From Desulfovibrionaceae bacterium (GTDB taxonomy: Bacteria; Desulfobacterota; Desulfovibrionia; Desulfovibrionales; Desulfovibrionaceae): a DNA stretch of 64,000 bases. Within the stretch, counting starts at the first letter, position 1. Each line of letters starts with the position of its first letter. Below, piece by piece: positions 1-64,000 of this stretch. Under the pieces are notes generated by a model. It saw only the letters and a list, made by a program, of their open reading frames with translations. It made no database searches and was not told the DNA's origin. The position numbers and the translations under genes were made by a program. Where the stretch lies: positions 1 through 64,000 of the forward strand of contig JAVHLG010000016.1 in NCBI GenBank assembly GCA_031082225.1, read 5' to 3'.

Positions 1-17
1 GCCCGATGTCGGGGGGG

Positions 18-40
18 CCGGGGGGAATGATTCCCCCCGG
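18..40. repeat. GC-rich intergenic palindrome
   Basis: Perfect inverted repeat with 10-bp arms (CCGGGGGGAA / TTCCCCCCGG) around a TGA loop. No T-tract follows, so it is not a clear intrinsic terminator. Bases 1-278 hold this palindrome and other GC-rich sequence; I see no gene or convincing promoter there. Confidence 0.6.
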
Positions 41-278
41 GCGGGGTCCGGGGCGGAAGCCCCGGGGAGGGTAGGAATGAGGTGGAAGTGTGGGTGATAC
101 GAATTTTCAACAAGAAAAATGGCTGTGGGCAAAAATTGTGGAAAGCGGGGGTTTGTTCGTGATTCCTTGGGGCTGGCGAAAGGGGCTGTGCAGAACTGGA
201 CTGTAACGGGGCCTGGGCCGACTATACAAAGCATCGTGGCGGGACTATAAACCCACCTTCAATGGACGTGGCCGCGAG

Positions 279-1103
279 GTGTCGGCCAGGATCGCTTTTT
301 GGCCTTTCCAACCATCCCGAGATACTGCCGTGAGCGCGAATTCCGTCTGGAACCAAATCAGGGGTCTGGAGCCGCTTTCCTTGTGCGACTGGCCGGGGCG
401 CATGAGCGCCGTGGTCTTTTTGGGGGGCTGCAACCTGCGTTGTCCGCACTGCCATAACGGCGGACTGGCCTGGCATCCGGAGTGGTATCCGCCCATCGAG
501 CCCGCCGATCTGGGGAGGTTTTTTTCGGCCCGGGGGCCGTGGCTGGACGGCATCGTGGTCACTGGCGGCGAACCGACCCTGGCCGGGGATCTGCCGGAGC
601 TGGTGGCGGCCCTTTCGGCCTTCGGGCCGCCGGTGAAGGTGGACACCAACGGCATGCGGCCGGAGATGGTGGCGGCGGTTTTGGCCCATGCCCCGGGAAC
701 GCGGTTTTCCGTGGACGTGAAGGCCCCGTATGAAAAATATCCCCTGGTGACCGGAGGCGCCGTGACGGCGGAGGCGGCCAGGGAGAATATGGGCAGGATT
801 TTCGAGGTGGCCAGGGGGTTTCCGGAGTCGTTCATGTTCCGGACGACCCTGGTGCCCGAGCTTTGCGAGGCGGACGTGCAGGAGATCAGGGAGGTGATGC
901 TGCCGTCCGGTTTGATGTTGACCGTTCAAGCATACGTGCCGCCCAAGGCGCGCGGGGAGGAGAAGGTACATGCCCACTCGGATAAAAAAACGCGACGGCT
1001 GCCAGGAAACCTGGTCCACGGAACGCATCGCCCTGGCCATCTTGAAGGCTCTCAAGGCCAGCGGCATCCAGGATCCGCTTTTGGCCAGGCGGTTGGCGCA
1101 TAA
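279..1103 (+). CDS. nrdG: anaerobic ribonucleotide reductase activating protein (radical SAM)
   Basis: Radical-SAM activase that installs the glycyl radical on the class III reductase encoded next. The cluster-binding motif CNLRCPHC puts Cys at residues 51, 55 and 58, followed by GGEP near 96-99 (SAM binding). The N-terminal pattern IRGLEPLSLCDWPGRM is typical of the family, so translation may really begin at the GTG at 330; the GTG at 279 gives the longest form. The frame stays open 134 nt into nrdD, and that tail (after about residue 230) is His/Arg/Gly-rich and looks like a frame shadow rather than protein. A lost stop or a frameshift near 960 is possible. Function is clear; both ends are uncertain. 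Confidence 0.85.
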   Translation: MSARIAFWPFQPSRDTAVSANSVWNQIRGLEPLSLCDWPGRMSAVVFLGGCNLRCPHCHNGGLAWHPEWYPPIEPADLGRFFSARGPWLDGIVVTGGEPTLAGDLPELVAALSAFGPPVKVDTNGMRPEMVAAVLAHAPGTRFSVDVKAPYEKYPLVTGGAVTAEAARENMGRIFEVARGFPESFMFRTTLVPELCEADVQEIREVMLPSGLMLTVQAYVPPKARGEEKVHAHSDKKTRRLPGNLVHGTHRPGHLEGSQGQRHPGSAFGQAVGA

Positions 1104-3033
1104 GGTCGAAGGCAAGCTCGAGGATCTCGAGGTTCCCGAACAGGAGCAGGTCCAGGATCAGGTGGAGCAGGTGCTCATGGAGTCGCGCCTTTTCGGCGTG
1201 GCCAAGCGCTACATCATCTACCGCGAGAAACGCCGGGAGTTGCGCGAGCAAAAAGCCGCCTACCTGGACATCAAGGAAGTCATCGACAACTACCTGAGCA
1301 AGGCCGACTGGCGCGTGGCCGAGAACGCCAACATGTGCCATTCGTTCCAGGGGCTCATGCTGCACCTGTCGGGCACGGTCCAGGCCAGATACGCCCTGGA
1401 GAAGTATCCCGAGGAGGTCCGGGCGGCCCACGAGCACGGCTATTTCCACATCCACGACCTGTCCTTCGGGCTGGCCGGATATTGCGCCGGATGGAGCTTA
1501 AAGGATCTGCTGCTTGAGGGCTTCAACCTGGAGGGCCGCTCCTGCGCGGGCCCGGCCCGGCACTTCGATTCCGCCCTGGGGCAGATGGTCAATTTTCTGG
1601 GCACGCTGCAAAACGAATGGGCCGGGGCCCAGGCCTTCAACAACGTGGACACCTATCTGGCCCCGTTTATCCGCCACGACAAGTTGACGTATAAACAGGT
1701 GCGCCAGGCCGTGCAGAAGTTCGTGTTCAACTTGAACACCACCTCGCGCTGGGGCGGCCAAAGCCCCTTCACCAACCTGACCTTCGATCTGGCCCCGCCC
1801 AAGCATCTGGCCAGCGAGGCGGTGATCATCGGCGGCAAGCTTTTGGACAGCGTGCACGGCGACTACGCCGTGGAAATGGAGATGTTCAACCGGGCCTTTC
1901 TGGAGGTCATGTCCGAGGGGGACTACCACGGCCGCATCTTCTCCTTTCCCATCCCCACCTACAACATCACCAAGGATTTTCCCTGGGAGACGCCCATCGG
2001 CAAAAGGCTTTTGGAGCTGACGGCCAAGTATGGCGCGCCGTATTTCCAGAATTTCATCAATTCCGATTTGAGCCCCGAGGACGTGCGCTCCATGTGCTGC
2101 CGGTTGCAGATGGACCTGCGCGAGCTGCGCAAGAAGGTCGGCGGGCTATTTGGCGCCGGGGATCTGACCGGGTCCGTGGGCGTGGTGACGCTCAATCTGC
2201 CCAAGCTGGCCTTTCTGGCCCAGGGCGAGGAGGATTTCCTCGATCTGGTCTCGGAATACGCCGATCTGGCCAAGACGGCCCTGGAATTCAAGCGCAAGCT
2301 CATCAACGACAACCTGGAACGGGGCATGTTCCCGTGGACCAGGCGCTACCTCAAAAACGGCTTCAAGGGCCATTTCTCCACCATCGGCCTGGTGGGCGGC
2401 CATGAGGCCTGCCTGAACCTTTTGGGCAAGGGCATCGAGACCGACGCCGGGGTGCGGCTCATGACCCGGACGCTGAACCACCTGCGCGAGCTGACCTCAG
2501 GCTACCAGGAGGAGACCGGCAGCCTCTACAACCTGGAGGCCACCCCGGCCGAGGGCACCAGCTACCGGCTGGCCAAGATCGACAAGTCGCTGTACGCCGA
2601 CATCCGGGCCTCGGGCAACGGCACGCCGTATTATACCAACTCCACCACCCTGCCCGTGGGGCTGTCGTCGGACGTGATCTATTCCCTGGAGCACCAGAAC
2701 AAGCTGCAGCCGCTGTATACCGGCGGCACGGTGTTCCACACCTACCTGGGCGAGGCCGCGACAGACCTGGAGGCCCTGCGGTCGTTCATCGTCAAGGCTT
2801 TCACCATGACCAAGATTCCATATCTGTCGATCACGCCGACGTTTTCCATTTGCAAAAAGCACGGCTACATCCAGGGCGAACACTTCGAATGCCCGGACTG
2901 CGGGCAGCCTGCCGAGGTCTACACCCGCATTGTGGGCTACTACCGGCCTGTGTCCCAATGGAACAAGGGCAAGCAGGCGGAATATGTGGACCGGGTGATG
3001 TTCGAGGGTGTGGATTGCCTGTGCGGCGGCTAG
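970..3033 (+). CDS. nrdD: anaerobic ribonucleoside-triphosphate reductase
   Basis: Class III ribonucleotide reductase, reducing NTPs to dNTPs by a glycyl-radical mechanism, usually with formate as reductant; cytoplasmic and oxygen-sensitive. The N-terminal 90 residues form an ATP-cone allosteric domain (MPTRIKKRDG start). The middle carries the family SMCCRLQ segment. The C-terminus has CPDC (641-644), the glycyl-radical segment RIVGYYRP with Gly656 as probable radical site, and a terminal CLC pair, together a Zn site. At 687 aa it is family length. The ATG follows the SD GGGGAGGAGAAGG. It is co-transcribed with the activase and ends at a strong terminator. Confidence 0.96.
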   Translation: MPTRIKKRDGCQETWSTERIALAILKALKASGIQDPLLARRLAHKVEGKLEDLEVPEQEQVQDQVEQVLMESRLFGVAKRYIIYREKRRELREQKAAYLDIKEVIDNYLSKADWRVAENANMCHSFQGLMLHLSGTVQARYALEKYPEEVRAAHEHGYFHIHDLSFGLAGYCAGWSLKDLLLEGFNLEGRSCAGPARHFDSALGQMVNFLGTLQNEWAGAQAFNNVDTYLAPFIRHDKLTYKQVRQAVQKFVFNLNTTSRWGGQSPFTNLTFDLAPPKHLASEAVIIGGKLLDSVHGDYAVEMEMFNRAFLEVMSEGDYHGRIFSFPIPTYNITKDFPWETPIGKRLLELTAKYGAPYFQNFINSDLSPEDVRSMCCRLQMDLRELRKKVGGLFGAGDLTGSVGVVTLNLPKLAFLAQGEEDFLDLVSEYADLAKTALEFKRKLINDNLERGMFPWTRRYLKNGFKGHFSTIGLVGGHEACLNLLGKGIETDAGVRLMTRTLNHLRELTSGYQEETGSLYNLEATPAEGTSYRLAKIDKSLYADIRASGNGTPYYTNSTTLPVGLSSDVIYSLEHQNKLQPLYTGGTVFHTYLGEAATDLEALRSFIVKAFTMTKIPYLSITPTFSICKKHGYIQGEHFECPDCGQPAEVYTRIVGYYRPVSQWNKGKQAEYVDRVMFEGVDCLCGG

Positions 3034-3060
3034 GCCGTCGTTGACCCTGAAATCCTGAAG

Positions 3061-3093
3061 CAGGGGAGGGCGTTGGTCCTCCCCTGTTTTTTT
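3061..3093 (+). terminator. Rho-independent terminator of nrdGD
   Basis: Perfect 9-bp stem (CAGGGGAGG at 3061-3069 with CCTCCCCTG at 3078-3086), 8-nt loop, then seven T. It lies 28 nt after the nrdD stop. Confidence 0.9.
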
Positions 3094-3157
3094 GTCCGCC
3101 GCCGTAATCGCGCAGGGTGGCGACGTATCCAAGGGCTGTCTCGCCGTGTGCGTTGCG

Positions 3158-4285
3158 TCAATCGGACCAGATCAGGTCGTAGGCCGCGCTGCGGCCCTTC
3201 GCCGCCCGGGGCGCGAGCATCCCCTTGGCCATAAGGTCGGCGATTTCCCGATAGGCCGTGGCCCGCGAGGCCTTGGTAAGCCCCATGTACTTGCGGGTGG
3301 TGAGGCCCCCTTCGAAGCCGCCCCCCGTGGCCTTTGTCCCGGCGTCGAGCAGGCGGTTGACGACCTTGCGCTGCCGGTCGCTGAGGGCCGTGGCCGCGTG
3401 CCGCCGCCAGAAGGCGGCCTTGGCCAGGACACGGGACAGGGCGCCATCGGCGGCGTCCAGGGCTTGGCGCACCATGTCCAGAAACCACACCAGCCATTTT
3501 GTCGCGTCGCCGTCGCCCTTCTGGGTGCTCTCCAACACCTCGTAATAGTTCTTGCGGTCGTTCATGATCCGGGCCGACAGGCTGTAATGCCGGGCGGGCT
3601 GGTGCTCGTCCTGGGCCAGGGCCATATCCGTCAGGGTGCGGGCCAGACGGCCGTTGCCGTCGTCGAAGGGGTGGATGGTGACGAAGCGCAGGTGGGCCAG
3701 TCCGGCGCGCAGGATGCCGTCCAAGACGCCCCGGCTGTCCTCCCACCAGGAAAAAAACGAGGCCATCTCCGCCTGAAGCGTCTCGGGAGGCGGTCCGGCG
3801 AAGTGGACGAGCTGCCTCCCCAGCGGGCCGGATACGACCTCCAGGGGCCTGTCGCGCCACGCCCCGACCCGGATGGCGGAAAGCCCCGAACGCCCGGTGG
3901 GGAAAAGCGCTGCGTGCCAGGAAAAAAGCCGCTCGGCGGTCAGGGGCAGGCCGTGGTTTCGTGTGGCGTCCAGGAGCACCTGGATCAGGCCGTCCGTGGC
4001 CCTGTCGGCAGGCCGCAGGCCGCCGCGCGGCAGCCCCAGATGCACGGCCACGGACGAGCGGACCTGTTTCATATCCAGCTTTTCGCCCTCAATGGCTGCG
4101 GTCTGGAGGGCGTCCTCCTCCAGGGTCGCGGCCTGGGCCGTGAGGCTGTCCTGTCGGCCGATACTTTCCAGCCGGGCCAAAAGCGCGCCCTGCCTGCGGC
4201 GGCAGTCGGCCAGGGGGGTCAGAATCCGCGCGGCGTCAAAGCCCAGGTCGGGCCAGCGCGGAAGTTGCCAGATATACCGGGACAT
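3158..4285 (-). CDS. Fic-family AMP-transferase-like protein, class II autoinhibited
   Basis: Fic enzymes transfer AMP (or another nucleotide moiety) to hydroxyl side chains of target proteins. The catalytic loop reads IHPFDDGNGRLAR, a full HxFx(D/E)GNGRxxR motif. About residues 55-65 contain TAAIEGE, matching the (S/T)xxxE(G/N) inhibitory helix, here N-terminal, so class II. The N-terminus looks like a DUF4172 domain and the C-terminus like a winged helix, which suggests DNA binding and self-regulation. A GTG at 4294 is possible, but the ATG at 4285 is preceded by AAGGTGA at correct spacing, giving 375 aa. It stands alone, opposite in strand to its neighbours, behind a striking operator cluster. 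Target unknown. Confidence 0.88.
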   Translation of the reverse strand: MSRYIWQLPRWPDLGFDAARILTPLADCRRRQGALLARLESIGRQDSLTAQAATLEEDALQTAAIEGEKLDMKQVRSSVAVHLGLPRGGLRPADRATDGLIQVLLDATRNHGLPLTAERLFSWHAALFPTGRSGLSAIRVGAWRDRPLEVVSGPLGRQLVHFAGPPPETLQAEMASFFSWWEDSRGVLDGILRAGLAHLRFVTIHPFDDGNGRLARTLTDMALAQDEHQPARHYSLSARIMNDRKNYYEVLESTQKGDGDATKWLVWFLDMVRQALDAADGALSRVLAKAAFWRRHAATALSDRQRKVVNRLLDAGTKATGGGFEGGLTTRKYMGLTKASRATAYREIADLMAKGMLAPRAAKGRSAAYDLIWSD

Positions 4286-4311
4286 GGAATTCACCTTTTC
4301 GCTGCATGCCG

Positions 4312-4408
4312 TGAAGCGATTGCGGGGAACTTTCGCCTCAGATCATGAAGCGAATGAGAGATCTAATCGCTTCATTTTGTGAAGCGATTATGGACGGGAA
4401 TCGCTTCA
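4312..4408. promoter_or_regulatory. cluster of five TGAAGCGATT operator-like repeats upstream of fic
   Basis: The 10-mer TGAAGCGATT occurs at 4312-4321, 4346-4355 (one mismatch, ..GAAT), 4365-4374 (reverse), 4380-4389 and 4399-4408 (reverse). The last four form two inverted-repeat pairs with arms starting 19 bp apart. The cluster covers 27-123 bp upstream of the fic start, where its promoter should be. It is probably the binding site of a repressor, perhaps the Fic protein's own C-terminal winged helix. Confidence 0.7.
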
Positions 4409-4763
4409 GGGTCAATCGGAAAAATGTCCGGGATACAACGCAACGGACCACCGTGAGGGCAGGGCGATGATCCGGATGCGGCAACGGGTCCGTTGGTCGG
4501 GCGGTTCTTTGAAGCCGATCCCGGCAAGTGCATGCTGTGCGCCTGGCTTTGCGCTTGGCCCGTGCCCGCTGCCGTGCCGAGGCCGCCCCGGCATACCCCT
4601 TGCGATGCCCGGCAATGGCAAGTGAAAATGACCGAGAGGTGTGGCACGCGAAGTGACCAATCACCCGGACCATGGCCAAGGGCGTTGGCGCGGCCGGACA
4701 ACACCTTGTGCGGCCGGGCGGTCTCGGCTAGGGTGCCGGGCAAAGGATCGCCCGCCAAACACC
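4409..4763. other. non-coding stretch between fic and the EamA gene
   Basis: This 355-bp stretch between divergent genes is GC-rich. Open frames here have no SD and no recognisable protein features. I see no clear promoter, RNA gene or repeat beyond the operator cluster to its left. Confidence 0.5.
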
Positions 4764-5654
4764 ATGCCCGATCAGCGCAAAGCCACTCTCCATGCCCTTT
4801 CGGCCGTGCTCATGTGGTCCACGGTGGCCTCGGCCTTCAAGCTGTCGCTGCGCCACATGGACCCGGCCCAGCTCCTGTTCTATTCCAGCCTGGCCTCCAC
4901 GGCCTGCCTGGGGGCGATATTGGCCGCGCAGGGCCGCCTGGGGCTGATCCTGGCCATGACCCGTCGCCAGTACGTCCGCTCGGCGCTTTTGGGGGCGCTT
5001 AATCCCTTCCTGTATTACCTGATCCTGTTTGCGGCCTACGACCGCCTGCCCGCCCAACTGGCCCAGCCCATCAACTACACCTGGGCCATTACGCTGACGC
5101 TTCTGTCCATTCCGCTGCTTGGCCAAAAAATCAGCCGCCGCGACCTCCTGGCGGTCTTTGTGGGCTATGCCGGGGTGCTGGTCATCTCGACGAGGGGCGA
5201 TGTGACCGGAATGCACGTGGAAAGCCCGCTGGGCGTGGGGCTGGCGCTTGTGTCCACCATCCTTTGGGCGCTTTTCTGGATCGTGGGGGCCAGGGACGAC
5301 CGCGACCCCGTGGTCGGGCTTCTGCTCAATTTCGCGGCCTCGCTGCCCATGACCCTGGCCGTATGCCTTTTGACCACGGGCCTTGTCCCGGCAAGCCCCC
5401 TGGGCTATCTGGGCGCGGCCTACGTGGGGGTTTTCGAGATGGGGCTGGCCTTTGCCCTGTGGCTGTCGGCCATGAAAAACGCCACAAACACGGCCCGCAT
5501 CGCCAACCTCATCTTTCTGTCGCCCTTCGTGTCCCTGGTGTTCATCCACTTCGTGGTGGGCGAGGACATCCTGCCCTCCACCTTCGCGGGACTGGTGCTG
5601 ATCATGGCCGGACTGGCCATCCAGCGCACGGCCAAGAACCAAAAGTCCGCCTAA
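4764..5654 (+). CDS. EamA/DMT-superfamily transporter
   Basis: Integral inner-membrane protein of 296 aa with about ten hydrophobic segments in two EamA-like halves (first half MWSTVASAFKLSLRHMDP..., second from about residue 150). Such proteins export or import small metabolites, often amino acids or nucleotide derivatives; the substrate cannot be predicted. The ATG at 4764 was chosen over upstream in-frame starts because LHALSAVLMWS is the usual N-terminus of the first helix and the upstream extension is Arg/Pro-rich. It lies 22 nt ahead of the M16 peptidase gene and may share its transcript. Confidence 0.88.
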   Translation: MPDQRKATLHALSAVLMWSTVASAFKLSLRHMDPAQLLFYSSLASTACLGAILAAQGRLGLILAMTRRQYVRSALLGALNPFLYYLILFAAYDRLPAQLAQPINYTWAITLTLLSIPLLGQKISRRDLLAVFVGYAGVLVISTRGDVTGMHVESPLGVGLALVSTILWALFWIVGARDDRDPVVGLLLNFAASLPMTLAVCLLTTGLVPASPLGYLGAAYVGVFEMGLAFALWLSAMKNATNTARIANLIFLSPFVSLVFIHFVVGEDILPSTFAGLVLIMAGLAIQRTAKNQKSA

Positions 5655-5676
5655 CCCTTTTGCCATAGAAAGCCCC

Positions 5677-6951
5677 ATGCCCCCAAAAAAAGCCTATCAG
5701 TGTTCACTTCTCCCCGGCGGCCCGGCCGTGGTCACCGAACGCATGCCCGCCGTGCGCACCGCAAGCCTGGGCATCTGGATTGCGGCCGGGTCGCGCCATG
5801 AGACCCGCGACCAGGAGGGCATGGCCCATTTCTGGGAGCACATGGCCTTTAAGGGCACAGCCAGCCGCACGGCCCGCCAGATCGCCCTGGAGCTGGATCT
5901 CCTGGGCGGGCTGGCCGACGCCTACACCTCCCGGGAGCACACCTGCTTCACCATCCGGGTGGCCGCCGACCACCTGCCAAAGGCCTGGGACATCCTGGCC
6001 GACATCGCGCTTGCGCCCTGCCTCTCCCCGGAGGAGACGGCCCGGGAGAAGGACGTCATCCTCCAGGAGATCGGCATGGTGGAGGACACCCCCGACGACA
6101 AGCTCCTGGAATCGCTGTGGGAGGCGGCCTGGGACGATCGGGCCACAGGCCATCCCATCACCGGCCCGGCGGAAACCGTGGCCGCTTATGTCGAGGCGGG
6201 CCTGTGGGCCTGGCGGGCCGCCAACTACCGCCCCGGGTCCATGGTGGTGGCGGCGGCCGGCGCCGTGGACCACGCGGCCCTGGCGGACATGGTCGCACAG
6301 GCGTTTGCCGGGCTGCCGCCGGTCCCGGCCGCATGTCCCGCGACCCTGCCGGTCCCGGCCTTCCGGCCCGGTTCCCTGGGCCTGACCCGGGACGTGGAGC
6401 AGACCCATGTGGCCATGGGATTCCCCGTGCCCGGCAACGCCGACGAGGGCCGCTTCGCCCGGGCCGCCCTGTGCACCATTTTGGGCGGCAACATGTCCTC
6501 GCGGCTGTTTCAGGAGGTGCGCGAAAAAAGGGGGCTGGCCTACGCCGTCTCAAGCGACGTCAACGCCCTGGCCGACGCCGGACTCCTGGAGATCCACGCC
6601 GCCGTGGACCCGGGCCGGGTGGAGGAGCTTTTGAACGTGGTGCGCCGGGAACTTGCGGCCATGGCCGCAGGCGGCGTGACCCGCCAGGAATTGGAGCATG
6701 TGCGCGAGCATCTGCGCGGGCTGTTGCACCTGGGGGCCGAGTCCACGGAGAACCGCATGGTGCGGCTGGCCAAGAACCATCTGCTTTTCGGCCGCCATGT
6801 GCCCCTGTCCGAGACGGCGGGCAAAATCGCGCGCCTGTCCCTGGACGAGATCGGCCAGGCCGCAGCGGCCATCCTGGACCCTTCCCGGTCCGTTTTGGGC
6901 ATCCTGGGGCCGCATGTCGAGCCGTCCTGGCTTCAAGGCGCTGCGTCATGA
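5677..6951 (+). CDS. M16-family zinc metallopeptidase
   Basis: A 424-aa pitrilysin/processing-peptidase-like protein. The inverted zinc motif HxxEH is HFWEH at residues 51-55, followed by the family's AFKGT; a further Glu for zinc lies in the ILQEIGM / LWEAAW region. The second, non-catalytic M16 domain carries [16 protein letters not shown]. The size matches single-chain bacterial M16B enzymes. No signal peptide is seen, so it is probably cytoplasmic. It overlaps the macrodomain gene by four bases (ATGA), implying translational coupling. Substrate unknown. Confidence 0.92.
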
Positions 6952-7508
6952 CCGTCCACGCCTTTGCCGTCGGCCCGGGCCGCCTGCGTCTCGTCGTCGC
7001 CGACATCACCACGCTTTCCGTGGACGCCATCGTCAACGCAGCCAACCCCTCCCTGGCCGGGGGCGGCGGGGTGGACGGGGCCATCCATCGCGCCGCCGGG
7101 CCGCGCCTTTTGGCCGCCTGCCTGGACATCGTGCGTGGGAGCGGTCCCCTGCCCACGGGACAGGCCGTGGCCACGCCGGGATTCGATCTGCCCGCCGCCC
7201 ACATCATCCATACCGTCGGCCCCGTCTGGCGCGGCGGCGGCCACGACGAACCGATCCTTCTGGCCTCGGCCTACCGGCAAAGCCTGCTGGCCGCCAAGGC
7301 CCTTGGCCTGGGCAGCGTGGCCTTTCCGGCCATCAGCTGCGGGGCCTACGGATTTCCCGTGGAGCAGGCGGCGGCCACGGCCTTGCGGACCCTGCGGCAA
7401 GGACTTATGGATGCCCTGGTGGCCGAGGTCACCATGTGCCTTTTTTCCGGCCGCGCCCTGGACGTGTGGCGCGAGGCCGCAGCTTCCGTGCTGCGCGACG
7501 AGACGTAA
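6948..7508 (+). CDS. macrodomain protein (ADP-ribose / O-acetyl-ADP-ribose hydrolase)
   Basis: A 186-aa single macrodomain of the YmdB/MacroD type, which binds ADP-ribose and usually removes it from proteins or deacetylates O-acetyl-ADP-ribose. The diagnostic segments are [18 protein letters not shown] (about 25-42), the catalytic loop region, and ISCGAYGFP (about 127-135). The start overlaps the M16 stop (ATGA). It sits 10 nt before hslV, so M16, macrodomain, hslV and hslU may form one operon. Confidence 0.93.
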
Positions 7509-7518
7509 GGGAGACGAC

Positions 7519-8061
7519 ATGGACATACGCGGGACGACGATACTGGCGGTGCGCGACGCGCATGGCGTGGCCGTGGCCGGCGACGGCCAGGTGACCATGG
7601 GGCAGGCCGTGGCCATGAAGCACGGCGCGAAGAAGGTGCGCCGGTTGTATAAGGACCGGGTGATTGTGGGCTTTGCCGGGGCCACGGCGGACGCGTTCAC
7701 GCTTTTTGAGCGTTTCGAGGCCAAGCTTGAGGAATACGGCGGCAATCTGGTGCGTTCAAGCGTGGAGCTGGCCAAGGAATGGCGCAAGGACAAATATTTG
7801 CGGCGGCTGGAGGCCATGATCATCGTGGCCGACGCCGAAAACGTGCTGGTCTTAAGCGGTACGGGAGATGTGATCGAGCCTGACGACGGCCTGACGGCGA
7901 TTGGGTCCGGCGGCCCGTATGCCCTGGCGGCGGCCCGGGCCCTGGCCCGGGAAACGAATCTGTCCGCAAGGGAGATTGTCGAAAAGGCCATGGCCATTGC
8001 CGCGGAGTTGTGCGTGTACACCAACGACCGGGTGACCATTGAGACGTTGGAGAAGAAATAA
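7519..8061 (+). CDS. hslV: HslV peptidase subunit
   Basis: Proteasome-like peptidase of the HslUV ATP-dependent protease. After the short propeptide MDIRG, the N-terminal nucleophile is Thr6 (TTILAVR), as in other forms with a propeptide. The downstream signatures [38 protein letters not shown] and [16 protein letters not shown] are all present. It is 180 aa, the normal length. SD AAGGGAGA precedes the ATG. It is followed by the partner ATPase gene hslU. Confidence 0.97.
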
Positions 8062-8170
8062 GTCGCGCGGCCCGTCGCGCGTGTTGCGGAGAAAGGCCCT
8101 TTCCGACGCACTGTTGGCGCGGCTATTGGGCAAGACAGGTCAGGCTGCGCAAAGCGGCCCTGGAGAGACG

Positions 8171-9559
<1,389 letters not shown>

Positions 9560-9690
9560 AGGCTCTGATAAGGCCGCTGGCGTCTGCGAAGACAACGCGG
9601 CGTGGTCCACAAGGAAGCCCGGAGAGGCAGGGACCGCATTTTCGGGAAGACAGCCGTGTCGTGTCAGGGACGCGACAGGAGGGGGAGCGA

Positions 9691-10590
9691 ATGATCTGCG
9701 ACAGCGAACGCGAAAAGGCCAGGCTCTTGCTGGAGGCCCTGCCGTACATCCGCGATTTTTACGGCAAGACCATCGTCATCAAGTACGGCGGCCACGCCAT
9801 GGTGGACGAGGATCTGAAACGGGCCTTCGCCTTAAACATCATCCTGCTCAAGTATGTGGGCATAAACCCGGTCATCGTGCACGGCGGCGGCCCGCAGATC
9901 GGCAAGATGCTCGACCAGTTGGGCATCGCCTGCCAGTTCCGGCAGGGACTGCGCATCACGGACACGGCCACCATGGACGTGGTGGAGATGGTGCTGGCAG
10001 GCAAGATCAACAAGCAGATCGTCAGCCTGATTAACCGCCACGGCGGCATGAGCGTGGGGCTTTCGGGCAAGGACGGCAACCTGATTCAGGCCCGCAAGCT
10101 GGAGATGGTGCTGGAGCGGAAAGACGCCCCGCCGGAGATCATCGACCTGGGCAAGGTGGGCGAGGTCACGGGTATCAACGCCACCCTCATCAACACCTTG
10201 AAGAGCCAGGGATTTATTCCGGTGATCGCGCCGGTTGGCGTGGACGAGGAGGGCGAGACCTACAACATCAACGCCGACGCCGTGGCCGGGGCCGTGGCCG
10301 TGGCCCTGTCGGCCAAACGGCTGGTGCTTTTGACCGACGTGGCCGGGGTGCTGGACGCCTCGGGTCAGCTCATTTCCTCGCTGGACCTGCGCGAGGCCTC
10401 GGTGGCCATCGAGGAGGGCACGGTCAAGGGCGGCATGATCCCCAAGATGAAATGCTGCATGGAGGCCGTGGACGGCGGGGTGGAGAAGGCCCATGTCATC
10501 GACGGGAGGGTGGAGAATTCGATCATTTTGGAGCTTTTCACCACGTCGGGCATCGGCACGGAGATCGTGCATCGCAGAAAGCGGGCCTGA
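9691..10590 (+). CDS. argB: acetylglutamate kinase
   Basis: Second step of arginine biosynthesis: ATP-dependent phosphorylation of N-acetylglutamate. The family signatures are visible: IKYGGHAM near residue 30, VHGGGPQI near 66-73, [11 protein letters not shown], and the C-terminal [10 protein letters not shown]. At 299 aa it is typical. The ATG at 9691 follows a strong SD (AGGAGGGGG); the GTG at 9661 has none. It stands alone here, without other arg genes. Confidence 0.97.
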
Positions 10591-10759
10591 GGGCGGGCGT
10601 AAGTCCGGCAGGGCGTCACGGAAGAGCGCTGGGGGGCCGGGCTCGGGGCCTCTCGCGCGTCGCGCGCGAAACCCTCTCGCCCGGCCTGATCGTTTTGGTT
10701 CTTCGCGGAAAGCTCACGAAGAGGGGCAAGTTCGGATATTTCGCCCCCGTTCGGGGATT

Positions 10760-10782
10760 CCCAAGGGGGCCGCCCCCTTGGG
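10760..10782. repeat. GC-rich palindrome between argB and pyrR
   Basis: Perfect 11-bp arms (CCCAAGGGGGC / GCCCCCTTGGG) around a single base. It lies between convergent genes and could act as a two-way transcription barrier, but there is no T-tract. It is similar in style to the palindrome at 18-40. Confidence 0.55.
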
Positions 10783-10823
10783 CCGCCGGAGGCCTCTCCC
10801 CCTGCCTGTCTCCTGCCGCCCGC

Positions 10824-11390
10824 CTACCGCACCAGGTAGGCGTTGTCCTCGCCGTCGAGTTCGACTAGGTGCACGTCCACGTGTTCGCCCAGGGCGGTCT
10901 GGACGCGTTTTCCCACGTAGTCGGCCTGGATGGGAAGCTCCCGGTGTCCCCGGTCGATTAAGACCAGAAGCTCCACCTTGCGCGGGCGGCCGTAGTCCAG
11001 GATGGCCTCCAGGGCGGCCCGGATGGTGCGGCCGGAAAACAGCACGTCGTCCACCAGGACGATTTTCTTGTCGTTGATGTCGAAGGGGATGAAGGTCTCG
11101 CCGATGTGCGGCTGGTTGTCGGAGTGGGTCCAGTCGTCGCGGTAGAGGTTGATGTCCAGCTTGCCGGACAGGATGTCGCAGCCCAGGCGTCCTTCCAGGA
11201 CCGTTTTCAGGCGCTGGGCCAGCTCCACGCCCCGGCGCTGGATGCCGATAAGCGCCAGGCCGCAGCCCTGGTCATGGCGCTCGATGATCTCGAAGGCCAG
11301 GCGTTCGATGGTCCGGACCATGTCTTCGGCCGAGAAAATGCGTCGCTGTCTCTTCATGGCGGTCCCCGCTGGCGCGCTTTGCTGTGTCAT
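10824..11390 (-). CDS. pyrR: PyrR: bifunctional pyr regulator / uracil phosphoribosyltransferase
   Basis: Type I phosphoribosyltransferase fold with the PRPP-binding motif KIVLVDDVLFSGRTIRAAL. Together with GIQRRGVELAQRL and LYRDDWTHSDNQPHI this identifies PyrR rather than a generic PRTase. In Gram-positives PyrR attenuates pyr mRNA; in deltaproteobacteria the regulatory role is less certain. 188 aa from the first ATG; the ATG at 11357 (MKRQRRIF, after 11 residues) is an alternative start that better matches the family N-terminus. Convergent with argB. Confidence 0.9.
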   Translation of the reverse strand: MTQQSAPAGTAMKRQRRIFSAEDMVRTIERLAFEIIERHDQGCGLALIGIQRRGVELAQRLKTVLEGRLGCDILSGKLDINLYRDDWTHSDNQPHIGETFIPFDINDKKIVLVDDVLFSGRTIRAALEAILDYGRPRKVELLVLIDRGHRELPIQADYVGKRVQTALGEHVDVHLVELDGEDNAYLVR

Positions 11391-11740
11391 GGTGCGTCGA
11401 TCCTAGCGGAAAAGGCCGGGGCGGGCAATGTCCGGGCGGGCGCGCTACGGCTGCCACAGCCCCCGGGTGCGCGGTCACTTCGCGTGCTCCCTTACGCGGT
11501 CATGTCCATGTGTCCTTGGCATGTCCTCCAGGGATTATACCGACCAGGACAGGGCCGGGGAGGGCGTATCCCGGCCAGGGCATGTCCCGGCCAGGGATTG
11601 ACCCGGCCAGGGCGGCCCGCAGGGCGGCCGACCGGGCCGTCCGGGGCCTTGCCGGGGCGGGGATTTCTCCTGTTTGACAAAGCCCCGGGCCATGCTTACT
11701 TACGGGCCTCAGCCAATTTTGCCCCAGGAGGTCGTCAGAC
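11391..11740. repeat. intergenic region with three 11-bp repeats on a 16-bp period
   Basis: This 350-bp gap between divergent pyrR and the HesB-like gene contains CCCGGCCAGGG at 11570-11580, 11586-11596 and 11602-11612, an exact 16-bp period. Degenerate copies may precede it (GACCAGGACAGGG near 11543). It lies about 130-170 bp upstream of the HesB-like start. No gene was found here. Confidence 0.5.
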
Positions 11741-12085
11741 ATGGTCGAAATCACCGAGGCCGCCCGCCGCGAACTTGACGGGTATTTCGCGGACAAGGAA
11801 AAAGCCCCCATTCGCATCTATCTCTCCGCCGGAGGATGCTCCGGCCCCCGGCTGGCCCTGGCCCTTGACGAGGCCAAGGACACGGATGATTTATTCGACG
11901 TGGACGGGTACAATTTCATCGTGGACAAGGAATTGTCCGCCCAGGCCGCTCCCATGCGCGTGGACATGTCCTATATGGGCTTCACCGTGCAGTCGAGTCT
12001 GCAGCTTGGCGACGGCGGCTGCGGCTGCTCCGGCGGGTCGTGCTCCTCCGGTTCCTGCGGCACGCCCGGCTCCTGCTGCTCATAA
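11741..12085 (+). CDS. HesB/IscA-like protein with Cys-rich tail (Cys form)
   Basis: Small (114 aa) A-type-carrier-like protein. Cys33 (GGCSGPRLAL) is the position of the first conserved Cys of HesB/IscA proteins. The C-terminus is a run of Cys, Gly and Ser (CGCSGGSCSSGSCG...CC), unlike the CGC motif of classical IscA. A role in Fe-S or thiol/metal chemistry is inferred, not shown. SD CAGGAGG precedes the ATG. It is the tandem paralogue of the next gene, where position 33 is encoded by UGA. Confidence 0.85.
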   Translation: MVEITEAARRELDGYFADKEKAPIRIYLSAGGCSGPRLALALDEAKDTDDLFDVDGYNFIVDKELSAQAAPMRVDMSYMGFTVQSSLQLGDGGCGCSGGSCSSGSCGTPGSCCS

Positions 12086-12149
12086 CCTGTTCGTTCCCGG
12101 GGGGTCGTCCGCCAGGGCGGCCCTCCTTCACCTCTCAGGAGATACAGAT

Positions 12150-12470
12150 ATGATCGAACTCACCGAAGCCGCCCGCCAGCAGTTGGACGGGTATTTCGCC
12201 GACAAGGAAAAAAATCCCATCCGCATCTATCTCGCCTCCGGCGGTTGAGCCGGACCCAGGTTGTCTTTGGCTCTGGATGAGCCGAAGGAATCCGACGAAA
12301 AATTCGACACCGACGGGTACCTGTTTGTCGTGGACAAGGAATTGTTCCAGCAGGCCGGTTCCATGAAGGTGGACATGACGTACATGGGCTTCACCGTGCA
12401 GTCGGGCCTTGAGCTTGGCGGCGGCGGGTGCGGCGGCTCGTGTTCGTCGAGTTCGGCGTGCTCCTGCTGA
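12150..12470 (+). CDS. HesB/IscA-like selenoprotein (UGA at codon 33 read as selenocysteine)
   Basis: Reading from the ATG at 12150 (SD AGGAGATACAG), the frame meets TGA at 12246-12248 and then stays open to the TGA at 12468-12470, giving 106 aa. Both sides of the UGA match the upstream paralogue closely (DGYFADKEK before; SLALDE, DGYLFVVDKEL and YMGFTVQSGLELG after), and the UGA falls exactly at paralogue Cys33. A hairpin suited to be a bacterial SECIS lies just downstream. HesB-like selenoproteins are a known family in Sec-using prokaryotes. An automated annotation would call this a pseudogene or a shortened ORF starting at 12261. The Cys-rich tail is CGGSCSSSSACSC. selA/B/C/D are not in the window. 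Confidence 0.9.
12250..12276 (+). promoter_or_regulatory. candidate bacterial SECIS hairpin
   Basis: Starts 1 nt after the UGA codon. CCGGA (12250-12254) pairs with TCTGG (12272-12276), one C/C mismatch, then CCAGG (12256-12260) pairs with TTTGG (12266-12270), with three G-U pairs overall. The apical loop UUGUC contains the GU expected for SelB binding, 13-17 nt after the UGA. The Cys-coding paralogue does not keep this stem at the same place. Confidence 0.7.
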
Positions 12471-12492
12471 CGTAGCGGGCGCGATGGTTTTT

Positions 12493-12527
12493 CAGGCGAT
12501 ATCCGCAAGGATATCGCCTGTTTTTTT
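12493..12527 (+). terminator. Rho-independent terminator after the HesB pair
   Basis: Perfect 12-bp stem (CAGGCGATATCC at 12493-12504, GGATATCGCCTG at 12509-12520) with a GCAA tetraloop and seven T. It ends the HesB-like transcription unit 22 nt after the selenoprotein stop. Confidence 0.95.
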
Positions 12528-12641
12528 GACAAAGACCGATTCTTCGGACTAAGGTGGCGATGGCTTGTCCACGAAGTGACAAGCGCCCGCCGGAATCGGC
12601 CTGACGCGCGATGGCCGGTTTTTCGTGAAAGGAGTGTCTCA

Positions 12642-13028
12642 ATGCCCGGCAAGATTCTTATCGTCGATGACGAGGTCCACATCCGCATGCTCCTGGAGCA
12701 GACCCTGGAGGAACTGGAAGAGGACCACGACGTGACTATTTTGTCCGCGTCCAATGGGGAGGAGGGGTTGGCGCTGATCCGTCTGGAAAAACCGGATGTG
12801 GTCTTTTTGGACATCATGATGCCCAAGCTCAACGGCTATGAGGTCTGTCAGCGGGTCAAGGAGGACGGCGAGACGCGTCCCTGCAACATCGTCCTTTTGA
12901 CCGCCAAGGGCCAGGAAGTGGACCGCAAGCAGGGGTTGGAACTGGGCGCCGCCATGTATATGACCAAGCCCTTTGATCCCGACGAAGTCCTGAAGGTCGC
13001 CCGTGAGCTTTTGCAGCTCACGGAATAG
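12642..13028 (+). CDS. CheY-like response regulator (receiver domain only)
   Basis: A 128-aa stand-alone receiver. The acidic pair is Asp9/Asp10, the phospho-acceptor Asp57 (VVFLDIMMPKLNG), then Thr87 and Lys109 (TKPFDP), all intact. With no output domain it must act by protein contact. SD AAAGGAG precedes the ATG at 12642. It lies 21 nt before a GAF/HD-GYP protein gene, so it may sit in the same signalling pathway; no kinase is adjacent. Confidence 0.94.
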   Translation: MPGKILIVDDEVHIRMLLEQTLEELEEDHDVTILSASNGEEGLALIRLEKPDVVFLDIMMPKLNGYEVCQRVKEDGETRPCNIVLLTAKGQEVDRKQGLELGAAMYMTKPFDPDEVLKVARELLQLTE

Positions 13029-13049
13029 ACGTCCCACGATTCCAATACC

Positions 13050-14837
13050 ATGGCCATTCTCGCGCGGCTCTTACGGAAGCAGAACCTGGACGCCCTCCTG
13101 CACAGGGCCACGGCGCTCCTTGGCCCCGGCTGGGGCATCCTCGTCGCCGACCTCGACGGCAGGGTGTTGCATCCCTCGGGCAACGGGCACGGGGACGGGA
13201 GCGGCCAGGTCCCGGACATGTTGGCCATCCCCTTGCGCCTGGACCGGCATCCAGTGGGGAACGTCATCCTTGTGCCACCGTCCGGCGAGGCGCCAGCGCC
13301 GTCGGAAAACGCCCGTGGCGTGTTGGCGTTTTTTGCCGCCGCCGTGGAGGAGATCCTGACCCGGGAGAACATCCGCCGGGTGCTGGCCGCCGAGACCCTC
13401 CAGAAATACCGGGAACTGTCCCTGCTGCACCGGGCCACCCTGACCCTCAACCAGTCCCTGCGTCCCCGGGACGTGGCCAGGGCGCTTCTGGACGAGTTTC
13501 TCTCCGGAGACATCCCCGCTGACGGCGGAATCATCTTTCTGCGCAAATCCGGAACCATCGACTACCAGCCGCACCGCTGCTTCGGGGCGGCCAGGAACTG
13601 CGGCCTGGAGCAACTGACGAACAGCACGCTTTTCTGGGACGTGGTCAAAAGCGGCAAACCCGAGATCATCAACGACCTGGCCTCGGACAGGCGCTGGCGG
13701 GGCGAGGCCCCGGGGTTGACGGCCATGCTGATTGCGCCCCTGATCTCCGCCAATCAGTGCGTCGGCGTCCTGGCCCTGGGGGCCTGCGGCGAGCCGCGCT
13801 TCGACGCCAGCCATCTCCAGTACGTCGGCACCATCGCCTCGGTGTCCGGCATCGCCATGGGCAACGCGCTGCATTTCGAGAGCGTGCAGCTTTTGATCAA
13901 GTCCCTCATGCAGGCCCTGGCCACGGCCATCGACGCCCGGGATCCCTTCACCGCCGGGCACTCCCAGCGGGTGGCCCGTCTTTCCGTGGCCCTGGCCAAG
14001 GCCGTCCACGAGGACCAGCTGCGCTTTGGCGACGTGCGGTTCACAGACAGCGATCTGCAGGAAATCCTCTATGCCGGTCTGTTGCACGACGTAGGGAAAA
14101 TCGGCATCCGCGAACAGGTGCTCACCAAGTCCACCCGCCTGCCCAGGGACCGCCTGGACATCATCGGCCAGCGCCTGGCCCTGTGGAGCGACGTGACGGG
14201 CTCGCCCTGGCGCGAGGACTTTGCGGAACTGTCGCGCATCAACGCCTCGGACGGCATCACCCGCGACGACGCATCCCTGATCGGCCGGGTGGCCAAGAAC
14301 GAGATCGTGGCCGGGGGGAAGATCCTGCCCCTGCTCACGGACGAGGAGATACAGACCCTGCTCATCCCCCGGGGCAATCTGACCGCCGAGGAACGGCGGG
14401 AGATCGAGCGCCACCCGTCGGAGAGCTACCGCATCCTGCAGCACATCCCCTTTCCCGCAGACATGCGACGGCTTTTGACCATCATCTCCCAGCATCACGA
14501 GCGGCTGGACGGATCAGGATACCCTTCCGGGCTGCGCGGCGACGAGATCCTGCTGCAAAGCCGCATCATCGCCATCGTGGACATTTACGACGCCATCACC
14601 ATGGAGCGCCACTACAAGCCCGCCCTGCCCCGGGACAAGGCCCTAGCCGTTTTGCATCACGAGGCCGCCGAAGGGAAAATCGACGCCGAACTGGTGCGGC
14701 TTTTCACGGAAAAAAACGACGACATCGAGGAAGACGCCATGCGCATGGCCATGAACACGGGCGGCGAGGAATATCTGTCCGAGTCGTCGTGCCCGGAGGG
14801 CGCCCAGCCCGTCAGCAAAGACCTGTCCCGATTCTGA
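13050..14837 (+). CDS. GAF and HD-GYP domain phosphohydrolase
   Basis: 595-aa cytoplasmic signalling protein. Residues about 1-110 are a weakly conserved sensor-like region, 120-280 a GAF domain (SLLHRATLTLNQ..., VGVLALGA), and 285-end an HD-GYP domain: GHSQRV, the metal-binding HD in LLHDVGKIGI (His346/Asp347), then HHERLDGSGYPSGLRGDEI. This predicts c-di-GMP phosphodiesterase activity. About 130 residues separate the HD from the HHE/GYP segments, with an Arg/Asp-rich stretch (355-455) longer than usual, so the catalytic domain carries an insertion. Downstream of and probably co-transcribed with the receiver gene. Confidence 0.9.
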   Translation: MAILARLLRKQNLDALLHRATALLGPGWGILVADLDGRVLHPSGNGHGDGSGQVPDMLAIPLRLDRHPVGNVILVPPSGEAPAPSENARGVLAFFAAAVEEILTRENIRRVLAAETLQKYRELSLLHRATLTLNQSLRPRDVARALLDEFLSGDIPADGGIIFLRKSGTIDYQPHRCFGAARNCGLEQLTNSTLFWDVVKSGKPEIINDLASDRRWRGEAPGLTAMLIAPLISANQCVGVLALGACGEPRFDASHLQYVGTIASVSGIAMGNALHFESVQLLIKSLMQALATAIDARDPFTAGHSQRVARLSVALAKAVHEDQLRFGDVRFTDSDLQEILYAGLLHDVGKIGIREQVLTKSTRLPRDRLDIIGQRLALWSDVTGSPWREDFAELSRINASDGITRDDASLIGRVAKNEIVAGGKILPLLTDEEIQTLLIPRGNLTAEERREIERHPSESYRILQHIPFPADMRRLLTIISQHHERLDGSGYPSGLRGDEILLQSRIIAIVDIYDAITMERHYKPALPRDKALAVLHHEAAEGKIDAELVRLFTEKNDDIEEDAMRMAMNTGGEEYLSESSCPEGAQPVSKDLSRF

Positions 14838-14850
14838 CGCCCCGTTCCCG

Positions 14851-14893
14851 CCGCCAGGGATGGACAGCCATCTCTGCCTGCGCCCCCTGGCGG
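14851..14893. terminator. inverted repeat between convergent genes, possible bidirectional terminator
   Basis: Arms CCGCCAGGG (14851-14859) and CCCTGGCGG (14885-14893), perfect 9 bp, 25-nt loop, in the 98-bp gap between the convergent HD-GYP and fabZ genes. No T-tract, so this is a weak call. Confidence 0.4.
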
Positions 14894-14934
14894 ACGCTGC
14901 CGCATCTTCCTGACGAGACGCCTACGGGGCGGGC

Positions 14935-15402
14935 TCAGGAGAGGGCCGAACGCTCCACCACGGCCGCGCTCAACTGCGCCTCGGCCACCTTGCGGCCGTC
15001 CACCTCGGCCGTGGCCCGCATCTTCCAGATATTGAACCTGCGCCGGGCCTCGGAGCAGGTCAGGATCACCTGGTCGCCCGGGATCACGGGCTTGCGGAAG
15101 CGCACGCCATCCATGCCGGAAAAGAGGAACACCCGGTCGCCCAGGGGTTCGTCCTGGCTGTGGCCGATGAAAAGGCCGCCGGTCTGGGCCATGGCCTCCA
15201 GGATCAAGACCCCCGGCATGACCGGAAGCCCCGGGAAATGTCCCTGGAAAAAGGGCTCGTTGATGGTCACGTTCTTGAGCGCCCGCAGGTGGATCCCCGG
15301 CTGGAACTCGATGACCCGGTCCACGAGCAAAAACGGATAGCGGTGGGGCAAAAGGGAGAAGATGTCCCGGATGTTGGGAAGGTGATGCACGGTATCGCTC
15401 AT
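14935..15402 (-). CDS. fabZ: 3-hydroxyacyl-ACP dehydratase
   Basis: Type II fatty acid synthesis dehydratase, also supplying hydroxyacyl chains near lipid A synthesis. The hot-dog fold active-site helix reads FFQGHFPGLPVMPGVLILEAMAQ, with catalytic His55 and Glu69. 155 aa, normal length. First (downstream-most) gene of the minus-strand envelope block with skp and bamA, an order common in Gram-negatives where lpx genes follow; no lpx gene is seen here because the next gene is convergent. Confidence 0.96.
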   Translation of the reverse strand: MSDTVHHLPNIRDIFSLLPHRYPFLLVDRVIEFQPGIHLRALKNVTINEPFFQGHFPGLPVMPGVLILEAMAQTGGLFIGHSQDEPLGDRVFLFSGMDGVRFRKPVIPGDQVILTCSEARRRFNIWKMRATAEVDGRKVAEAQLSAAVVERSALS

Positions 15403-15488
15403 GAGGTTCCTCGCGGAGATGCCCGGAAGGCCGCATGGACCTTCCGGGCACCGTTGGTGACGTGACCGGGCCTGAAGGCGGCGCGGAA

Positions 15489-15998
15489 TTATTTGGACTT
15501 GTCGAATTCCTGACGCAGGGCGGCGGTGATGTCCAGGGCCGGATCGAAGTAGGGCACGCTGCGGGCTTCCATGACCACCGTGTAGCCGTTTTTCTTGGCG
15601 AAGTCGGTCATGACCTTCTGCAGCCGGGTCAGAAGCGGCTGGAGAATCTGCTGCTGGGTTTCCTGCTCCTCCTGCTGGAGCTTGTTGCGCTCATCCATGT
15701 ACTTCTTGGCCTTGGCCTCGAAATCCGCCACCTGGGAGCGCATGGCGTCCTGGGACAGGGCCACGCTTTTTTTCTGCAGGTCTTCCTGCATCTTCTTGAG
15801 ATCCTCGCCCTGCTGTCCCAGGGATTTCTCCCGGGCCTCGAACTTGCTTTTTAACTGGGCCAGGGCGGCCTTGCCGGCCTGGGAGGTCGCCAGGGCCTCG
15901 TCCAGGTTGACGACCGCGACTTTTCCCTGGGCTGCGGCCGACAGCGGCAGAACCAGGATTGCGGCCACGATGCACAGCGTCCGAAAAATACCGACCAT
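15489..15998 (-). CDS. skp: OmpH/Skp-family periplasmic chaperone
   Basis: Small periplasmic chaperone holding unfolded outer-membrane proteins on their way to BamA. From the ATG at 15998 (SD AAGGAGATACATC) there is a clear signal peptide (MVGIFRTLCIVAAILVLPLSAAAQ) with cleavage after AAAQ or AA. The mature chain is mostly long amphipathic coiled coil (AREKSLGQQGEDLKKMQEDL...), the tentacle helices of Skp. An upstream start at 16043 would bury the signal peptide. Lies just downstream of bamA, as in many Gram-negatives. Confidence 0.92.
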   Translation of the reverse strand: MVGIFRTLCIVAAILVLPLSAAAQGKVAVVNLDEALATSQAGKAALAQLKSKFEAREKSLGQQGEDLKKMQEDLQKKSVALSQDAMRSQVADFEAKAKKYMDERNKLQQEEQETQQQILQPLLTRLQKVMTDFAKKNGYTVVMEARSVPYFDPALDITAALRQEFDKSK

Positions 15999-16064
15999 GA
16001 TGTATCTCCTTGCGAGGTTTGGTGTCCGAATGGAAGCGTTCAACCCGCCGACGGCGCGTTTTCG

Positions 16065-18713
16065 CTAGAACGACTGCCCCATGCTGAAACCGATCTGATG
16101 CGGCCACAGGTTGTTGGCCTCGGCATCCAGGCCGTACCCGTATTCCACCCGGATCAGGCCCATGGGCGAGTACCAGCGCAGGCCCGCGCCGACGCTCTTG
16201 TAGAGGGACCAGTCCATCTCGGTGTTTGCCGCCCAGGTATTGCCGGCGTCGAAGAACACCAGGCCCCAGATGCCGTTGGACTTGCTGATGGGGTAGATGG
16301 TCTCAATGTTGGTGAAGAACATGAGCTTGCCGCCGATGCGCTCACCCGTGCGCGAATCCCGGGGAGAGATCTTGTTCTGCTCGTAGCCGCGCACATTGTC
16401 GATGCCGCCCAGGTAAAAGCGCTCAAAGACCGGGATGTCGCCGCCGTTTTCGAGCAGGGCGCCTGCGCTGCCCCGCCAATGGAAGACCAGATCCCAGGGC
16501 AGGGGATGGAAGTAGTTGGACGAGATGGTGGGCCGGATGAAACTGTCGTCGCCCTGCAGAATCCCGCCGGCGTATTCCAGGGACAGGGTGTTCTTGGTGC
16601 CCTTGGTGGGCTTGGTGGAACTGTCGGTGGTGTCGCGGTCGATCTCCGCCGTCAGCGAACTGCTCCAGTGGGTGCCCTCGGAGTTGGAGATGACGCTCGA
16701 GGAATTCCAGTTGGTGTTGTAGACGCGGTAGCGGTCCAGGCGATAGGCCCAGGTCAGAAGCGTGTATTCCCCCAGGGGATAGCCGAAGGTCAGCTTGCCG
16801 CCGATGGTTTCCTTGCTGTAGTCGTCGTAGCGCTTGTAGAGGTTGTAGAGGGAGATGCCCGTGGTCAGGTTGGTGTCGTTGAACCGGGGGTTCATAAGCG
16901 ACAGGATGAACCGGCTGGAGGTGCCGCTGAGCATCCCCTGGAACTTGGCGTGATAGCCCTTGCCGAAGAGGTTGCGTTCCTCCACGGAGCCCCCGAAGAA
17001 CACGCTGTCGTAGGTCGAATAACCCGCGCCCAGGCTGAACGCGCCGGTGTTTTTGTCCTTGACCTTGACCTTGAGGTCCACCTCGGTGGGATTCTCGGTG
17101 GGCACGGTCTCGATGTCCACCTTCTCGAAATAGTCCAGGCGGTCCAGGCGCTCGTTGGAGCGGCGCACCTTGTTGCCGCTGAACAGGTCGCCGTCGGCCA
17201 GACGCATTTCGCGGCGGATGACGTTGTCGCGGGTCTTGTCGTTGCCCTCGATGAGCACCCGGCGGATGTAGACCCGGCGGCCCTTGTTGATCGAATAGGC
17301 CACGTCGATGGTCTTCTCGCCGTCGTTTTTCATGAGATCCACGTCGGCCTGGGCAAAGGCGTAGCCGAGGTCGCCGTAGATTTCCGTCAGCAGGTTCAGA
17401 TCGTCACGCACCACGGAGCGGTCGAAGAAGGAACCTTCCTCGGCCAGTTGGTCGAGCTTGATGATCTGCAGCAGGGCGTCGTTGTCCATGAGCAGATCGC
17501 CGCCAAAGCTCACGGCCCCCACCTTGTAGCGGTCGCCCTCGCTGACGCGGAACACCACCGTGATGCCGTCGTCGCCGTATTCCACGTCGGGCTGGCCGAC
17601 CTTGATGTCCACATAGCCCCGGTTGGCGTAGAAATTCTCGATGGCCGCCGCGTCGCGCTCAAGCATCTCCTCCTTGAGCACGCCGCTGCCCGTGACCCAG
17701 GACCAGAACCGCCGCTCGGAGGTGGACAGTTCGCCGCGCAGTTCGTCGGCGTCCACCTGGCTGACGCCCTCGATTTTGACCTCGCGGATGAAGAGCTTCT
17801 TGGGCTCCTTGACGATGATGTTCAAGCGGGCGATGCGGGGATCGGTCTGTTCCAGCTCGTAGCTGACCTCGGTCTTGTAGAAGCCTTCCTTGCGGTACAA
17901 TTCCCGGATCTTTTCCAGGTCTTCGGCCAGAAGCTTGAGGTTCAGGATGGACCCGGACTTGGTGCTCATGGTCTCCAGGATCTTGTCCTGGTCCACCTCG
18001 CCCGAGCCGATGACGCCCACGGCCTGGATGCGCGGCTTTTCCTTGACCACGAAGACCAGTTTTTTGCCGCCGGGGACGTTCTCCAGGCGGATCTGCACGT
18101 CGTCGAAATATCCCGTCTCGAAGAGGCGCTTGAGGTCGTCGTTGACGGATTTGGGATCGTAGGGCTGGCCCACCTGGGTCTTGGCCTTGAGGATGATGAC
18201 GTCCTTGTCCAGGATCTGGTTGCCCTCCACGGCCACATCCACGATGGCGTCGCCGGTCACCAGGAGTCCCCGGACCTTTCCGGCCAGTTCCCTGGCCGCC
18301 GGCTCGAGCTGCATGAGTTCCTTGGCCTGGGCGAAGACCGACAGGGGCGCGCCTTCGCCTGCGGGGACCAGACGGCCGTCGATGCTGACGGTTCCCCCGA
18401 TCTGGGAGACGCTGCCGTACAGGGCGTGGGTGGCCTTGGCCGCCGAGGCCAGCCTGCGGGCCGTCTGGTCGTCCATGGACCCGGATGGTTTTTCCGTGGC
18501 CACGGCGATGCCTTCCCGTCGCAGGTTGTCGGCCACAAGTCCCGGCAGGCTGGCGGCGAGGCCCTTCTGGTCGGAGGCGGTGTTGACCGCAAACGGCAAA
18601 ACAAGAATCTTGGTTCCCGATTGTCCGGACTGGGCCTGGGACGGGAGGGTGAAGGCCAATACCGCCAAAATGGCGAAAGAAAACGCCCGCCCCAAAAATT
18701 TAAGCCCGCGCAT
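16065..18713 (-). CDS. bamA: outer-membrane protein assembly factor BamA
   Basis: Omp85 protein that inserts beta-barrels into the outer membrane. From the ATG at 18713 (SD GGTGGAG) it is 882 aa: signal peptide (ending about AQA), an extra domain of about 130 residues before the first POTRA (KILVLPFAVNT..., resembling TolB/FlgO N-terminal folds), five POTRA repeats (about 160-500), then a 16-strand barrel ending in QIGFSMGQSF with terminal Phe. The barrel motif VRGYE is present. The extra N-terminal domain makes it longer than the E. coli protein (about 810 aa). The start overlaps the lolD stop by 14 nt. The GTG at 18725 is less likely. Confidence 0.95.
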   Translation of the reverse strand: MRGLKFLGRAFSFAILAVLAFTLPSQAQSGQSGTKILVLPFAVNTASDQKGLAASLPGLVADNLRREGIAVATEKPSGSMDDQTARRLASAAKATHALYGSVSQIGGTVSIDGRLVPAGEGAPLSVFAQAKELMQLEPAARELAGKVRGLLVTGDAIVDVAVEGNQILDKDVIILKAKTQVGQPYDPKSVNDDLKRLFETGYFDDVQIRLENVPGGKKLVFVVKEKPRIQAVGVIGSGEVDQDKILETMSTKSGSILNLKLLAEDLEKIRELYRKEGFYKTEVSYELEQTDPRIARLNIIVKEPKKLFIREVKIEGVSQVDADELRGELSTSERRFWSWVTGSGVLKEEMLERDAAAIENFYANRGYVDIKVGQPDVEYGDDGITVVFRVSEGDRYKVGAVSFGGDLLMDNDALLQIIKLDQLAEEGSFFDRSVVRDDLNLLTEIYGDLGYAFAQADVDLMKNDGEKTIDVAYSINKGRRVYIRRVLIEGNDKTRDNVIRREMRLADGDLFSGNKVRRSNERLDRLDYFEKVDIETVPTENPTEVDLKVKVKDKNTGAFSLGAGYSTYDSVFFGGSVEERNLFGKGYHAKFQGMLSGTSSRFILSLMNPRFNDTNLTTGISLYNLYKRYDDYSKETIGGKLTFGYPLGEYTLLTWAYRLDRYRVYNTNWNSSSVISNSEGTHWSSSLTAEIDRDTTDSSTKPTKGTKNTLSLEYAGGILQGDDSFIRPTISSNYFHPLPWDLVFHWRGSAGALLENGGDIPVFERFYLGGIDNVRGYEQNKISPRDSRTGERIGGKLMFFTNIETIYPISKSNGIWGLVFFDAGNTWAANTEMDWSLYKSVGAGLRWYSPMGLIRVEYGYGLDAEANNLWPHQIGFSMGQSF

Positions 18714-19383
18714 AGAGTTCTCCACCGTGAAGTTCCAACCTTCGGCCCAAAAGCGCAGCCAGGTTGTGGTTGTGGGTGACCACCACCAACGTCATGCCGA
18801 GTTCCGCGTTGAGGCGCGACAGGGCCTCTCCGACCAGGGAACCGGTATGTTCGTCCAGATTGCCGGTGGGTTCGTCGGCCAAAAGCAGTTTCGGCCGCAT
18901 AAGCACGGCCCTGGCAATGGCCGCCCGCTGCCTCTCTCCCCCGGACAGGGTTGTTACCCTGTGTTCGGCCCTTTCATCAAGCCCCACGAGGGCCAGGGCG
19001 TCATGGGCCAGCTCTCGGGCCCGGGCCTGGGGCATGCCGCCTATAAATCCAGGCATGGCAACGTTTTCCAGGGTTGTGAACTCTGGTAAAAGATGGTGAA
19101 ACTGGAAGACGAAGCCAATGTCCCTGTTGCGAATTTTCGCGGCCCGGGCCGGTTGCAGCGTCCCCATGTCGTGTCCCAGAAAAAAAACGTCGCCTGCCGA
19201 AGGCACGTCAAGCGTCCCCATGATGTGCAAAAGCGTGGTCTTCCCGGAACCTGACGAGCCCAATATGGCGATAGACTCCCCGGCCCGGATGTCCAGGCTG
19301 ACGTTTTTGAGCACATCAATGCGTTCGGACGGGCCATGAAACTGCTTGGACACCCCGCGAAGCTCCATGAGCGCATCATTCAT
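18700..19383 (-). CDS. lolD: lipoprotein-releasing ABC transporter ATPase LolD
   Basis: ATPase of the Lol system that extracts outer-membrane lipoproteins from the inner membrane. All ABC motifs are present in 227 aa: Walker A GSSGSGKT, Q-loop FVFQFHHLLPEFT, signature LSGGERQR, Walker B LLLADEPTGNLD, H-loop VVTHNHN. The ATG at 19383 overlaps the stop of the permease gene by 8 nt. Immediately downstream is bamA, a conserved link between lipoprotein and beta-barrel export. Confidence 0.96.
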   Translation of the reverse strand: MNDALMELRGVSKQFHGPSERIDVLKNVSLDIRAGESIAILGSSGSGKTTLLHIMGTLDVPSAGDVFFLGHDMGTLQPARAAKIRNRDIGFVFQFHHLLPEFTTLENVAMPGFIGGMPQARARELAHDALALVGLDERAEHRVTTLSGGERQRAAIARAVLMRPKLLLADEPTGNLDEHTGSLVGEALSRLNAELGMTLVVVTHNHNLAALLGRRLELHGGELYARA

Positions 19384-20605
19384 GGCGCAACGCCTCCGCA
19401 GGCTTGAGCCCGGCCGCCTGGCGGGCCGGATACAGGGTGGCCAGGAAGCACATGGCCAGGGCCGTGGCCCCCACCACCGCCACATCAAGGAAATCCAGCC
19501 GGATGGGCAGATAATCCATGGGATAGACGTCGCTTGGAATTTTGATGAACTGGTAGCGCCCAAGGGCCCAGCTCACGGGCAGCCCCAGGGCGTAGCCCAG
19601 GGCCGTGCCCACCAGGCCGATGATGGAGCCCTGGAGCATGAACACCCGGCGGATGTTGTCGGCCGTGGCCCCCATGGACATGAGGATGGCGATGTCCTTG
19701 GTCTTTTCCATGACCAGCATGACCAGGGTGGTGATGATGCTGAATGATCCCACCAGCACGATCATGAGCAGGATGATGAACATGGCCGTCTTCTCAAGCT
19801 GCAGGGCCTTGAAGAGGTTGCCGTTCATGTCGATCCAGGTGCGCACGTAGACCGGCATGCCGCCCAGGGTCTCGCGCACCCGCTCCCCGATGGCCCCCAC
19901 GGCGTAGACGTCGTCCACCCGCAGTTCGATGCCCGTCACCAGATCGTGCTTGAATCCCAGCAGCTCCTGGGCTGTCGCCAGATTTACGTAGGCCATGGAG
20001 GTGTCGTATTCGAACATGCCGGAACGGAAGACGCCGCGCACCACGAAGGTTTTGACCTTGGGGGTGAACCCGGCGGCGGACTGCCGTCCCGAGGGCGACA
20101 GGATGTTCACGGCGCTGCCCACGGTGACCCCGGTGCGTTCGGCCAGTTCCTTGCCCAGGATGATGCCCGGGAAGGGGCCTGGCGTGTCCAGGTCGGACAC
20201 CTGGCCCTGCACCATGTCCCTGGGCAGGCTTAAGACCTCTCCGGCCGTGGCCGGGTCGATGCCGCGCAGGATCACGCCCTTGACCCCGCCGGAGCTGCTT
20301 AACATCACCTCGGTGTAAATAAACGGCGTGGCCCCCAGGATCCCCGGGAGGGCGTCGAGCTTTTCGATTTTGGCCCGGTAGTCGCGCATGGCCCCGCCCA
20401 TGACCCCGGCCACCATGTGGGCGTTGACCCCCAGGATCTTGTCCCGCAGGTCCGTGGAAAAGCCGTTCATGACGCCCAGGACCACGATCAGCGCGGCCAC
20501 CCCGAGACCCACCCCGAGGATGGAAATCAGCGAGATGATCGAGATGAACGAGTGCTTGCGCCGGGCCGCCAGATAGCGCAGGGCGATGAACAACTCGAAT
20601 TTCAT
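19376..20605 (-). CDS. lolC: lipoprotein-releasing ABC transporter permease (LolC/E-type)
   Basis: 409-aa permease with one TM helix near the N-terminus (about 22-47, FISIISLISILGVGLGVAALIVVLGVMNG), a large periplasmic domain, and three C-terminal TM helices, as in LolC/LolE. Only one permease gene is present, so the complex is probably the homodimeric LolF-like form; the symbol is therefore nominal. Start ATG at 20605, 2 nt after the lysS stop; the operon runs lysS, lolC/E, lolD, bamA, skp, fabZ. Confidence 0.93.
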   Translation of the reverse strand: MKFELFIALRYLAARRKHSFISIISLISILGVGLGVAALIVVLGVMNGFSTDLRDKILGVNAHMVAGVMGGAMRDYRAKIEKLDALPGILGATPFIYTEVMLSSSGGVKGVILRGIDPATAGEVLSLPRDMVQGQVSDLDTPGPFPGIILGKELAERTGVTVGSAVNILSPSGRQSAAGFTPKVKTFVVRGVFRSGMFEYDTSMAYVNLATAQELLGFKHDLVTGIELRVDDVYAVGAIGERVRETLGGMPVYVRTWIDMNGNLFKALQLEKTAMFIILLMIVLVGSFSIITTLVMLVMEKTKDIAILMSMGATADNIRRVFMLQGSIIGLVGTALGYALGLPVSWALGRYQFIKIPSDVYPMDYLPIRLDFLDVAVVGATALAMCFLATLYPARQAAGLKPAEALRHE

Positions 20606-20607
20606 GA

Positions 20608-22197
20608 TCAGGAGGAGACCTCGGGGCGCAGAAGCGGAAACAGGATGACCTCGCGGATGGAGGACTGGTCGGTCAGGAGCATGACCAGGCGGTCGATGCC
20701 GATGCCCTGTCCGGCAGTCGGCGGCATGCCGTATTCCAGGGCCCGGATGTAATCCTCGTCCATGCGGTGGGCCTCGTCGTCGCCGGCCTCCTTCTCGCGC
20801 ACCTGCTCCTCGAAGCGCAACCGCTGGTCCACGGGGTCGTTGAGCTCGGAAAAGGCGTTGGCCATCTCGCGTCCGGCGATAAACAGCTCGAAGCGGTCGG
20901 TGATGTCCGGATTGTCCCGGTTGCGCCGCGACAGGGGGGAGATGTCCGTGGGGTAGTGGTAGATGAAATGGGGCTGGATGAGCCTGGGCTCGACAAAGAT
21001 GTCGAAGAGCTTGGCCTGCACCTTGCCGAGCTTTTCGCCCTTGAGCACCTTTTCCCCGTTTTTCTCCACATGGGCCTTGGCCGCGTCGAAATCCAGGTAC
21101 ATCTCCGGGGACAGGCCGCCGATCTCCTCCAGGGACTGGTGGAAGGTCATGCGGACCCAGCGGCCGGGCGTCAGGTCGATCTCCCGGCCCTGGTAGTCGA
21201 TGACCGTCTTGCCGCACACCTTTTCTGCGATGCGCGCGAAAAGGGCCTCGGTCAGGTCCATGAGGTCGGTGAAGCGGGCGTAGGCCCAATAGAACTCACA
21301 CATGGTGAATTCCGGGTTGTGCTGGGTGGAGATGCCCTCGTTGCGGAAGTTGCGGCCGATCTCGTAGACCCTGTCGAAGCCGCCCACCACCAGACGCTTT
21401 AAGTACAACTCCGGGGCGATGCGCATGAAAAGGCCCATGTCCAGGGCGTTGTGGTGGGTCTCGAAGGGCTTGGCCGTGGCCCCGCCGGGGACGGCCTGCA
21501 TCATGGGGGTCTCCACCTCGAGAAAGCCGCGCTCGTCGAGGAAGCGGCGCATCTCGCCCACGATCATGGTCCGCTTGCGGAAGATTTCCGAGGTCTTGGG
21601 GGTGACGATGAGGTCCACGTAGCGCTGCCGGTAGCGTGTCTCCACGTCTTTGAGCCCGTGGTACTTCTCGGGCAGGGGCCGGAAGGACTTGGAGAGCAGG
21701 CGTATTTCCGAGCAGTGCAGGGTCAGCTCGCCGGTCTTGGTGCGGAAAAGGGTTCCGGTGACGCCTACGATGTCGCCGATGTCGAATTTCTTGAACCGGG
21801 TGTAGGCCTCGGCCCCCATGTCCTCGCGGGATGCGAAGCACTGGAGCCTTTCGGAGGCGTCCTGGAGGTTGAAGAAGGTGACCTTGCCAAAGGATCGCAG
21901 GGAAACCATGCGCCCGGCGACCACGAAGTCGCGTCCGAGGGCGGCCAGGGCGGTCTCGTCCGCAGAGGAGTAGAGGGCCAGGATGTCCGGCAGGCTGTCG
22001 GCTTTGACGAAGTCGTTGGGATAGATCTCGCATCCCTCGTCAAGGAGCTGGCAGGCCTTGGCGATGCGGTTTTTGAGCACCTCGTTGAGTTCGCCCCCCT
22101 TGTCGAGGGCCTCAAGCAGTGGTCGGAAATCTTCCACCCGGTCGGACTTCACCGGGAGTTTGTATGGCTTGCGCTTGGCGCGGTCGTCGGTACCCAA
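20608..22197 (-). CDS. lysS: lysyl-tRNA synthetase, class II
   Basis: Charges tRNA-Lys. OB-fold anticodon domain about residues 85-190 ([19 protein letters not shown]), catalytic domain with motif 2 ([23 protein letters not shown], quoted in part) and motif 3 ([11 protein letters not shown]). At 529 aa it is slightly longer than E. coli LysS because of an N-terminal stretch to about residue 60. The start appears to be TTG at 22197 with GGAG 9 nt upstream; no better ATG exists in frame before conserved sequence. First gene of the minus-strand operon. Confidence 0.95.
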
Positions 22198-22363
22198 CTT
22201 GCGCGGCTCCAGTGTGTAAACGTGTCGGTCAAGCAGGCTTTGATAGGAGAAATGCGGCGGTCCGTCAAGGAAGGCGGCCGGGAAAAGCGGCCCGGGCGAA
22301 AAATGGGGTTGACGGATCTTGCGCAGCTGGTTTATGAGACTCCCTCGCTTTTGGCGAGTTTGT

Positions 22364-22439
22364 TCCCCGGTAGCTCAACCGGCAGAGCGGGTGGCTGTTA
22401 ACCACTAGGTCGGGTGTTCGAATCACCCCCGGGGAGCCA
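22364..22439 (+). tRNA. tRNA-Asn (anticodon GTT)
   Basis: Full cloverleaf: acceptor TCCCCGG with CCGGGGA, D-arm GCTC/GAGC, anticodon stem GGTGG/CCACT around CTGTTAA (anticodon GTT), T-arm GGGTG TTCGAAT CACCC, discriminator G and an encoded CCA. It is intact. Its last bases are the integration site of the element to the right; the same 12 bases recur at 62602. Confidence 0.97.
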
Positions 22440-22440
22440 G
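22429..22440 (+). other. attL core, 3' end of tRNA-Asn
   Basis: CCGGGGAGCCAG, shared exactly with 62602-62613. The identity between the two sites continues rightwards for 49 bp and beyond because both are left ends of related elements; to the left it stops at once (C versus A), which places the crossover inside or at the edge of this core. Confidence 0.75.
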
Positions 22441-22479
22441 ATTTCAAAACCGTACTTCGAGACGGTTCTTCTTTAAGAG

Positions 22480-22520
22480 AAAGCCCTGGGCATGCATTGC
22501 CTGGGGCTTTCGTCTTTTCT
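22480..22520 (+). terminator. tRNA-Asn terminator carried by the element
   Basis: AAAGCCC pairs with GGGCTTT, continued by TGGGC with GCCTG (two wobbles), loop ATGCATT, followed by CGTCTTTTCT. The second copy at 62653 keeps the stem although the closing pair changes from C-G to T-A and the loop is unrelated. Upstream, AACCGT/ACGGTT (about 22448-22466) forms a smaller hairpin. Confidence 0.7.
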
Positions 22521-22713
22521 GCAAGCATCTGCGCCATGTTGCGCCAGCTGCCTCTCCTTCAACAGGATTCTCCATCCAAAGCCAGTGCGCCAGAGATGCA
22601 AGCGCAACCTTCGATGATCGATTCCGAAATCCCCGCTTTCTCCCCCCTGATTCTCCGATTCTCCGTTTAGCCCGGCGATTAGTTTAACAACCCCGCCGCC
22701 ATTGTAACCCAAG

Positions 22714-22744
22714 CCGACGTTTTCCACGCCCAGCCGGTATGTAT
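22714..22744 (+). promoter_or_regulatory. 31-bp promoter-like motif, copy 1
   Basis: CCGACGTTTTC, 8 bases, GCCGGTATGTAT. Read as GACGTT and TATGTA, the two boxes are 16 bp apart, a promoter-like spacing. Two more copies in this element (29333, 33693) and one in element 2 (62888) keep both boxes and the 8-bp gap while the gap sequence varies. Probably recognised by the element's own sigma-like factor. Confidence 0.6.
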
Positions 22745-22814
22745 GGGGTGAAGGCCGGAACCACTCCGGCCGGAACCATCAGACAGCGCCAGCGGCCGGA
22801 AGCCGGAGCACGTT

Positions 22815-22900
22815 GTGGATGTCGTCCGTATCACCCTGCTCAGGGTGATCAGCGATCCCAACGCGCCCCCGGGCCGTTCGCGCATTCGCTCGACATCCAC
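22815..22900 (+). promoter_or_regulatory. structured leader, copy 1 (paired GTGGATGTCG / CGACATCCAC)
   Basis: Outer arms GTGGATGTCG (22815-22824) and CGACATCCAC (22891-22900), perfect 10 bp, enclose an 8-bp hairpin ATCACCCT/AGGGTGAT (22830-22849). The 3' arm ends 30 nt before the ATG at 22931. The same arms recur before the sigma-like gene (28643/28705) at the same distance from its start. Confidence 0.6.
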
Positions 22901-22930
22901 TATCCCCCGCCGCAGGCCAAGGAGAATCGG

Positions 22931-23173
22931 ATGTCGGACGCAACCTCCCGTACCCTTCCCGCCGAGGAAGCCATCTCAGAGATCGCGACATTGCTTGCCA
23001 GAGGCTATCAACGCCTCCTGCGTGAGGAAGCTTCTCAACTCATTAAATTGAATGACGAATCTTCCGCAGATGGGCTTGCTATTCAGCCGGAACAGAGCGT
23101 TCATGCTCCTGGCGGACAGAGGCACGCCCCTCCCTCCGCCGCAGGAGAATCCAAGCAAGGAGAGGATGCATGA
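22931..23173 (+). CDS. small conserved protein of the integrase module
   Basis: 80-aa protein of unknown function starting MSDATSRTLPAEEAISEI. The first half is predicted helical (EEAISEIATLLARGYQRLLREEASQ); the second half is Pro/Gly-rich and probably disordered. SD AAGGAG is 7 nt before the ATG. The last four bases overlap the DUF2924 gene (ATGA). An almost identical copy leads the integrase module of element 2 (63105), so it belongs to that module. A small DNA-binding or regulatory role is only a guess. Confidence 0.75.
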   Translation: MSDATSRTLPAEEAISEIATLLARGYQRLLREEASQLIKLNDESSADGLAIQPEQSVHAPGGQRHAPPSAAGESKQGEDA

Positions 23174-23691
23174 ACCCAGAGACGTACAAGGAGGTCCAAA
23201 GCCTCGAGCGAATGACCGTGGGCGAGTTGAAGGAGAAGTACCTCGATGTCTTCGGCGAGGAGACCCGCTCCAACAACAAGCCTTTCCTGAAAAAGCGCAT
23301 CGCCTGGCGCATTCAGGCTCTTGCCGGGGGTGACCTTTCAGAGCGAGCTCGCAAGCGGGCCAAGGAGCTGGCCCGGGACGCCGACCTCAGAATGCGCGCC
23401 CCACGCGATCCTGTGAAGCCCGGCTCGGCCGAGGCCCGAGCGCGATCGGTCAAAAGCCGCTTGTCCTCAGCCCATGATCCCAGAGTGCCCCTCCCCGGCG
23501 TGCTCCTTCACCGGGAATACAAAGGGCGGGACATCGTGGTCAGGGTGCTGGACGAGGGTTTCGAGTTCGAGGATCGCCGGTACACGTCGCTCACGGCCAT
23601 TGCCCGCGAGGTGACCGGCGGCAAATGGAACGGCTTCGTTTTCTTCGGTCTGAACAAGGCCGCCACGAAGAAAAACAAGGGGCGTAAATGA
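23170..23691 (+). CDS. DUF2924 domain protein
   Basis: 173-aa protein with the family's opening MTVGELKEKYLDVFGEE and KPFLKKRIAWRIQALA, and a C-terminal half HREYKGRDIVVRVLDEGFEF...YTSLTAIAREVTGGKWNG(F)FFG, the DUF2924 signature. It is basic and predicted to bind DNA. DUF2924 proteins are encoded next to large serine recombinases in proteobacterial elements, so it probably assists integration. It overlaps both neighbours by 4 nt. Confidence 0.9.
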   Translation: MNPETYKEVQSLERMTVGELKEKYLDVFGEETRSNNKPFLKKRIAWRIQALAGGDLSERARKRAKELARDADLRMRAPRDPVKPGSAEARARSVKSRLSSAHDPRVPLPGVLLHREYKGRDIVVRVLDEGFEFEDRRYTSLTAIAREVTGGKWNGFVFFGLNKAATKKNKGRK

Positions 23692-25247
23692 CCACTTCCG
23701 CCAAAACAGATTCAGGTGCAATCCGCTGCGCCATCTACACCCGCAAGTCCACCGACGAGGGATTGGAGCAGGAGTTCAACACCCTGGACGCCCAGCGGGA
23801 GTCGGCCGAGGCCTATATTGCCAGTCAGCGCCACGAGGGCTGGACATGCCTGCCGGATCGATACGATGACGGCGGCTTCTCCGGCGGCAACCTGGAGCGC
23901 CCCGCGCTCAAGCGCCTCATGGCGGACATCGAGGCCGGCGGCATTGATTGCGTCGTGGTCTACAAGGTGGACCGCCTCAGCCGATCCCTGCTCGACTTCT
24001 CGCGCCTCATGGAAATCTTCGATCGCCACGGCGTGAGTTTCGTCTCGGTCACACAGCAATTCAACACCACCCATTCCATGGGCCGGCTGACCCTGAACAT
24101 TCTGCTCTCCTTCGCCCAGTTCGAACGCGAAATCATCGCCGAGCGGACCAAGGACAAGATGTGGGCCGCGCGCAGAAAAGGTAAATGGGTCGGCGGCATG
24201 CCTGTCCTGGGCTACGACGTGGCCGAGGGCGGCGGCCGGCTGGAGGTCAACGAGGACGAAGCCGCACGAGTCAGGGCGATCTTCCAGCTCTACCTGGAAC
24301 TGGAGTCGCTACTCCCCTCGGCGCAGGAGCTTGAGCGCCGAGGCTGGAACAACAAGCGTTGGGTCACGCGCAAGGGCAAGGAGCGCGGCGGGAAGCCGTT
24401 CAACAAGAGCACGCTCTTCCGACTGCTGACCAATCCCATCTACACGGGCAAGGTGGTGTTCCAGGGGACCACCTACGAGGGCGAGCACGAAGCCATCGTG
24501 GACATGGAGACTTGGAAGAGGGTCCAGGCAATTCTTCGGCGCAATCGCCTCAACGGCGGCACCCTCGTCCGTAACAAGTACGGCGCGCTGCTCAAGGGGT
24601 TGATCTTCTGCACACCCTGCGGCACGGGGATGACGCACTCCTGCGCCAATAAAAAGAACGGCAAGAGTTACCGATATTACGTCTGCCAGACCGCCCAGCA
24701 GCGAGGGTGGGCGAAATGCCCCACGAAATCCGTCAACGCCTACGACATTGAGAGCGCGGTTGTGCAGCATATCAAGGGGTTGGGCACCAACCCGGCGGTC
24801 CTGTCGACCACACTCACCAAGGCCACGGAGCAAGCCGAAGCCCGCCTGCATGAGCTGGAGATGGAACGGAAAGCATCGGAGCGGGAACTCAAGCGGCTCC
24901 ATGCCCAGGTCCGAAAACTCCTGGGCGGCACGTTACCGGCCGGGGCCTTGGAAATAGCGACCGACCGCCTGGCGGACTTGCAGGAGCGGATTCGCACCAC
25001 CGAGCAGCGCATGACGGCCATCCAAGAGGAGATCATCGTGCTGGGCAAAACGACCGTCAAAGAGAAAGACCTGACGCAGGCATTGGCGGACTTTGACGAG
25101 GTGTGGAACTCGCTGTCCTCCAAGGAGCAGGCGAAGATCATCCATCTTCTCGTCGAACGAGTGGGGTTCGACGGCCGGGACCAGTCGGTCACCGTGACCT
25201 TCAGGAGCGAGGGGCTCAAGCAATTGTGCCAGAGGACGGCCGCCTGA
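23688..25247 (+). CDS. large serine recombinase (integrase)
   Basis: 519-aa site-specific recombinase. Catalytic domain residues 1-150 with nucleophile Ser21 (IYTRKSTDEGL) and the DRLSRSLLDF / TTHSMGRLTLNILLSFAQFERE segments; recombinase domain about 160-270 (LGYDVAEGGGRL...NPIYTGK); Zn-ribbon with CTPCG...YYVC...KCP (about 305-345); then a coiled coil (EQAEARLHELEMERKASEREL) typical of the family. Expected to integrate and, with a directionality factor, excise the element at the tRNA-Asn end. A tRNA target is unusual for serine integrases. Confidence 0.95.
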   Translation: MTTSAKTDSGAIRCAIYTRKSTDEGLEQEFNTLDAQRESAEAYIASQRHEGWTCLPDRYDDGGFSGGNLERPALKRLMADIEAGGIDCVVVYKVDRLSRSLLDFSRLMEIFDRHGVSFVSVTQQFNTTHSMGRLTLNILLSFAQFEREIIAERTKDKMWAARRKGKWVGGMPVLGYDVAEGGGRLEVNEDEAARVRAIFQLYLELESLLPSAQELERRGWNNKRWVTRKGKERGGKPFNKSTLFRLLTNPIYTGKVVFQGTTYEGEHEAIVDMETWKRVQAILRRNRLNGGTLVRNKYGALLKGLIFCTPCGTGMTHSCANKKNGKSYRYYVCQTAQQRGWAKCPTKSVNAYDIESAVVQHIKGLGTNPAVLSTTLTKATEQAEARLHELEMERKASERELKRLHAQVRKLLGGTLPAGALEIATDRLADLQERIRTTEQRMTAIQEEIIVLGKTTVKEKDLTQALADFDEVWNSLSSKEQAKIIHLLVERVGFDGRDQSVTVTFRSEGLKQLCQRTAA

Positions 25248-25269
25248 ACGAAGAGGAGGACAATTTCGA

Positions 25270-25692
25270 ATGGATGAAACGAAGCTTGAAGTCCGCTTCA
25301 CACTAGCCCCCAGGCGGGCTACGCACGGCTCACGCCAGGGAGTGGGCCAACAGCAGGATCAACAAACATCACCGGGAAGGGTTCCACGGGTCTCCCGGCT
25401 GCTGGCCCTGGCCATGCGCTTCCAGGACATGGTCGACCGGGGTGAGGTGAGCGATTTCGCCGATCTGGCCCGACTCGGATACGTGACCCGCGCCCGGATC
25501 ACCCAGATCATGGACCTCACCCTTCTGGCTCCCGATATTCAGGAGGAAATCCTTTTCCTGCCCCAGACAACCGCAGGCCGCGATCCCATCAAGGAAAAGG
25601 AAGTCCGAGCCATCGCCGCCATTCCACACTGGTATCGGCAGCGGAAGGTCTGGAGCACTGTTCGCGAATCAGCGTCACTTCCTCTGCCCTGA
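25270..25692 (+). CDS. HTH protein following the recombinase, candidate directionality factor
   Basis: 140-aa basic protein. About residues 55-85 (VSDFADLARLGYVTRARITQIMDLTLLAPD) look like a ParB/HTH-type helix-turn-helix, followed by IQEEILFLPQ. Proteins of this kind commonly follow serine recombinases in DUF2924 modules. Position and size fit a recombination directionality factor or a regulator of the integrase; this is inferred. SD GAGGAGG precedes the ATG 22 nt after the recombinase stop. Confidence 0.7.
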   Translation: MDETKLEVRFTLAPRRATHGSRQGVGQQQDQQTSPGRVPRVSRLLALAMRFQDMVDRGEVSDFADLARLGYVTRARITQIMDLTLLAPDIQEEILFLPQTTAGRDPIKEKEVRAIAAIPHWYRQRKVWSTVRESASLPLP

Positions 25693-25854
25693 AAAGGGCA
25701 AAATCCTTTCTTGTACTCAGCTGCTCTTGTATTGGGAAAACGTTTTGGGCTATGAAGAGGCCGTAGACATTCTGCCTACGAACGGACTTTCAGTCATCAT
25801 GCAACAGTATCCGTTCCCGCTCGGCCATCGAGATCAGACCTGGAGGGCAGACCT

Positions 25855-27048
25855 ATGGCGACACTCAATTTCAAGCGGTTCTCACATGTCAACGATCTGA
25901 AAGCCATTCATCACGACTCGCTGGTCAGATTCCTGGCTCCGCACGCGGCATATCTCGGTGCAAAAGGATTTACTCTTCCCTCGGAAGGCTCGTCCGACGG
26001 CTTCGACTACGAGGCGTTGACGAGTCTTTTTCTTTCCACGGACGACATGCCCCAGGACCTCGTCGAGGCGCTGTATCAAGTCAACGAGATGGCGACACCA
26101 GAGGGAATGCAGGATATTCTGGAACGCTGCGAGGATGCGGGTGTAGACCTTGTCCTTGGAGAAGAACCAGCACCCACGGATGTTGCCGTACAAGCCTGGC
26201 TCCAGGCTCCCGAGATATTCGAAAGAGCGCACAACGAATATCAGCTGGACAGACCTCGCAGTTTCGAAAGCTTCTTCAATCCTGACAGTAACAGCGTCCC
26301 TGTAATTAAAGTCCCATCCGCCGTCACGCTGAAAGGCATGGAGGCCGCGCTTACAGAATGGTTCGACAGAAAAAAGTGCGGCAAAACAGTCACAATTCTT
26401 CCTTTTGAACGCGATGACGGCCTCTGGTTCCTCGTTCGACGGGGAGAGCCAATCAAACGCCAAGGGGCCGTGCTCGACGGCAAATCGGGTAGCGTCGTCT
26501 ACCGCCCGGAAAAACATGATGTGCTGGTATATACACCGGCCCTGGCGGAACTTCGCATCAGTCCCGTGACCAAGAAGGAGCGCGAGCTCTATCTGCGTGT
26601 ATTCGGCAAGCATCTGTTCGAGGATGACGAGTTCTTTTCCGAGCGCGGCAAGTACACCTTGGAACCCCTTCGCCGAGACGGTGAGGACTCCCTGGTCTGC
26701 TCCGACATCGAAGGGCTGGACGATATCGTGCTCCAGGAAGTACGCATCAAATGGGGTGGGCAACACAAGGAATTCGAAACCCGGCGTGCCGAGGACCTCT
26801 TCGCCGCCTATGAGGCCAGGGAAAAGGAGTTGCCGAGACACGCTCCGCTTGTTCTGGCCAAGTTCAGAGTCACCTTCGCCAATACGAAAAAGACGAGGGT
26901 ATTGGTCATCTATCCGCCCAACAAGATCAACATCAAGCGCCACGACGACAGCACCGTGCTGGACGCCTGGATGGCCAAACGTGGCTTCATCCTGAACCAG
27001 ACATCCGAGGAGGACGTCGAGAACGATGTCAGCGTGGCGTGCTCTTGA
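25855..27048 (+). CDS. unrecognised 397-aa protein, first of a two-gene unit
   Basis: I do not recognise this protein. It is soluble, acidic and without membrane segments or signal peptide. It starts MATLNFKRFSHVNDLKAIHHDSLVRFLAPH and contains no NTP-binding or nuclease motif I can identify. The central part (about 160-260) reads like a compact alpha/beta domain (TVTILPFERDDGLWFLVRRGEP). SD GGAGGG precedes the ATG. Its 3' end overlaps the next gene by 23 nt, so the two are translationally coupled. Its place between the integrase and the replication genes is typical of cargo or defence genes. Confidence 0.7.
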   Translation: MATLNFKRFSHVNDLKAIHHDSLVRFLAPHAAYLGAKGFTLPSEGSSDGFDYEALTSLFLSTDDMPQDLVEALYQVNEMATPEGMQDILERCEDAGVDLVLGEEPAPTDVAVQAWLQAPEIFERAHNEYQLDRPRSFESFFNPDSNSVPVIKVPSAVTLKGMEAALTEWFDRKKCGKTVTILPFERDDGLWFLVRRGEPIKRQGAVLDGKSGSVVYRPEKHDVLVYTPALAELRISPVTKKERELYLRVFGKHLFEDDEFFSERGKYTLEPLRRDGEDSLVCSDIEGLDDIVLQEVRIKWGGQHKEFETRRAEDLFAAYEAREKELPRHAPLVLAKFRVTFANTKKTRVLVIYPPNKINIKRHDDSTVLDAWMAKRGFILNQTSEEDVENDVSVACS

Positions 27049-28066
27049 GGAGGTTTCCGGCCTCGCTTTGGCCGCGATGGACTGGCGACGAAGTTACGGT
27101 CTGAATCTGGCCGCTCTCGGCCGCTACCTCCGCCCCACCAACGATTTAGCCGAGTCCCTTGACTGCCCCGCTACACCCGGTGGTCTGCACACGGTCGTGC
27201 ACCACGGGCCTGGGGACATCGTCGGGGTTTGCGATCATTGCCCCACAGAAAAGCTTTCCAAAGCCGACATCGTTATCCAACGCCTCGATGTACAATCTCT
27301 GTGTAAGGACATCGCGACGGCGCTCGGTCTTTCGTCCGGCTTTGAAATCCCGGCTCCCGGCCACTATTTCATCGGCGAACTCGTCCCGAGCCCCGGCTCG
27401 CGGCACGGCGTCCACCTCTGTTGCTCCAACGCCCCTGCACAATTAGAAGACGCCATGTTCCGCCTGACGGGCAACGGCAAACAGGGGTTCATTTTTTTGA
27501 CCCCGACCAGCCGCTTTTGGACCACGACGCTACGGGATTCCATCGAGACGGCGACAGCACACCTCATGTCTCTCGAGGAAGTACTCGACCTGCACGCCAA
27601 GAGCTTCTCGGCATCAGTCGGCTGGCGCTCCTTTCTCGACACCCTTGTCCCCAGGACCACCACGAAAGCGCCTCCCAAGACATTCCCCACGCCGCAGGGG
27701 GCCAGGTGGAACGAGTTGGCCATTCGGTTTCTTACCGGTGACACTGCATCTGTCACCATCAGAGATGCCAGACTCCGGGTGAGTTATACAGACATGGGCA
27801 TGGCCAGGAGCGACAACGCCAACCGCAGTGTCCAGTGGGAGATGCTGGAGAAGTTCGCCGAGGGCAACGGATACTATGAACCGAAACACCAGGCCCGCAA
27901 GGAACGGGAAAAGCAGCAGGTTTCACGGCTTGGGCGGGCTCTGAAAGTCTATTTCAAAATCGACGGCGAGCCCATAGTTCGAGACGGTCAGGGCTGGAAG
28001 ACGGCCTTTGTCATCCGGCCCGAGGGGTGGGAGGAACCAGAGGAGGAATCCTGGCAAGATCTGTGA
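27026..28066 (+). CDS. unrecognised 346-aa protein, second of the two-gene unit
   Basis: No family recognised. MSAWRALEEVSGLALAAMDWRRSYGLN opens the protein; a possible metal site is VCDHCP near residue 68, with further Cys in LCCSNAP (about 130). The middle (GKQGFIFLTPTSRFW) resembles a beta-rich core, and the C-terminus is charged and basic. SD GAGGAGGAC lies inside the upstream gene. Together with the 397-aa partner it forms an isolated two-gene operon followed by an AT-rich 208-bp gap. Confidence 0.7.
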   Translation: MSAWRALEEVSGLALAAMDWRRSYGLNLAALGRYLRPTNDLAESLDCPATPGGLHTVVHHGPGDIVGVCDHCPTEKLSKADIVIQRLDVQSLCKDIATALGLSSGFEIPAPGHYFIGELVPSPGSRHGVHLCCSNAPAQLEDAMFRLTGNGKQGFIFLTPTSRFWTTTLRDSIETATAHLMSLEEVLDLHAKSFSASVGWRSFLDTLVPRTTTKAPPKTFPTPQGARWNELAIRFLTGDTASVTIRDARLRVSYTDMGMARSDNANRSVQWEMLEKFAEGNGYYEPKHQARKEREKQQVSRLGRALKVYFKIDGEPIVRDGQGWKTAFVIRPEGWEEPEEESWQDL

Positions 28067-28274
28067 CACGTCACGAAGCCTCTTTTGAAAAGCCAACATT
28101 TTTTCTTAAATCAACATCCTGCATTTTAAGTAATTTTCAGTTAGCCCTCCCATTTTTTTCGTGTCCCTGTGACATGTCGCGGGAAGGGGATAAGGCTCGG
28201 CCATTGATCCCCTTAAGCGCCTGAAGGCCTCGCCGGGCCCCGTCTTCAGGCGCAACTCCGAAAGGAGACGCGAC

Positions 28275-28586
28275 ATGAACGCATCCTCCCTCTCCCCGGC
28301 CCGGCGACGGCTTCTGCTTCGCCTCCAGACCATCAACTTCGGCCGCATCGAAGACCTCCGCCTCCAGAACGGCGAACCGGTGCTCGAAACGGCCACCACC
28401 GTCCGCGAGATCAAGTTCGGCGGGGACAATGCTCCACGTCCCGAAGCAGATCTCACGGACTTCCAGCTCAAGACCCAGGTCATCGAGCTCTTTTCCCATT
28501 TTGACCGCATCCGCGACGGCGTGGTGCGTCTGCTCGAGGTCAAGCACGGCCTGCCCTTCAAGATGAATGTGGAAGACGCCGCCTAG
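28275..28586 (+). CDS. small element protein, unknown
   Basis: 103-aa protein (MNASSLSPARRRLLLRLQTINFGRIEDLRLQNGEPVLE). The motif RRLLLRLQTINFGRIEDLRLQNGEPV looks like an early phage protein N-terminal to a small beta domain; no function assigned. Good SD (GAAAGGAG). It is followed by a terminator-like structure and the sigma-like gene. Confidence 0.65.
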   Translation: MNASSLSPARRRLLLRLQTINFGRIEDLRLQNGEPVLETATTVREIKFGGDNAPRPEADLTDFQLKTQVIELFSHFDRIRDGVVRLLEVKHGLPFKMNVEDAA

Positions 28587-28630
28587 CTGAGGCGGTTCAG
28601 CAACACACCAGACAATCGACTGGCCGCGAA

Positions 28631-28686
28631 GCGGAGGTCGTTGTGGGTGTCGCCGATCCGGCGATCTCGCAACTCCTCCGCTTTTT
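28631..28686 (+). terminator. nested hairpin with T5, terminator or attenuator
   Basis: Outer stem GCGGAGG/CCTCCGC, then GTTG/CAAC, then TCGCCG ATC CGGCGA, ending in TTTTT at 28682-28686. It lies 44 nt after the previous stop and 60 nt before the sigma-like ATG, and shares bases with the leader pairing at 28643-28714. The two folds exclude each other, as in an attenuator. Confidence 0.55.
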
Positions 28687-28739
28687 CATGCGGACCGGTC
28701 CGGCCGACATCCACAGCGCTCCTCCTCGGCCTCGAGGAG
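28643..28739 (+). promoter_or_regulatory. structured leader, copy 2, and SD-sequestering hairpin of the sigma-like gene
   Basis: GTGGGTGTCG (28643-28652) pairs with CGACATCCAC (28705-28714) with one G-U; the 3' arm ends 31 nt before the ATG, as in copy 1. Between it and the start, CTCCTCG (28722-28728) pairs with CGAGGAG (28733-28739), hiding the SD GAGGAG. Translation of the sigma-like gene is probably controlled. Confidence 0.55.
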
Positions 28740-28745
28740 CGAAAA

Positions 28746-29330
28746 ATGTCTCAGAACCGTTACCACGGCATCGACGAATACACCGTCCGTTTGATCACCT
28801 TCAAAGCCAAGCAACTGACCGCCCACCCCGGCTTCTCCCATGCGGACCGCGAGGACCTGGAGCAGGAACTGCTGCTCGACCTGCTGCGTCGTCAGCCCAA
28901 CTACGATCCCGCCCGGGCTCAGAACAACACCTTCGTCGCACGGGTCGTGGAGCATCGCGCCGCGACCCTCATCGAGGAGCGCAAAGCGGGCCTGCGCGAT
29001 TACCGGCTCCGAGCGTTCTCCCTGAACGATCACATCGAGGATGAAGACGGCGTGCGCTGCGAACGAGCGGAAACCTTCGACCAGGACGACTACCTGCTGC
29101 GCACTGGACGACAGAGCCGATCATCCGATGAACTCCGGGACCTGGGCATCGACATGCGTTCGGTCGTGGATCAGTTGCCTCCCAAGCTGCGTGACCTGTG
29201 CCAGAGGTTGATGCGCGACTCCATCACCGACGCCTCGCGCGAAACCGGCATCCCCAGATCGAGCCTGTACGACATCATCGACAAGGTCCGCATCGCATTC
29301 AAGGACGCTGGGCTGGAAGAATACCTCTAG
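28746..29330 (+). CDS. sigma-70-like factor (region 2 and region 4)
   Basis: 194-aa protein. Residues about 25-85 resemble sigma region 2 (SHADREDLEQELLLDLLRRQPNYDPARA...FVARVVEHRAATLIEERKA), and the C-terminus resembles region 4 with an HTH (VVDQLPPKLRDLCQRLM...ITDASRETGIPRSSLYDIIDKVRIAF). An element-encoded sigma factor could switch on replication and head genes. Promoter-like 31-bp motifs occur right after its stop and before HNH. Start ATG at 28746 with SD GAGGAG inside a hairpin. Confidence 0.8.
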   Translation: MSQNRYHGIDEYTVRLITFKAKQLTAHPGFSHADREDLEQELLLDLLRRQPNYDPARAQNNTFVARVVEHRAATLIEERKAGLRDYRLRAFSLNDHIEDEDGVRCERAETFDQDDYLLRTGRQSRSSDELRDLGIDMRSVVDQLPPKLRDLCQRLMRDSITDASRETGIPRSSLYDIIDKVRIAFKDAGLEEYL

Positions 29331-29332
29331 CG

Positions 29333-29398
29333 CCGACGTTTCCGGCGTCACGCCGGTACGTATCCCATAGGGCCGGATGCCGCTCCGGTGTCCGGCCC
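29333..29398 (+). promoter_or_regulatory. 31-bp promoter-like motif, copy 2, followed by a hairpin
   Basis: CCGACGTTTCC, 8 bases, GCCGGTACGTAT (29333-29363), 2 nt after the sigma-like stop. Then GGGCCGGA (29370-29377) pairs with TCCGGCCC (29391-29398). It would drive the 92-aa gene and the primase; the hairpin may also end the sigma transcript. Confidence 0.6.
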
Positions 29399-29434
29399 TC
29401 TTCATGTGAACTTCCAGCCACCGGAGGGACTGTC

Positions 29435-29713
29435 ATGATCAAGTTCCATTTCGCCGAGCATGTGGACATGGTCGGCGTCGAAGACACTTTGTTTCTGGCC
29501 GTACTCGCCACAGAAAGCATCCATGGCAGGACGGGGATTCGTCTCGATGCCTGCTTCCAGCTCAAGGGACGGGTCTGCACCATCGAGGACGACAAGGCCG
29601 TGGGGCGGACCATCGCCCAGGTCTTCGCTGGATTCCTGGCCAGGGAATTTGGCGAAGATGCGTTCAACGTCGTTCGCCTCGCAGCCGGGAACATCATCTC
29701 CGAGGCGGCCTGA
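29435..29713 (+). CDS. small element protein, unknown
   Basis: 92-aa protein (MIKFHFAEHVDMVGVEDTLFLAVLATESIHG...) with one Cys pair (Cys39, Cys48) and a mostly alpha/beta composition. No family recognised. SD GGAGGG. Its stop overlaps the primase start (TGATG), so it is translationally coupled to the primase and probably related to replication. Confidence 0.65.
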   Translation: MIKFHFAEHVDMVGVEDTLFLAVLATESIHGRTGIRLDACFQLKGRVCTIEDDKAVGRTIAQVFAGFLAREFGEDAFNVVRLAAGNIISEAA

Positions 29714-31932
29714 TGAGCGACGGACATGGAACCGACCTTGACTTCAAGCGCATCAACGAGGCGGCCCTGGCCAACCCGGGCTTTCTGCAAGGCAGGTTGC
29801 CTCAGGCCAAACGCCAAGGCAGGGAACTGGTAGCCGGCGACATCCACGGTAACCCTGGGAAGTCGTTCAGCTGCAACACCGAAACCGGCGTCTGGTCAGA
29901 TTTCGCGACCGGCGAGAGCGGCGGTGATGTCATCTCCCTGGTCGCGGCCCAGGAAGAACTGGGCCAGGCCAAAGCCGCCCGGATGATCGCCGAGAAGATC
30001 GGGCTTGCACCTGTCACGCCAAAGCCCAAGCGCAAGGACCTGCCGGAGACGCCTGTTCGGCCCGAAAATCTCGTCGCCACCTTTCGCTACGAGGATGAGG
30101 CAGGCCGGTTCCTTTTCGCTGTGGACCGCTACGAGGCACCAAACTGCCGCAAAGCCATCCGGCAGTGGCATCTGGACGCCGACGGCAAGCGCGTCAACAG
30201 TGTCAAGGGCGTGCGCCTTGTCCCGTTTCGGCTTCCCGAACTCCTGCGGGTCGAGGTCGTCTTCATCGTCGAGGGCGAGCAGAAGGTCCAGGAACTCGCC
30301 GACTGGGGGCTGGCCGCCACCTGCAACCCCATGGGCGCGGGCAAGTGGCGCGAGGAGTACAATCCGCACTTTCAGGGCAAGCAGGTGGTCATCCTGCCGG
30401 ACAACGACACGCCAGGGCGCAATCATGCCCGCAAGGTGGCCACGTCACTGTTGCCCGTGGCCGCCTCGGTCAAGGTCGTGGAACTGTCCGGCCTGCCGCC
30501 CAAGGGCGACATTGTAGACTGGATAAAGGCCGGCCACGGTCGTGATGAATTGCTCCGACTGGTCGAGGCAACAGCGGCGCTCGATCCAGCAGGGGAGGAT
30601 GATTCAAACGACGCCTGCCCCGCTACCGAAGACGCCATCGCGCTCCTCTTCGCCAGGGAGCACAAGGACGATCTGCGCTACTGCCACGAGACCGGCGCGT
30701 GGTTCGTCTGGACCGGCAGTCACTGGCGGGTGGAGAAGACCAGGTTAGCCTTCGCTTGGGCCAGGCAACTCTGCCGGAAGGCCGCCGCAGACATGGACAA
30801 CAAAAAAGTCGCGGCCACGCTGTCCAAGGCCGCCACGGCCGGTGCGGTGGAGCGGTTCGCCCAGACCGACCGAGCCTTCGCCGTGACCAGTGAGATTTGG
30901 GACGCCGACCTCCATCTGCTGGGCACTCCGGACGGCGTGGTGGATCTGCGCACAGGGACCTTGCGTCCGGCTCGCCGCGAGGATTACATCACCAAGCTTG
31001 CCGCCGTGGCTCCAGCGCGTTCTTCCGACGCCCCGCTCTGGCGACGGTTTCTGGATGAGGCGACCCAAGGGGATGCCATGTTGCAGCGCTTCATGCAGCA
31101 AGTGGCCGGCTACGCGTTGACCGGCGACATCTCCGAGCACGCCCTGTTCTTCATCTACGGGCCCGGCGGCAACGGCAAGTCAGTGTTTCTCAACACCCTG
31201 ACCAACATCCTGGGTGACTACGCCGCCACGGCGGCCATGGACACCTTCACGGCCAGCCAGGGCGACCGCCACCCCACCGACCTGGCCATGCTGCGCGGGG
31301 CCAGGCTGGTCAGCGTCTCCGAGACCGAGGAAGGCCGCCCCTGGGCCGAGAGCCGCATCAAGCAGCTCACCGGCGGTGACAAGATCAGCGCCCGTTTCAT
31401 GCGCCAGGACTTTTTCACCTACACGCCCCAGTTCAAGCTCCTGATCGTCGGCAACCACAAACCCGTGCTCCGCAACGTGGACGAGGCCGCCCGCAGACGC
31501 TTCAACATCATCCCCTTCGTCCACAAGCCCGCGAGCCCGGACAAGCGCCTGGAAGATAAACTGAAGGCCGATTACCCGGCCATACTGCGCTGGATGATCG
31601 AAGGCTGCCTGGACTGGCGGGAGAACGGTCTCCTGCGGCCGGAGAGCGTGAAGGAGGCCACGGCCGCCTATTTCGACGAGCAGGACCTCTTCGGGCAGTG
31701 GATCGAGGAATGCTGCGATGTCGGCCCCAGGCTGGTCTGCAAGACAGCCGAGCTCTTTGAGTCGTGGAAGGGATTTGCCGAGCGCAACGGAGAGCACCCG
31801 GGCAGCACAAAGGCATTCAGCGCGAACCTCTGCAAACGTGAGTTCATTCCAGGCAGGACGAAAGCATCACGACATTTCACCGGTATTTGTTTGAAAAAGC
31901 GGGAGGAGTGGCAAGATGCCTACGACAGGTAG
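29713..31932 (+). CDS. phage/plasmid primase-helicase (TOPRIM and D5/SF3 helicase)
   Basis: 739-aa replication protein. The N-terminus resembles a CHC2-type zinc domain without its Cys (SFSCNTETGVWSDFATGESGGDVISL); a TOPRIM domain at about 175-265 has FIVEGEQKVQEL and VVILPDNDTPGRN; the C-terminal SF3/D5 helicase has Walker A GPGGNGKS at about 483-490, ending in the D5 winged helix. Such proteins prime and unwind the origin of P4-like satellites and plasmids. The inverted-repeat region just after its stop is a candidate origin. Confidence 0.9.
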   Translation: MSDGHGTDLDFKRINEAALANPGFLQGRLPQAKRQGRELVAGDIHGNPGKSFSCNTETGVWSDFATGESGGDVISLVAAQEELGQAKAARMIAEKIGLAPVTPKPKRKDLPETPVRPENLVATFRYEDEAGRFLFAVDRYEAPNCRKAIRQWHLDADGKRVNSVKGVRLVPFRLPELLRVEVVFIVEGEQKVQELADWGLAATCNPMGAGKWREEYNPHFQGKQVVILPDNDTPGRNHARKVATSLLPVAASVKVVELSGLPPKGDIVDWIKAGHGRDELLRLVEATAALDPAGEDDSNDACPATEDAIALLFAREHKDDLRYCHETGAWFVWTGSHWRVEKTRLAFAWARQLCRKAAADMDNKKVAATLSKAATAGAVERFAQTDRAFAVTSEIWDADLHLLGTPDGVVDLRTGTLRPARREDYITKLAAVAPARSSDAPLWRRFLDEATQGDAMLQRFMQQVAGYALTGDISEHALFFIYGPGGNGKSVFLNTLTNILGDYAATAAMDTFTASQGDRHPTDLAMLRGARLVSVSETEEGRPWAESRIKQLTGGDKISARFMRQDFFTYTPQFKLLIVGNHKPVLRNVDEAARRRFNIIPFVHKPASPDKRLEDKLKADYPAILRWMIEGCLDWRENGLLRPESVKEATAAYFDEQDLFGQWIEECCDVGPRLVCKTAELFESWKGFAERNGEHPGSTKAFSANLCKREFIPGRTKASRHFTGICLKKREEWQDAYDR

Positions 31933-32044
31933 GGTGACGGGTGACAGATGGTGACGGGAAAAACCATTAATCGCTCACGCGCGCGTGCGCGCATGCGCAT
32001 GGGCAGATAACCGGATGACCTGTCACAATCCGTCACCTGTCACC
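31933..32044. repeat. 26-bp inverted repeat around an alternating Pu-Py tract, candidate origin
   Basis: Left arm 31933-31958 and right arm 32019-32044 match at 22 of 26 positions in inverted orientation; each contains three GGTGACRG-like units with 7 and 10-11 bp phasing. Between them, 31976-32001 is 26 bp of strict pyrimidine-purine alternation (CACGCGCGCGTGCGCGCATG...), prone to Z-DNA. It lies directly after the primase stop and between convergent genes. Iteron-like layout suggests an origin; an alternative is a convergent terminator. Confidence 0.55.
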
Positions 32045-32061
32045 AACTTCTGCGTTACATG

Positions 32062-32970
32062 TCATTTCCAGGGTCCCGGGGCATACCAGAAGAGGTCGAA
32101 ATTCTCATCCGTCATAACCGCTTCTGCCGGTGGGACCAGAAAGGACTCCATATGATCAAGAACGGACCCGAAGTCGTCAGGGCAATCTTCGAGCTTCAGC
32201 TTTTTGAGAAAGGCACTCCATTGTGATTGTTTGCTTTTGTCCCGTCTGAGCGTTGTCCGGAATAGATCTGAAGCACTGTCCAATGCAGTCTTTCGCCGAT
32301 TGAACGTAGCCACGATTGCCTGCATCAAGACTTTTCCCTGGAAATCGAACATCCTGGAAAGCAGCCATACGTCATAAAAATCCTTCATGCGGCTGTTCAA
32401 CTGGCTCAGCTTCACCATGGCCTGGAACTTCTCCGCGATGGAACTCTCCATGGAGTACCCAGCCAATTCCGGGGCAGGGAAATCGAGAAGAGTCGGGTAG
32501 ATGACCTGCTTGCATTCAGGTACGACAATATCGCCAAACCCGATGTCCACCTGGATGGAAATCCGCGCGGTGCCAAGCCGGCCTTGGAGTCGCACCCGAA
32601 CTCCATCATATTCGGCATCTTCAGTAATTGTCACCGTCCGAACGGAATCAGGGTCGAAGGACATGCCGTCCGCTTCGACAACCGCCTCACAGACATCCTT
32701 CATGATGCTTTCAATGGATTGAAGGCTGTTGTCAGTCCTGCCCAAAAAGTCGATGTCCATGGTGGGGCGAACACCTGGCCCACCCCAGGCTCGCAGCATC
32801 AGGGCTCCCTTGAGGAAAAATTTGTCCGCGTGGGATGTCTTGCTCACCCTGTAGATAAACCGCTCAATAGCGTAATGCTGCAGGAGTTCGCCAAACGTTC
32901 TGGACGATTCCCTCGCCTTGTTTTGCAAACGATGATGAACGGATGCGGGGATGTTCTTGATTTCTCTCAC
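32062..32970 (-). CDS. AbiEii-type nucleotidyltransferase toxin
   Basis: 302-aa nucleotidyltransferase-like protein (GALMLRAWGGPG...TMDIDFLGR with the DxD pair) of the AbiEii/AbiGii family, the toxin of type IV-like AbiE abortive infection. The start is GTG at 32970, overlapping the antitoxin stop (GTGA). Further family features: SSIAEKFQAMVKLSQLNSRMKDFYDVWLL. AbiE systems protect against phage, useful to a satellite competing with other phages. Confidence 0.88.
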   Translation of the reverse strand: MREIKNIPASVHHRLQNKARESSRTFGELLQHYAIERFIYRVSKTSHADKFFLKGALMLRAWGGPGVRPTMDIDFLGRTDNSLQSIESIMKDVCEAVVEADGMSFDPDSVRTVTITEDAEYDGVRVRLQGRLGTARISIQVDIGFGDIVVPECKQVIYPTLLDFPAPELAGYSMESSIAEKFQAMVKLSQLNSRMKDFYDVWLLSRMFDFQGKVLMQAIVATFNRRKTALDSASDLFRTTLRRDKSKQSQWSAFLKKLKLEDCPDDFGSVLDHMESFLVPPAEAVMTDENFDLFWYAPGPWK

Positions 32971-33590
32971 AGGATCGCCTCGATGTAAGGACGCATGACC
33001 TTGGCCACCCGGCAGATGGCCGCATACCGCATCAGATCGTTCACTTTCACTTCTCTTCGTTCCCGATACAGCCTGACCGCCTCGATGGCAGTGTCCATTC
33101 CGATCTTGTTCCTGAATTTGAAGCAATCTGCCAGCGTCTTCTCCGGGCAGTAGATGCGGACGTTCACGTTGTCGAGGACGTGATTTTCCACTCCCTCCGA
33201 GAAGGCCTCGCCGGTGAATCGATACGTTGCGATTGGAGGATGGTCCAGTCGCGGCTCCTCTGCCCCCCTGGGCAGCGCCAGATGAACCTCATGCGGTATC
33301 TGGGTTGTGATCGCGTGAAAGGCCAGAGCGGAGATGAGACAGATGACCCCTTGCGGGACTCGCGTAGCTACAACTACCAGATCCGGGTCGCCAAGGGCAG
33401 GAGCCTCTGCCAGCCTATACACTCCTCGGCTCACAGGCTCCACAATCCCCGAATCCCTGAGAGCGTACAGCGTGCTTGGATGAATCCCTTTGCTCAGGGC
33501 TTGCCCCGTGCGCAGCATGCCGCCTTCTCGTTTGAAAACGGCGATGGCCTCGTCGAACCTGTCGCCTCGCGACGTTTCATTTTTTGGCAT
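32967..33590 (-). CDS. AbiEi antitoxin-family protein
   Basis: 207-aa AbiEi-like protein: N-terminal winged HTH (LRTGQALSKGIHPSTLYALRDSGIVEPVSRGVYRLAEAP) and a C-terminal antitoxin domain (PEKTLADCFKFRNKIG...AIEAVRLY). Represses its own operon in known systems. It overlaps the toxin by 4 nt. An inverted repeat lies 26-53 bp upstream (33616-33643). Start ATG 33590. Confidence 0.88.
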   Translation of the reverse strand: MPKNETSRGDRFDEAIAVFKREGGMLRTGQALSKGIHPSTLYALRDSGIVEPVSRGVYRLAEAPALGDPDLVVVATRVPQGVICLISALAFHAITTQIPHEVHLALPRGAEEPRLDHPPIATYRFTGEAFSEGVENHVLDNVNVRIYCPEKTLADCFKFRNKIGMDTAIEAVRLYRERREVKVNDLMRYAAICRVAKVMRPYIEAIL

Positions 33591-33615
33591 GATAAAGTTA
33601 CCTACACTTATTCAC

Positions 33616-33643
33616 TTCTGTCTGTATTTTTATCAGAACAGAA
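33616..33643. promoter_or_regulatory. candidate AbiEi operator
   Basis: TTCTGT (33616-33621) and ACAGAA (33638-33643), 6-bp arms 16 bp apart in an AT-rich stretch just upstream of the AbiEi start, where autoregulation would act. Confidence 0.4.
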
Positions 33644-33692
33644 TTCTAAATCAAGCCCTTTCCGAGCTGATTCAAAAAACAGCCTCCCAACT

Positions 33693-33744
33693 CCGACGTT
33701 TTCAGATTCGCGCCGGTATGTATGCAAGAGAGGGGAAAACCCTC
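33693..33744 (+). promoter_or_regulatory. 31-bp promoter-like motif, copy 3, followed by a hairpin
   Basis: CCGACGTTTTC, 8 bases, GCCGGTATGTAT (33693-33723), then GAGGG GAAAA CCCTC (33730-33744). It sits 117 bp upstream of the HNH gene, at the head of the packaging/capsid operon. Confidence 0.6.
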
Positions 33745-33839
33745 GGAGGATGCCCGGGGCGGGTCGAATCTCTGTGGGTTCGGCCCGTAGACCGGGTGGG
33801 CCCCCAGATTTTTACGCGTGCAAAATGACGGGTGGGGGT

Positions 33840-34211
33840 ATGCCGCCAAGACCGCCGAAACCATGCCGCAAGCCGGGCTGCCGCAATCTGGCGACTGACG
33901 CCGGAGGGTATTGCCCAGATCACAAGCACCTCACGGATGAGGCCCTCGCTCTTCGCCGCAGTGTCCAGGACAACGTCCGGGGGAGCGCGGCCAAACGCGG
34001 CTACGGCGCGCACTGGCAGCGGGTCCGGCATCTCAAGCTCAGACAGGACCCGCTCTGCGCCGTCTGCGCCAGGGCGGCCGAGGTGGCCCACCACCGTGAC
34101 GGCAATCCCCGCAACAACGCGGGCGGCAACCTCATGAGCCTGTGCCGCGAATGCCACGAGCGCCTGCACGGCAGGCTGCGCACACCGCAGTCAGGACCGA
34201 ACCCATGCTGA
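33840..34211 (+). CDS. HNH endonuclease
   Basis: 123-aa phage-type HNH nuclease. N-terminal Cys pairs (CRKPGCRNLA...YCPDH) bind zinc; the HNH core is CAVCARAAEVAHHRDGNPRNNAGGNLMSLCRECHERLH (quoted in parts: VAHHRDGN, NLMSLCRECH). HNH proteins stimulate TerL in HK97-like packaging, and this one precedes TerS/TerL. No conventional SD (GGTGGGGGT 3 nt before the ATG). It overlaps the methylase gene. Confidence 0.9.
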   Translation: MPPRPPKPCRKPGCRNLATDAGGYCPDHKHLTDEALALRRSVQDNVRGSAAKRGYGAHWQRVRHLKLRQDPLCAVCARAAEVAHHRDGNPRNNAGGNLMSLCRECHERLHGRLRTPQSGPNPC

Positions 34212-35404
34212 AGACCGAATCCTGGCCCATCGAGCGGCTTGTTCCCTATGTCCGCAACCCGCGCAAGAACGACGAGCAGGTCGAGCGCATGGTCGCGGCC
34301 ATCCGGGAGTTCGGCTTCCGCATCCCGGTGGTGGCAAAGTCCGACGGCACCGTGGTGGACGGGCACCTGCGGCTCAAGGCCGCCCGCAAGCTGGGCCTGA
34401 CGGAAGTTCCCGTGGCCCTGGCCGACGAATTGACCGACGTGCAGGTGAAGGCGTTCCGACTGCTGGCCAACCGTTCCGCCAACTGGGCCGCCTGGGACGA
34501 GGACCTCCTGGCGCTGGAGTTGGAAGAACTCCAGGCCATGGCCTTTGACGTCAGTCTCACGGGCTTCGACCTCGGCGAGATCGACTCCCTGCTGGCCAAG
34601 CCGACCACCGAGGGCCTGACCGATCCCGACGAGGTGCCAGAGACTCCTGAAGAGCCAGTAAGCAAGCCGGGTGATGTCTGGATTCTGGGCCGCCACCGTC
34701 TCATGTGCGGCGACAGCACCAGCGCGAACGACGTGGACAGATTGCTGACCGGCGTCCGGCCGCACCTCATGGTCACCGACCCGCCGTACGGCGTCGAATA
34801 CGATCCCGCCTGGCGCAACGACGCGCTGTCCGGCCAGAAGACCAAGCGCACCGGGGCGGTCCTGAACGACGACCGCGCCGACTGGCGCGAGGCCTGGGCG
34901 CTCTTCCCCGGCGATGTGGCCTATGTCTGGCATGGGGCGCTGCACGCGGCCACGGTCACGGAAAGCCTTGTGGCCTGCGGCTTCGGCATCCGCTCCCAGA
35001 TCATCTGGGCCAAGGAACGTCTGGTTCTCTCCCGGGGGCATTACCACTGGATGCACGAGCCCTGCTGGTACGCGGTCAAGGGCAAGGCCCACTGGAGCGG
35101 TGACAGAAAGCAAGTCACCGTCTGGAACATCGCCTCCAAGGGCCAGGACGCCGACACCATCCACGGCACCCAAAAGCCCGTCGAATGCATGAAGCGGCCC
35201 ATGGAGAACAACTCCAGCCCGGGCCAGGCCGTGTACGAACCTTTCTCCGGTTCCGGCACCACCATCATCGCCGCCGAAATCACCGGCCGCGCCTGTCTGG
35301 CCATGGAGTTGAACCCCGCATACGTCGATGTCGCCGTGAAGCGCTGGGAAGACTTCACGGGCGAGAAGGCAGTGCTGGAGGGGGAGGAAGATGGCCGGCC
35401 GTAA
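34205..35404 (+). CDS. ParB-like domain / DNA methyltransferase fusion
   Basis: 399-aa protein. Residues 1-110 are a ParB/Srx-like nuclease-fold domain (VRNPRKNDEQVERMVAAI...VVDGHLRLKAARKLGL); 150-399 an N-6/N-4 DNA methyltransferase of the beta class, with DPPYGVEYD near 193 and the SAM motif FSGSGTTIIAAE near 355. Phage methylases like this protect packaged DNA from restriction. It overlaps HNH by 7 nt and TerS by 14 nt. Confidence 0.9.
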   Translation: MLKTESWPIERLVPYVRNPRKNDEQVERMVAAIREFGFRIPVVAKSDGTVVDGHLRLKAARKLGLTEVPVALADELTDVQVKAFRLLANRSANWAAWDEDLLALELEELQAMAFDVSLTGFDLGEIDSLLAKPTTEGLTDPDEVPETPEEPVSKPGDVWILGRHRLMCGDSTSANDVDRLLTGVRPHLMVTDPPYGVEYDPAWRNDALSGQKTKRTGAVLNDDRADWREAWALFPGDVAYVWHGALHAATVTESLVACGFGIRSQIIWAKERLVLSRGHYHWMHEPCWYAVKGKAHWSGDRKQVTVWNIASKGQDADTIHGTQKPVECMKRPMENNSSPGQAVYEPFSGSGTTIIAAEITGRACLAMELNPAYVDVAVKRWEDFTGEKAVLEGEEDGRP

Positions 35405-35849
35405 GCCTCTCCCCACCAAGCTCAAGATGCTCAAGGGCACGGCGCAGAAGTGCCGCGTCAATCCCAACGAGCCTGAGCTTGCCCCGGCGCTGCCTGAGCC
35501 GCTCGACTTTCTCGGCGAGACCGCCCGGGAGGAATGGCTGCGCAAGGCTCTGGTGCTCGTCCGCATGGGCGTGCTCACCGAGGGGGACGATGCGGCCCTG
35601 GCGGCTTACTGCCAGGCCTTTGAGCGCTTTGTCGAGGCAGAACGCAAGATTCGTCAGTCCGGGCTGCTCATCAAGACCACCGGCGGCAACGTGATCCAGA
35701 ACCCGCTGGTGGGGGTGGCCAACCGGGCCATGGAGATCATGCACAAATTTCTGACCGAGTTCGGCCTCACGCCGTCGAGCCGCACACGGGTCGCGGCGAA
35801 TCCGGCCGGGAAGGAAGATGCTGAATGGGCGGGGTTCGGGAAAGCATGA
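35391..35849 (+). CDS. terminase small subunit, P27 family
   Basis: 152 aa with the family opening MAGRKPLPTKLKMLKGTA and a helical body (AAYCQAFERFVEAERKIRQSGLLIKTTGGN). TerS recognises the packaging site and loads TerL. It precedes TerL with a small opposite-strand gene between them. Confidence 0.88.
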   Translation: MAGRKPLPTKLKMLKGTAQKCRVNPNEPELAPALPEPLDFLGETAREEWLRKALVLVRMGVLTEGDDAALAAYCQAFERFVEAERKIRQSGLLIKTTGGNVIQNPLVGVANRAMEIMHKFLTEFGLTPSSRTRVAANPAGKEDAEWAGFGKA

Positions 35850-35857
35850 GGGGTCGC

Positions 35858-36052
35858 TTACACCTCAAGATATGCGGCGATATCCCGCAGGTCGGCCAGA
35901 ATCCGCCCAGCGTCTCCGGCATTGGCCCAGGTGATCTCTTCCGGCGCGACTCCGAGGTGATCGTCGAGTCTCTCTCCGATCTTACGCAGCAGCTCTCTGG
36001 ATTCCTGAATCTTGTTCATGAAGTCGGCAAGGGCTTGTTCCTGGTTGCTCAT
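35858..36052 (-). CDS. small opposite-strand protein between terS and terL
   Basis: 64-aa protein (MSNQEQALADFMNKIQESRELLRKIGERLDD...), predicted helical with an acidic C-terminal half. SD AAAGGAGAGG precedes the ATG at 36052, which favours a real gene despite its small size. An upstream start would add a weak N-terminus. Being antisense to the packaging operon it may be expressed separately; function unknown. Confidence 0.6.
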   Translation of the reverse strand: MSNQEQALADFMNKIQESRELLRKIGERLDDHLGVAPEEITWANAGDAGRILADLRDIAAYLEV

Positions 36053-36131
36053 GGTCCTCTCCTTTCGCTGTTCGCTTGCAGACCACATGTCCATACATCC
36101 TGGCTTATAGCAAGTCGTTCCAGGTAAATAG

Positions 36132-37802
36132 ATGCCTAAGACCACCCATCCATATGCCACCGCCGCCAATCGCTACGCGAGGGATGTCGGGCGTGGGAAG
36201 ATCGCGGCCTGCTCGTACGTGCGGCAGGCCTGCGTGAGGCATCTGGACGATCTGGAACGCTCCAAATCCAAAGACTACCCCTTCCGCTGGAATCGGGCGG
36301 CGGCTGAGCACATCTGCCGCTTCGCCTCCAACATGGTGCATGTGAAGGGCCGGGAATGGGCGGGCAAGAAGATCGTCCTCGAACCCTGGCAGTGCTTCAT
36401 CCTGGCCGTGGCCTTCGGCTGGGTGCGCAAGGCGGACGGACCGCGCCGTTTCCGTGAAATCTATGCCGAAATCCCCAGGAAATCCGGCAAGTCTGTGCTC
36501 GGGGCCTGCATCGGCCTGTACATGTTCGCGGCCGATGGCGAGCCCGGGGCCGAAGTCTACTCCGGGGCCACCAGCGAGAAGCAGGCCTGGGAGGTCTTCG
36601 GTCCGGCCCGACAGATGTGCCTCAAGAACCCTTCCTTCGTCAGCCACTTCGGCATCCATGTCGGGGCCAAGAACCTGCATATCCTGGACAATGCCAGCAA
36701 GTTCGAGCCGGTCATCGGCAAGCCCGGCGACGGAGCCTCGCCCCACTGCGCCATTGTGGACGAGTACCACGAGCACCAGACGCCCGACCTCTACGACACC
36801 ATGCTCACCGGTATGGGCGCTCGCTCCCAGCCCATGCTGGCAGTGATCACCACCGCCGGCGTGGATACCTCCGGGCCCTGCTACGCCAAACGCGATGAGG
36901 CCGTGAAGGTCCTCGAGGGCATCCTGGAAAACGACCAGCTGTTCGCCATCGTTTTCACCATCGACGAAGACGACGACTGGACCGAGTGGCCGTCCTGGGA
37001 AAAGGCCAACCCGAACCTGGGCGTCTCGGTCTACCCCGATTTCCTCCAGGCTCGGCGCAAGGAGGCCCTGCAGATCGCCTCGCGCCAGAACGTCCTCAAG
37101 TGCAAGCACCTGAACGTCTGGGCCAACGCCGGCTCGGCCTGGATCAACATGGTCAAGTGGAACGCCTGCCGGGCGGACGTCTTTCTGGACGACTTCGCGG
37201 GCGAGCCCTGCTGGGTCGGCGTGGACCTGGCCTCCAAGGTGGACCTCACCGCCATGGTGCTGCTCTTCAGGCGCGGGGACGAATTCTATCTCTTTGGCAG
37301 GCACTACCTGCCGGAGGAGACGGTCACCCTTCCCGAAAACGCCCACTACCAGCGCTGGACGGCCGAGGGGCATCTGGTGTCCACGCCCGGCGCACGCACC
37401 GATTACCACTATCTCATGGACGACCTGCTGGCATACGCTGACCGCTTCTCCATCCGGGAACTGGCCTACGACCCGCGCGAGGCCGAGATGCTCATGCAGG
37501 AGATCCGCGAACGGGTGTCCTTTTCCTGCATCGAGATCAACCAGTCTCCGGCGTTCATCTCCGAGCCCATGAAGGAATTCGAGGCCCTCTACCTCTCGGG
37601 CAAGCTGCGTCACGACGGCGATCCGCTGCTGGCCTGGCAGGCCGCCAACGTGGTGCTGCGCTCCACCAGGACCAAAGCCTACTACCCGGGCAAGGAACGC
37701 GCCGAGAACAAGATCGACGGCATCGTGGCCGCCATCATGGCCCTTTCTCGCGCCATGCTCCACGCGGAGGAACCGTTTGTCGGCATGGAGGTCTGGGACT
37801 GA
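36132..37802 (+). CDS. terminase large subunit
   Basis: 556-aa packaging motor of the HK97 type. ATPase domain: Walker A-like PRKSGKS near 115-121, Walker B CAIVDEYHEHQ near 207-217; nuclease domain from about 350 (VGVDLASKVDLTAMVLLF with acidic active site, then AYDPREAEMLMQEI). Cuts and pumps DNA into the prohead. Its last base overlaps the portal ATG. Confidence 0.95.
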   Translation: MPKTTHPYATAANRYARDVGRGKIAACSYVRQACVRHLDDLERSKSKDYPFRWNRAAAEHICRFASNMVHVKGREWAGKKIVLEPWQCFILAVAFGWVRKADGPRRFREIYAEIPRKSGKSVLGACIGLYMFAADGEPGAEVYSGATSEKQAWEVFGPARQMCLKNPSFVSHFGIHVGAKNLHILDNASKFEPVIGKPGDGASPHCAIVDEYHEHQTPDLYDTMLTGMGARSQPMLAVITTAGVDTSGPCYAKRDEAVKVLEGILENDQLFAIVFTIDEDDDWTEWPSWEKANPNLGVSVYPDFLQARRKEALQIASRQNVLKCKHLNVWANAGSAWINMVKWNACRADVFLDDFAGEPCWVGVDLASKVDLTAMVLLFRRGDEFYLFGRHYLPEETVTLPENAHYQRWTAEGHLVSTPGARTDYHYLMDDLLAYADRFSIRELAYDPREAEMLMQEIRERVSFSCIEINQSPAFISEPMKEFEALYLSGKLRHDGDPLLAWQAANVVLRSTRTKAYYPGKERAENKIDGIVAAIMALSRAMLHAEEPFVGMEVWD

Positions 37803-39040
37803 TGGGCGTCATTTCCTGGCTCAAGGGCCGCAAGTCGGCATCGCGGATGGCCCTGGAGGACCTCCTGGCCGACGGCTTCTTCACCCAACCCGCCAAGAGC
37901 GGCGTGGCCGTGACCTGGAAGACGGCGTTGCAGGCGACCACGGCCCTGGCCTGCGCCCGGGTCATCGCCGAGGGGCTGGCCCAGGTGCCGCTCAAAGTCT
38001 TTCGCTCACAAGGCGGCGTGCGCACCCCGGCCGACGACCACCCGCTGCACGGCCTGCTCGGGGACGCGCCCAACGACTGGCAGACCAGCTTCGAGTTCAT
38101 CGAGCAGGTGGTCATGCACCTGGTGTTCTGCGGTAACGCCTTTGTGTTCGTGAATCGGGGGCTCGGCCGCGTTGTGGAGCTGCTCCCCTACGAGCCGCAG
38201 CAGGTGACCGTAAAGCGCGACGGCTACGTGATCTCCTATGAGGTGACCACGGACGACGGCCGCCGCATTGGACTTTCCGCTTCCGAGATGTGGCATCTAC
38301 GTGGGCCGTCTTGGAATGGCTGGATGGGGCTCGAAGGCGTGCGCCTCGCTCGGGAGGCCATCGGCCTGTCTCTGGCCACCGAGGAGCATGGCGCGCGGCT
38401 ATTTTCCAACGGAGCTGTGGTCGGCGGCGTCCTGTCCACGGATCAGGTCCTGAACGAAGAGCAGCGCCTGGCCCTGCGCAAGTCCTGGGAGGCCCGGCAC
38501 GCCGGCGGCGGGAACGCCTTCAAAACCGCCGTGCTCTGGGGCGGCATGAAGTTCACCTCCATGACCGCGCCCAACGATCAGGCCCAGTTCCTGGAGACCC
38601 GCAAGTTTCAGGTCGAGGAAATCTGCCGGGCCTTCCGCGTGCTGCCCATCATGGTGGGCTACTCGGACAAGACCGCCACCTACGCCAGCGCCGAGCAGAT
38701 GTTTCTGGCCCACGTGGTCCACACGCTCTCGCCCTGGTGCCGCCGCATTGAAACGAGCATCGCCAAGAACCTGTTCAGCGAAGAGGAGCGCCGCCAGGGG
38801 CTCTACACCAAGTTCATGCTCAACGGCCTCCTGCGCGGGGCGGCCAAGGACCGGGCCGAGTTCTACGCCAGGATGTACGGCATCGGAGCCATGAACCCCA
38901 ACGAGGTGCGCGAGCTCGAGGACATGAATCCCTACGAGGGCGGCGAGCGCTACCGCGTTCCCCTCAACATGACCGATCCGGCCGATCCGGAAGACGATGA
39001 CAACGCGGAGGATACCGCCGATGCAGCGCCTCAACTGTAG
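37802..39040 (+). CDS. phage portal protein (HK97 family)
   Basis: 412-aa portal subunit: TTALACARVIAEGLAQVPLKVFR near the N-terminus and the family core SWEARHAGGGNAFKTAVLWGGMKF, FQVEEICRAFRVLPIMVG. Twelve copies form the capsid vertex through which DNA enters. The C-terminal tail is Asp/Ala-rich. It overlaps the protease gene by 20 nt. Confidence 0.95.
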   Translation: MGVISWLKGRKSASRMALEDLLADGFFTQPAKSGVAVTWKTALQATTALACARVIAEGLAQVPLKVFRSQGGVRTPADDHPLHGLLGDAPNDWQTSFEFIEQVVMHLVFCGNAFVFVNRGLGRVVELLPYEPQQVTVKRDGYVISYEVTTDDGRRIGLSASEMWHLRGPSWNGWMGLEGVRLAREAIGLSLATEEHGARLFSNGAVVGGVLSTDQVLNEEQRLALRKSWEARHAGGGNAFKTAVLWGGMKFTSMTAPNDQAQFLETRKFQVEEICRAFRVLPIMVGYSDKTATYASAEQMFLAHVVHTLSPWCRRIETSIAKNLFSEEERRQGLYTKFMLNGLLRGAAKDRAEFYARMYGIGAMNPNEVRELEDMNPYEGGERYRVPLNMTDPADPEDDDNAEDTADAAPQL

Positions 39041-39734
39041 CCTGAAGGAACTCAAGTTCGCTCCCGGCGGAACCGACGCCGAGCAGATGACCTTTTCCGG
39101 GTACGGAGCCGTGTTCGGCAACGTGGACGCCTACGGCGACGTGATCCTGCCCGGGGCGTTCACGCAAAGCCTGACCGACGCCGGAGCGGGCAAGGCCGCC
39201 TGGCCGGTCATGCTCCTGCAGCACGGCGGACTCGGACTTAGCGCGCAGGACCTGACGCCCATCGGCATCTGGACGGACATCACTGAGGACGAAGTGGGCC
39301 TGCGTGTGACCGGCCGCCTGGCCGAGACTCCGCGCGGGCACGAGGTTCACTCCCTGATGCGCATGGAACCCCGGCCGGCCATCGACGGCTTGTCCATCGG
39401 CTACGTGGCCCGAGAGTGGGAGTCGGGCGGCAAACCCGGTGAACCCCGCCGCAGGCTCAAGCGTATCGAACTCATTGAGATCAGCCCCGTGACCTTTCCG
39501 GCCAACGCCAGGGCGCGGGTGGATCAAGTGAAGGGCGTGCCGGACATCCGGCTCGCCGAGAGGGCCCTGCGTGAGGCCGGGTTCTCCAGGACACAGGCCA
39601 AGGCCGTTTTGGCCGAAGGATTCAAGGCCCTGCCTCTGCGTGACGCCGAGGACGCCCATAACGGGGGTGCGGATGCGGTCGCCGCTCTGCTGCGGCGAAA
39701 CATCGCCACCATCAAGACGTCCGCAAGGAGGTAA
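39021..39734 (+). CDS. HK97-family prohead protease
   Basis: 237-aa serine protease that trims the capsid protein during maturation. MTFSGYGAVFGNVDAYGDVILPGAF is the family opening; catalytic His is in LLQHGG and Ser near IDGLSIGY; IELIEISPVTFPANARA follows. The ATG at 39021 has SD GGAGG; an ATG at 38997 has none. It precedes the capsid gene by 3 nt. Confidence 0.93.
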   Translation: MQRLNCSLKELKFAPGGTDAEQMTFSGYGAVFGNVDAYGDVILPGAFTQSLTDAGAGKAAWPVMLLQHGGLGLSAQDLTPIGIWTDITEDEVGLRVTGRLAETPRGHEVHSLMRMEPRPAIDGLSIGYVAREWESGGKPGEPRRRLKRIELIEISPVTFPANARARVDQVKGVPDIRLAERALREAGFSRTQAKAVLAEGFKALPLRDAEDAHNGGADAVAALLRRNIATIKTSARR

Positions 39735-39737
39735 TCC

Positions 39738-40943
39738 ATGGACGAGATCAAACAGCTGCTGGAAGAGCAGCACAAGGCGTTCGAGGAGTTCAAGCAGGCC
39801 AACGACGATCGGCTTACGGCCATCGAGAAGAAAGGCTTCGCTCCGGCCGACCTGGAGGAAAAGGTCGCCAGGATCAATGAGGACCTGACCCGGTTGGGCA
39901 AGGACCTAGCCGAGGTCGCCAAGAAGGCCAACCGGCCGGGTGCGGGAGTGGACGGCCAGGACCCCATGGCCCAGGAACACAAGCAGGCCCTGGGCAAGTA
40001 CCTGCGCAAGGGCGACGACCGCGAACTGGCCGGGGTCCAGCGCAAGGCCATGGCGACCTACAGCGATCCCGACGGCGGTTATTTCCTCACAGAGGACATG
40101 GCCCAGGCCATCGAGCGTACCGTGAGCGCCATGTCCGCGCTCTCCGGCATGGCCCAGACCATCGCGGGCAACGCGGCCGTGTACAAGAAGCCCGTGCGCA
40201 CCACCGGCGTGACTTACGCCTGGCGTGGCGAGGGTGAAAGTCCGTCGGCCACCTCGACGCCCAAGTTCAGCCTGCTGACCTTCGAAGCCCGGGAGGTGGA
40301 CGCCTTTCCCGAGGTGACCAACGAGAGCCTGGAAGACCTGGGCTTCAACGTCGAGGCCTTCCTCATGGAGGAAGTCGCCCTGGCCTTTGCCGAGGCCGAG
40401 GCCGAAGCCTTCCTGATCGGCAACGGCGTCTCTCGCCCTCGCGGACTGCTGACCTATGACGCCGTGGCCAACGATTCCTACGCCTGGGGCAAACTCGGCT
40501 ACGTGCTCTCCGGCGGCAGCGGCACGTTCGCGTCCAGCAACCCCAGCGATAAGCTCATCGACCTGATCCACGCGCTCAAGGCCCAATACCGAGCGTCCGG
40601 GGCCTTTCTCTTGAACGATCTGACCTTGGCGGCCATCCGCAAGTTCAAGGACGGCCAGGGCAACTATCTCTGGCAGCCGGGACTGCAGGCGGGCGTCGCA
40701 GGCGTACTCCTGGGCTATCCGGTGCGCACCGACGACTACATGCCCGACGTGGCTTCCGGGAGTCTGTCCATCGCCTTCGGCGACTTCAAGCGTGCCTACC
40801 TGACCTACCGCCGCCGGGGCATGCGTATCATCCGCGACAACATCACCAACAAGGGCTTCACCTCCTTCTGGGTGACCGAGCGCTTCGGCGGCGGCGTCCA
40901 GAACTTCGAGGCCGTGAAGCTCATGAAATTCTCCGCCAGCTAA
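39738..40943 (+). CDS. major capsid protein (HK97 fold)
   Basis: 401 aa. Residues 1-65 are a coiled-coil scaffolding domain (delta domain), removed by the protease; the mature shell protein begins near residue 110. Recognisable core: GGYFLTEDMAQAIE, AEAEAFLIGNGVSRPRGLL, and the C-terminal GMRIIRDNITNKGFTSFW. SD AAGGAGG. Its own capsid gene is what marks this element as capsid-forming. Confidence 0.95.
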   Translation: MDEIKQLLEEQHKAFEEFKQANDDRLTAIEKKGFAPADLEEKVARINEDLTRLGKDLAEVAKKANRPGAGVDGQDPMAQEHKQALGKYLRKGDDRELAGVQRKAMATYSDPDGGYFLTEDMAQAIERTVSAMSALSGMAQTIAGNAAVYKKPVRTTGVTYAWRGEGESPSATSTPKFSLLTFEAREVDAFPEVTNESLEDLGFNVEAFLMEEVALAFAEAEAEAFLIGNGVSRPRGLLTYDAVANDSYAWGKLGYVLSGGSGTFASSNPSDKLIDLIHALKAQYRASGAFLLNDLTLAAIRKFKDGQGNYLWQPGLQAGVAGVLLGYPVRTDDYMPDVASGSLSIAFGDFKRAYLTYRRRGMRIIRDNITNKGFTSFWVTERFGGGVQNFEAVKLMKFSAS

Positions 40944-40954
40944 AGGAGGCCGAT

Positions 40955-41395
40955 ATGCGCGATCTCTACAGCAACCTCAAGACAACCCAGGTTCTGGCCC
41001 CGGCCGTGTACGACGCTGACCAGAACTCCGACCCCGTGGACCTGCAGGGCTTCGGCTCCTGCCTGATGCTGGTCAACGTGGGCGCGGCCGGCGTGACCCT
41101 CTCCGAGACAGACAAGATCGAGCTCGAAGTCGAGGAAACCGACGACAAGGTGAGCGGCCCCTGGACCGACGTGGACCCGGCCGACCTGGCCAAGTCGGTC
41201 ACTGGCACGAACGACGGCTGCTTCGCGGTCATCGACAACGCCGGCGACGACAGCGCGGTCTACGCCACGGCCTATCGCGGCCACAAACGCTACTGCCGCG
41301 TGGTGGTGAACTTCATCGGCACCCATGGGACCGGCACGCCCATCGGCGTCACGGCGCTGCTCGGCCACGCCCATGTGGCACCGGTGACCGAGTAA
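40955..41395 (+). CDS. putative capsid-associated or decoration protein
   Basis: 146 aa, beta-rich (LQGFGSCLMLVNVGAAGVTL, DKIELEVEETDDKVSGPW, YCRVVVNFIGTHG). Small beta proteins directly after the capsid gene often are head fibres or decoration proteins; I assign this by position only. SD AAAGGAGG. Confidence 0.65.
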   Translation: MRDLYSNLKTTQVLAPAVYDADQNSDPVDLQGFGSCLMLVNVGAAGVTLSETDKIELEVEETDDKVSGPWTDVDPADLAKSVTGTNDGCFAVIDNAGDDSAVYATAYRGHKRYCRVVVNFIGTHGTGTPIGVTALLGHAHVAPVTE

Positions 41396-41452
41396 CTCCA
41401 GGTAGTCCAACGGGGGCGGGGCTTCGGCTCCGCCCCGTTCATAGGTGAACCC

Positions 41453-42049
41453 ATGCACGGACGTCTGCGCCTGATCACGCTTCCGGCCATGGAGCCGGTC
41501 ACGCTGGCGGAAGCCAAGCTCCACGCCAGGATCGACCACGATCTCGAGGACGGGCTGCTTGCGACGTTCATCGCGTCCGCGCGCCAGCATGGGGAGCAGC
41601 TGACCGGGCGGCAGTTCGTGGAGGCTGCATACGAGCTCTCCCTCGACGGCTTTCCTTGCGGTGACGACCCGATCGAATTGCCCAAGCCTCCGTTGCAGTC
41701 CGTGCAGGCCGTCTCCTTTGCGGCCCCGGACGGGGTGATGCAGACTATGTCCGCTTCGGACTATATCGTCGATACCTCCGGGCTGCTTGGCCGCATCTAT
41801 CCCGCCGATGGCGCAGCGTGGCCGGCCACCCGCCGTCGGCGCAACGCCGCGACCATCAGCTTTCGCACCGGCTGGCCCGTCGTCACAGGGAACCCGTCCA
41901 CCCCTGACGCCATCAAGAGCTGGATGCTCTGTCGCGTCACCGGCCTCTACGAGCAGCGGGAGAGCTTTGCCGGAAGGTCCGTCAGCGCGCTCCCCGGCGA
42001 CTTCCTGGACGGCTTGCTGGACCCCTGGCGGGTTTCCGGAGTGGTGTAA
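41453..42049 (+). CDS. head-tail connector / adaptor (gp6-like)
   Basis: 198 aa. MEPVTLAEAKLHARIDHDLEDGLLATFIASARQHGEQLTGRQFV is the typical helical N-terminus of gp6-type connectors (here given in parts: TLAEAKLHARI, ATFIASARQHGEQLTGR). Joins portal to the tail in HK97-type phages. It abuts the head closure gene. Confidence 0.88.
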   Translation: MHGRLRLITLPAMEPVTLAEAKLHARIDHDLEDGLLATFIASARQHGEQLTGRQFVEAAYELSLDGFPCGDDPIELPKPPLQSVQAVSFAAPDGVMQTMSASDYIVDTSGLLGRIYPADGAAWPATRRRRNAATISFRTGWPVVTGNPSTPDAIKSWMLCRVTGLYEQRESFAGRSVSALPGDFLDGLLDPWRVSGVV

Positions 42050-42364
42050 ATGCCAGCCGCTCCCTTTCGCCACCGGGTGACCATTCAGGCGGTGACGCTC
42101 ATCTTCGATGGCATGGGCGGCTGGGAGGAAACCTGGGCTGACCTGGCCACGGTCTGGGCGCGGGTCGAAGCCCTCAAGGGCGAGGAATACTTCGCCGCCG
42201 CCCAAATGCAGAACTCGGTCAGCCTCCGCGTTACCATGCGCTATCGCGCCGACCTCACCCCCACCCACCGCCTGGTATTCGAGGGCCGCACCCTCGACAT
42301 CGAGGCGGTCCTCCCGGACGAACGCAAATCCCGCCTCGTGATCATGTGCACCGAGCAGGTGTGA
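42050..42364 (+). CDS. head closure protein
   Basis: 104 aa, PFRHRVTIQ... and WARVEALKGEEYFAAAQ, family signature of phage head closure (gp16/SPP1-like) proteins. It is the last structural gene: tail completion, tail tube, tape measure and lysis genes, which normally follow, are missing, and 337 bp later a restriction operon begins. Confidence 0.88.
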   Translation: MPAAPFRHRVTIQAVTLIFDGMGGWEETWADLATVWARVEALKGEEYFAAAQMQNSVSLRVTMRYRADLTPTHRLVFEGRTLDIEAVLPDERKSRLVIMCTEQV

Positions 42365-42701
42365 CTGCTGGCAAAAAACTCTGGCCACATTTCTTTCCGT
42401 CAGCCGACGAGCTGGGCGGGTTCGACCTCGGCCCCGGCGGATTGAGTCTCTCTGGATGAGTCCTGATCACGGTATGTATGAGCCGAGGAAAGAGACTGGC
42501 TAGCTGGGCCTATATTGCCGGAAGCATCCTACAAATGCCCTCCCAGATCGTCTGATGGAGCTTGGCGCTGAACTGGCCCTTGATTGAATCGCGGAGTACT
42601 CAAAAAAGCAATTGACACTAACTGACACGAACTATAATCTATCTATCTGCAATGAGTTATTATTAGGATGATTTTGCCCGCACACTGCAGAGGGGCTTCT
42701 G
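42365..42701 (+). promoter_or_regulatory. gap with sigma-70-like promoter for the restriction operon
   Basis: This 337-bp gap holds TTGACA (42612-42617) and TATAAT (42633-42638), 15 bp apart and 64 bp before the HTH gene, within direct repeats of CTGACAC. A degenerate copy of the element's -10-like box (CGGTATGTATG) is at 42470. No gene here; the junction probably marks where defence genes were joined to the head module. Confidence 0.6.
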
Positions 42702-42896
42702 ATGGAAAATAAATCGGACAACGTCCTGACTATAGAGGAGTTATCCGTTTATCTAAAAATTCCCAAATCGACGCTTTATAAGCTCGTCCGAGAGGGAAAA
42801 GTTCCTTCTCAAAAAGTGGGACGCCATCTGCGCTTCCATCGAGAGTCCATCGACGAATGGCTGAAGCGGCAAAATGAGCAGGAGAGGCAGGAGTAG
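42702..42896 (+). CDS. excisionase-family HTH regulator
   Basis: 64-aa MerR/excisionase-type winged helix: LTIEELSVYLKIPKSTLYKLVREGKVPSQKVGRHLRF (in part), EWLKRQ. Two nt before hsdR, so it probably regulates the restriction operon rather than excision of the element. Confidence 0.85.
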   Translation: MENKSDNVLTIEELSVYLKIPKSTLYKLVREGKVPSQKVGRHLRFHRESIDEWLKRQNEQERQE

Positions 42897-42898
42897 CC

Positions 42899-45271
42899 AT
42901 GGCTTTAAACGAAGCCGACACCTGTCGCCGCTATGTCGTTCCCAAGCTCCAGACAGCTGGCTGGGACGACGATCCCCACCGGATCAACGAACAGGTCGCC
43001 TTTACCGACGGTCGTATCATCGTTTCCGGTCGTCAGGGGCGTCGCAAGCCGGGCAAGCGCGCTGACTACATCCTTCGCTTTCGGCCCGACATGCCGATTG
43101 CCGTCGTTGAAGCGAAGCCATCCTATGCCACCCCTGGTCACGGCCTTCAACAGGCCAAGGATTACGCGGAGATTCTGGGGTTGCGTTTCGCCTATGCAAC
43201 CAATGGTTACGGGGTTGTCGAATTCGACTACACGACCGGGCTGGAGCGCGAAATCGAGGCTTTTCCCACCCCCGACGAACTCTGGGGGCGGCTCCTGAAC
43301 TCGGAATCTCTCAGCGCTCAGGAAGCCGACCGCCTGTTGACTCCGGCCTATCACCTTAGCGGCAAGTCGCCGCGCTACTACCAGGAAATCGCCATCAATC
43401 GCGCCGTGCAGGCGGTGCTTCAAGGGCGTAGGCGCATCCTGTTGACGATGGCCACCGGCACAGGCAAGACTGTGGTGGCCTTTCAAATCTGCTGGAAGCT
43501 CTGGTCGTCTCGGTGGAACCGCACCGATGACTACCGGCGTCCCCGCATTCTTTATCTTGCCGACCGCAATGTCCTTGTGGACGATCCGATGGCCAAGATT
43601 TTTGCGCCCTTCGGCGACGCCCGTTGGAAGATCGAGGGAGGCGTCGCCAACAAAAGCCGCGAGATGTATTTCGCCATCTACCAAGCAATCGCCCATGACG
43701 AGCGGCGTCCCGGCCTTTACCGCGAATATGCTCCCGATTTCTTCGATCTGATTATCGTGGACGAGTGCCATCGGGGCAGCGCCAAGGACAACAGCAACTG
43801 GCGGGCAATCCTCGAACACTTCGAACCGGCTTTCCAGATCGGCATGACGGCCACGCCCCGTCGTCAGGATAACGCTGACACCTATCGTTATTTCGGCGAT
43901 CCTATTTATCAATACAGCCTGCGCCAGGGCATCGACGACGGCTTCCTCGCACCCTATCGCGTCCACCGGATCATCACCACATGGGACGCGGCGGGCTGGC
44001 GTCCGAGCCGAGGCGAACTCGACCGCTACGGGCGCGAAATTCCCGACGACGAGTACCAAACCAACGATTTCGAACGAGTCGTTTCCCTGAAGGCGCGGAC
44101 TGAAGCCGTGGCCGCGCATCTCACCGAATTCCTCAAGAAGACCGACCGATACGGCAAGACCATCGTCTTCTGCGTCGATCAGGAACACGCCGACGAGATG
44201 CGCCGCGCGCTCAATAACCTGAACACCGACCTGACCAGCCAGAACTCGGATTACGTCTGCCGCGTCACTTCCGACGAGGGCGGCATCGGAAGGGGACATC
44301 TCAGCAATTTCCAGGACGTCGAACGCCCCACGCCGGTCATCCTGACCACTTCCCAGATGCTTACGACCGGCATCGACGCGCCAACGGTCCACAATGTTGT
44401 TCTGGTGCGCATCATCAATTCCATGACCGAGTTCAAGCAGATCATCGGGCGGGGGACGCGTGTCCGCGACGATTACGGCAAGTATTTTTTCAGCATCCTC
44501 GATTACACAGGATCGGCCACGCGACTCTTCGCTGATCCCGATTTCGACGGCGATCCCTCGATCGAGACGGAACAGCACATCGACGAGGAAGGTCAGCCGA
44601 CCGAGGATGAGACCGTCCTCACCCCGGAAGAGGAGTCGGAGACCGACGGCGGGGTCATCGTCGATACGCTCCCCCCGGATGACGACGGCCCCGCCGAACG
44701 CCGTAAATTCTACTTCGACGGCGGACAGGTCGAAATCGCCGCGCACCTGGTGTATGAACTCGATGCCGACGGCAGCCAACTGCGCGTTGTGCGCTTCACC
44801 GATTACACCGCCGAAAAGGTACGCACGCTCTACCGCAATGCCGCCCAGTTACGCGAACAGTGGGCCGATCCCGATCATCGGAGCGAGATCATCGACAAGT
44901 TGGCGGAGCGCGGCATTGATTTTGACGAACTGGCAACCATCGCCGATCAGCCCGACGCCGACCCGCTCGATTTGCTTTGTCATATCGCGTTCAACGCTCC
45001 ACTCCGCACCAGGCGCGAGCGTGCGCAACGGCTCCGATCCGAGAAGCAGGACTTTTTCGACCAGTACGGCCCGGAGGCCAGCGAAGTTCTGTTCGAACTG
45101 CTGGACAAGTACACCGAGCACGGGACGGCGCAGTTCGTCATCCCCGACGTGCTGGAGGTGCCGCCGATCAGCGAACACGGCAATATCCTGCAGATCGCCC
45201 GCTATTTTGGTGGCGAGAACCAACTGATTGAGGCCGTGCGGCAACTGCAAACATTGCTTTATGCAGCATGA
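42899..45271 (+). CDS. hsdR: type I restriction enzyme R subunit
   Basis: 790-aa translocase-nuclease. N-terminal PD-(D/E)xK nuclease: RADYILRFRPDMPIAVVEAKPS. SF2 motor: Walker A MATGTGKTV (about 183-191), DECHRG, MTATPRR, and motif VI IIGRGTRVRDD. Cleaves unmodified DNA after translocation when complexed with HsdM/HsdS. 790 aa is short for HsdR, as in the compact subfamily that begins with a nuclease domain. First large gene of the operon. Confidence 0.93.
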   Translation: MALNEADTCRRYVVPKLQTAGWDDDPHRINEQVAFTDGRIIVSGRQGRRKPGKRADYILRFRPDMPIAVVEAKPSYATPGHGLQQAKDYAEILGLRFAYATNGYGVVEFDYTTGLEREIEAFPTPDELWGRLLNSESLSAQEADRLLTPAYHLSGKSPRYYQEIAINRAVQAVLQGRRRILLTMATGTGKTVVAFQICWKLWSSRWNRTDDYRRPRILYLADRNVLVDDPMAKIFAPFGDARWKIEGGVANKSREMYFAIYQAIAHDERRPGLYREYAPDFFDLIIVDECHRGSAKDNSNWRAILEHFEPAFQIGMTATPRRQDNADTYRYFGDPIYQYSLRQGIDDGFLAPYRVHRIITTWDAAGWRPSRGELDRYGREIPDDEYQTNDFERVVSLKARTEAVAAHLTEFLKKTDRYGKTIVFCVDQEHADEMRRALNNLNTDLTSQNSDYVCRVTSDEGGIGRGHLSNFQDVERPTPVILTTSQMLTTGIDAPTVHNVVLVRIINSMTEFKQIIGRGTRVRDDYGKYFFSILDYTGSATRLFADPDFDGDPSIETEQHIDEEGQPTEDETVLTPEEESETDGGVIVDTLPPDDDGPAERRKFYFDGGQVEIAAHLVYELDADGSQLRVVRFTDYTAEKVRTLYRNAAQLREQWADPDHRSEIIDKLAERGIDFDELATIADQPDADPLDLLCHIAFNAPLRTRRERAQRLRSEKQDFFDQYGPEASEVLFELLDKYTEHGTAQFVIPDVLEVPPISEHGNILQIARYFGGENQLIEAVRQLQTLLYAA

Positions 45272-45287
45272 CAAAAGGATGTGGAGC

Positions 45288-46040
45288 ATGCCACGTAATC
45301 GCCATTCTTACTACATCGGATCAACAGGCCCGCAGAACGAAGCAATCATCACTGGTTTTCGATGGCTAATTAAAGAAGCAGCGAACCAGGATCGGGTTGG
45401 ATATGTTGTTGTATTCACGAAACATGAACTTGACAATATATCACACTGGAGTCAGTTGTCCCCGACTCTCAATACGCTTCATAAATCCGGCGTCTATCAA
45501 GCGGATAGCGTGACGTTGAATCTTATCACGCCAAGAGATCGGTATATATCTGCATCAGGCCCAGCTTTGGTCATTTATGGTGGCCAGGAGCTGCTGGACT
45601 TCATCGATTCGTTTCAGGCCATTACATCTGTTCTGTACATCCCGTGGCAAGGCCAAGAGCACGCTGATTGGTCGGCGACCTGGAATGCGACTCGCCTAGG
45701 CGATGATGAGTCCCAGTCCTCTGAACAGAAAGAGCCGCTTTCAGGGATTGTCCTTTCTGCTCTCGAAAGCCTCACAAAATTAGTGAATCTTTCAACTGGA
45801 ATAACACATCCTAGCGACCGAGAGCAGGCTGTTCGATCTTTGGAAACGCTGTTCCATAAACAGGCGCAATGCGATCCGGAAACAATCCGGCGGCAACTGA
45901 TCCGCCTTGACTGGAAACCCAGTGATGCCGCCAAGGTAAAGGAAATTGCGGATATGATCTGGGATGGTCGCCGTCCGCGAAAATCAACCGGCCGGGCAGA
46001 TGAAGGATTGTGGAAATACTGGAATGAGAGGGCATCGTAA
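45288..46040 (+). CDS. unrecognised protein between hsdR and hsdM
   Basis: 250-aa protein (MPRNRHSYYIGSTGPQNEAIITGFRWLIKEA) of unknown family. N-terminal half looks like an alpha/beta fold (VGYVVVFTKHELDNIS), C-terminal part helical (DPETIRRQLIRLDWKPSDAAKVKEIADMIWDGRRPR). It lies 16 nt after hsdR and 4 nt before hsdM, so it is part of the restriction operon. Its sequence is more AT-rich than its neighbours. Could be an anti-restriction control or an accessory effector. Confidence 0.7.
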   Translation: MPRNRHSYYIGSTGPQNEAIITGFRWLIKEAANQDRVGYVVVFTKHELDNISHWSQLSPTLNTLHKSGVYQADSVTLNLITPRDRYISASGPALVIYGGQELLDFIDSFQAITSVLYIPWQGQEHADWSATWNATRLGDDESQSSEQKEPLSGIVLSALESLTKLVNLSTGITHPSDREQAVRSLETLFHKQAQCDPETIRRQLIRLDWKPSDAAKVKEIADMIWDGRRPRKSTGRADEGLWKYWNERAS

Positions 46041-46044
46041 CTCA

Positions 46045-47604
46045 ATGGCAAAGTCAAGCAAAAAGACCCAACCCAAGACCACGGCCGAGCGCCTGGGCAG
46101 CGTCATCAAGTCCTGCCGCAAGATCATGCGCAAGGACAAGGGACTCTCCGGCGATCTCGACCGCCTACCCCTGTTGACCTGGGTCATGTTCCTCAAGTTC
46201 CTCGACGATATGGAACAGATCGAGGAGTCACGGGCCAAAATGCGCCAGGCGAAATTCCGTCCCACCATCGACGCCCCTTACCGTTGGCGCGACTGGGCCG
46301 CCCAGGAAAACGGCATCACCGGCCCCGAACTGATCGCCTTCATCTCCCAGGAGGAGGCCGTTCGTCCTGATGGGACGAGGGGAGCGGGGCTGTTCGCCTA
46401 CCTGCGCAGCCTGCAAAACGGGCCTGGCAGCCGCAAACAGGTGGTTTCCACCGTCTTCAACGGTCAGACCTGCCGCATGCAGTCCGGCTATCTCTTGCGC
46501 GAGGTTATCAATCAGGTCAACGCCATCCACTTCGAAGCGCAGGATGAACTATTCACTCTCGGCCACCTTTACGAGTCCATGCTGCGCGAAATGCGCGACG
46601 CCGCCGGCGACTCGGGCGAGTTCTACACGCCCCGTCCCGTCGTGCGTTTCATGGTCGAGGCCGTCGATCCCCGCCTCGGCGAGGTCGTGCTCGACCCGGC
46701 CTGCGGCACGGGCGGCTTCCTGGTCGAGACCTTCAATCACCTGGGCAAGCAGGTCAAAACCGTCGAGGACCGTAAACGCCTTCTGGAGGAGTCCATCTTC
46801 GGCGGCGAGGCCAAGCCCCTTCCGTTCCTGCTTTGCCAGATGAACCTGCTTCTCCACGGTCTCGAAGCGCCCCGAATCGATCCCGAAAACAGCCTGCGCT
46901 TCCCGCTCAACGAAATCGGCGACCGCGATCGCGTGGATGTGATCCTCACCAACCCGCCCTTTGGCGGCGAGGAGGAGCGCGGTATTCTGAGCAATTTCGC
47001 CGAGGACAAGCAGACCACCGAAACGGCCCTGCTCTTTTTGCAACTCATCATGCGCAAACTCCGGCGAGCGCCCAAACCGGGTCGCGCCGCCGTGGTCGTG
47101 CCCAACGGAATGCTTTTTGGCGATGGGGTTTGCGGCCGCATCAAGGAAGAATTGCTGACGGGGTTCAACCTGCACACCGTTGTACGCCTGCCACAGGGCG
47201 TATTTGAACCCTACACCGCCATTCCGACGAATCTGCTTTTCTTCGACCGTTCCGGCCCGACAGATGTCATCTGGTACTATGAACTGCCCCTTCCAGAAGG
47301 ACGCAAAAAATACACGAAGACCAGCCCACTGCAATACGAGGAGTTCGCCGACCTGCTCAAGTGGTTCCGCTCAGAACGACGCCGCGAGAACTCCCACGCC
47401 TGGAAGGTGAAAGCCAGGGACATACTGGCCAACGGACGCAACCTCGACATCAAGAATCCACGCGGAGCCGAAGCCATCGCACACTTGCCACCCGAACAAC
47501 TTGCCGAGAGTATCGCCGAAAAAAACCGCCGGGTCGGCGAGATCATGGAGGAGATCAAGGCCATCCTCGCGGAACCGGCCGCCGTGGGAGGGGAATTCCG
47601 ATGA
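46045..47604 (+). CDS. hsdM: type I restriction-modification M subunit
   Basis: 519-aa N6-adenine methyltransferase. N-terminal helical domain (LDRLPLLTWVMFLKFLDDMEQ), then SAM motif DPACGTGGFLVE and catalytic NPPFGG. Methylates host DNA and forms the M2S core. The ATG at 46045 follows 4 nt after the upstream stop; ATGA overlap with hsdS. Confidence 0.96.
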   Translation: MAKSSKKTQPKTTAERLGSVIKSCRKIMRKDKGLSGDLDRLPLLTWVMFLKFLDDMEQIEESRAKMRQAKFRPTIDAPYRWRDWAAQENGITGPELIAFISQEEAVRPDGTRGAGLFAYLRSLQNGPGSRKQVVSTVFNGQTCRMQSGYLLREVINQVNAIHFEAQDELFTLGHLYESMLREMRDAAGDSGEFYTPRPVVRFMVEAVDPRLGEVVLDPACGTGGFLVETFNHLGKQVKTVEDRKRLLEESIFGGEAKPLPFLLCQMNLLLHGLEAPRIDPENSLRFPLNEIGDRDRVDVILTNPPFGGEEERGILSNFAEDKQTTETALLFLQLIMRKLRRAPKPGRAAVVVPNGMLFGDGVCGRIKEELLTGFNLHTVVRLPQGVFEPYTAIPTNLLFFDRSGPTDVIWYYELPLPEGRKKYTKTSPLQYEEFADLLKWFRSERRRENSHAWKVKARDILANGRNLDIKNPRGAEAIAHLPPEQLAESIAEKNRRVGEIMEEIKAILAEPAAVGGEFR

Positions 47605-48755
47605 TCTCAAGCGGCTGGCGGAGGGTTCCCTTGAGAGAAGTGCTCACCCTTGATCTGGATAAAGTTCCCGTCAAGGCCGGTGTTCAATACCCAATGGTTG
47701 GAGTTTACAGCTTCGGCAAAGGGCTTTTTCATCGCGAGCCCGTTGATGGAACAATTTGCAGTTACAACACCTTCAATCGGCTCAAGTCAGAACATTTTGT
47801 CATGAGCCAGCTTTTCGGTTGGGAAGGCGCTCTTGCCTTGAGTTCGGAGGACTTCAGCGGCCTTTTTGTGTCGCCCCAATTTCCGACGTTTCTTTGTGAG
47901 CCTGCGTTGAACCGGGACTACCTTGGATACTTCACACGCCAACCTGTTTTCTGGCATGACTTGGGTAGCCGAACCAGAGGAATGGGAGACCGGAGGAGAA
48001 CGCTTAATCCAGAAGCTCTTTTCGCATGTGAAATCCCCCTCCCGGACCGCAAGGAGCAGGACCAGATCGTGGCGAAACTCGACGCCCTATCAGCCCGCAT
48101 CGACGAAGCCCGCGAATGCTACCGCCAGATTGAGCAAGAAGCCGACGCGATGCTCCACAGCGCCTTTGCGCGCATCATCGAAGGCGCTCCAAGAATGCGG
48201 ATAGCCGATGTTGCACCCCTAGTAAGACGACCCGTGAACACTACGGTTGACGGCGAATACCCGGAATTGGGAGTTCGCTCCTTTGGCAAGGGAGTGTTTC
48301 ACAAACCCACGCTTCTCGGTGCGGAATTGACATGGCAGAAGCTGTTCCGTGTCCATGAGGGCGACATCGTCATCAGCAACATCAAGGCTTGGGAAGGGGC
48401 CATTGCCGTGGCTGGCCCCGATGACGATGGACGCGTCGGATCACACCGCTATCTCACGCTTGTTCCCGTCGAGGGCCAGGTGACAGCTGGGTTCTTGTGT
48501 TTCTATCTTCTGACCGCCGCAGGCCTTGCCGGCATCGGACAGGCTTCTCCTGGCAGCGCGGATCGCAACCGGACGCTCGGCCAAAAGGCTTTGGAAGCAA
48601 TCGAGGTCCCAATCCCAGACTACGACCAACAGGCCTGGTTCGACCGCCTCCAGACAGAGGTCCGGCAGGTTCTCGTCGCCCAGCAAGACGCCGAAACCGA
48701 ACTCAACACCCTGCTCTCTGCGGCCCTGGACAAAACTTTCAAGGGGGAGCTTTGA
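47601..48755 (+). CDS. hsdS: type I specificity subunit
   Basis: 384 aa with two target-recognition domains. The halves share the opening pattern GVQYPMVGVYSFGKGLFHREP and GEYPELGVRSFGKGVFHKPT, each followed by a helical spacer (EQDQIVAKLDALSARIDEARE; WFDRLQTEVRQVLVAQQDAETE). It fixes the bipartite recognition site. Last gene of the restriction operon. Confidence 0.93.
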   Translation: MISSGWRRVPLREVLTLDLDKVPVKAGVQYPMVGVYSFGKGLFHREPVDGTICSYNTFNRLKSEHFVMSQLFGWEGALALSSEDFSGLFVSPQFPTFLCEPALNRDYLGYFTRQPVFWHDLGSRTRGMGDRRRTLNPEALFACEIPLPDRKEQDQIVAKLDALSARIDEARECYRQIEQEADAMLHSAFARIIEGAPRMRIADVAPLVRRPVNTTVDGEYPELGVRSFGKGVFHKPTLLGAELTWQKLFRVHEGDIVISNIKAWEGAIAVAGPDDDGRVGSHRYLTLVPVEGQVTAGFLCFYLLTAAGLAGIGQASPGSADRNRTLGQKALEAIEVPIPDYDQQAWFDRLQTEVRQVLVAQQDAETELNTLLSAALDKTFKGEL

Positions 48756-48792
48756 GCTGGTATGCCGATATAGCGTTCTTTGCGAAAGGCAG

Positions 48793-48814
48793 TGCACATA
48801 TTCGTGAATGTGCA
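48793..48814. promoter_or_regulatory. inverted repeat upstream of the DUF4231 cassette
   Basis: TGCACAT (48793-48799) and ATGTGCA (48808-48814), perfect 7-bp arms 8 bp apart in the 136-bp gap after hsdS, 78-99 bp before the DUF4231 start. Candidate operator or terminator; no T-tract. Confidence 0.45.
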
Positions 48815-48891
48815 TCCCTCCACCAAGTCAACGCCGCCCTGCTAACAGCTACACAGGAACGGGTGTTTGCATAAATTACAAGGGGGGATAG

Positions 48892-49389
48892 GTGAGCACC
48901 AAGAACAGCAATATGCCTGGAGAGCCGATGGTGCCTGAGTCTGTCGAGACTCACCCTGCCTGGTTTCGCTTGGTCGATCAACAGAACTGGTACGACAGCA
49001 AGAGCCAACATTGTCAGCGCTGGTACAAGCGCCTGAAGATCATGCAGGTCACGCTGGCGGTTCTGATCCCTTCGACCAGCCTTTTGCCCACCGAATATGC
49101 CAAGTGGGCTGCATCAATTGCCGGTATCTTGATCGCCGTTCTGGAAGCGGTTCAACAGATGAACCAGTACTCGACCTTGTGGGTCACCTACCGCGCCACG
49201 GCAGAACGCCTCAAACACGAGCAGTACCTGTTTCTCTCCAATGCCGGCCCCTACAAAGGATTGGCCGAGACTGATCGACTGATAGCCCTCGCGGAGAGGG
49301 TCGAGGAACACGTTTCGACAGAGCATGCCAACTGGTTCAACGAAACGCGGCGCAGCGTTGTTGCCAAGACGACGGATAGAAAGGAATGA
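48892..49389 (+). CDS. DUF4231 (SLATT-like) two-TM protein
   Basis: 165 aa. Two adjacent hydrophobic segments about 51-68 and 70-90 (QVTLAVLIPSTSLL, WAASIAGILIAVLEAVQQ), then YRATAERLKHEQYLFLSNAGPY and ERVEEHVSTEHANW, the DUF4231 signature. SLATT-type proteins are predicted membrane-perturbing effectors in nucleotide-signalling defence systems. GTG start at 48892 after AAGGGGGGATAG. Overlaps the TGT-like gene by 4 nt. First gene of a five-gene cassette. Confidence 0.85.
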   Translation: MSTKNSNMPGEPMVPESVETHPAWFRLVDQQNWYDSKSQHCQRWYKRLKIMQVTLAVLIPSTSLLPTEYAKWAASIAGILIAVLEAVQQMNQYSTLWVTYRATAERLKHEQYLFLSNAGPYKGLAETDRLIALAERVEEHVSTEHANWFNETRRSVVAKTTDRKE

Positions 49390-50366
49390 ACGTGCTCCGT
49401 CTGCTTGAACTGAATATCGGCGGCAAGCCCCTCCCGCTGCCGGTCTATTTCCCTTCGATTTCGTCGGTGAAAACTGCGCTGCAACCTCAGGATTACTTGC
49501 AGGTGCTTTCCTCTCTGGTGGGTATCAATGGACAGTATCTGGTGTCCGCATTCGACCTCGCGGCGCTCGCTCAGCCAGAAAATGTCGCCAAGTTACTGAG
49601 ATCGTCACGTGATGCCGGTGCAGTGACCCTGATGGACTCGGGCAACTATGAAAGCTTCTGGAAAGATGCTCAGCGCCAATGGCGGCAGCCAGCTTTTCAC
49701 CAGATGTTGGCCAGTTTTCCTTGCGACCTTGCTTTTGGCTTTGACGAACAGCAACCGCCTGCCGATGCCGCCGAACACGTGACGCTGTTGGTGACGCGCT
49801 GGCAAGAGGATCAGGCTGCTGCCGACGCATGTCAGATAGTTCCGATTATTCACGCCCGCGCAAGCGATTTGCCCGACCTGTGTAGCGCCGTTGCAGCACA
49901 GACCAGTGTTTCGATGCTCGCTGTTGCGGAACGTCGACTGGGCGACAGTGTGATCGACCGTGCCCGTACCGTACTTGCCATTCGCAAAGCGCTGGACAAA
50001 CTTTCTCGCTACGTAGCGCTGCACCTGCTCGGCACGGGGAACCCGATTTCGATTGCGCTGTACTCAGCAATGGGCGCGGACAGCTTTGATGGTTTGGAGT
50101 GGTGCCAAACCGTAGTTGATCACAACACAGGGCTACTCTATCACCTGTCACAGGCAGACTTCTTCGCTAGACAGACCTCGTGGTCTGAAGCAGGGCTTTC
50201 GTTTCAGGCACGCACGCTGGCGCACAACCTGGAGTTCTATGCGTCATGGATGCAAAGGCTACGGACGGCAATTGCAAACGAAACGATGGTTGATTTCTTC
50301 CTACACAACTTTCCAGCACATGTGTTTCGTTACTGTGCAACAGAATTTTGTTGGAGTGACTCATGA
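49386..50366 (+). CDS. tRNA-guanine transglycosylase-like protein (Cap10/DpdA-like)
   Basis: 326-aa TIM-barrel protein with TGT motifs: LMDSGNYE (Asp84 region, equivalent to the TGT substrate-binding TDSGGFQ), LGTGNP (215-220), and GADSFDG (230-236), matching the G-x-D-x-F-D segment with the catalytic Asp. The zinc-binding Cys cluster of tRNA enzymes is not evident, so tRNA may not be the substrate. In type IV CBASS such proteins accompany QueC-like partners. ATGA overlaps on both sides. Confidence 0.8.
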   Translation: MNVLRLLELNIGGKPLPLPVYFPSISSVKTALQPQDYLQVLSSLVGINGQYLVSAFDLAALAQPENVAKLLRSSRDAGAVTLMDSGNYESFWKDAQRQWRQPAFHQMLASFPCDLAFGFDEQQPPADAAEHVTLLVTRWQEDQAAADACQIVPIIHARASDLPDLCSAVAAQTSVSMLAVAERRLGDSVIDRARTVLAIRKALDKLSRYVALHLLGTGNPISIALYSAMGADSFDGLEWCQTVVDHNTGLLYHLSQADFFARQTSWSEAGLSFQARTLAHNLEFYASWMQRLRTAIANETMVDFFLHNFPAHVFRYCATEFCWSDS

Positions 50367-51076
50367 ACGCCGACATCATCAATCGCACCATTCAAACCAT
50401 GTGCATCGAGATCACAACACAAGAAAAATCGTCGATGGATTGGCGATTGCTAACTGAAGACCAAATGCTTTACGAAGCGGCAATCTGTATCTTTGGCAGT
50501 CAGATGCAGTTCGAAATGGCGGTTGCCACTGCCGATAGACTACGGGATATGGATTTGTTGCTATCGAGCAAACTAGCGGACATGGCAGACTACGAGGAAC
50601 GGTTTCTCGATGCGCTCAGCCAGCCTTTATCAATGCCAGGCAAGGACGGGATTGTACGTACCACGAAGCCCCGATTTCGGAACCGGCTGACGTCATTGCT
50701 CTCCACCACGGTCATGGAGATTTACGGCAAGGGTCGCTCCCTGCGGAGATTGCTGATTGCCTCCGAAAGCACCAAGCATGCACGCAAGACTTTGATGATG
50801 AATGTTTGGGGGTTCGGCCCCAAACAAGCAAGCCTCTTCTTGCGGCGCATCGGTTATTGCGCCGATCTTGCGGTGCTAGACGTGCATGTACTCGATTACC
50901 TCCACCTGACGCGCGGACTCAGGATCGCACCGAGCCGATTGGGACGTCTGTCCAATTATGAAGAAATCGAAGATACGTTTCGCGAGATCGCCTCCTATTT
51001 TGGACACTCGCTGGGCTGTGTCGATCTGGCGATTTGGCTGACGATGCGGGTCGCTAAACGGGAAGCCTACCTATGA
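50363..51076 (+). CDS. HhH-GPD N-glycosylase (OGG-like)
   Basis: 237 aa with the helix-hairpin-helix NVWGFGPKQASLFLRRIGY; Lys154 matches the catalytic Lys of OGG/AGOG enzymes and Asp173 (VLDVHVLDYL) the catalytic Asp. Predicted to release a modified base from DNA or another nucleic acid. It overlaps TGT-like and QueC-like genes by 4 nt each, so all three are one translationally coupled unit. Confidence 0.82.
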   Translation: MNADIINRTIQTMCIEITTQEKSSMDWRLLTEDQMLYEAAICIFGSQMQFEMAVATADRLRDMDLLLSSKLADMADYEERFLDALSQPLSMPGKDGIVRTTKPRFRNRLTSLLSTTVMEIYGKGRSLRRLLIASESTKHARKTLMMNVWGFGPKQASLFLRRIGYCADLAVLDVHVLDYLHLTRGLRIAPSRLGRLSNYEEIEDTFREIASYFGHSLGCVDLAIWLTMRVAKREAYL

Positions 51077-51666
51077 GTTTTGTGAATCTCGTTTCGGGCG
51101 GTCTTGACTCGACTCTGATTGGCGTCATGGCCAAGGAAGACCATATCGGCCACTTTCCATTGTTCATCGATTATGGGCAGCGGGCGGCAGCTAAGGAGTG
51201 GGCGACATGCCAAGCCGTCCACCAGCAGCTTGGACTCCCAGAGCCCACAAGAATGGACCTCAGCGGCTTTGGGCAAGTAATCACCTCAGGTCTGACGAAT
51301 GCCGATATGGACGTGAAGGATCATGCTTTTACGCCAGGTCGAAATTTACTATTCTTGTTGATGGGCGGCGCATACGCCTATCAGGTTGGTGCATCGTCGG
51401 TCGCCATCGGCTTACTGGCCGAACAATTCAGCCTGTTTCCAGACCAGCGTCAGCCGTTCCTTGTTCAGGCTGAGCGGGCAATCGTGGCAGCGATGGGACA
51501 TCCGATTAAGCTACTGACGCCCCTGATTGAATTTGGCAAGGCCGATGTCGTTCGGCTTGCGACCGAAAAGGGCGTGGTTGGAACCTACTCGTGCCATATT
51601 GGCGATGATCAGCCATGTGGCCATTGCATTGCTTGCCTTGAATTTCAATTCAACAAAGGAGAGTGA
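51073..51666 (+). CDS. QueC-like 7-deazaguanine synthase (Cap9-like)
   Basis: 197 aa PP-loop enzyme: SGGLDST at 8-14 and a zinc site at Cys174, 182, 185, 188 (CHIGDDQPCGHCIAC), both complete. Slightly shorter than house-keeping QueC (about 220-230 aa). QueC-like proteins in the Qat and type IV CBASS defence systems are reported to attach a deazaguanine to a partner protein. No queD/E/F gene is nearby, so tRNA queuosine synthesis is unlikely. It is followed after one base by a protein with a glycine-rich N-terminus. Confidence 0.85.
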   Translation: MSFVNLVSGGLDSTLIGVMAKEDHIGHFPLFIDYGQRAAAKEWATCQAVHQQLGLPEPTRMDLSGFGQVITSGLTNADMDVKDHAFTPGRNLLFLLMGGAYAYQVGASSVAIGLLAEQFSLFPDQRQPFLVQAERAIVAAMGHPIKLLTPLIEFGKADVVRLATEKGVVGTYSCHIGDDQPCGHCIACLEFQFNKGE

Positions 51667-51667
51667 T

Positions 51668-52177
51668 ATGGGCGGTGGCTCCGGTGGCGGTTTATTCAGT
51701 TCAGATATTAGAAGTCTGGAGGATAAGGTAAAGCAACGGCTCGCCGAAGCCAAAGAGGACGTCAGCAGGCACGTGTTCATTAGCTTTGATCACGAAGATT
51801 TGGACGAAGTGAATCTGCTTCGCGGCCAAGCAAAAAACGATAAACGGGATCTGGAGTTCGATGATCATTCGGTCAAAGAGCCTTATGACAGCAACAATGC
51901 CGATTATATCAAGCGGAACATTCGAGAGAAGATCGATCGCTGCTCAGTTACTCTGGTGTACCTCACCGACAAGACCGCTTCAAGCAAATGGGTTAATTGG
52001 GAGATTGAGGAATGTCTGAAGCGCGGCAAGGGCGTTATCGGTGTTTACAAAGGAGACATACCGCCAGCTAAAACGCCACCGGCGTTTCAACAGAATGGCT
52101 GCAAGGCCATAAAATGGGAGCATGCTGCCCTGGTCAAGGCGATTGAAGATGCGAGTACCAGACGCTGCGCAAAGTGA
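51668..52177 (+). CDS. TIR-like (ThsB / MTH538-type) protein with glycine-rich N-terminus
   Basis: 169 aa. The start is fixed by AAAGGAGAG and gives MGGGSGGGLFSSDI; after Met removal Gly is N-terminal. From about residue 35: HVFISFDHED, then EPYDSNNADYIKRNIREKIDRCSVTLVYL and KWVNWEIEECL, the pattern of TIR-like (DUF1863) domains, candidate NAD-consuming effector. An open frame continues after its stop in another frame (52147-52251), which may be the lost C-terminus. Confidence 0.82.
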   Translation: MGGGSGGGLFSSDIRSLEDKVKQRLAEAKEDVSRHVFISFDHEDLDEVNLLRGQAKNDKRDLEFDDHSVKEPYDSNNADYIKRNIREKIDRCSVTLVYLTDKTASSKWVNWEIEECLKRGKGVIGVYKGDIPPAKTPPAFQQNGCKAIKWEHAALVKAIEDASTRRCAK

Positions 52178-52251
52178 TTTACGTGAAGGACAAAATCACG
52201 GATCAAGATTTGTTTGACAAGGCGTTTGGATATATCCGGCAATACTACTGA
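52147..52251 (+). pseudogene. possible frameshifted C-terminus of the TIR-like gene
   Basis: In the frame one base back from the TIR gene, a protein-like tail runs EYQTLRKVIYVKDKITDQD...FGYIRQYY to a TGA at 52249-52251. It overlaps the TIR end and would join it by a single-base deletion near 52150. It has no SD or start of its own. Could equally be a fragment of an older gene. Confidence 0.4.
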
Positions 52252-52265
52252 GAGTTGAAAGCAAC

Positions 52266-54125
52266 ATGACGAACGACGAAATCGCGAGCTTTTTCAATAC
52301 GGCCCAGGCCCATATACAGGGCAATCCCAATCTTCGTGATCCGCAGGTGGACGGTTGGTATCATACCCGCCAGCACTTTCGGAATAGCCGTGAGCAAGCG
52401 ATCCTCCAGATTCCAGTAGGATGCGGAAAGACCGGGCTCATGGCCATATTACCTTTTGAAATAGCCCAAGGGCGAGTGCTGGTTATCGCGCCGAACCTTG
52501 AGATCCGCCGGGGCATTTCCACAGCATTCGATATCTCTGGCCGTGACTGCTTCTGGACTTCGACCCGGGTTCTTCCAGATGTCAGCCAGGGGCCATTTGC
52601 GGCGGTATTGGACGGGCTCAATGCAAACATTCATGACTGCGAGAGTTCGCATATCGTGGTCACCAACATTCAACAACTTGCCAGCCGGGCTGACCGCTGG
52701 CTTCCCGCCTTCCAGGATGATTTCTTCGACCTGATACTCGTCGACGAAGGGCACCATAACGTGGCCAGAAGCTGGGAGCGGGTCTTCGAGCGGTTCCCTA
52801 ACGCCAAGGTAGTCAGCCTTACCGCCACGCCGTTCAGAGGCGATGGACGCGAGATTGCCGGTGAGCGGGTCTATGCCTATCCGTTTCGGACTGCCATGGT
52901 GCGGGGGTACATCAAGCAGATTACTGCTGTAAATGTCGCTCCTCAAGAAATTTCCTTTACCTATCGCGGCGATACCAGACGGCACTCCCTTGATGAAGTA
53001 CTCCAGTTGCGGGACGAAGAATGGTTTAGTCGCGGAGTTGCACTTGCATCAGAATGCAACAGATCCATAGTTGATGCGAGCATCCAGTGGCTTCAACACC
53101 TCCGGGAAAGCGGTACATTTCATCAATTAATCGCTGTTGCTTGTTCAGTTGATCATGCCCGCCAAGTGAGATCCCTCTACTCTGAGCGCGGGTTGAACGC
53201 GCGTGAAATCCACAGCAACATGCCAGCGGACCAGATCGAGGAAGTGCTCCAAGATTTACGCCGCAGCCGTATTGATTGCATCGTTCAAGTCCGAATGCTT
53301 GGTGAGGGATTCGATCATCCGAACTTGAGCGTGGCTGCCATCTTCCAGCCCTTCCGGTCGCTGTCGCCCTATGTTCAGTTCATAGGACGGGTTATGCGAG
53401 TAATCCATCAGAACAACCCACAGCACCCGGACAATCGGGGGGTGGCGGTCTCACACGTGGGACTCAACATTGACCGACATTGGGATGATTTTCGACGTAT
53501 CGACCAGGAAGATCAAGAGCTTATTCAGGGGTGGCTTGAGGCAGGCGACGAGCGACCATCTGCGGAAGAATCGGGCCAGAGACGACGACTCACCCCGGAT
53601 ATGGTTGTCCAGGATGAAATCATTAGTCATTTCATAGAGCAGGCTTACCTGGACCCCATGGATGACGCTGTCATTGACGACTTAATTGAAGAATTTCAAA
53701 GACGGGGGCTTGATCCGGAAGCACTCGGGTTATCTCGAGACAACCTCCGCCAGCGCCTCATCCAGGCCAGAACCAGGGAGAGCATGGAGCCTCGGGAGAT
53801 ACCGGTGACCCCACAGCGTCGCCGCCAGGAAGCCCGACGAAGGCTTAACGAACGATCCCGGGCGCTGGCAAGCCGAATCGTGAATGCCATCGGTGCAACC
53901 ATCAACGGCCGAAACATCGCCTTAGCGTATCCTGAGTTGCGAAGCGTCAACAACTACGCGGCTGTCGTCCAAATTGTGAACCGAGCCGTCAATCAGCGAC
54001 TCGGGGCCGGCGTTGGAACACGGGGCGAGGTTCCTTTTGAGAGACTTGAAGAGGTTCTGGACCAGATTGAGCAAATCGGTGACGAGGTCCAAGCCGAAAT
54101 TCAAGGGCGCCTTTCAAGGAGATGA
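52266..54125 (+). CDS. SF2 DEAD/DEAH-box helicase, first of a seven-gene operon
   Basis: 619 aa. Walker A IPVGCGKTGL near 49-58, DEGH box ILVDEGHHN, motif III SLTATPFRGDG, and motif VI FIGRVMRV, the layout of restriction-type (type III Res) helicases. The C-terminal 200 residues are Arg/Glu-rich helices. SD weak. It leads the operon and is followed after 3 nt by the Zn-finger gene. Confidence 0.82.
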   Translation: MTNDEIASFFNTAQAHIQGNPNLRDPQVDGWYHTRQHFRNSREQAILQIPVGCGKTGLMAILPFEIAQGRVLVIAPNLEIRRGISTAFDISGRDCFWTSTRVLPDVSQGPFAAVLDGLNANIHDCESSHIVVTNIQQLASRADRWLPAFQDDFFDLILVDEGHHNVARSWERVFERFPNAKVVSLTATPFRGDGREIAGERVYAYPFRTAMVRGYIKQITAVNVAPQEISFTYRGDTRRHSLDEVLQLRDEEWFSRGVALASECNRSIVDASIQWLQHLRESGTFHQLIAVACSVDHARQVRSLYSERGLNAREIHSNMPADQIEEVLQDLRRSRIDCIVQVRMLGEGFDHPNLSVAAIFQPFRSLSPYVQFIGRVMRVIHQNNPQHPDNRGVAVSHVGLNIDRHWDDFRRIDQEDQELIQGWLEAGDERPSAEESGQRRRLTPDMVVQDEIISHFIEQAYLDPMDDAVIDDLIEEFQRRGLDPEALGLSRDNLRQRLIQARTRESMEPREIPVTPQRRRQEARRRLNERSRALASRIVNAIGATINGRNIALAYPELRSVNNYAAVVQIVNRAVNQRLGAGVGTRGEVPFERLEEVLDQIEQIGDEVQAEIQGRLSRR

Positions 54126-54128
54126 CCT

Positions 54129-54359
54129 ATGCCCAAGCTGAAACGCCTTCTCGTATCCGCCTGCTTCGAAACCGCCCAACGCCGGCGGAAATGTTCTCGC
54201 AACAAGGAGCACGAGATAAGCAAAGGCGATAAATGCTTGGTGATCAAGGAAAACATGGAAAAGAATAATTACTGCATGGAATGTGCATCCCTCATACTGG
54301 AAAAGGCTCGGGAAGACCTCGATGGATTGATTCGCGAAGTGAGCAAATCCGAGAATTGA
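54129..54359 (+). CDS. small zinc-finger protein
   Basis: 76 aa. Cys22, His28, Cys36, Cys49 and Cys52 (RKCSRNKEHEISKGDKC...YCMEC) resemble a PARP-type nick-sensing finger in spacing and in the HxIxKGxKC core. Possible DNA-end or nick sensor for the helicase pair around it. It lies 3 nt after the helicase gene. Family not identified with certainty. Confidence 0.65.
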   Translation: MPKLKRLLVSACFETAQRRRKCSRNKEHEISKGDKCLVIKENMEKNNYCMECASLILEKAREDLDGLIREVSKSEN

Positions 54360-54414
54360 GCTTAATGTAATCAACGCCGATCCAGTTGTGGCTGTAGGGA
54401 AGGGGTACTGAACG

Positions 54415-55644
54415 ATGCCTTCTGTCCTTGCATGGATTGACCATGACTCGAAAGCGAGGGAACGCACGCTTCGCATCCTTTCCCTTTTCCAGGAAAAGGA
54501 AAGTCGTGACGAGCTTGGGCTCGGCTCCGTGCGGGACAGCTTTGCCGATCAGTTGTTTCCAGGAACAAGCACGATCCAGACGCGCCTTCGCTACATGCTT
54601 TTCGTGCCATGGATTTACCATTCGCTGGAAGAGAAGCGACTACCTGCAGAGAGTTTTTCGATCCAGGCTGACAAGCTGGAAAGAGACCTGGTTCAGCCAT
54701 TGATGGATTCAGATGATCTGGCTGGCGTCTTTGGTAAGACCGCAGGAAAGAGGCTCAAACGTTTGCCCAGCTCCGTCTACTGGGCCGGTCTCGGTGTCTG
54801 GGGAATACGCATTACGCCATTCTCGCAGGACGAATATCACAGGCGCATCGAAGAAACTTACCGTCGCCGGAATGCCCTGAAGGCTCTTGAGAAAGACGCA
54901 AAGGTACGAGGAGACGACATCGACGTTGAGCAGCGGATGGTCGCTCTCAGTTGGCATCCTCGATTGCCAGCACCTCCGGAAGATTTTCCGGGGGCGGTGA
55001 ACTTCGATTTAACCAGGGAAGAGTCTGAATTTATTCGGGATCGCATCCAGGTCGCTTGCCCCAACAGTCTCCTCTCTTTCTTGGCACTGCACTGCGAACC
55101 CGCCGACACCCAAGCCCCATGGGAACATCCGGACTACAGCAGCTTTTCCGAACAGCATAAAGAACTTCTGACCCATGCACGGCTGTTCTCGGAGGTGATG
55201 CATGGAGCGGCGCTCTCGTACAACGTTCAGCTCGCCAGGCTTCGAAACCATGAAGACCTTGTCGTCGAGCATCAGGCAAGTTTCGACGAATGGACCGCAA
55301 ATCTTCCCCTGGAGGAAATTCGCGCCTGGTCTGTGAGCCGCCTCTGGGAGTTGACGATAGATCATGGCCACACCATCACCCCGCAAACGAGATCCTTCGT
55401 TCAGCAATGGATCGACCATACCCGGAAGTCCCCCGGCGACCTCCTTTCTAACTCCGAGGCGCTCACCCTGATCAAAAGAAGAGAAATGAAACTCAAGGGC
55501 ACGCGTTCCCGATTCAGGAACCAGAGGGCGCTCGAGCAGTGGGGCGGGTACTCCGGCGTCGGAAGACTCGTTTATCGCTGGCCGAATGTGAAGGTGCTTT
55601 TGAACGACCTGTACCAGGGGATGAACCGGGAGGAGCAATGCTGA
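54415..55644 (+). CDS. DUF6361-like protein
   Basis: 409 aa: MPSVLAWIDHDSKARERTLRILSLFQEKESRDELGLGSVRDSFADQLFPGTSTIQTRLRYMLFVPWIY (given as SVRDSFADQLFPGTSTIQTR, RYMLFVPWIY) is the family's characteristic N-terminus. No enzymatic motif; helical with a possible recruiter role. In known defence loci this family stands beside phospholipase D and helicase genes. Overlaps the next gene by 7 nt. Family assignment is from memory of the pattern. Confidence 0.7.
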   Translation: MPSVLAWIDHDSKARERTLRILSLFQEKESRDELGLGSVRDSFADQLFPGTSTIQTRLRYMLFVPWIYHSLEEKRLPAESFSIQADKLERDLVQPLMDSDDLAGVFGKTAGKRLKRLPSSVYWAGLGVWGIRITPFSQDEYHRRIEETYRRRNALKALEKDAKVRGDDIDVEQRMVALSWHPRLPAPPEDFPGAVNFDLTREESEFIRDRIQVACPNSLLSFLALHCEPADTQAPWEHPDYSSFSEQHKELLTHARLFSEVMHGAALSYNVQLARLRNHEDLVVEHQASFDEWTANLPLEEIRAWSVSRLWELTIDHGHTITPQTRSFVQQWIDHTRKSPGDLLSNSEALTLIKRREMKLKGTRSRFRNQRALEQWGGYSGVGRLVYRWPNVKVLLNDLYQGMNREEQC

Positions 55645-57452
55645 ACCCAAACTCCCGGAGCCTTTATACCTCTGCATTGACTCCACCGCCGGGGATGATG
55701 TTCGACGAGGCTGTTGCGACCACCTTTTCGATGGAGCCAGCCCTACTGCTTGAGGCACCTGTCTATCTGGCGTTAATGGCGGCGGATGGTCAGACCGATC
55801 CTGACCCGTTGTCTGTGCTTGAAGCCATCCGCAGGTACTCGAAACGCATAACCGTCTATGTGCAACGAGGACGGATTCAGGTGCCCCAGATTGCCAAGCC
55901 CAACCCCTTGTTTGGGTTTCTGGAGGAAATGGTTGTCGAGGTAACGGCCCCTGGCGGAGGCGTCTTCCATCCAAAATTCTGGGCAATCCGCTTTATCAGC
56001 CCTGATCAAAGCAGCTCGATGTATCGTCTGGTGGTCCTGACGAGGAATATGACCACCGATCAGTCCTGGGACCTGTCACTTCAGCTCGAAGGCACGATTA
56101 CAGGTAGGAAGTCCAAATCAAATAAACCGCTGGCACATTTCTTCAAGACACTTCCTGATCTGGCTACCGGACCAACGGAATCGGGCAGGAGCGAGCAAGC
56201 TCTCAGATTCGCGGACGAGCTACATCGAGTCCAGTGGGAACTCCCCGACGGCTTTGACGAGCTGACCTTCTATCTTCCAGGAACGAAAGGGTTTGACTGG
56301 GAGCCTCCCATGGCAAATCGGATGGCCGTCATCTCGCCGTTCTGTTCTGACGAAGCCCTGCGGGCACTGACGAAAAAAACCAAGGCCGCTGATGCTCTCA
56401 TCTCACGCCCTGAGTCATTGTCAGCCCTGAAGAAGGAGACTCTCGAGCTCTTCACGCAATGTCTTCATCTGGACGACGCGGCGGAAACCGAGGATGGCGA
56501 GGAAGAAGAAGCCACCGAACAGCCGCTTGCGACCGGTCTTCATGCAAAGGTCTATCTGTTTGAGACCCGGTACTATTCAGATTACACCCATGTGATCATG
56601 GGGTCCGCGAATGCAACCAACGCGGCGCTGAGCGCTTCGAAAAATATCGAGATTCTGGTCGGGCTGGTTGGCCGGAAGAGTAAAGTTGGCGGCATTGACG
56701 AGCTTCTTGGTGCTGACGGATTAGGAGAATATCTTATCAATTTCGACATGGCAAAGGCTATAGAGATTGATGCTGTTCGGCTGGAGGCTGAGAAAATCCT
56801 TGAGATGGCTCGCTCCTGCATATCTGAAGTAGCTTTGTCCATCGAGTGTAGCCCCGGATCGAAGGACGGTCTGTGGGCATTGGTGCTAGCCGGAGAGATC
56901 CCACGTCTTGAAGGGATTGTCGCAGCTTCGGCATGGCCGATAACCGTCACTACCGCTTTTGCGGTGGACATAATGGAGGGCGGTATTCATGGCTTGGTTA
57001 GGCTTGGTGAGTTATCCGCCTCTTCTGTTACAGGCCTTATAGCGTTTGAGCTTAAGACCAACCATCCGGATGTTACGGCTAGATTTGTGCTCAACCTTCC
57101 CCTCAAAGGCATTCCCGAGGAACGCAACTCCGCTATTCTGCAAACCGTTATCCACAATCAAGAGGGATTCCTTCGGTATCTCCTGCTCTTGCTGGGTGAT
57201 GGTGGGGTGCCTGGGCCTGGTCCGGGCAGTGGTTCCGGGTTTGCCAAATGGTTGGCCCGGTTGGCCGACGGTGAGGATATCCCGCTACTGGAAGAGCTGA
57301 CCCGCACGTACAGTCGACACCCGGAGAGACTGGCGGAAATCTCGGGGCTGGTTCGTGATCTGTCCCAGGGAAGCAAGAATGCGATTATCCCCGAGGATTT
57401 TTTAGACCTCTGGACGGTTTTTGAATCGGCTATCGGGAGGCGTGATGCGTAG
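55638..57452 (+). CDS. phospholipase D-fold nuclease-like protein
   Basis: 604 aa. Two PLD half-sites: FHPKFWAI (about 112-119) and GLHAKVYLFE ... GSANATNAAL (about 303-335), the second a full HxK...GSxN motif. PLD-fold proteins in defence loci are usually nucleases. C-terminal third is helical and acidic. Overlaps both neighbours (7 and 8 nt), showing one operon. Confidence 0.82.
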   Translation: MLNPNSRSLYTSALTPPPGMMFDEAVATTFSMEPALLLEAPVYLALMAADGQTDPDPLSVLEAIRRYSKRITVYVQRGRIQVPQIAKPNPLFGFLEEMVVEVTAPGGGVFHPKFWAIRFISPDQSSSMYRLVVLTRNMTTDQSWDLSLQLEGTITGRKSKSNKPLAHFFKTLPDLATGPTESGRSEQALRFADELHRVQWELPDGFDELTFYLPGTKGFDWEPPMANRMAVISPFCSDEALRALTKKTKAADALISRPESLSALKKETLELFTQCLHLDDAAETEDGEEEEATEQPLATGLHAKVYLFETRYYSDYTHVIMGSANATNAALSASKNIEILVGLVGRKSKVGGIDELLGADGLGEYLINFDMAKAIEIDAVRLEAEKILEMARSCISEVALSIECSPGSKDGLWALVLAGEIPRLEGIVAASAWPITVTTAFAVDIMEGGIHGLVRLGELSASSVTGLIAFELKTNHPDVTARFVLNLPLKGIPEERNSAILQTVIHNQEGFLRYLLLLLGDGGVPGPGPGSGSGFAKWLARLADGEDIPLLEELTRTYSRHPERLAEISGLVRDLSQGSKNAIIPEDFLDLWTVFESAIGRRDA

Positions 57453-60400
57453 CAACCGCTTTTTATCAACTCCCGCCTTGGCCGGTCTGAAAGATTTCCA
57501 GAGGAAGACCGTGGATTACGTCTTCAAGCGGCTCTATGGCGATAACCCAACTTCCCGTTTTCTGATCGCCGATGAAGTTGGACTCGGGAAAACGCTTGTC
57601 GCTCGGGGAATCATCGCCAAGACCTTGGCGCACCTTCAGGACGAGGTGGATCGGGTCGATGTGATCTACATCTGCTCCAATGCCGCCATCGCAACCCAGA
57701 ATGTCAATCGGCTCAATGTCAGCGACACTGATGGTTTTTCAATCGCCACGCGGCTGACTTACCTTCCCAGACAAGTGCGGTCACTACGAAAGAACAAGGT
57801 GAATTTCATCAGCCTGACGCCCGGCACCGCCTTCGACCATGCGCGTAGTCGAGGGGGGCATGCCGACGAACGGGCTATCCTCTATCGGATGCTGTACGAC
57901 TTGCCCCTGGCGCAAAACGAACGACGCAGACGGCTGCGCGTAGGCCTCCTCAACATTCTTCAGGCGACAGCAGGTAAGGACAACTGGCGAGCCAAGGCCA
58001 AAAACCTCCCAGCAGAGGATCTGGATGTAGACCTTTCCAAGGCCTTCCGTCGGGCAGTTATTGAGGATGCCGAACTGTATGCGGCCCTTAAGGAAGGCTG
58101 TGAACGCTTTGCTCGTTACCGGGACTACAGCAGAATCCCCTGGGAGGACTCCGAACTTCGCTACGACCTGATCGGAAAACTCAGAAGTAAGCTGGCTTCA
58201 GTTTGCCTTTCCGCGCTTGAGCCCGATCTGGTCATCCTTGATGAGTTCCAACGATTCAAGCACCTGTTGGATGGCGATGACGAAGCCTCCATGCTGGCGA
58301 CCGCGCTCTTTGAACATCCCGACGTTCGCGTTCTCCTGCTGTCCGCAACGCCCTACAAGATGTTCACCCTCGACCAGGAGAATGACGAGGACGACCACTA
58401 TCCAGATTTCATCAGGACGCTGAACTTCCTCTTCAATGATTCCGGTGAGGTCGATGCGGTCAAAAATCTCTTGTCAGAACATCGAACGACGCTCCATGCC
58501 TGCGCGAAGGGGTCGGTATGTCAACCGGGGAAAAAGGCCGAACTTGAACGAGCGCTCCTGAAGGTCATGTGTCGAACAGAACGGGTCGCGACGACTCGTG
58601 ATCATAACTCGATGCTGACCGAGATTGAACGGATGGCTCCCCTTACGCCAGCGGACCTTCAGCACGCCGCGACGGTTGACGCGGTGGCAATCTGTGTCAA
58701 GGCCGGGGAGCCAATCGAATACTGGAAGTCTGCGCCTTACCTGATCAACTTTCTGAAGCATTATGAGCTGCGGCATAAGCTGGATGCCCAGTTGAATGCT
58801 CCTTCAGATGCGCTTCGAGAGACTCTTTCTTCGGCAAATGGACAGTTGCTGACGAAGAACAAATTTGAAGGCTATCAGGCTCTCGATCCTGCCAATCCGA
58901 GGATGCGCGTACTTTTTGAGGACACGATTGATAAAGGCATGTGGCAGCTTTTATGGATGCCGCCATCCATGCCGTATGTCGAGCCTGGTGGCGCATACCG
59001 GGACAAGGATGGCATCACTAAGGCCCTTGTGTTTTCCTCTTGGAGTGCTGTTCCGGACGCGGTTGCGTCAATCTGCTCCTACGAAGCCGAACGGAAGATG
59101 ATCGCCGGAACCTCGGTTTCACACAGCGAACTCTATGACAAGATTAAGCCATTGCTGCGATTTGCTGTGGCCTCAAACGACAATCGTCTGACTGGTATGC
59201 CGGTCATTGCCTGGTTGCTGCCGTCCCCAACCCTTGCCATCAAGATTGATCCGCTCGAGATTGCACTGCGCCGTGGAAACGGACCAGTGGAAGCCCAGGA
59301 ACTGAGGAACGAGGTCAAGGCTATTTGCCGCAGTTTGGTCGAGACCCTGCCTGATGCCGGGGAAGGGACGCGAGCTGATGAGCGATGGTATTGGGCGGCT
59401 CCCATTCTTCTCGATTCTCATAACGGGTTGCTGGACTGGTGTAAGAGCCATTCGGGGTGGAGATCCTCTACGCCGGATTATGAATCTGGCACCCGCTTCA
59501 AAGATCACATCGACCTGCTGGTCAGTACGGCGGAGGGTAACTTTCCGCTCGGTCCTCAGCCGGATGATCTAGTCGATGTGCTTTGCGATCTGGCTCTTGC
59601 CGGTCCTGGCGTGTGTGCCTTGCGAGCACTTCACCGTATCGGTGCCGGGCTCGACGCTGCCGATCAGAACCTTCTGTCAGCCGCAGCCAGAATCGCATCC
59701 GGCTTCCGATCTCTTTTCAATATGCCGGAGACGATTGCCATGCTGCGAGGCTCCGGCGAGGACACTTATTGGCGGTTGACGCTTCAGTATGGTATCGATG
59801 GCAATCTACAATCGGTGCTCGACGAATATGTGCATGTCCTTCGAGAGTCTTTGGGTCTCCAAGAGCACTCACCGGAAGGACAGGTGGCTGGCATAGCCGA
59901 GTGCATCCAATCGGTGTTGTCACTGCGAACCGCGCAGATTCGAATCGACGAAATAAAGATGTCGGGCGACGGCTTTGCTCTCGATGATTTCAACACCCGC
60001 TGTCGTTTTGCGCTCCGTTTCGGGGATATTCGAGACGACAACAACCAGGCTCTCGTTCGCGCCGACTCGGTGCGGGATGCCTTTAACTCACCGTTTCGTC
60101 CCTTCGTTCTGGCGTCGACCTCAATTGGCCAGGAAGGGTTGGATTTCCACACTTGGTGCCATGCGGTAGTCCATTGGAACCTGCCTTCCAATCCCGTTGA
60201 TCTTGAACAGCGCGAAGGCCGTGTTCATCGCTACAAAGGCCATGCAATCAGAAAAAATATTGCGGAACGATATGGTCTGGCTGCTCTCTCCGTGGCGTTT
60301 GAGGAAGGGGATCCCTGGCAGACCCTTTTCCATATCGCGGCCCAGCGAAAGTCCAATGGGCATTCCGATCTCATCCCGTATTGGATCTTCGAGGATGGTT

Positions 60401-60675
60401 CCGCCCGGGTGGAGCGCCGCATTCCTCTGCTCCCGTACAGCAAGGAGGTTGGGAAGCTCAAACGGCTGAAGCAAGGGTTGGCCCTCTATCGGATGGTTTT
60501 CGGTCAACCACGCCAGGAGGACCTGCTGTTCAGCCTTAGCCAGAACGGTAACCATGAGTCAGCGTATTTGGCCGACTGGCTGATTTCTTTGGAGCCACCG
60601 AAAACTGTCTTGAATGATGAACCAGAGAACATGAGTTCTCCAGGGAAGATCTCACTTTCCCAGGAGGGGCAATGA
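57445..60675 (+). CDS. SNF2-like helicase
   Basis: 1076 aa. Walker A ADEVGLGKTLVARG at about 40-53, DExx box LVILDEFQRF, motif III LLSATPYKM, and motif VI region VDLEQREGRVHRYKGH near the C-terminus. A large insertion between the two RecA folds (about 400-800) sets it apart from chromatin remodellers; RapA/DrmD-like arrangement. Starts at 57445 inside the PLD gene with SD GGGAGG. Motor of the operon's presumed anti-phage complex. Confidence 0.85.
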   Translation: MRSNRFLSTPALAGLKDFQRKTVDYVFKRLYGDNPTSRFLIADEVGLGKTLVARGIIAKTLAHLQDEVDRVDVIYICSNAAIATQNVNRLNVSDTDGFSIATRLTYLPRQVRSLRKNKVNFISLTPGTAFDHARSRGGHADERAILYRMLYDLPLAQNERRRRLRVGLLNILQATAGKDNWRAKAKNLPAEDLDVDLSKAFRRAVIEDAELYAALKEGCERFARYRDYSRIPWEDSELRYDLIGKLRSKLASVCLSALEPDLVILDEFQRFKHLLDGDDEASMLATALFEHPDVRVLLLSATPYKMFTLDQENDEDDHYPDFIRTLNFLFNDSGEVDAVKNLLSEHRTTLHACAKGSVCQPGKKAELERALLKVMCRTERVATTRDHNSMLTEIERMAPLTPADLQHAATVDAVAICVKAGEPIEYWKSAPYLINFLKHYELRHKLDAQLNAPSDALRETLSSANGQLLTKNKFEGYQALDPANPRMRVLFEDTIDKGMWQLLWMPPSMPYVEPGGAYRDKDGITKALVFSSWSAVPDAVASICSYEAERKMIAGTSVSHSELYDKIKPLLRFAVASNDNRLTGMPVIAWLLPSPTLAIKIDPLEIALRRGNGPVEAQELRNEVKAICRSLVETLPDAGEGTRADERWYWAAPILLDSHNGLLDWCKSHSGWRSSTPDYESGTRFKDHIDLLVSTAEGNFPLGPQPDDLVDVLCDLALAGPGVCALRALHRIGAGLDAADQNLLSAAARIASGFRSLFNMPETIAMLRGSGEDTYWRLTLQYGIDGNLQSVLDEYVHVLRESLGLQEHSPEGQVAGIAECIQSVLSLRTAQIRIDEIKMSGDGFALDDFNTRCRFALRFGDIRDDNNQALVRADSVRDAFNSPFRPFVLASTSIGQEGLDFHTWCHAVVHWNLPSNPVDLEQREGRVHRYKGHAIRKNIAERYGLAALSVAFEEGDPWQTLFHIAAQRKSNGHSDLIPYWIFEDGSARVERRIPLLPYSKEVGKLKRLKQGLALYRMVFGQPRQEDLLFSLSQNGNHESAYLADWLISLEPPKTVLNDEPENMSSPGKISLSQEGQ

Positions 60676-62057
60676 ATCAGCAGACACAGCCATCACCAAG
60701 AGAGCACCATTTCTACGTTGCGATAGCCAAGTTCCTTTTCCACCATCCGGAGCATGGCATCGTATCCGTACGGGACCCGATCAAGATCAAGGACGCAGAG
60801 CGATACGGGCTCAGCTCGCTCATACTCTATGGATTGACCGTTGCCGGGTTGCCCATTCGGTGGATGACCTTTACCCCAGTCGATCAGCCCAGGCCTTTCC
60901 GGGGTGTTCTTTTGGATGCATGGCGTAAAGCCGAGGGCCTGCGTGGCCGACCGGACATCCTGAGGATCAACCGCCACCTCGCGACGGCCAGCCCTGAACT
61001 GGGACAGGATATGGCAAAAATCGGAGTCCAGGTCGAGGTCGCCGATGCCAAGGAGAAATCCCTTCCAGCTTCCCTACGTTCAGCCCAGGACTCCAGCCGG
61101 TGGCTGCTGAGGAAGCACGACGGAAATGACCGGTCTCTTACCGGGTCCATCCAGGCCCTTTGCCGGTACGCTCAAGTTGACCACGATTTTCGTGTCAGGG
61201 ATGGCCACCGAGGCGTGAATAGCCGCGAGTTTGAAGACAGAATCCAACAGTGGCTGACCTTACCGGCACAAGTGCCGGTGTCAACAGTGACCGGTGGACT
61301 CGACTGGGAACCCGGTCCATGGCTGTCATCCTGGGAGACCTCTCTGCCGCCAAACCAGCCCCGATATTTCAACCACGATGGGTTTGATGGCAGTACCTGG
61401 CTGCTGACGGGTGAGAAAGCATCGGAGGAAATCGTCGAGGATGATGATTTCTGGGCCGACAGTGACTATGACAACGCGGCCGAGATCGCCAAGAACCTCG
61501 TGGCGTGCTGGCCCAATCCACCTGCTGAGATTGCCAGGTGTGCCGGGCTCACCCTGCGGGAACTTCAATGGTTCACATCAGGGAAGGCGTCCCTTGACCG
61601 ACATGCGCGTTTTGACCTGGAAACCTTGCTCGGCATCGAATACGACAAAAGCGCGGGCAGATATGTAGAGGCTGGACCTTATGTCCTGGTGGCCCACAAG
61701 CCACTGGCCATCAAGGAAGTCTATGAAGGCATTTCCGGTGGTGGAGATGCACACCCCTGTGAGATTGTCCCACGTCAGAGAGCCGCAGACCCAAGCTGGC
61801 GATACGTGTTGATCAACACGTATGGAGAACCCCCGAGCATTGTGATGGCACCTCGCGGAGCAAAAATCACGGAGCGCCTTCCTGACTTGCTTATGAATTA
61901 TGCCGGTACCACGTCTGTCGCTCCGGAGTTCTACCGGGATGTTGTTTCTACATGCGCCCGGGCTTGCCGAGAACCTTCCGCCAACATCCGGGAGATGAAA
62001 GACTTTGTGAAACGCTACGAAACGCACTGGGCAGATTGCGCCTGGCAGCCGGAGTGA
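60672..62057 (+). CDS. unrecognised 461-aa protein of the helicase operon
   Basis: No family recognised. MNQQTQPSPREHHFYVAIAKFLFHHPEHGIVSVRDP opens it; residues about 280-330 (NLVACWPNPPAEIARCAGLTLRELQWFTSGKASLDRHARFDLETLLGI, given in part as EIARCAGLTLRELQWF) look like a DNA-binding HTH of the Cro/XRE type. ATGA overlap with the SNF2 gene. Possibly the recognition subunit. Confidence 0.65.
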   Translation: MNQQTQPSPREHHFYVAIAKFLFHHPEHGIVSVRDPIKIKDAERYGLSSLILYGLTVAGLPIRWMTFTPVDQPRPFRGVLLDAWRKAEGLRGRPDILRINRHLATASPELGQDMAKIGVQVEVADAKEKSLPASLRSAQDSSRWLLRKHDGNDRSLTGSIQALCRYAQVDHDFRVRDGHRGVNSREFEDRIQQWLTLPAQVPVSTVTGGLDWEPGPWLSSWETSLPPNQPRYFNHDGFDGSTWLLTGEKASEEIVEDDDFWADSDYDNAAEIAKNLVACWPNPPAEIARCAGLTLRELQWFTSGKASLDRHARFDLETLLGIEYDKSAGRYVEAGPYVLVAHKPLAIKEVYEGISGGGDAHPCEIVPRQRAADPSWRYVLINTYGEPPSIVMAPRGAKITERLPDLLMNYAGTTSVAPEFYRDVVSTCARACREPSANIREMKDFVKRYETHWADCAWQPE

Positions 62058-62090
62058 ACCTGTCGTTGAGTCAAAGCGGGGGATTGATCA

Positions 62091-62525
62091 ATGGAAACGG
62101 CAGATACGCCATTCGAGCAGATAAAATTGGGTCGCAAGCATATCAAGAGCTTCGCCAGCGGCATCGCTCATATGTTTGCCTGCTCGGCTCAGCACTATGC
62201 CTGGCTGGCGTATCAGCACCGATTGCCGACGGTGGCAATTGACCTCCTGGTACTGCGAATCGAACCCGCTGAATTCGACATTGAAAGGAACCGGATTCTC
62301 GCCGGAATGTGTCAGAGAGTGCTTTTCCGAAACGCCGGGCAACTGGCACCAACCGACGCTGTGGCTTCGGCGGTTCTCTTTGCCCACTTCGGGCTTGATG
62401 ACTATTCGGATGACGGCCGTTCTGCCTCGATTGGCAGGTCCGTTTTCACCGTGATCCTGACCGATGACCGAGGCAAGGAGTGGCGTGTTGACCATGCTGA
62501 GGAGAGGACGCTGATCCAATCTTAG
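62091..62525 (+). CDS. unrecognised 144-aa protein, last gene of element 1
   Basis: METADTPFEQIKLGRKHIKSFASGIAHMFACSAQHYAWLAYQHRLPTVAIDLLVLRIEP is the N-terminal half, helical then beta; no motif recognised. It starts 33 nt after the previous stop and ends 76 nt before attR. Probably the final gene of the seven-gene operon; function unknown. Confidence 0.6.
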   Translation: METADTPFEQIKLGRKHIKSFASGIAHMFACSAQHYAWLAYQHRLPTVAIDLLVLRIEPAEFDIERNRILAGMCQRVLFRNAGQLAPTDAVASAVLFAHFGLDDYSDDGRSASIGRSVFTVILTDDRGKEWRVDHAEERTLIQS

Positions 62526-62601
62526 CGGGGCAGGACTGTCCGGATCGATGAACGGCTTAGCAGCTGTCAAGCCACGAGCATGATTGCATATACGGTTCAC
62601 A

Positions 62602-62613
62602 CCGGGGAGCCAG
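62602..62613 (+). other. attR core of element 1 / attL of element 2
   Basis: CCGGGGAGCCAG repeats the tRNA-Asn 3' end (22429). The sequence to its left is unrelated to tRNA, so no second tRNA is formed; it is a fragment of 12 bases. Confidence 0.75.
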
Positions 62614-62652
62614 ATTTCAAAACCGTACTTCGAGACGGTTCTTCTTTAAGGG

Positions 62653-62694
62653 AAAGCCCTGGGTCCGAGTGACCTGGGGCTTTCGCCTTTTCTG
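62653..62694 (+). terminator. terminator hairpin, element 2 copy
   Basis: AAAGCCC/GGGCTTT, then TGGGT with ACCTG, loop CCGAGTG, followed by CGCCTTTTCT. Same stem as 22480-22510 with a compensatory C-G to T-A change and an unrelated loop. Confidence 0.65.
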
Positions 62695-62887
62695 CAAGCA
62701 TCTCCGCCATGTTGCGCCAGCTGCCTCTCCTTCAACAGGATTCTCCATCCAAAGCCGATGCGCCCGAGATGCACGCGCAACCTTCGATGATCGATTCCGA
62801 AATCCTCGCTTTTTCCCCCCCTGATTCTCCAATTCTCCGTTTAGCCCGGCGATTTGTTTAACAGCCCCGCCGCGATCGCCACCCAAG

Positions 62888-62918
62888 CCGACGTTTTCCA
62901 CGCCCAGCCGGTATGTAT
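62888..62918 (+). promoter_or_regulatory. 31-bp promoter-like motif, copy 4 (element 2)
   Basis: CCGACGTTTTC, 8 bases, GCCGGTATGTAT, at the same place in the second left-end module as copy 1. The neighbouring bases up to 63104 hold no gene. Confidence 0.55.
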
Positions 62919-62988
62919 GGGGTGAAGGCCGAAACCACTGCGGCCGAAACCATCAGACAGCGCCAGCGGCCGGAAGCCGGAGCACGTT

Positions 62989-63074
62989 GTGGATGTCGTC
63001 CGTATCACCCTGCTCAGGGTGATCAGCGATCCCGACGCGCCCCCGGGCCGTTCGCGCATTCGCTCGACATCCAC
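62989..63074 (+). promoter_or_regulatory. structured leader, element 2 copy
   Basis: GTGGATGTCG (62989-62998) and CGACATCCAC (63065-63074), enclosing the same ATCACCCT/AGGGTGAT hairpin; 30 nt before the ATG at 63105. Confidence 0.55.
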
Positions 63075-63104
63075 TATCCCCCGCCGCAGGCCAAGGAGAA
63101 TCGG

Positions 63105-63347
63105 ATGTCGGACGCAACCTCCCGTACCCTTCACGTCGAGGAAGCCGTCTCAGAGATCGCGACATTGCTTGCCAGAGGCTATCAACGCCTCCTGCGTGAA
63201 GAAGCTTCTCAACTCATTAAATTGAATGACGAATCTTCCGCAGATGGGCTTGCTATTCAGCCGGAACAGAGCGTTCATGCTCCTGGCGGACAGAGGCACG
63301 CCCCTCCCTCCGCCGCAGGAGAATCCAAGCAAGGAGAGGACGCATGA
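63105..63347 (+). CDS. small conserved protein of the integrase module (element 2)
   Basis: 80 aa, differing from the element 1 copy at only a few residues (HVEEAV for PAEEAI near residue 10). Same SD, same ATGA overlap with the following DUF2924 gene. Confidence 0.75.
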   Translation: MSDATSRTLHVEEAVSEIATLLARGYQRLLREEASQLIKLNDESSADGLAIQPEQSVHAPGGQRHAPPSAAGESKQGEDA

Positions 63348-63865
63348 ACCCTGAGACCTACAAGGAGGTCCAAAGCCTCGAGCGAATGACCGTGGGCGAG
63401 CTGAAGGAGAAGTACCTCGATGTCTTCGGCGAGGAGACTCGCTCCAACAACAAGCCCTTCCTGAAAAAGCGTATTGCCTGGCGCATTCAGGCATTGGCCG
63501 AGGGTGACCTTTCAGCGAGGGCTCGCCAGCGGGCCAGGGAGCTGGCCCGGGATGCCGACCTCAGAATGCGCGCCCCGCTCGATCCGGTGAAGCCCGGCTC
63601 GGCCGAGACCCGGGCGCGATCGGTCAAAAGCCGCTTGTCCTCGTCCCATGATCCCAGAGTGCCTCTGCCCGGCGTGCTCCTTCACCGGGAATACAAAGGG
63701 CGCGACATCGTGGTCAGGGTGCTGGACGAGGGTTTCGAGTTCGAGGATCGCCGGTACACGTCCCTCACGGCCATTGCCCGCGAGGTGACCGGCGACAAAT
63801 GGAACGGCTTTGTCTTCTTCGGTCTGAACAAGGCCGCCACGAAGAAAAACAAGGGGCGCAAATGA
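63344..63865 (+). CDS. DUF2924 domain protein (element 2)
   Basis: 173 aa, close to the element 1 copy; differences cluster near residues 57-95 (AEGDLSARARQRARELA versus AGGDLSERARKRAKELA). Overlaps the recombinase gene by 4 nt. Confidence 0.9.
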   Translation: MNPETYKEVQSLERMTVGELKEKYLDVFGEETRSNNKPFLKKRIAWRIQALAEGDLSARARQRARELARDADLRMRAPLDPVKPGSAETRARSVKSRLSSSHDPRVPLPGVLLHREYKGRDIVVRVLDEGFEFEDRRYTSLTAIAREVTGDKWNGFVFFGLNKAATKKNKGRK

Positions 63866-64000
63866 CCAATCCCGCCAAAACAAACTCAGTCAAAACAAAC
63901 TCCGGTGCAATCCGTTGCGCCATCTATACCCGCAAGTCCACCGAAGAGGGGTTGGAGCAGGAATTCAACACCCTTGACGCCCAGCGGGAGTCGGCTGAGG
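63862..64000 (+). CDS. large serine recombinase of element 2 (cut off by window end)
   Basis: Only the first 46 codons are seen. MTNPAKTNSVKTNSGAIRC... has an extra NSVKT-type repeat compared with MTTSAKTDSGAIRC in element 1, encoded by a tandem AAAACAAACTC duplication, then the catalytic IYTRKSTEEGLEQEF. Confidence 0.9.
   Translation, partial: MTNPAKTNSVKTNSGAIRCAIYTRKSTEEGLEQEFNTLDAQRESAE

Follow-up and report, generated by a model that had tools for sequence, protein, structure and literature searches.

The analysed window, a 64,000-nucleotide stretch from the genome of a sulfate-reducer-type bacterium of the Desulfovibrionaceae, almost certainly encodes at positions 12150-12470 a selenoprotein of the HesB-like family, with its SECIS element at 12265-12287. 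The gene is the second member of a tandem pair in which one copy has a selenocysteine (Sec) codon where the other has a cysteine codon. The features of the locus are listed below by position and strand.

10824-11390, minus strand: PyrR-like phosphoribosyltransferase gene, the divergent neighbour; by tblastn it adjoins HesB genes across the family
11726-11731, plus strand: Shine-Dalgarno-like AGGAGG upstream of the Cys gene, read from the sequence
11741-12085, plus strand: tandem HesB/IscA-like paralogue with Cys33 (TGC at 11837-11839); 122.2 bits with NF038090
12137-12142, plus strand: Shine-Dalgarno-like AGGAGA, 7 nt upstream of the ATG of the Sec gene, read from the sequence
12150-12470, plus strand: putative HesB/IscA-like selenoprotein gene, 106 aa with Sec33; matches NF038090 and PF01521
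12246-12248, plus strand: in-frame UGA, the predicted Sec codon 33, in the motif U-A-G-P and aligned to Cys33 of the paralogue
12250-12276, plus strand: hairpin of the preliminary description, unsupported as a SECIS (unconserved; violates the spacing and loop-G rules)
12265-12287, plus strand: predicted bacterial SECIS hairpin with a 9-bp stem, the loop UGGAU at 12274-12278 and a UGA-loop spacing of 25 nt
12493-12520, plus strand: intrinsic-terminator-like hairpin with a T run downstream, closing the Sec/Cys pair; a consensus match only, from a consensus scan

A HesB-like reading frame continues through an in-frame UGA

When TGA is translated as Sec, the reading frame runs from the ATG at 12150 through the UGA at 12246-12248 to a terminal TGA stop at 12468-12470. 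The product matched the model NF038090 (IscA_HesB_Se) over its full length with 125.8 bits, against a curated cut-off of 85, and Pfam PF01521 with 34.1 bits, against a gathering cut-off of 26.3 that the Cys copy likewise exceeds. Its scores fell below the cut-offs of TIGR01911 (HesB_rel_seleno; 34.8 bits, cut-off 66.35) and of the IscA, SufA, and ErpA equivalogs (28.1, 25.7, and 25.0 bits against 150.6, 136.2, and 117, respectively), and a search of viral contigs returned no relative. The terminal TGA at 12468-12470 is unlikely to be an additional Sec codon, because the Cys-rich tail stops there in the paralogue as well and the terminator-like hairpin follows at 12493.

The preliminary description of this DNA had claimed a HesB-like selenoprotein masked by an in-frame UGA, with the UGA in place of the Cys of the tandem paralogue and with homology picking up again immediately past it. 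All of this held. The UGA aligns to Cys33 of the 11741-12085 gene, and the two proteins align without a gap on both flanks of it (72% identity, 65 of 90 residues, E 7e-51), while the family match, the Sec machinery, the conservation of the UGA, and a SECIS found only in the UGA copies speak for the selenoprotein itself. A family match was detected in 194 of 199 genomes of the order, and the fetched loci provided 188 distinct homologous genes, which carry at this codon either UGA (87 genes), TGC or TGT (86), or something else (15). The 173 distinct genes with Sec or Cys at the codon 33 position, mostly from Desulfovibrionaceae, constitute the Sec/Cys set referred to below. Both congeners of the window genome have UGA at the same codon. 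Nei-Gojobori comparisons with these two congeners, which are rough because few sites are available, gave omega values of 0.10 and 0.29 before the UGA and of 0.37 and 0.22 after it, suggesting in a rough manner that purifying selection acts on both sides of the codon.

The genome from which the window was taken (4.08 Mb in 150 contigs, nearly complete) contains all four of the genes that the preliminary description had named as a check: selA, selB, and selD were found by genome search with 609, 380, and 331 bits, respectively, and the tRNA-Sec gene, selC, scored 84.2 bits in Rfam and was called tRNA-SeC with the anticodon TCA (UCA) by ARAGORN. As the Sec machinery is complete, the objection that this genome might lack it does not hold. 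The selD gene (L010, G000:C124:10828-11754) has an internal UGA of its own near the start, with a strong fold 3’ of the UGA (z -4.9). A UGA near the start of selD is known in other selenophosphate synthetases.

The probable SECIS element is a strictly conserved hairpin at 12265-12287

The published bacterial SECIS model (PMC13188914) has an apical loop of 3-9 nt, a stem of 4-16 bp, a G in loop position 1 or 2, a spacing of 16-37 nt from the UGA, and a minimum free energy of at most -7.5 kcal/mol. The hairpin at 12265-12287 agrees with this model throughout, having a 5-nt loop that has G as its second base, a 9-bp stem, a 25-nt spacing, and a folding energy of -14.8 kcal/mol (z -4.9). Its core is GGCUC-UGGAU-GAGCC, and nine pairs form in the window gene. 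Within the Sec/Cys set, the core GCTCTGGAYGAGY is present in 87 of 87 Sec genes versus 0 of 86 Cys genes (Fisher p 1e-51, a value that counts kin genes as independent and concerns a motif chosen after the alignment was viewed). The two groups differ in this way even though the stretch codes for almost identical peptides in both. In a codon-by-codon comparison, codons 41, 42, and 44 were GCT, CTG, and GAG in every one of the 87 Sec genes; Cys genes encoding the same Ala-Leu-Asp-Glu residues use several synonymous codons at the positions of the SECIS core. The five apical pairs (12269-12273/12279-12283) are kept in all 49 non-redundant Sec sequences; two of these have U-A in place of a G-C pair, a compensatory change, and eight have G-U variants. 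Among the same 49 sequences, 100% of the cells of the apical stem are paired, compared to 16-45% in slid controls. A covariance model trained on 46 sequences from outside the window’s genus found its best match in the whole genome at 12246-12293 (58.8 bits, E 5e-12) and gave the Cys paralogue at 11741-12085 just 23.5 bits, with non-standard (broken) stem pairs. The second-best match in the genome was a divergent third HesB-like gene, which had been absent from model building and thus serves as an independent check. An Rfam scan at a relaxed threshold placed no SECIS family over the Sec gene, a result that is uninformative as to the presence of a SECIS.

The position of the element differs from that of the preliminary description, which had drawn the SECIS at 12250-12276 and had suggested a fold of 12246-12290 as a check. 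A stem of 10 pairs with one mismatch is possible there in the window sequence, and one local fold (12243-12285) does draw it, whereas the minimum free energy folds of longer stretches (12236-12290 and 12246-12290) are both dominated by the later hairpin, at about 12264-12288. The loop at 12250-12276 begins 12 nt past the UGA, with G as its third base, and so contravenes two rules of the bacterial model (PMC13188914). Nor is this hairpin conserved: it pairs in 66.5% of cells across the 49 non-redundant Sec genes, 452 of 500 shuffles pair as highly, and its pairing is about as frequent in Cys genes as in Sec genes. A genuine selenoprotein gene served by the 12250-12276 hairpin is therefore very improbable, and the comparative evidence places the putative SECIS at 12265-12287 instead. 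So relocated, the strictly conserved hairpin offers a precise SECIS for studies of SelB in Desulfovibrionaceae.

These data also bear upon whether the UGA might be a genuine stop, left by pseudogene formation or a sequencing error with the Cys copy alone functional, which the frame broken under the standard code and the adjoining intact Cys paralogue could suggest, but which is practically out of the question given the same-codon UGA of 87 distinct genes, those of both congeners among them (already a refutation), the purifying selection that appears to persist downstream, the SECIS core kept at silent sites, and the complete Sec machinery. Chance or a single-base error is rejected likewise, with UGA at the same codon in the two congener genomes plus another 84 distinct genes of the Sec type.

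A divergent third HesB-like gene has its own UGA and hairpin

The third HesB-like gene of the genome (L144:1411-1764, contig C62) is a 117-residue ORF with a UGA at codon 57, within TPG-U-FGPRLGLVLDEP. It scores 35 bits with NF038090, which is below the cut-off, and automatic annotation may therefore miss it. Its hairpin, GGUUC-UGGAC-GAACC, has the same 25-nt spacing as the window SECIS and differs from that of the window gene in the middle pair, which is U-A rather than C-G. Orthologues are present in the two congeners, and a more distant one (38% identity) occurs in a different genus of the same family (L154, L155, and L156); all three have kept both the UGA and a hairpin of the GGUUC-UGGAC-GAACC type. 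The gene lies upstream of one that, judged from its sequence alone, encodes a 4Fe-4S protein with a twin-arginine signal.

Predicted structure and function of the Sec protein

The AlphaFold model of the Sec protein has a pLDDT of 80.6 and a disordered tail. Its best Foldseek matches are the IscA structures 1x0g, 1r94, and 1s98 and the SufA structure 2d2a, with an E value of 2.4e-7 to 1x0g and a TM score of up to 0.74 (to 1s98), which assigns the model to the A-type fold of IscA/SufA. Solved relatives that can be aligned with the protein include 1nwb, 1r94, and 1s98. Among 34 aligned proteins, C94 never varies and C98 hardly does; because the C-terminal tail that contains both has a pLDDT <50, the three-ligand site is not visible in the model. 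In the alignment, residue 33 occupies the place of the first ligand cysteine of IscA, which has three such cysteines.

In the mechanism that we propose, SelB and Sec-tRNA(Sec) would decode the UGA at codon 33 on a ribosome that meets the hairpin at 12265-12287. Sec33 would then replace the Cys that serves IscA-type proteins as the first of their three ligands for a cluster or metal, and it may cooperate with two cysteines in the flexible tail, C94 and C98. The Cys copy would perform related work by sulfur chemistry, possibly under selenium shortage.

Most likely the Sec protein carries Fe-S clusters or metal, or else it is a thiol/selenol redox protein built upon the A-type fold; for a carrier role alone we would put the chances at roughly even. 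One consideration is that, apart from the tandem copies and the third gene, a PF01521 search of the genome turned up no A-type carrier (IscA, SufA, ErpA), so the HesB-like proteins may be the only ones that it has. The competing view, to which we give clearly less than even chances while still taking it seriously, is that the protein merely uses the A-type fold and is a selenol redox protein or a metal- or metalloid-binding protein instead of a cluster carrier. Most uncharacterized selenoproteins are thought to be redox-active, and the function of the HesB-like ones is unknown (PMC13188914, PMC11097638). In Methanococcus maripaludis, mutagenesis and 75Se labelling identified a HesB-like protein as a selenoprotein; since its disruption mutant still fixed nitrogen and its function there was unclear (PMC11097638), a carrier role is uncertain. 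However, with no other A-type carrier found in the genome, the HesB-like kind should be the one to do the carrier work. Residue 33 and the two tail cysteines also match the IscA ligand pattern.

Cys copies probably arose repeatedly beside the Sec gene

Once duplicates are removed, Sec and Cys genes occur together in 69 of 96 loci. Their order is Sec-Cys in 54 of these and Cys-Sec in 12, which include the window’s genus, and the other 3 loci have extra Cys copies. In most loci whose flanks are long enough, tblastn places a pyrR-like gene near the HesB genes, in divergent orientation; the tandem Sec/Cys pair beside pyrR extends through most of the Desulfovibrionaceae. A response regulator gene and an HD-GYP gene come next in some genera, as they do in the window. 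The neighbour at 10824-11390 is presumably PyrR-like, a name given from sequence resemblance. 

Trees of the pair, computed from only 89 columns with codon 33 and the tail left out, group Sec and Cys genes by lineage, each Cys copy with the Sec copies of its own lineage. Three Sec and three Cys genes from the window’s genus make up a single group (support 96/80), and a 54-gene set requires 15 changes between the Sec and Cys labels. One ancient Sec/Cys split with a single Sec clade was rejected (AU test, p-AU 6e-50, 89 columns). The simplest reading of these trees is that Cys copies were repeatedly born in tandem from the Sec gene, gene conversion being the main alternative. According to the latter, there was one ancient Cys/Sec duplication, and conversion has since mimicked the pairing by lineage. 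The occurrence of the pair at the same site beside pyrR throughout the family fits such a history, and conversion too would make the copies of one genome alike, but the order of the genes varies by lineage (54 loci Sec-Cys versus 12 Cys-Sec), the SECIS core is found in no Cys copy, and the single Sec clade is rejected at p-AU 6e-50 over 89 columns. We therefore regard the ancient duplication as rather unlikely and favour the repeated birth of Cys copies.

Other residues are also found at the Sec/Cys position. In Solidesulfovibrio, the tandem includes a third HesB-like copy in which the residue is Asp, Glu, or Ala while the CGGxC tail is intact (L110:4892-5203, L111:5017-5328, L035:1973-2287, and similar), and another genus (L072, L074) has a tandem copy with Ser. 

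A broader and more doubtful proposal would be that the HesB-like Sec gene of the Desulfovibrionaceae repeatedly gave rise to Cys copies in tandem as well as, in Solidesulfovibrio, to the Asp/Glu/Ala copy, such that Sec, Cys, and ligand-less carrier forms are kept side by side and may divide their tasks according to how much selenium is available or to the redox potential of the cluster that they bind. If this speculative scheme were true, the bound cluster of the Sec form would be a natural selenolate-ligated Fe-S centre.

Comparison with known systems

HesB-like selenoproteins have been catalogued for twenty years without an assigned function. A Sec/Cys pair at one conserved spot in culturable bacteria would permit a same-cell test of what selenium adds, and the tandem is a ready comparison of the two chemistries. 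Among the open-access papers searched, none was found to describe a family-wide tandem Sec/Cys HesB arrangement.

The family itself has been known since the 2000s and has a curated NCBI model. In the portions of the sources consulted, DVU_1382 of D. vulgaris is described as belonging to a TGA-containing HesB family (PMC1914089), proteins of D. vulgaris and D. desulfuricans are counted among the HesB-like selenoproteins (PMC1794560), and such proteins are reported in Desulfovibrio, Geobacter, Syntrophobacter, and others (PMC1794560, PMC1914089). As the family has already been described, the window gene adds a member rather than a new kind of protein. Likened by these descriptions, the DVU_1382 and D. 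desulfuricans proteins are HesB-like selenoproteins of the same kind, and those portions of the papers make no mention of a tandem Cys partner. The IscA/SufA/ErpA carriers have the Pfam family and the predicted fold in common with the window gene, but they have Cys where it has Sec33; the window gene is far below their equivalog cut-offs and has a longer, Cys-rich tail. TIGR01911, which covers HesB-like selenoproteins of methanogens, for example, shares with it the fold family and the UxGP motif, listed as a family motif in PMC13188914, although the window gene scores below the cut-off of that model. With NF038090 (IscA_HesB_Se), the window gene has in common both the full-length match and the Sec/Cys position, and nothing excludes its membership in this family.
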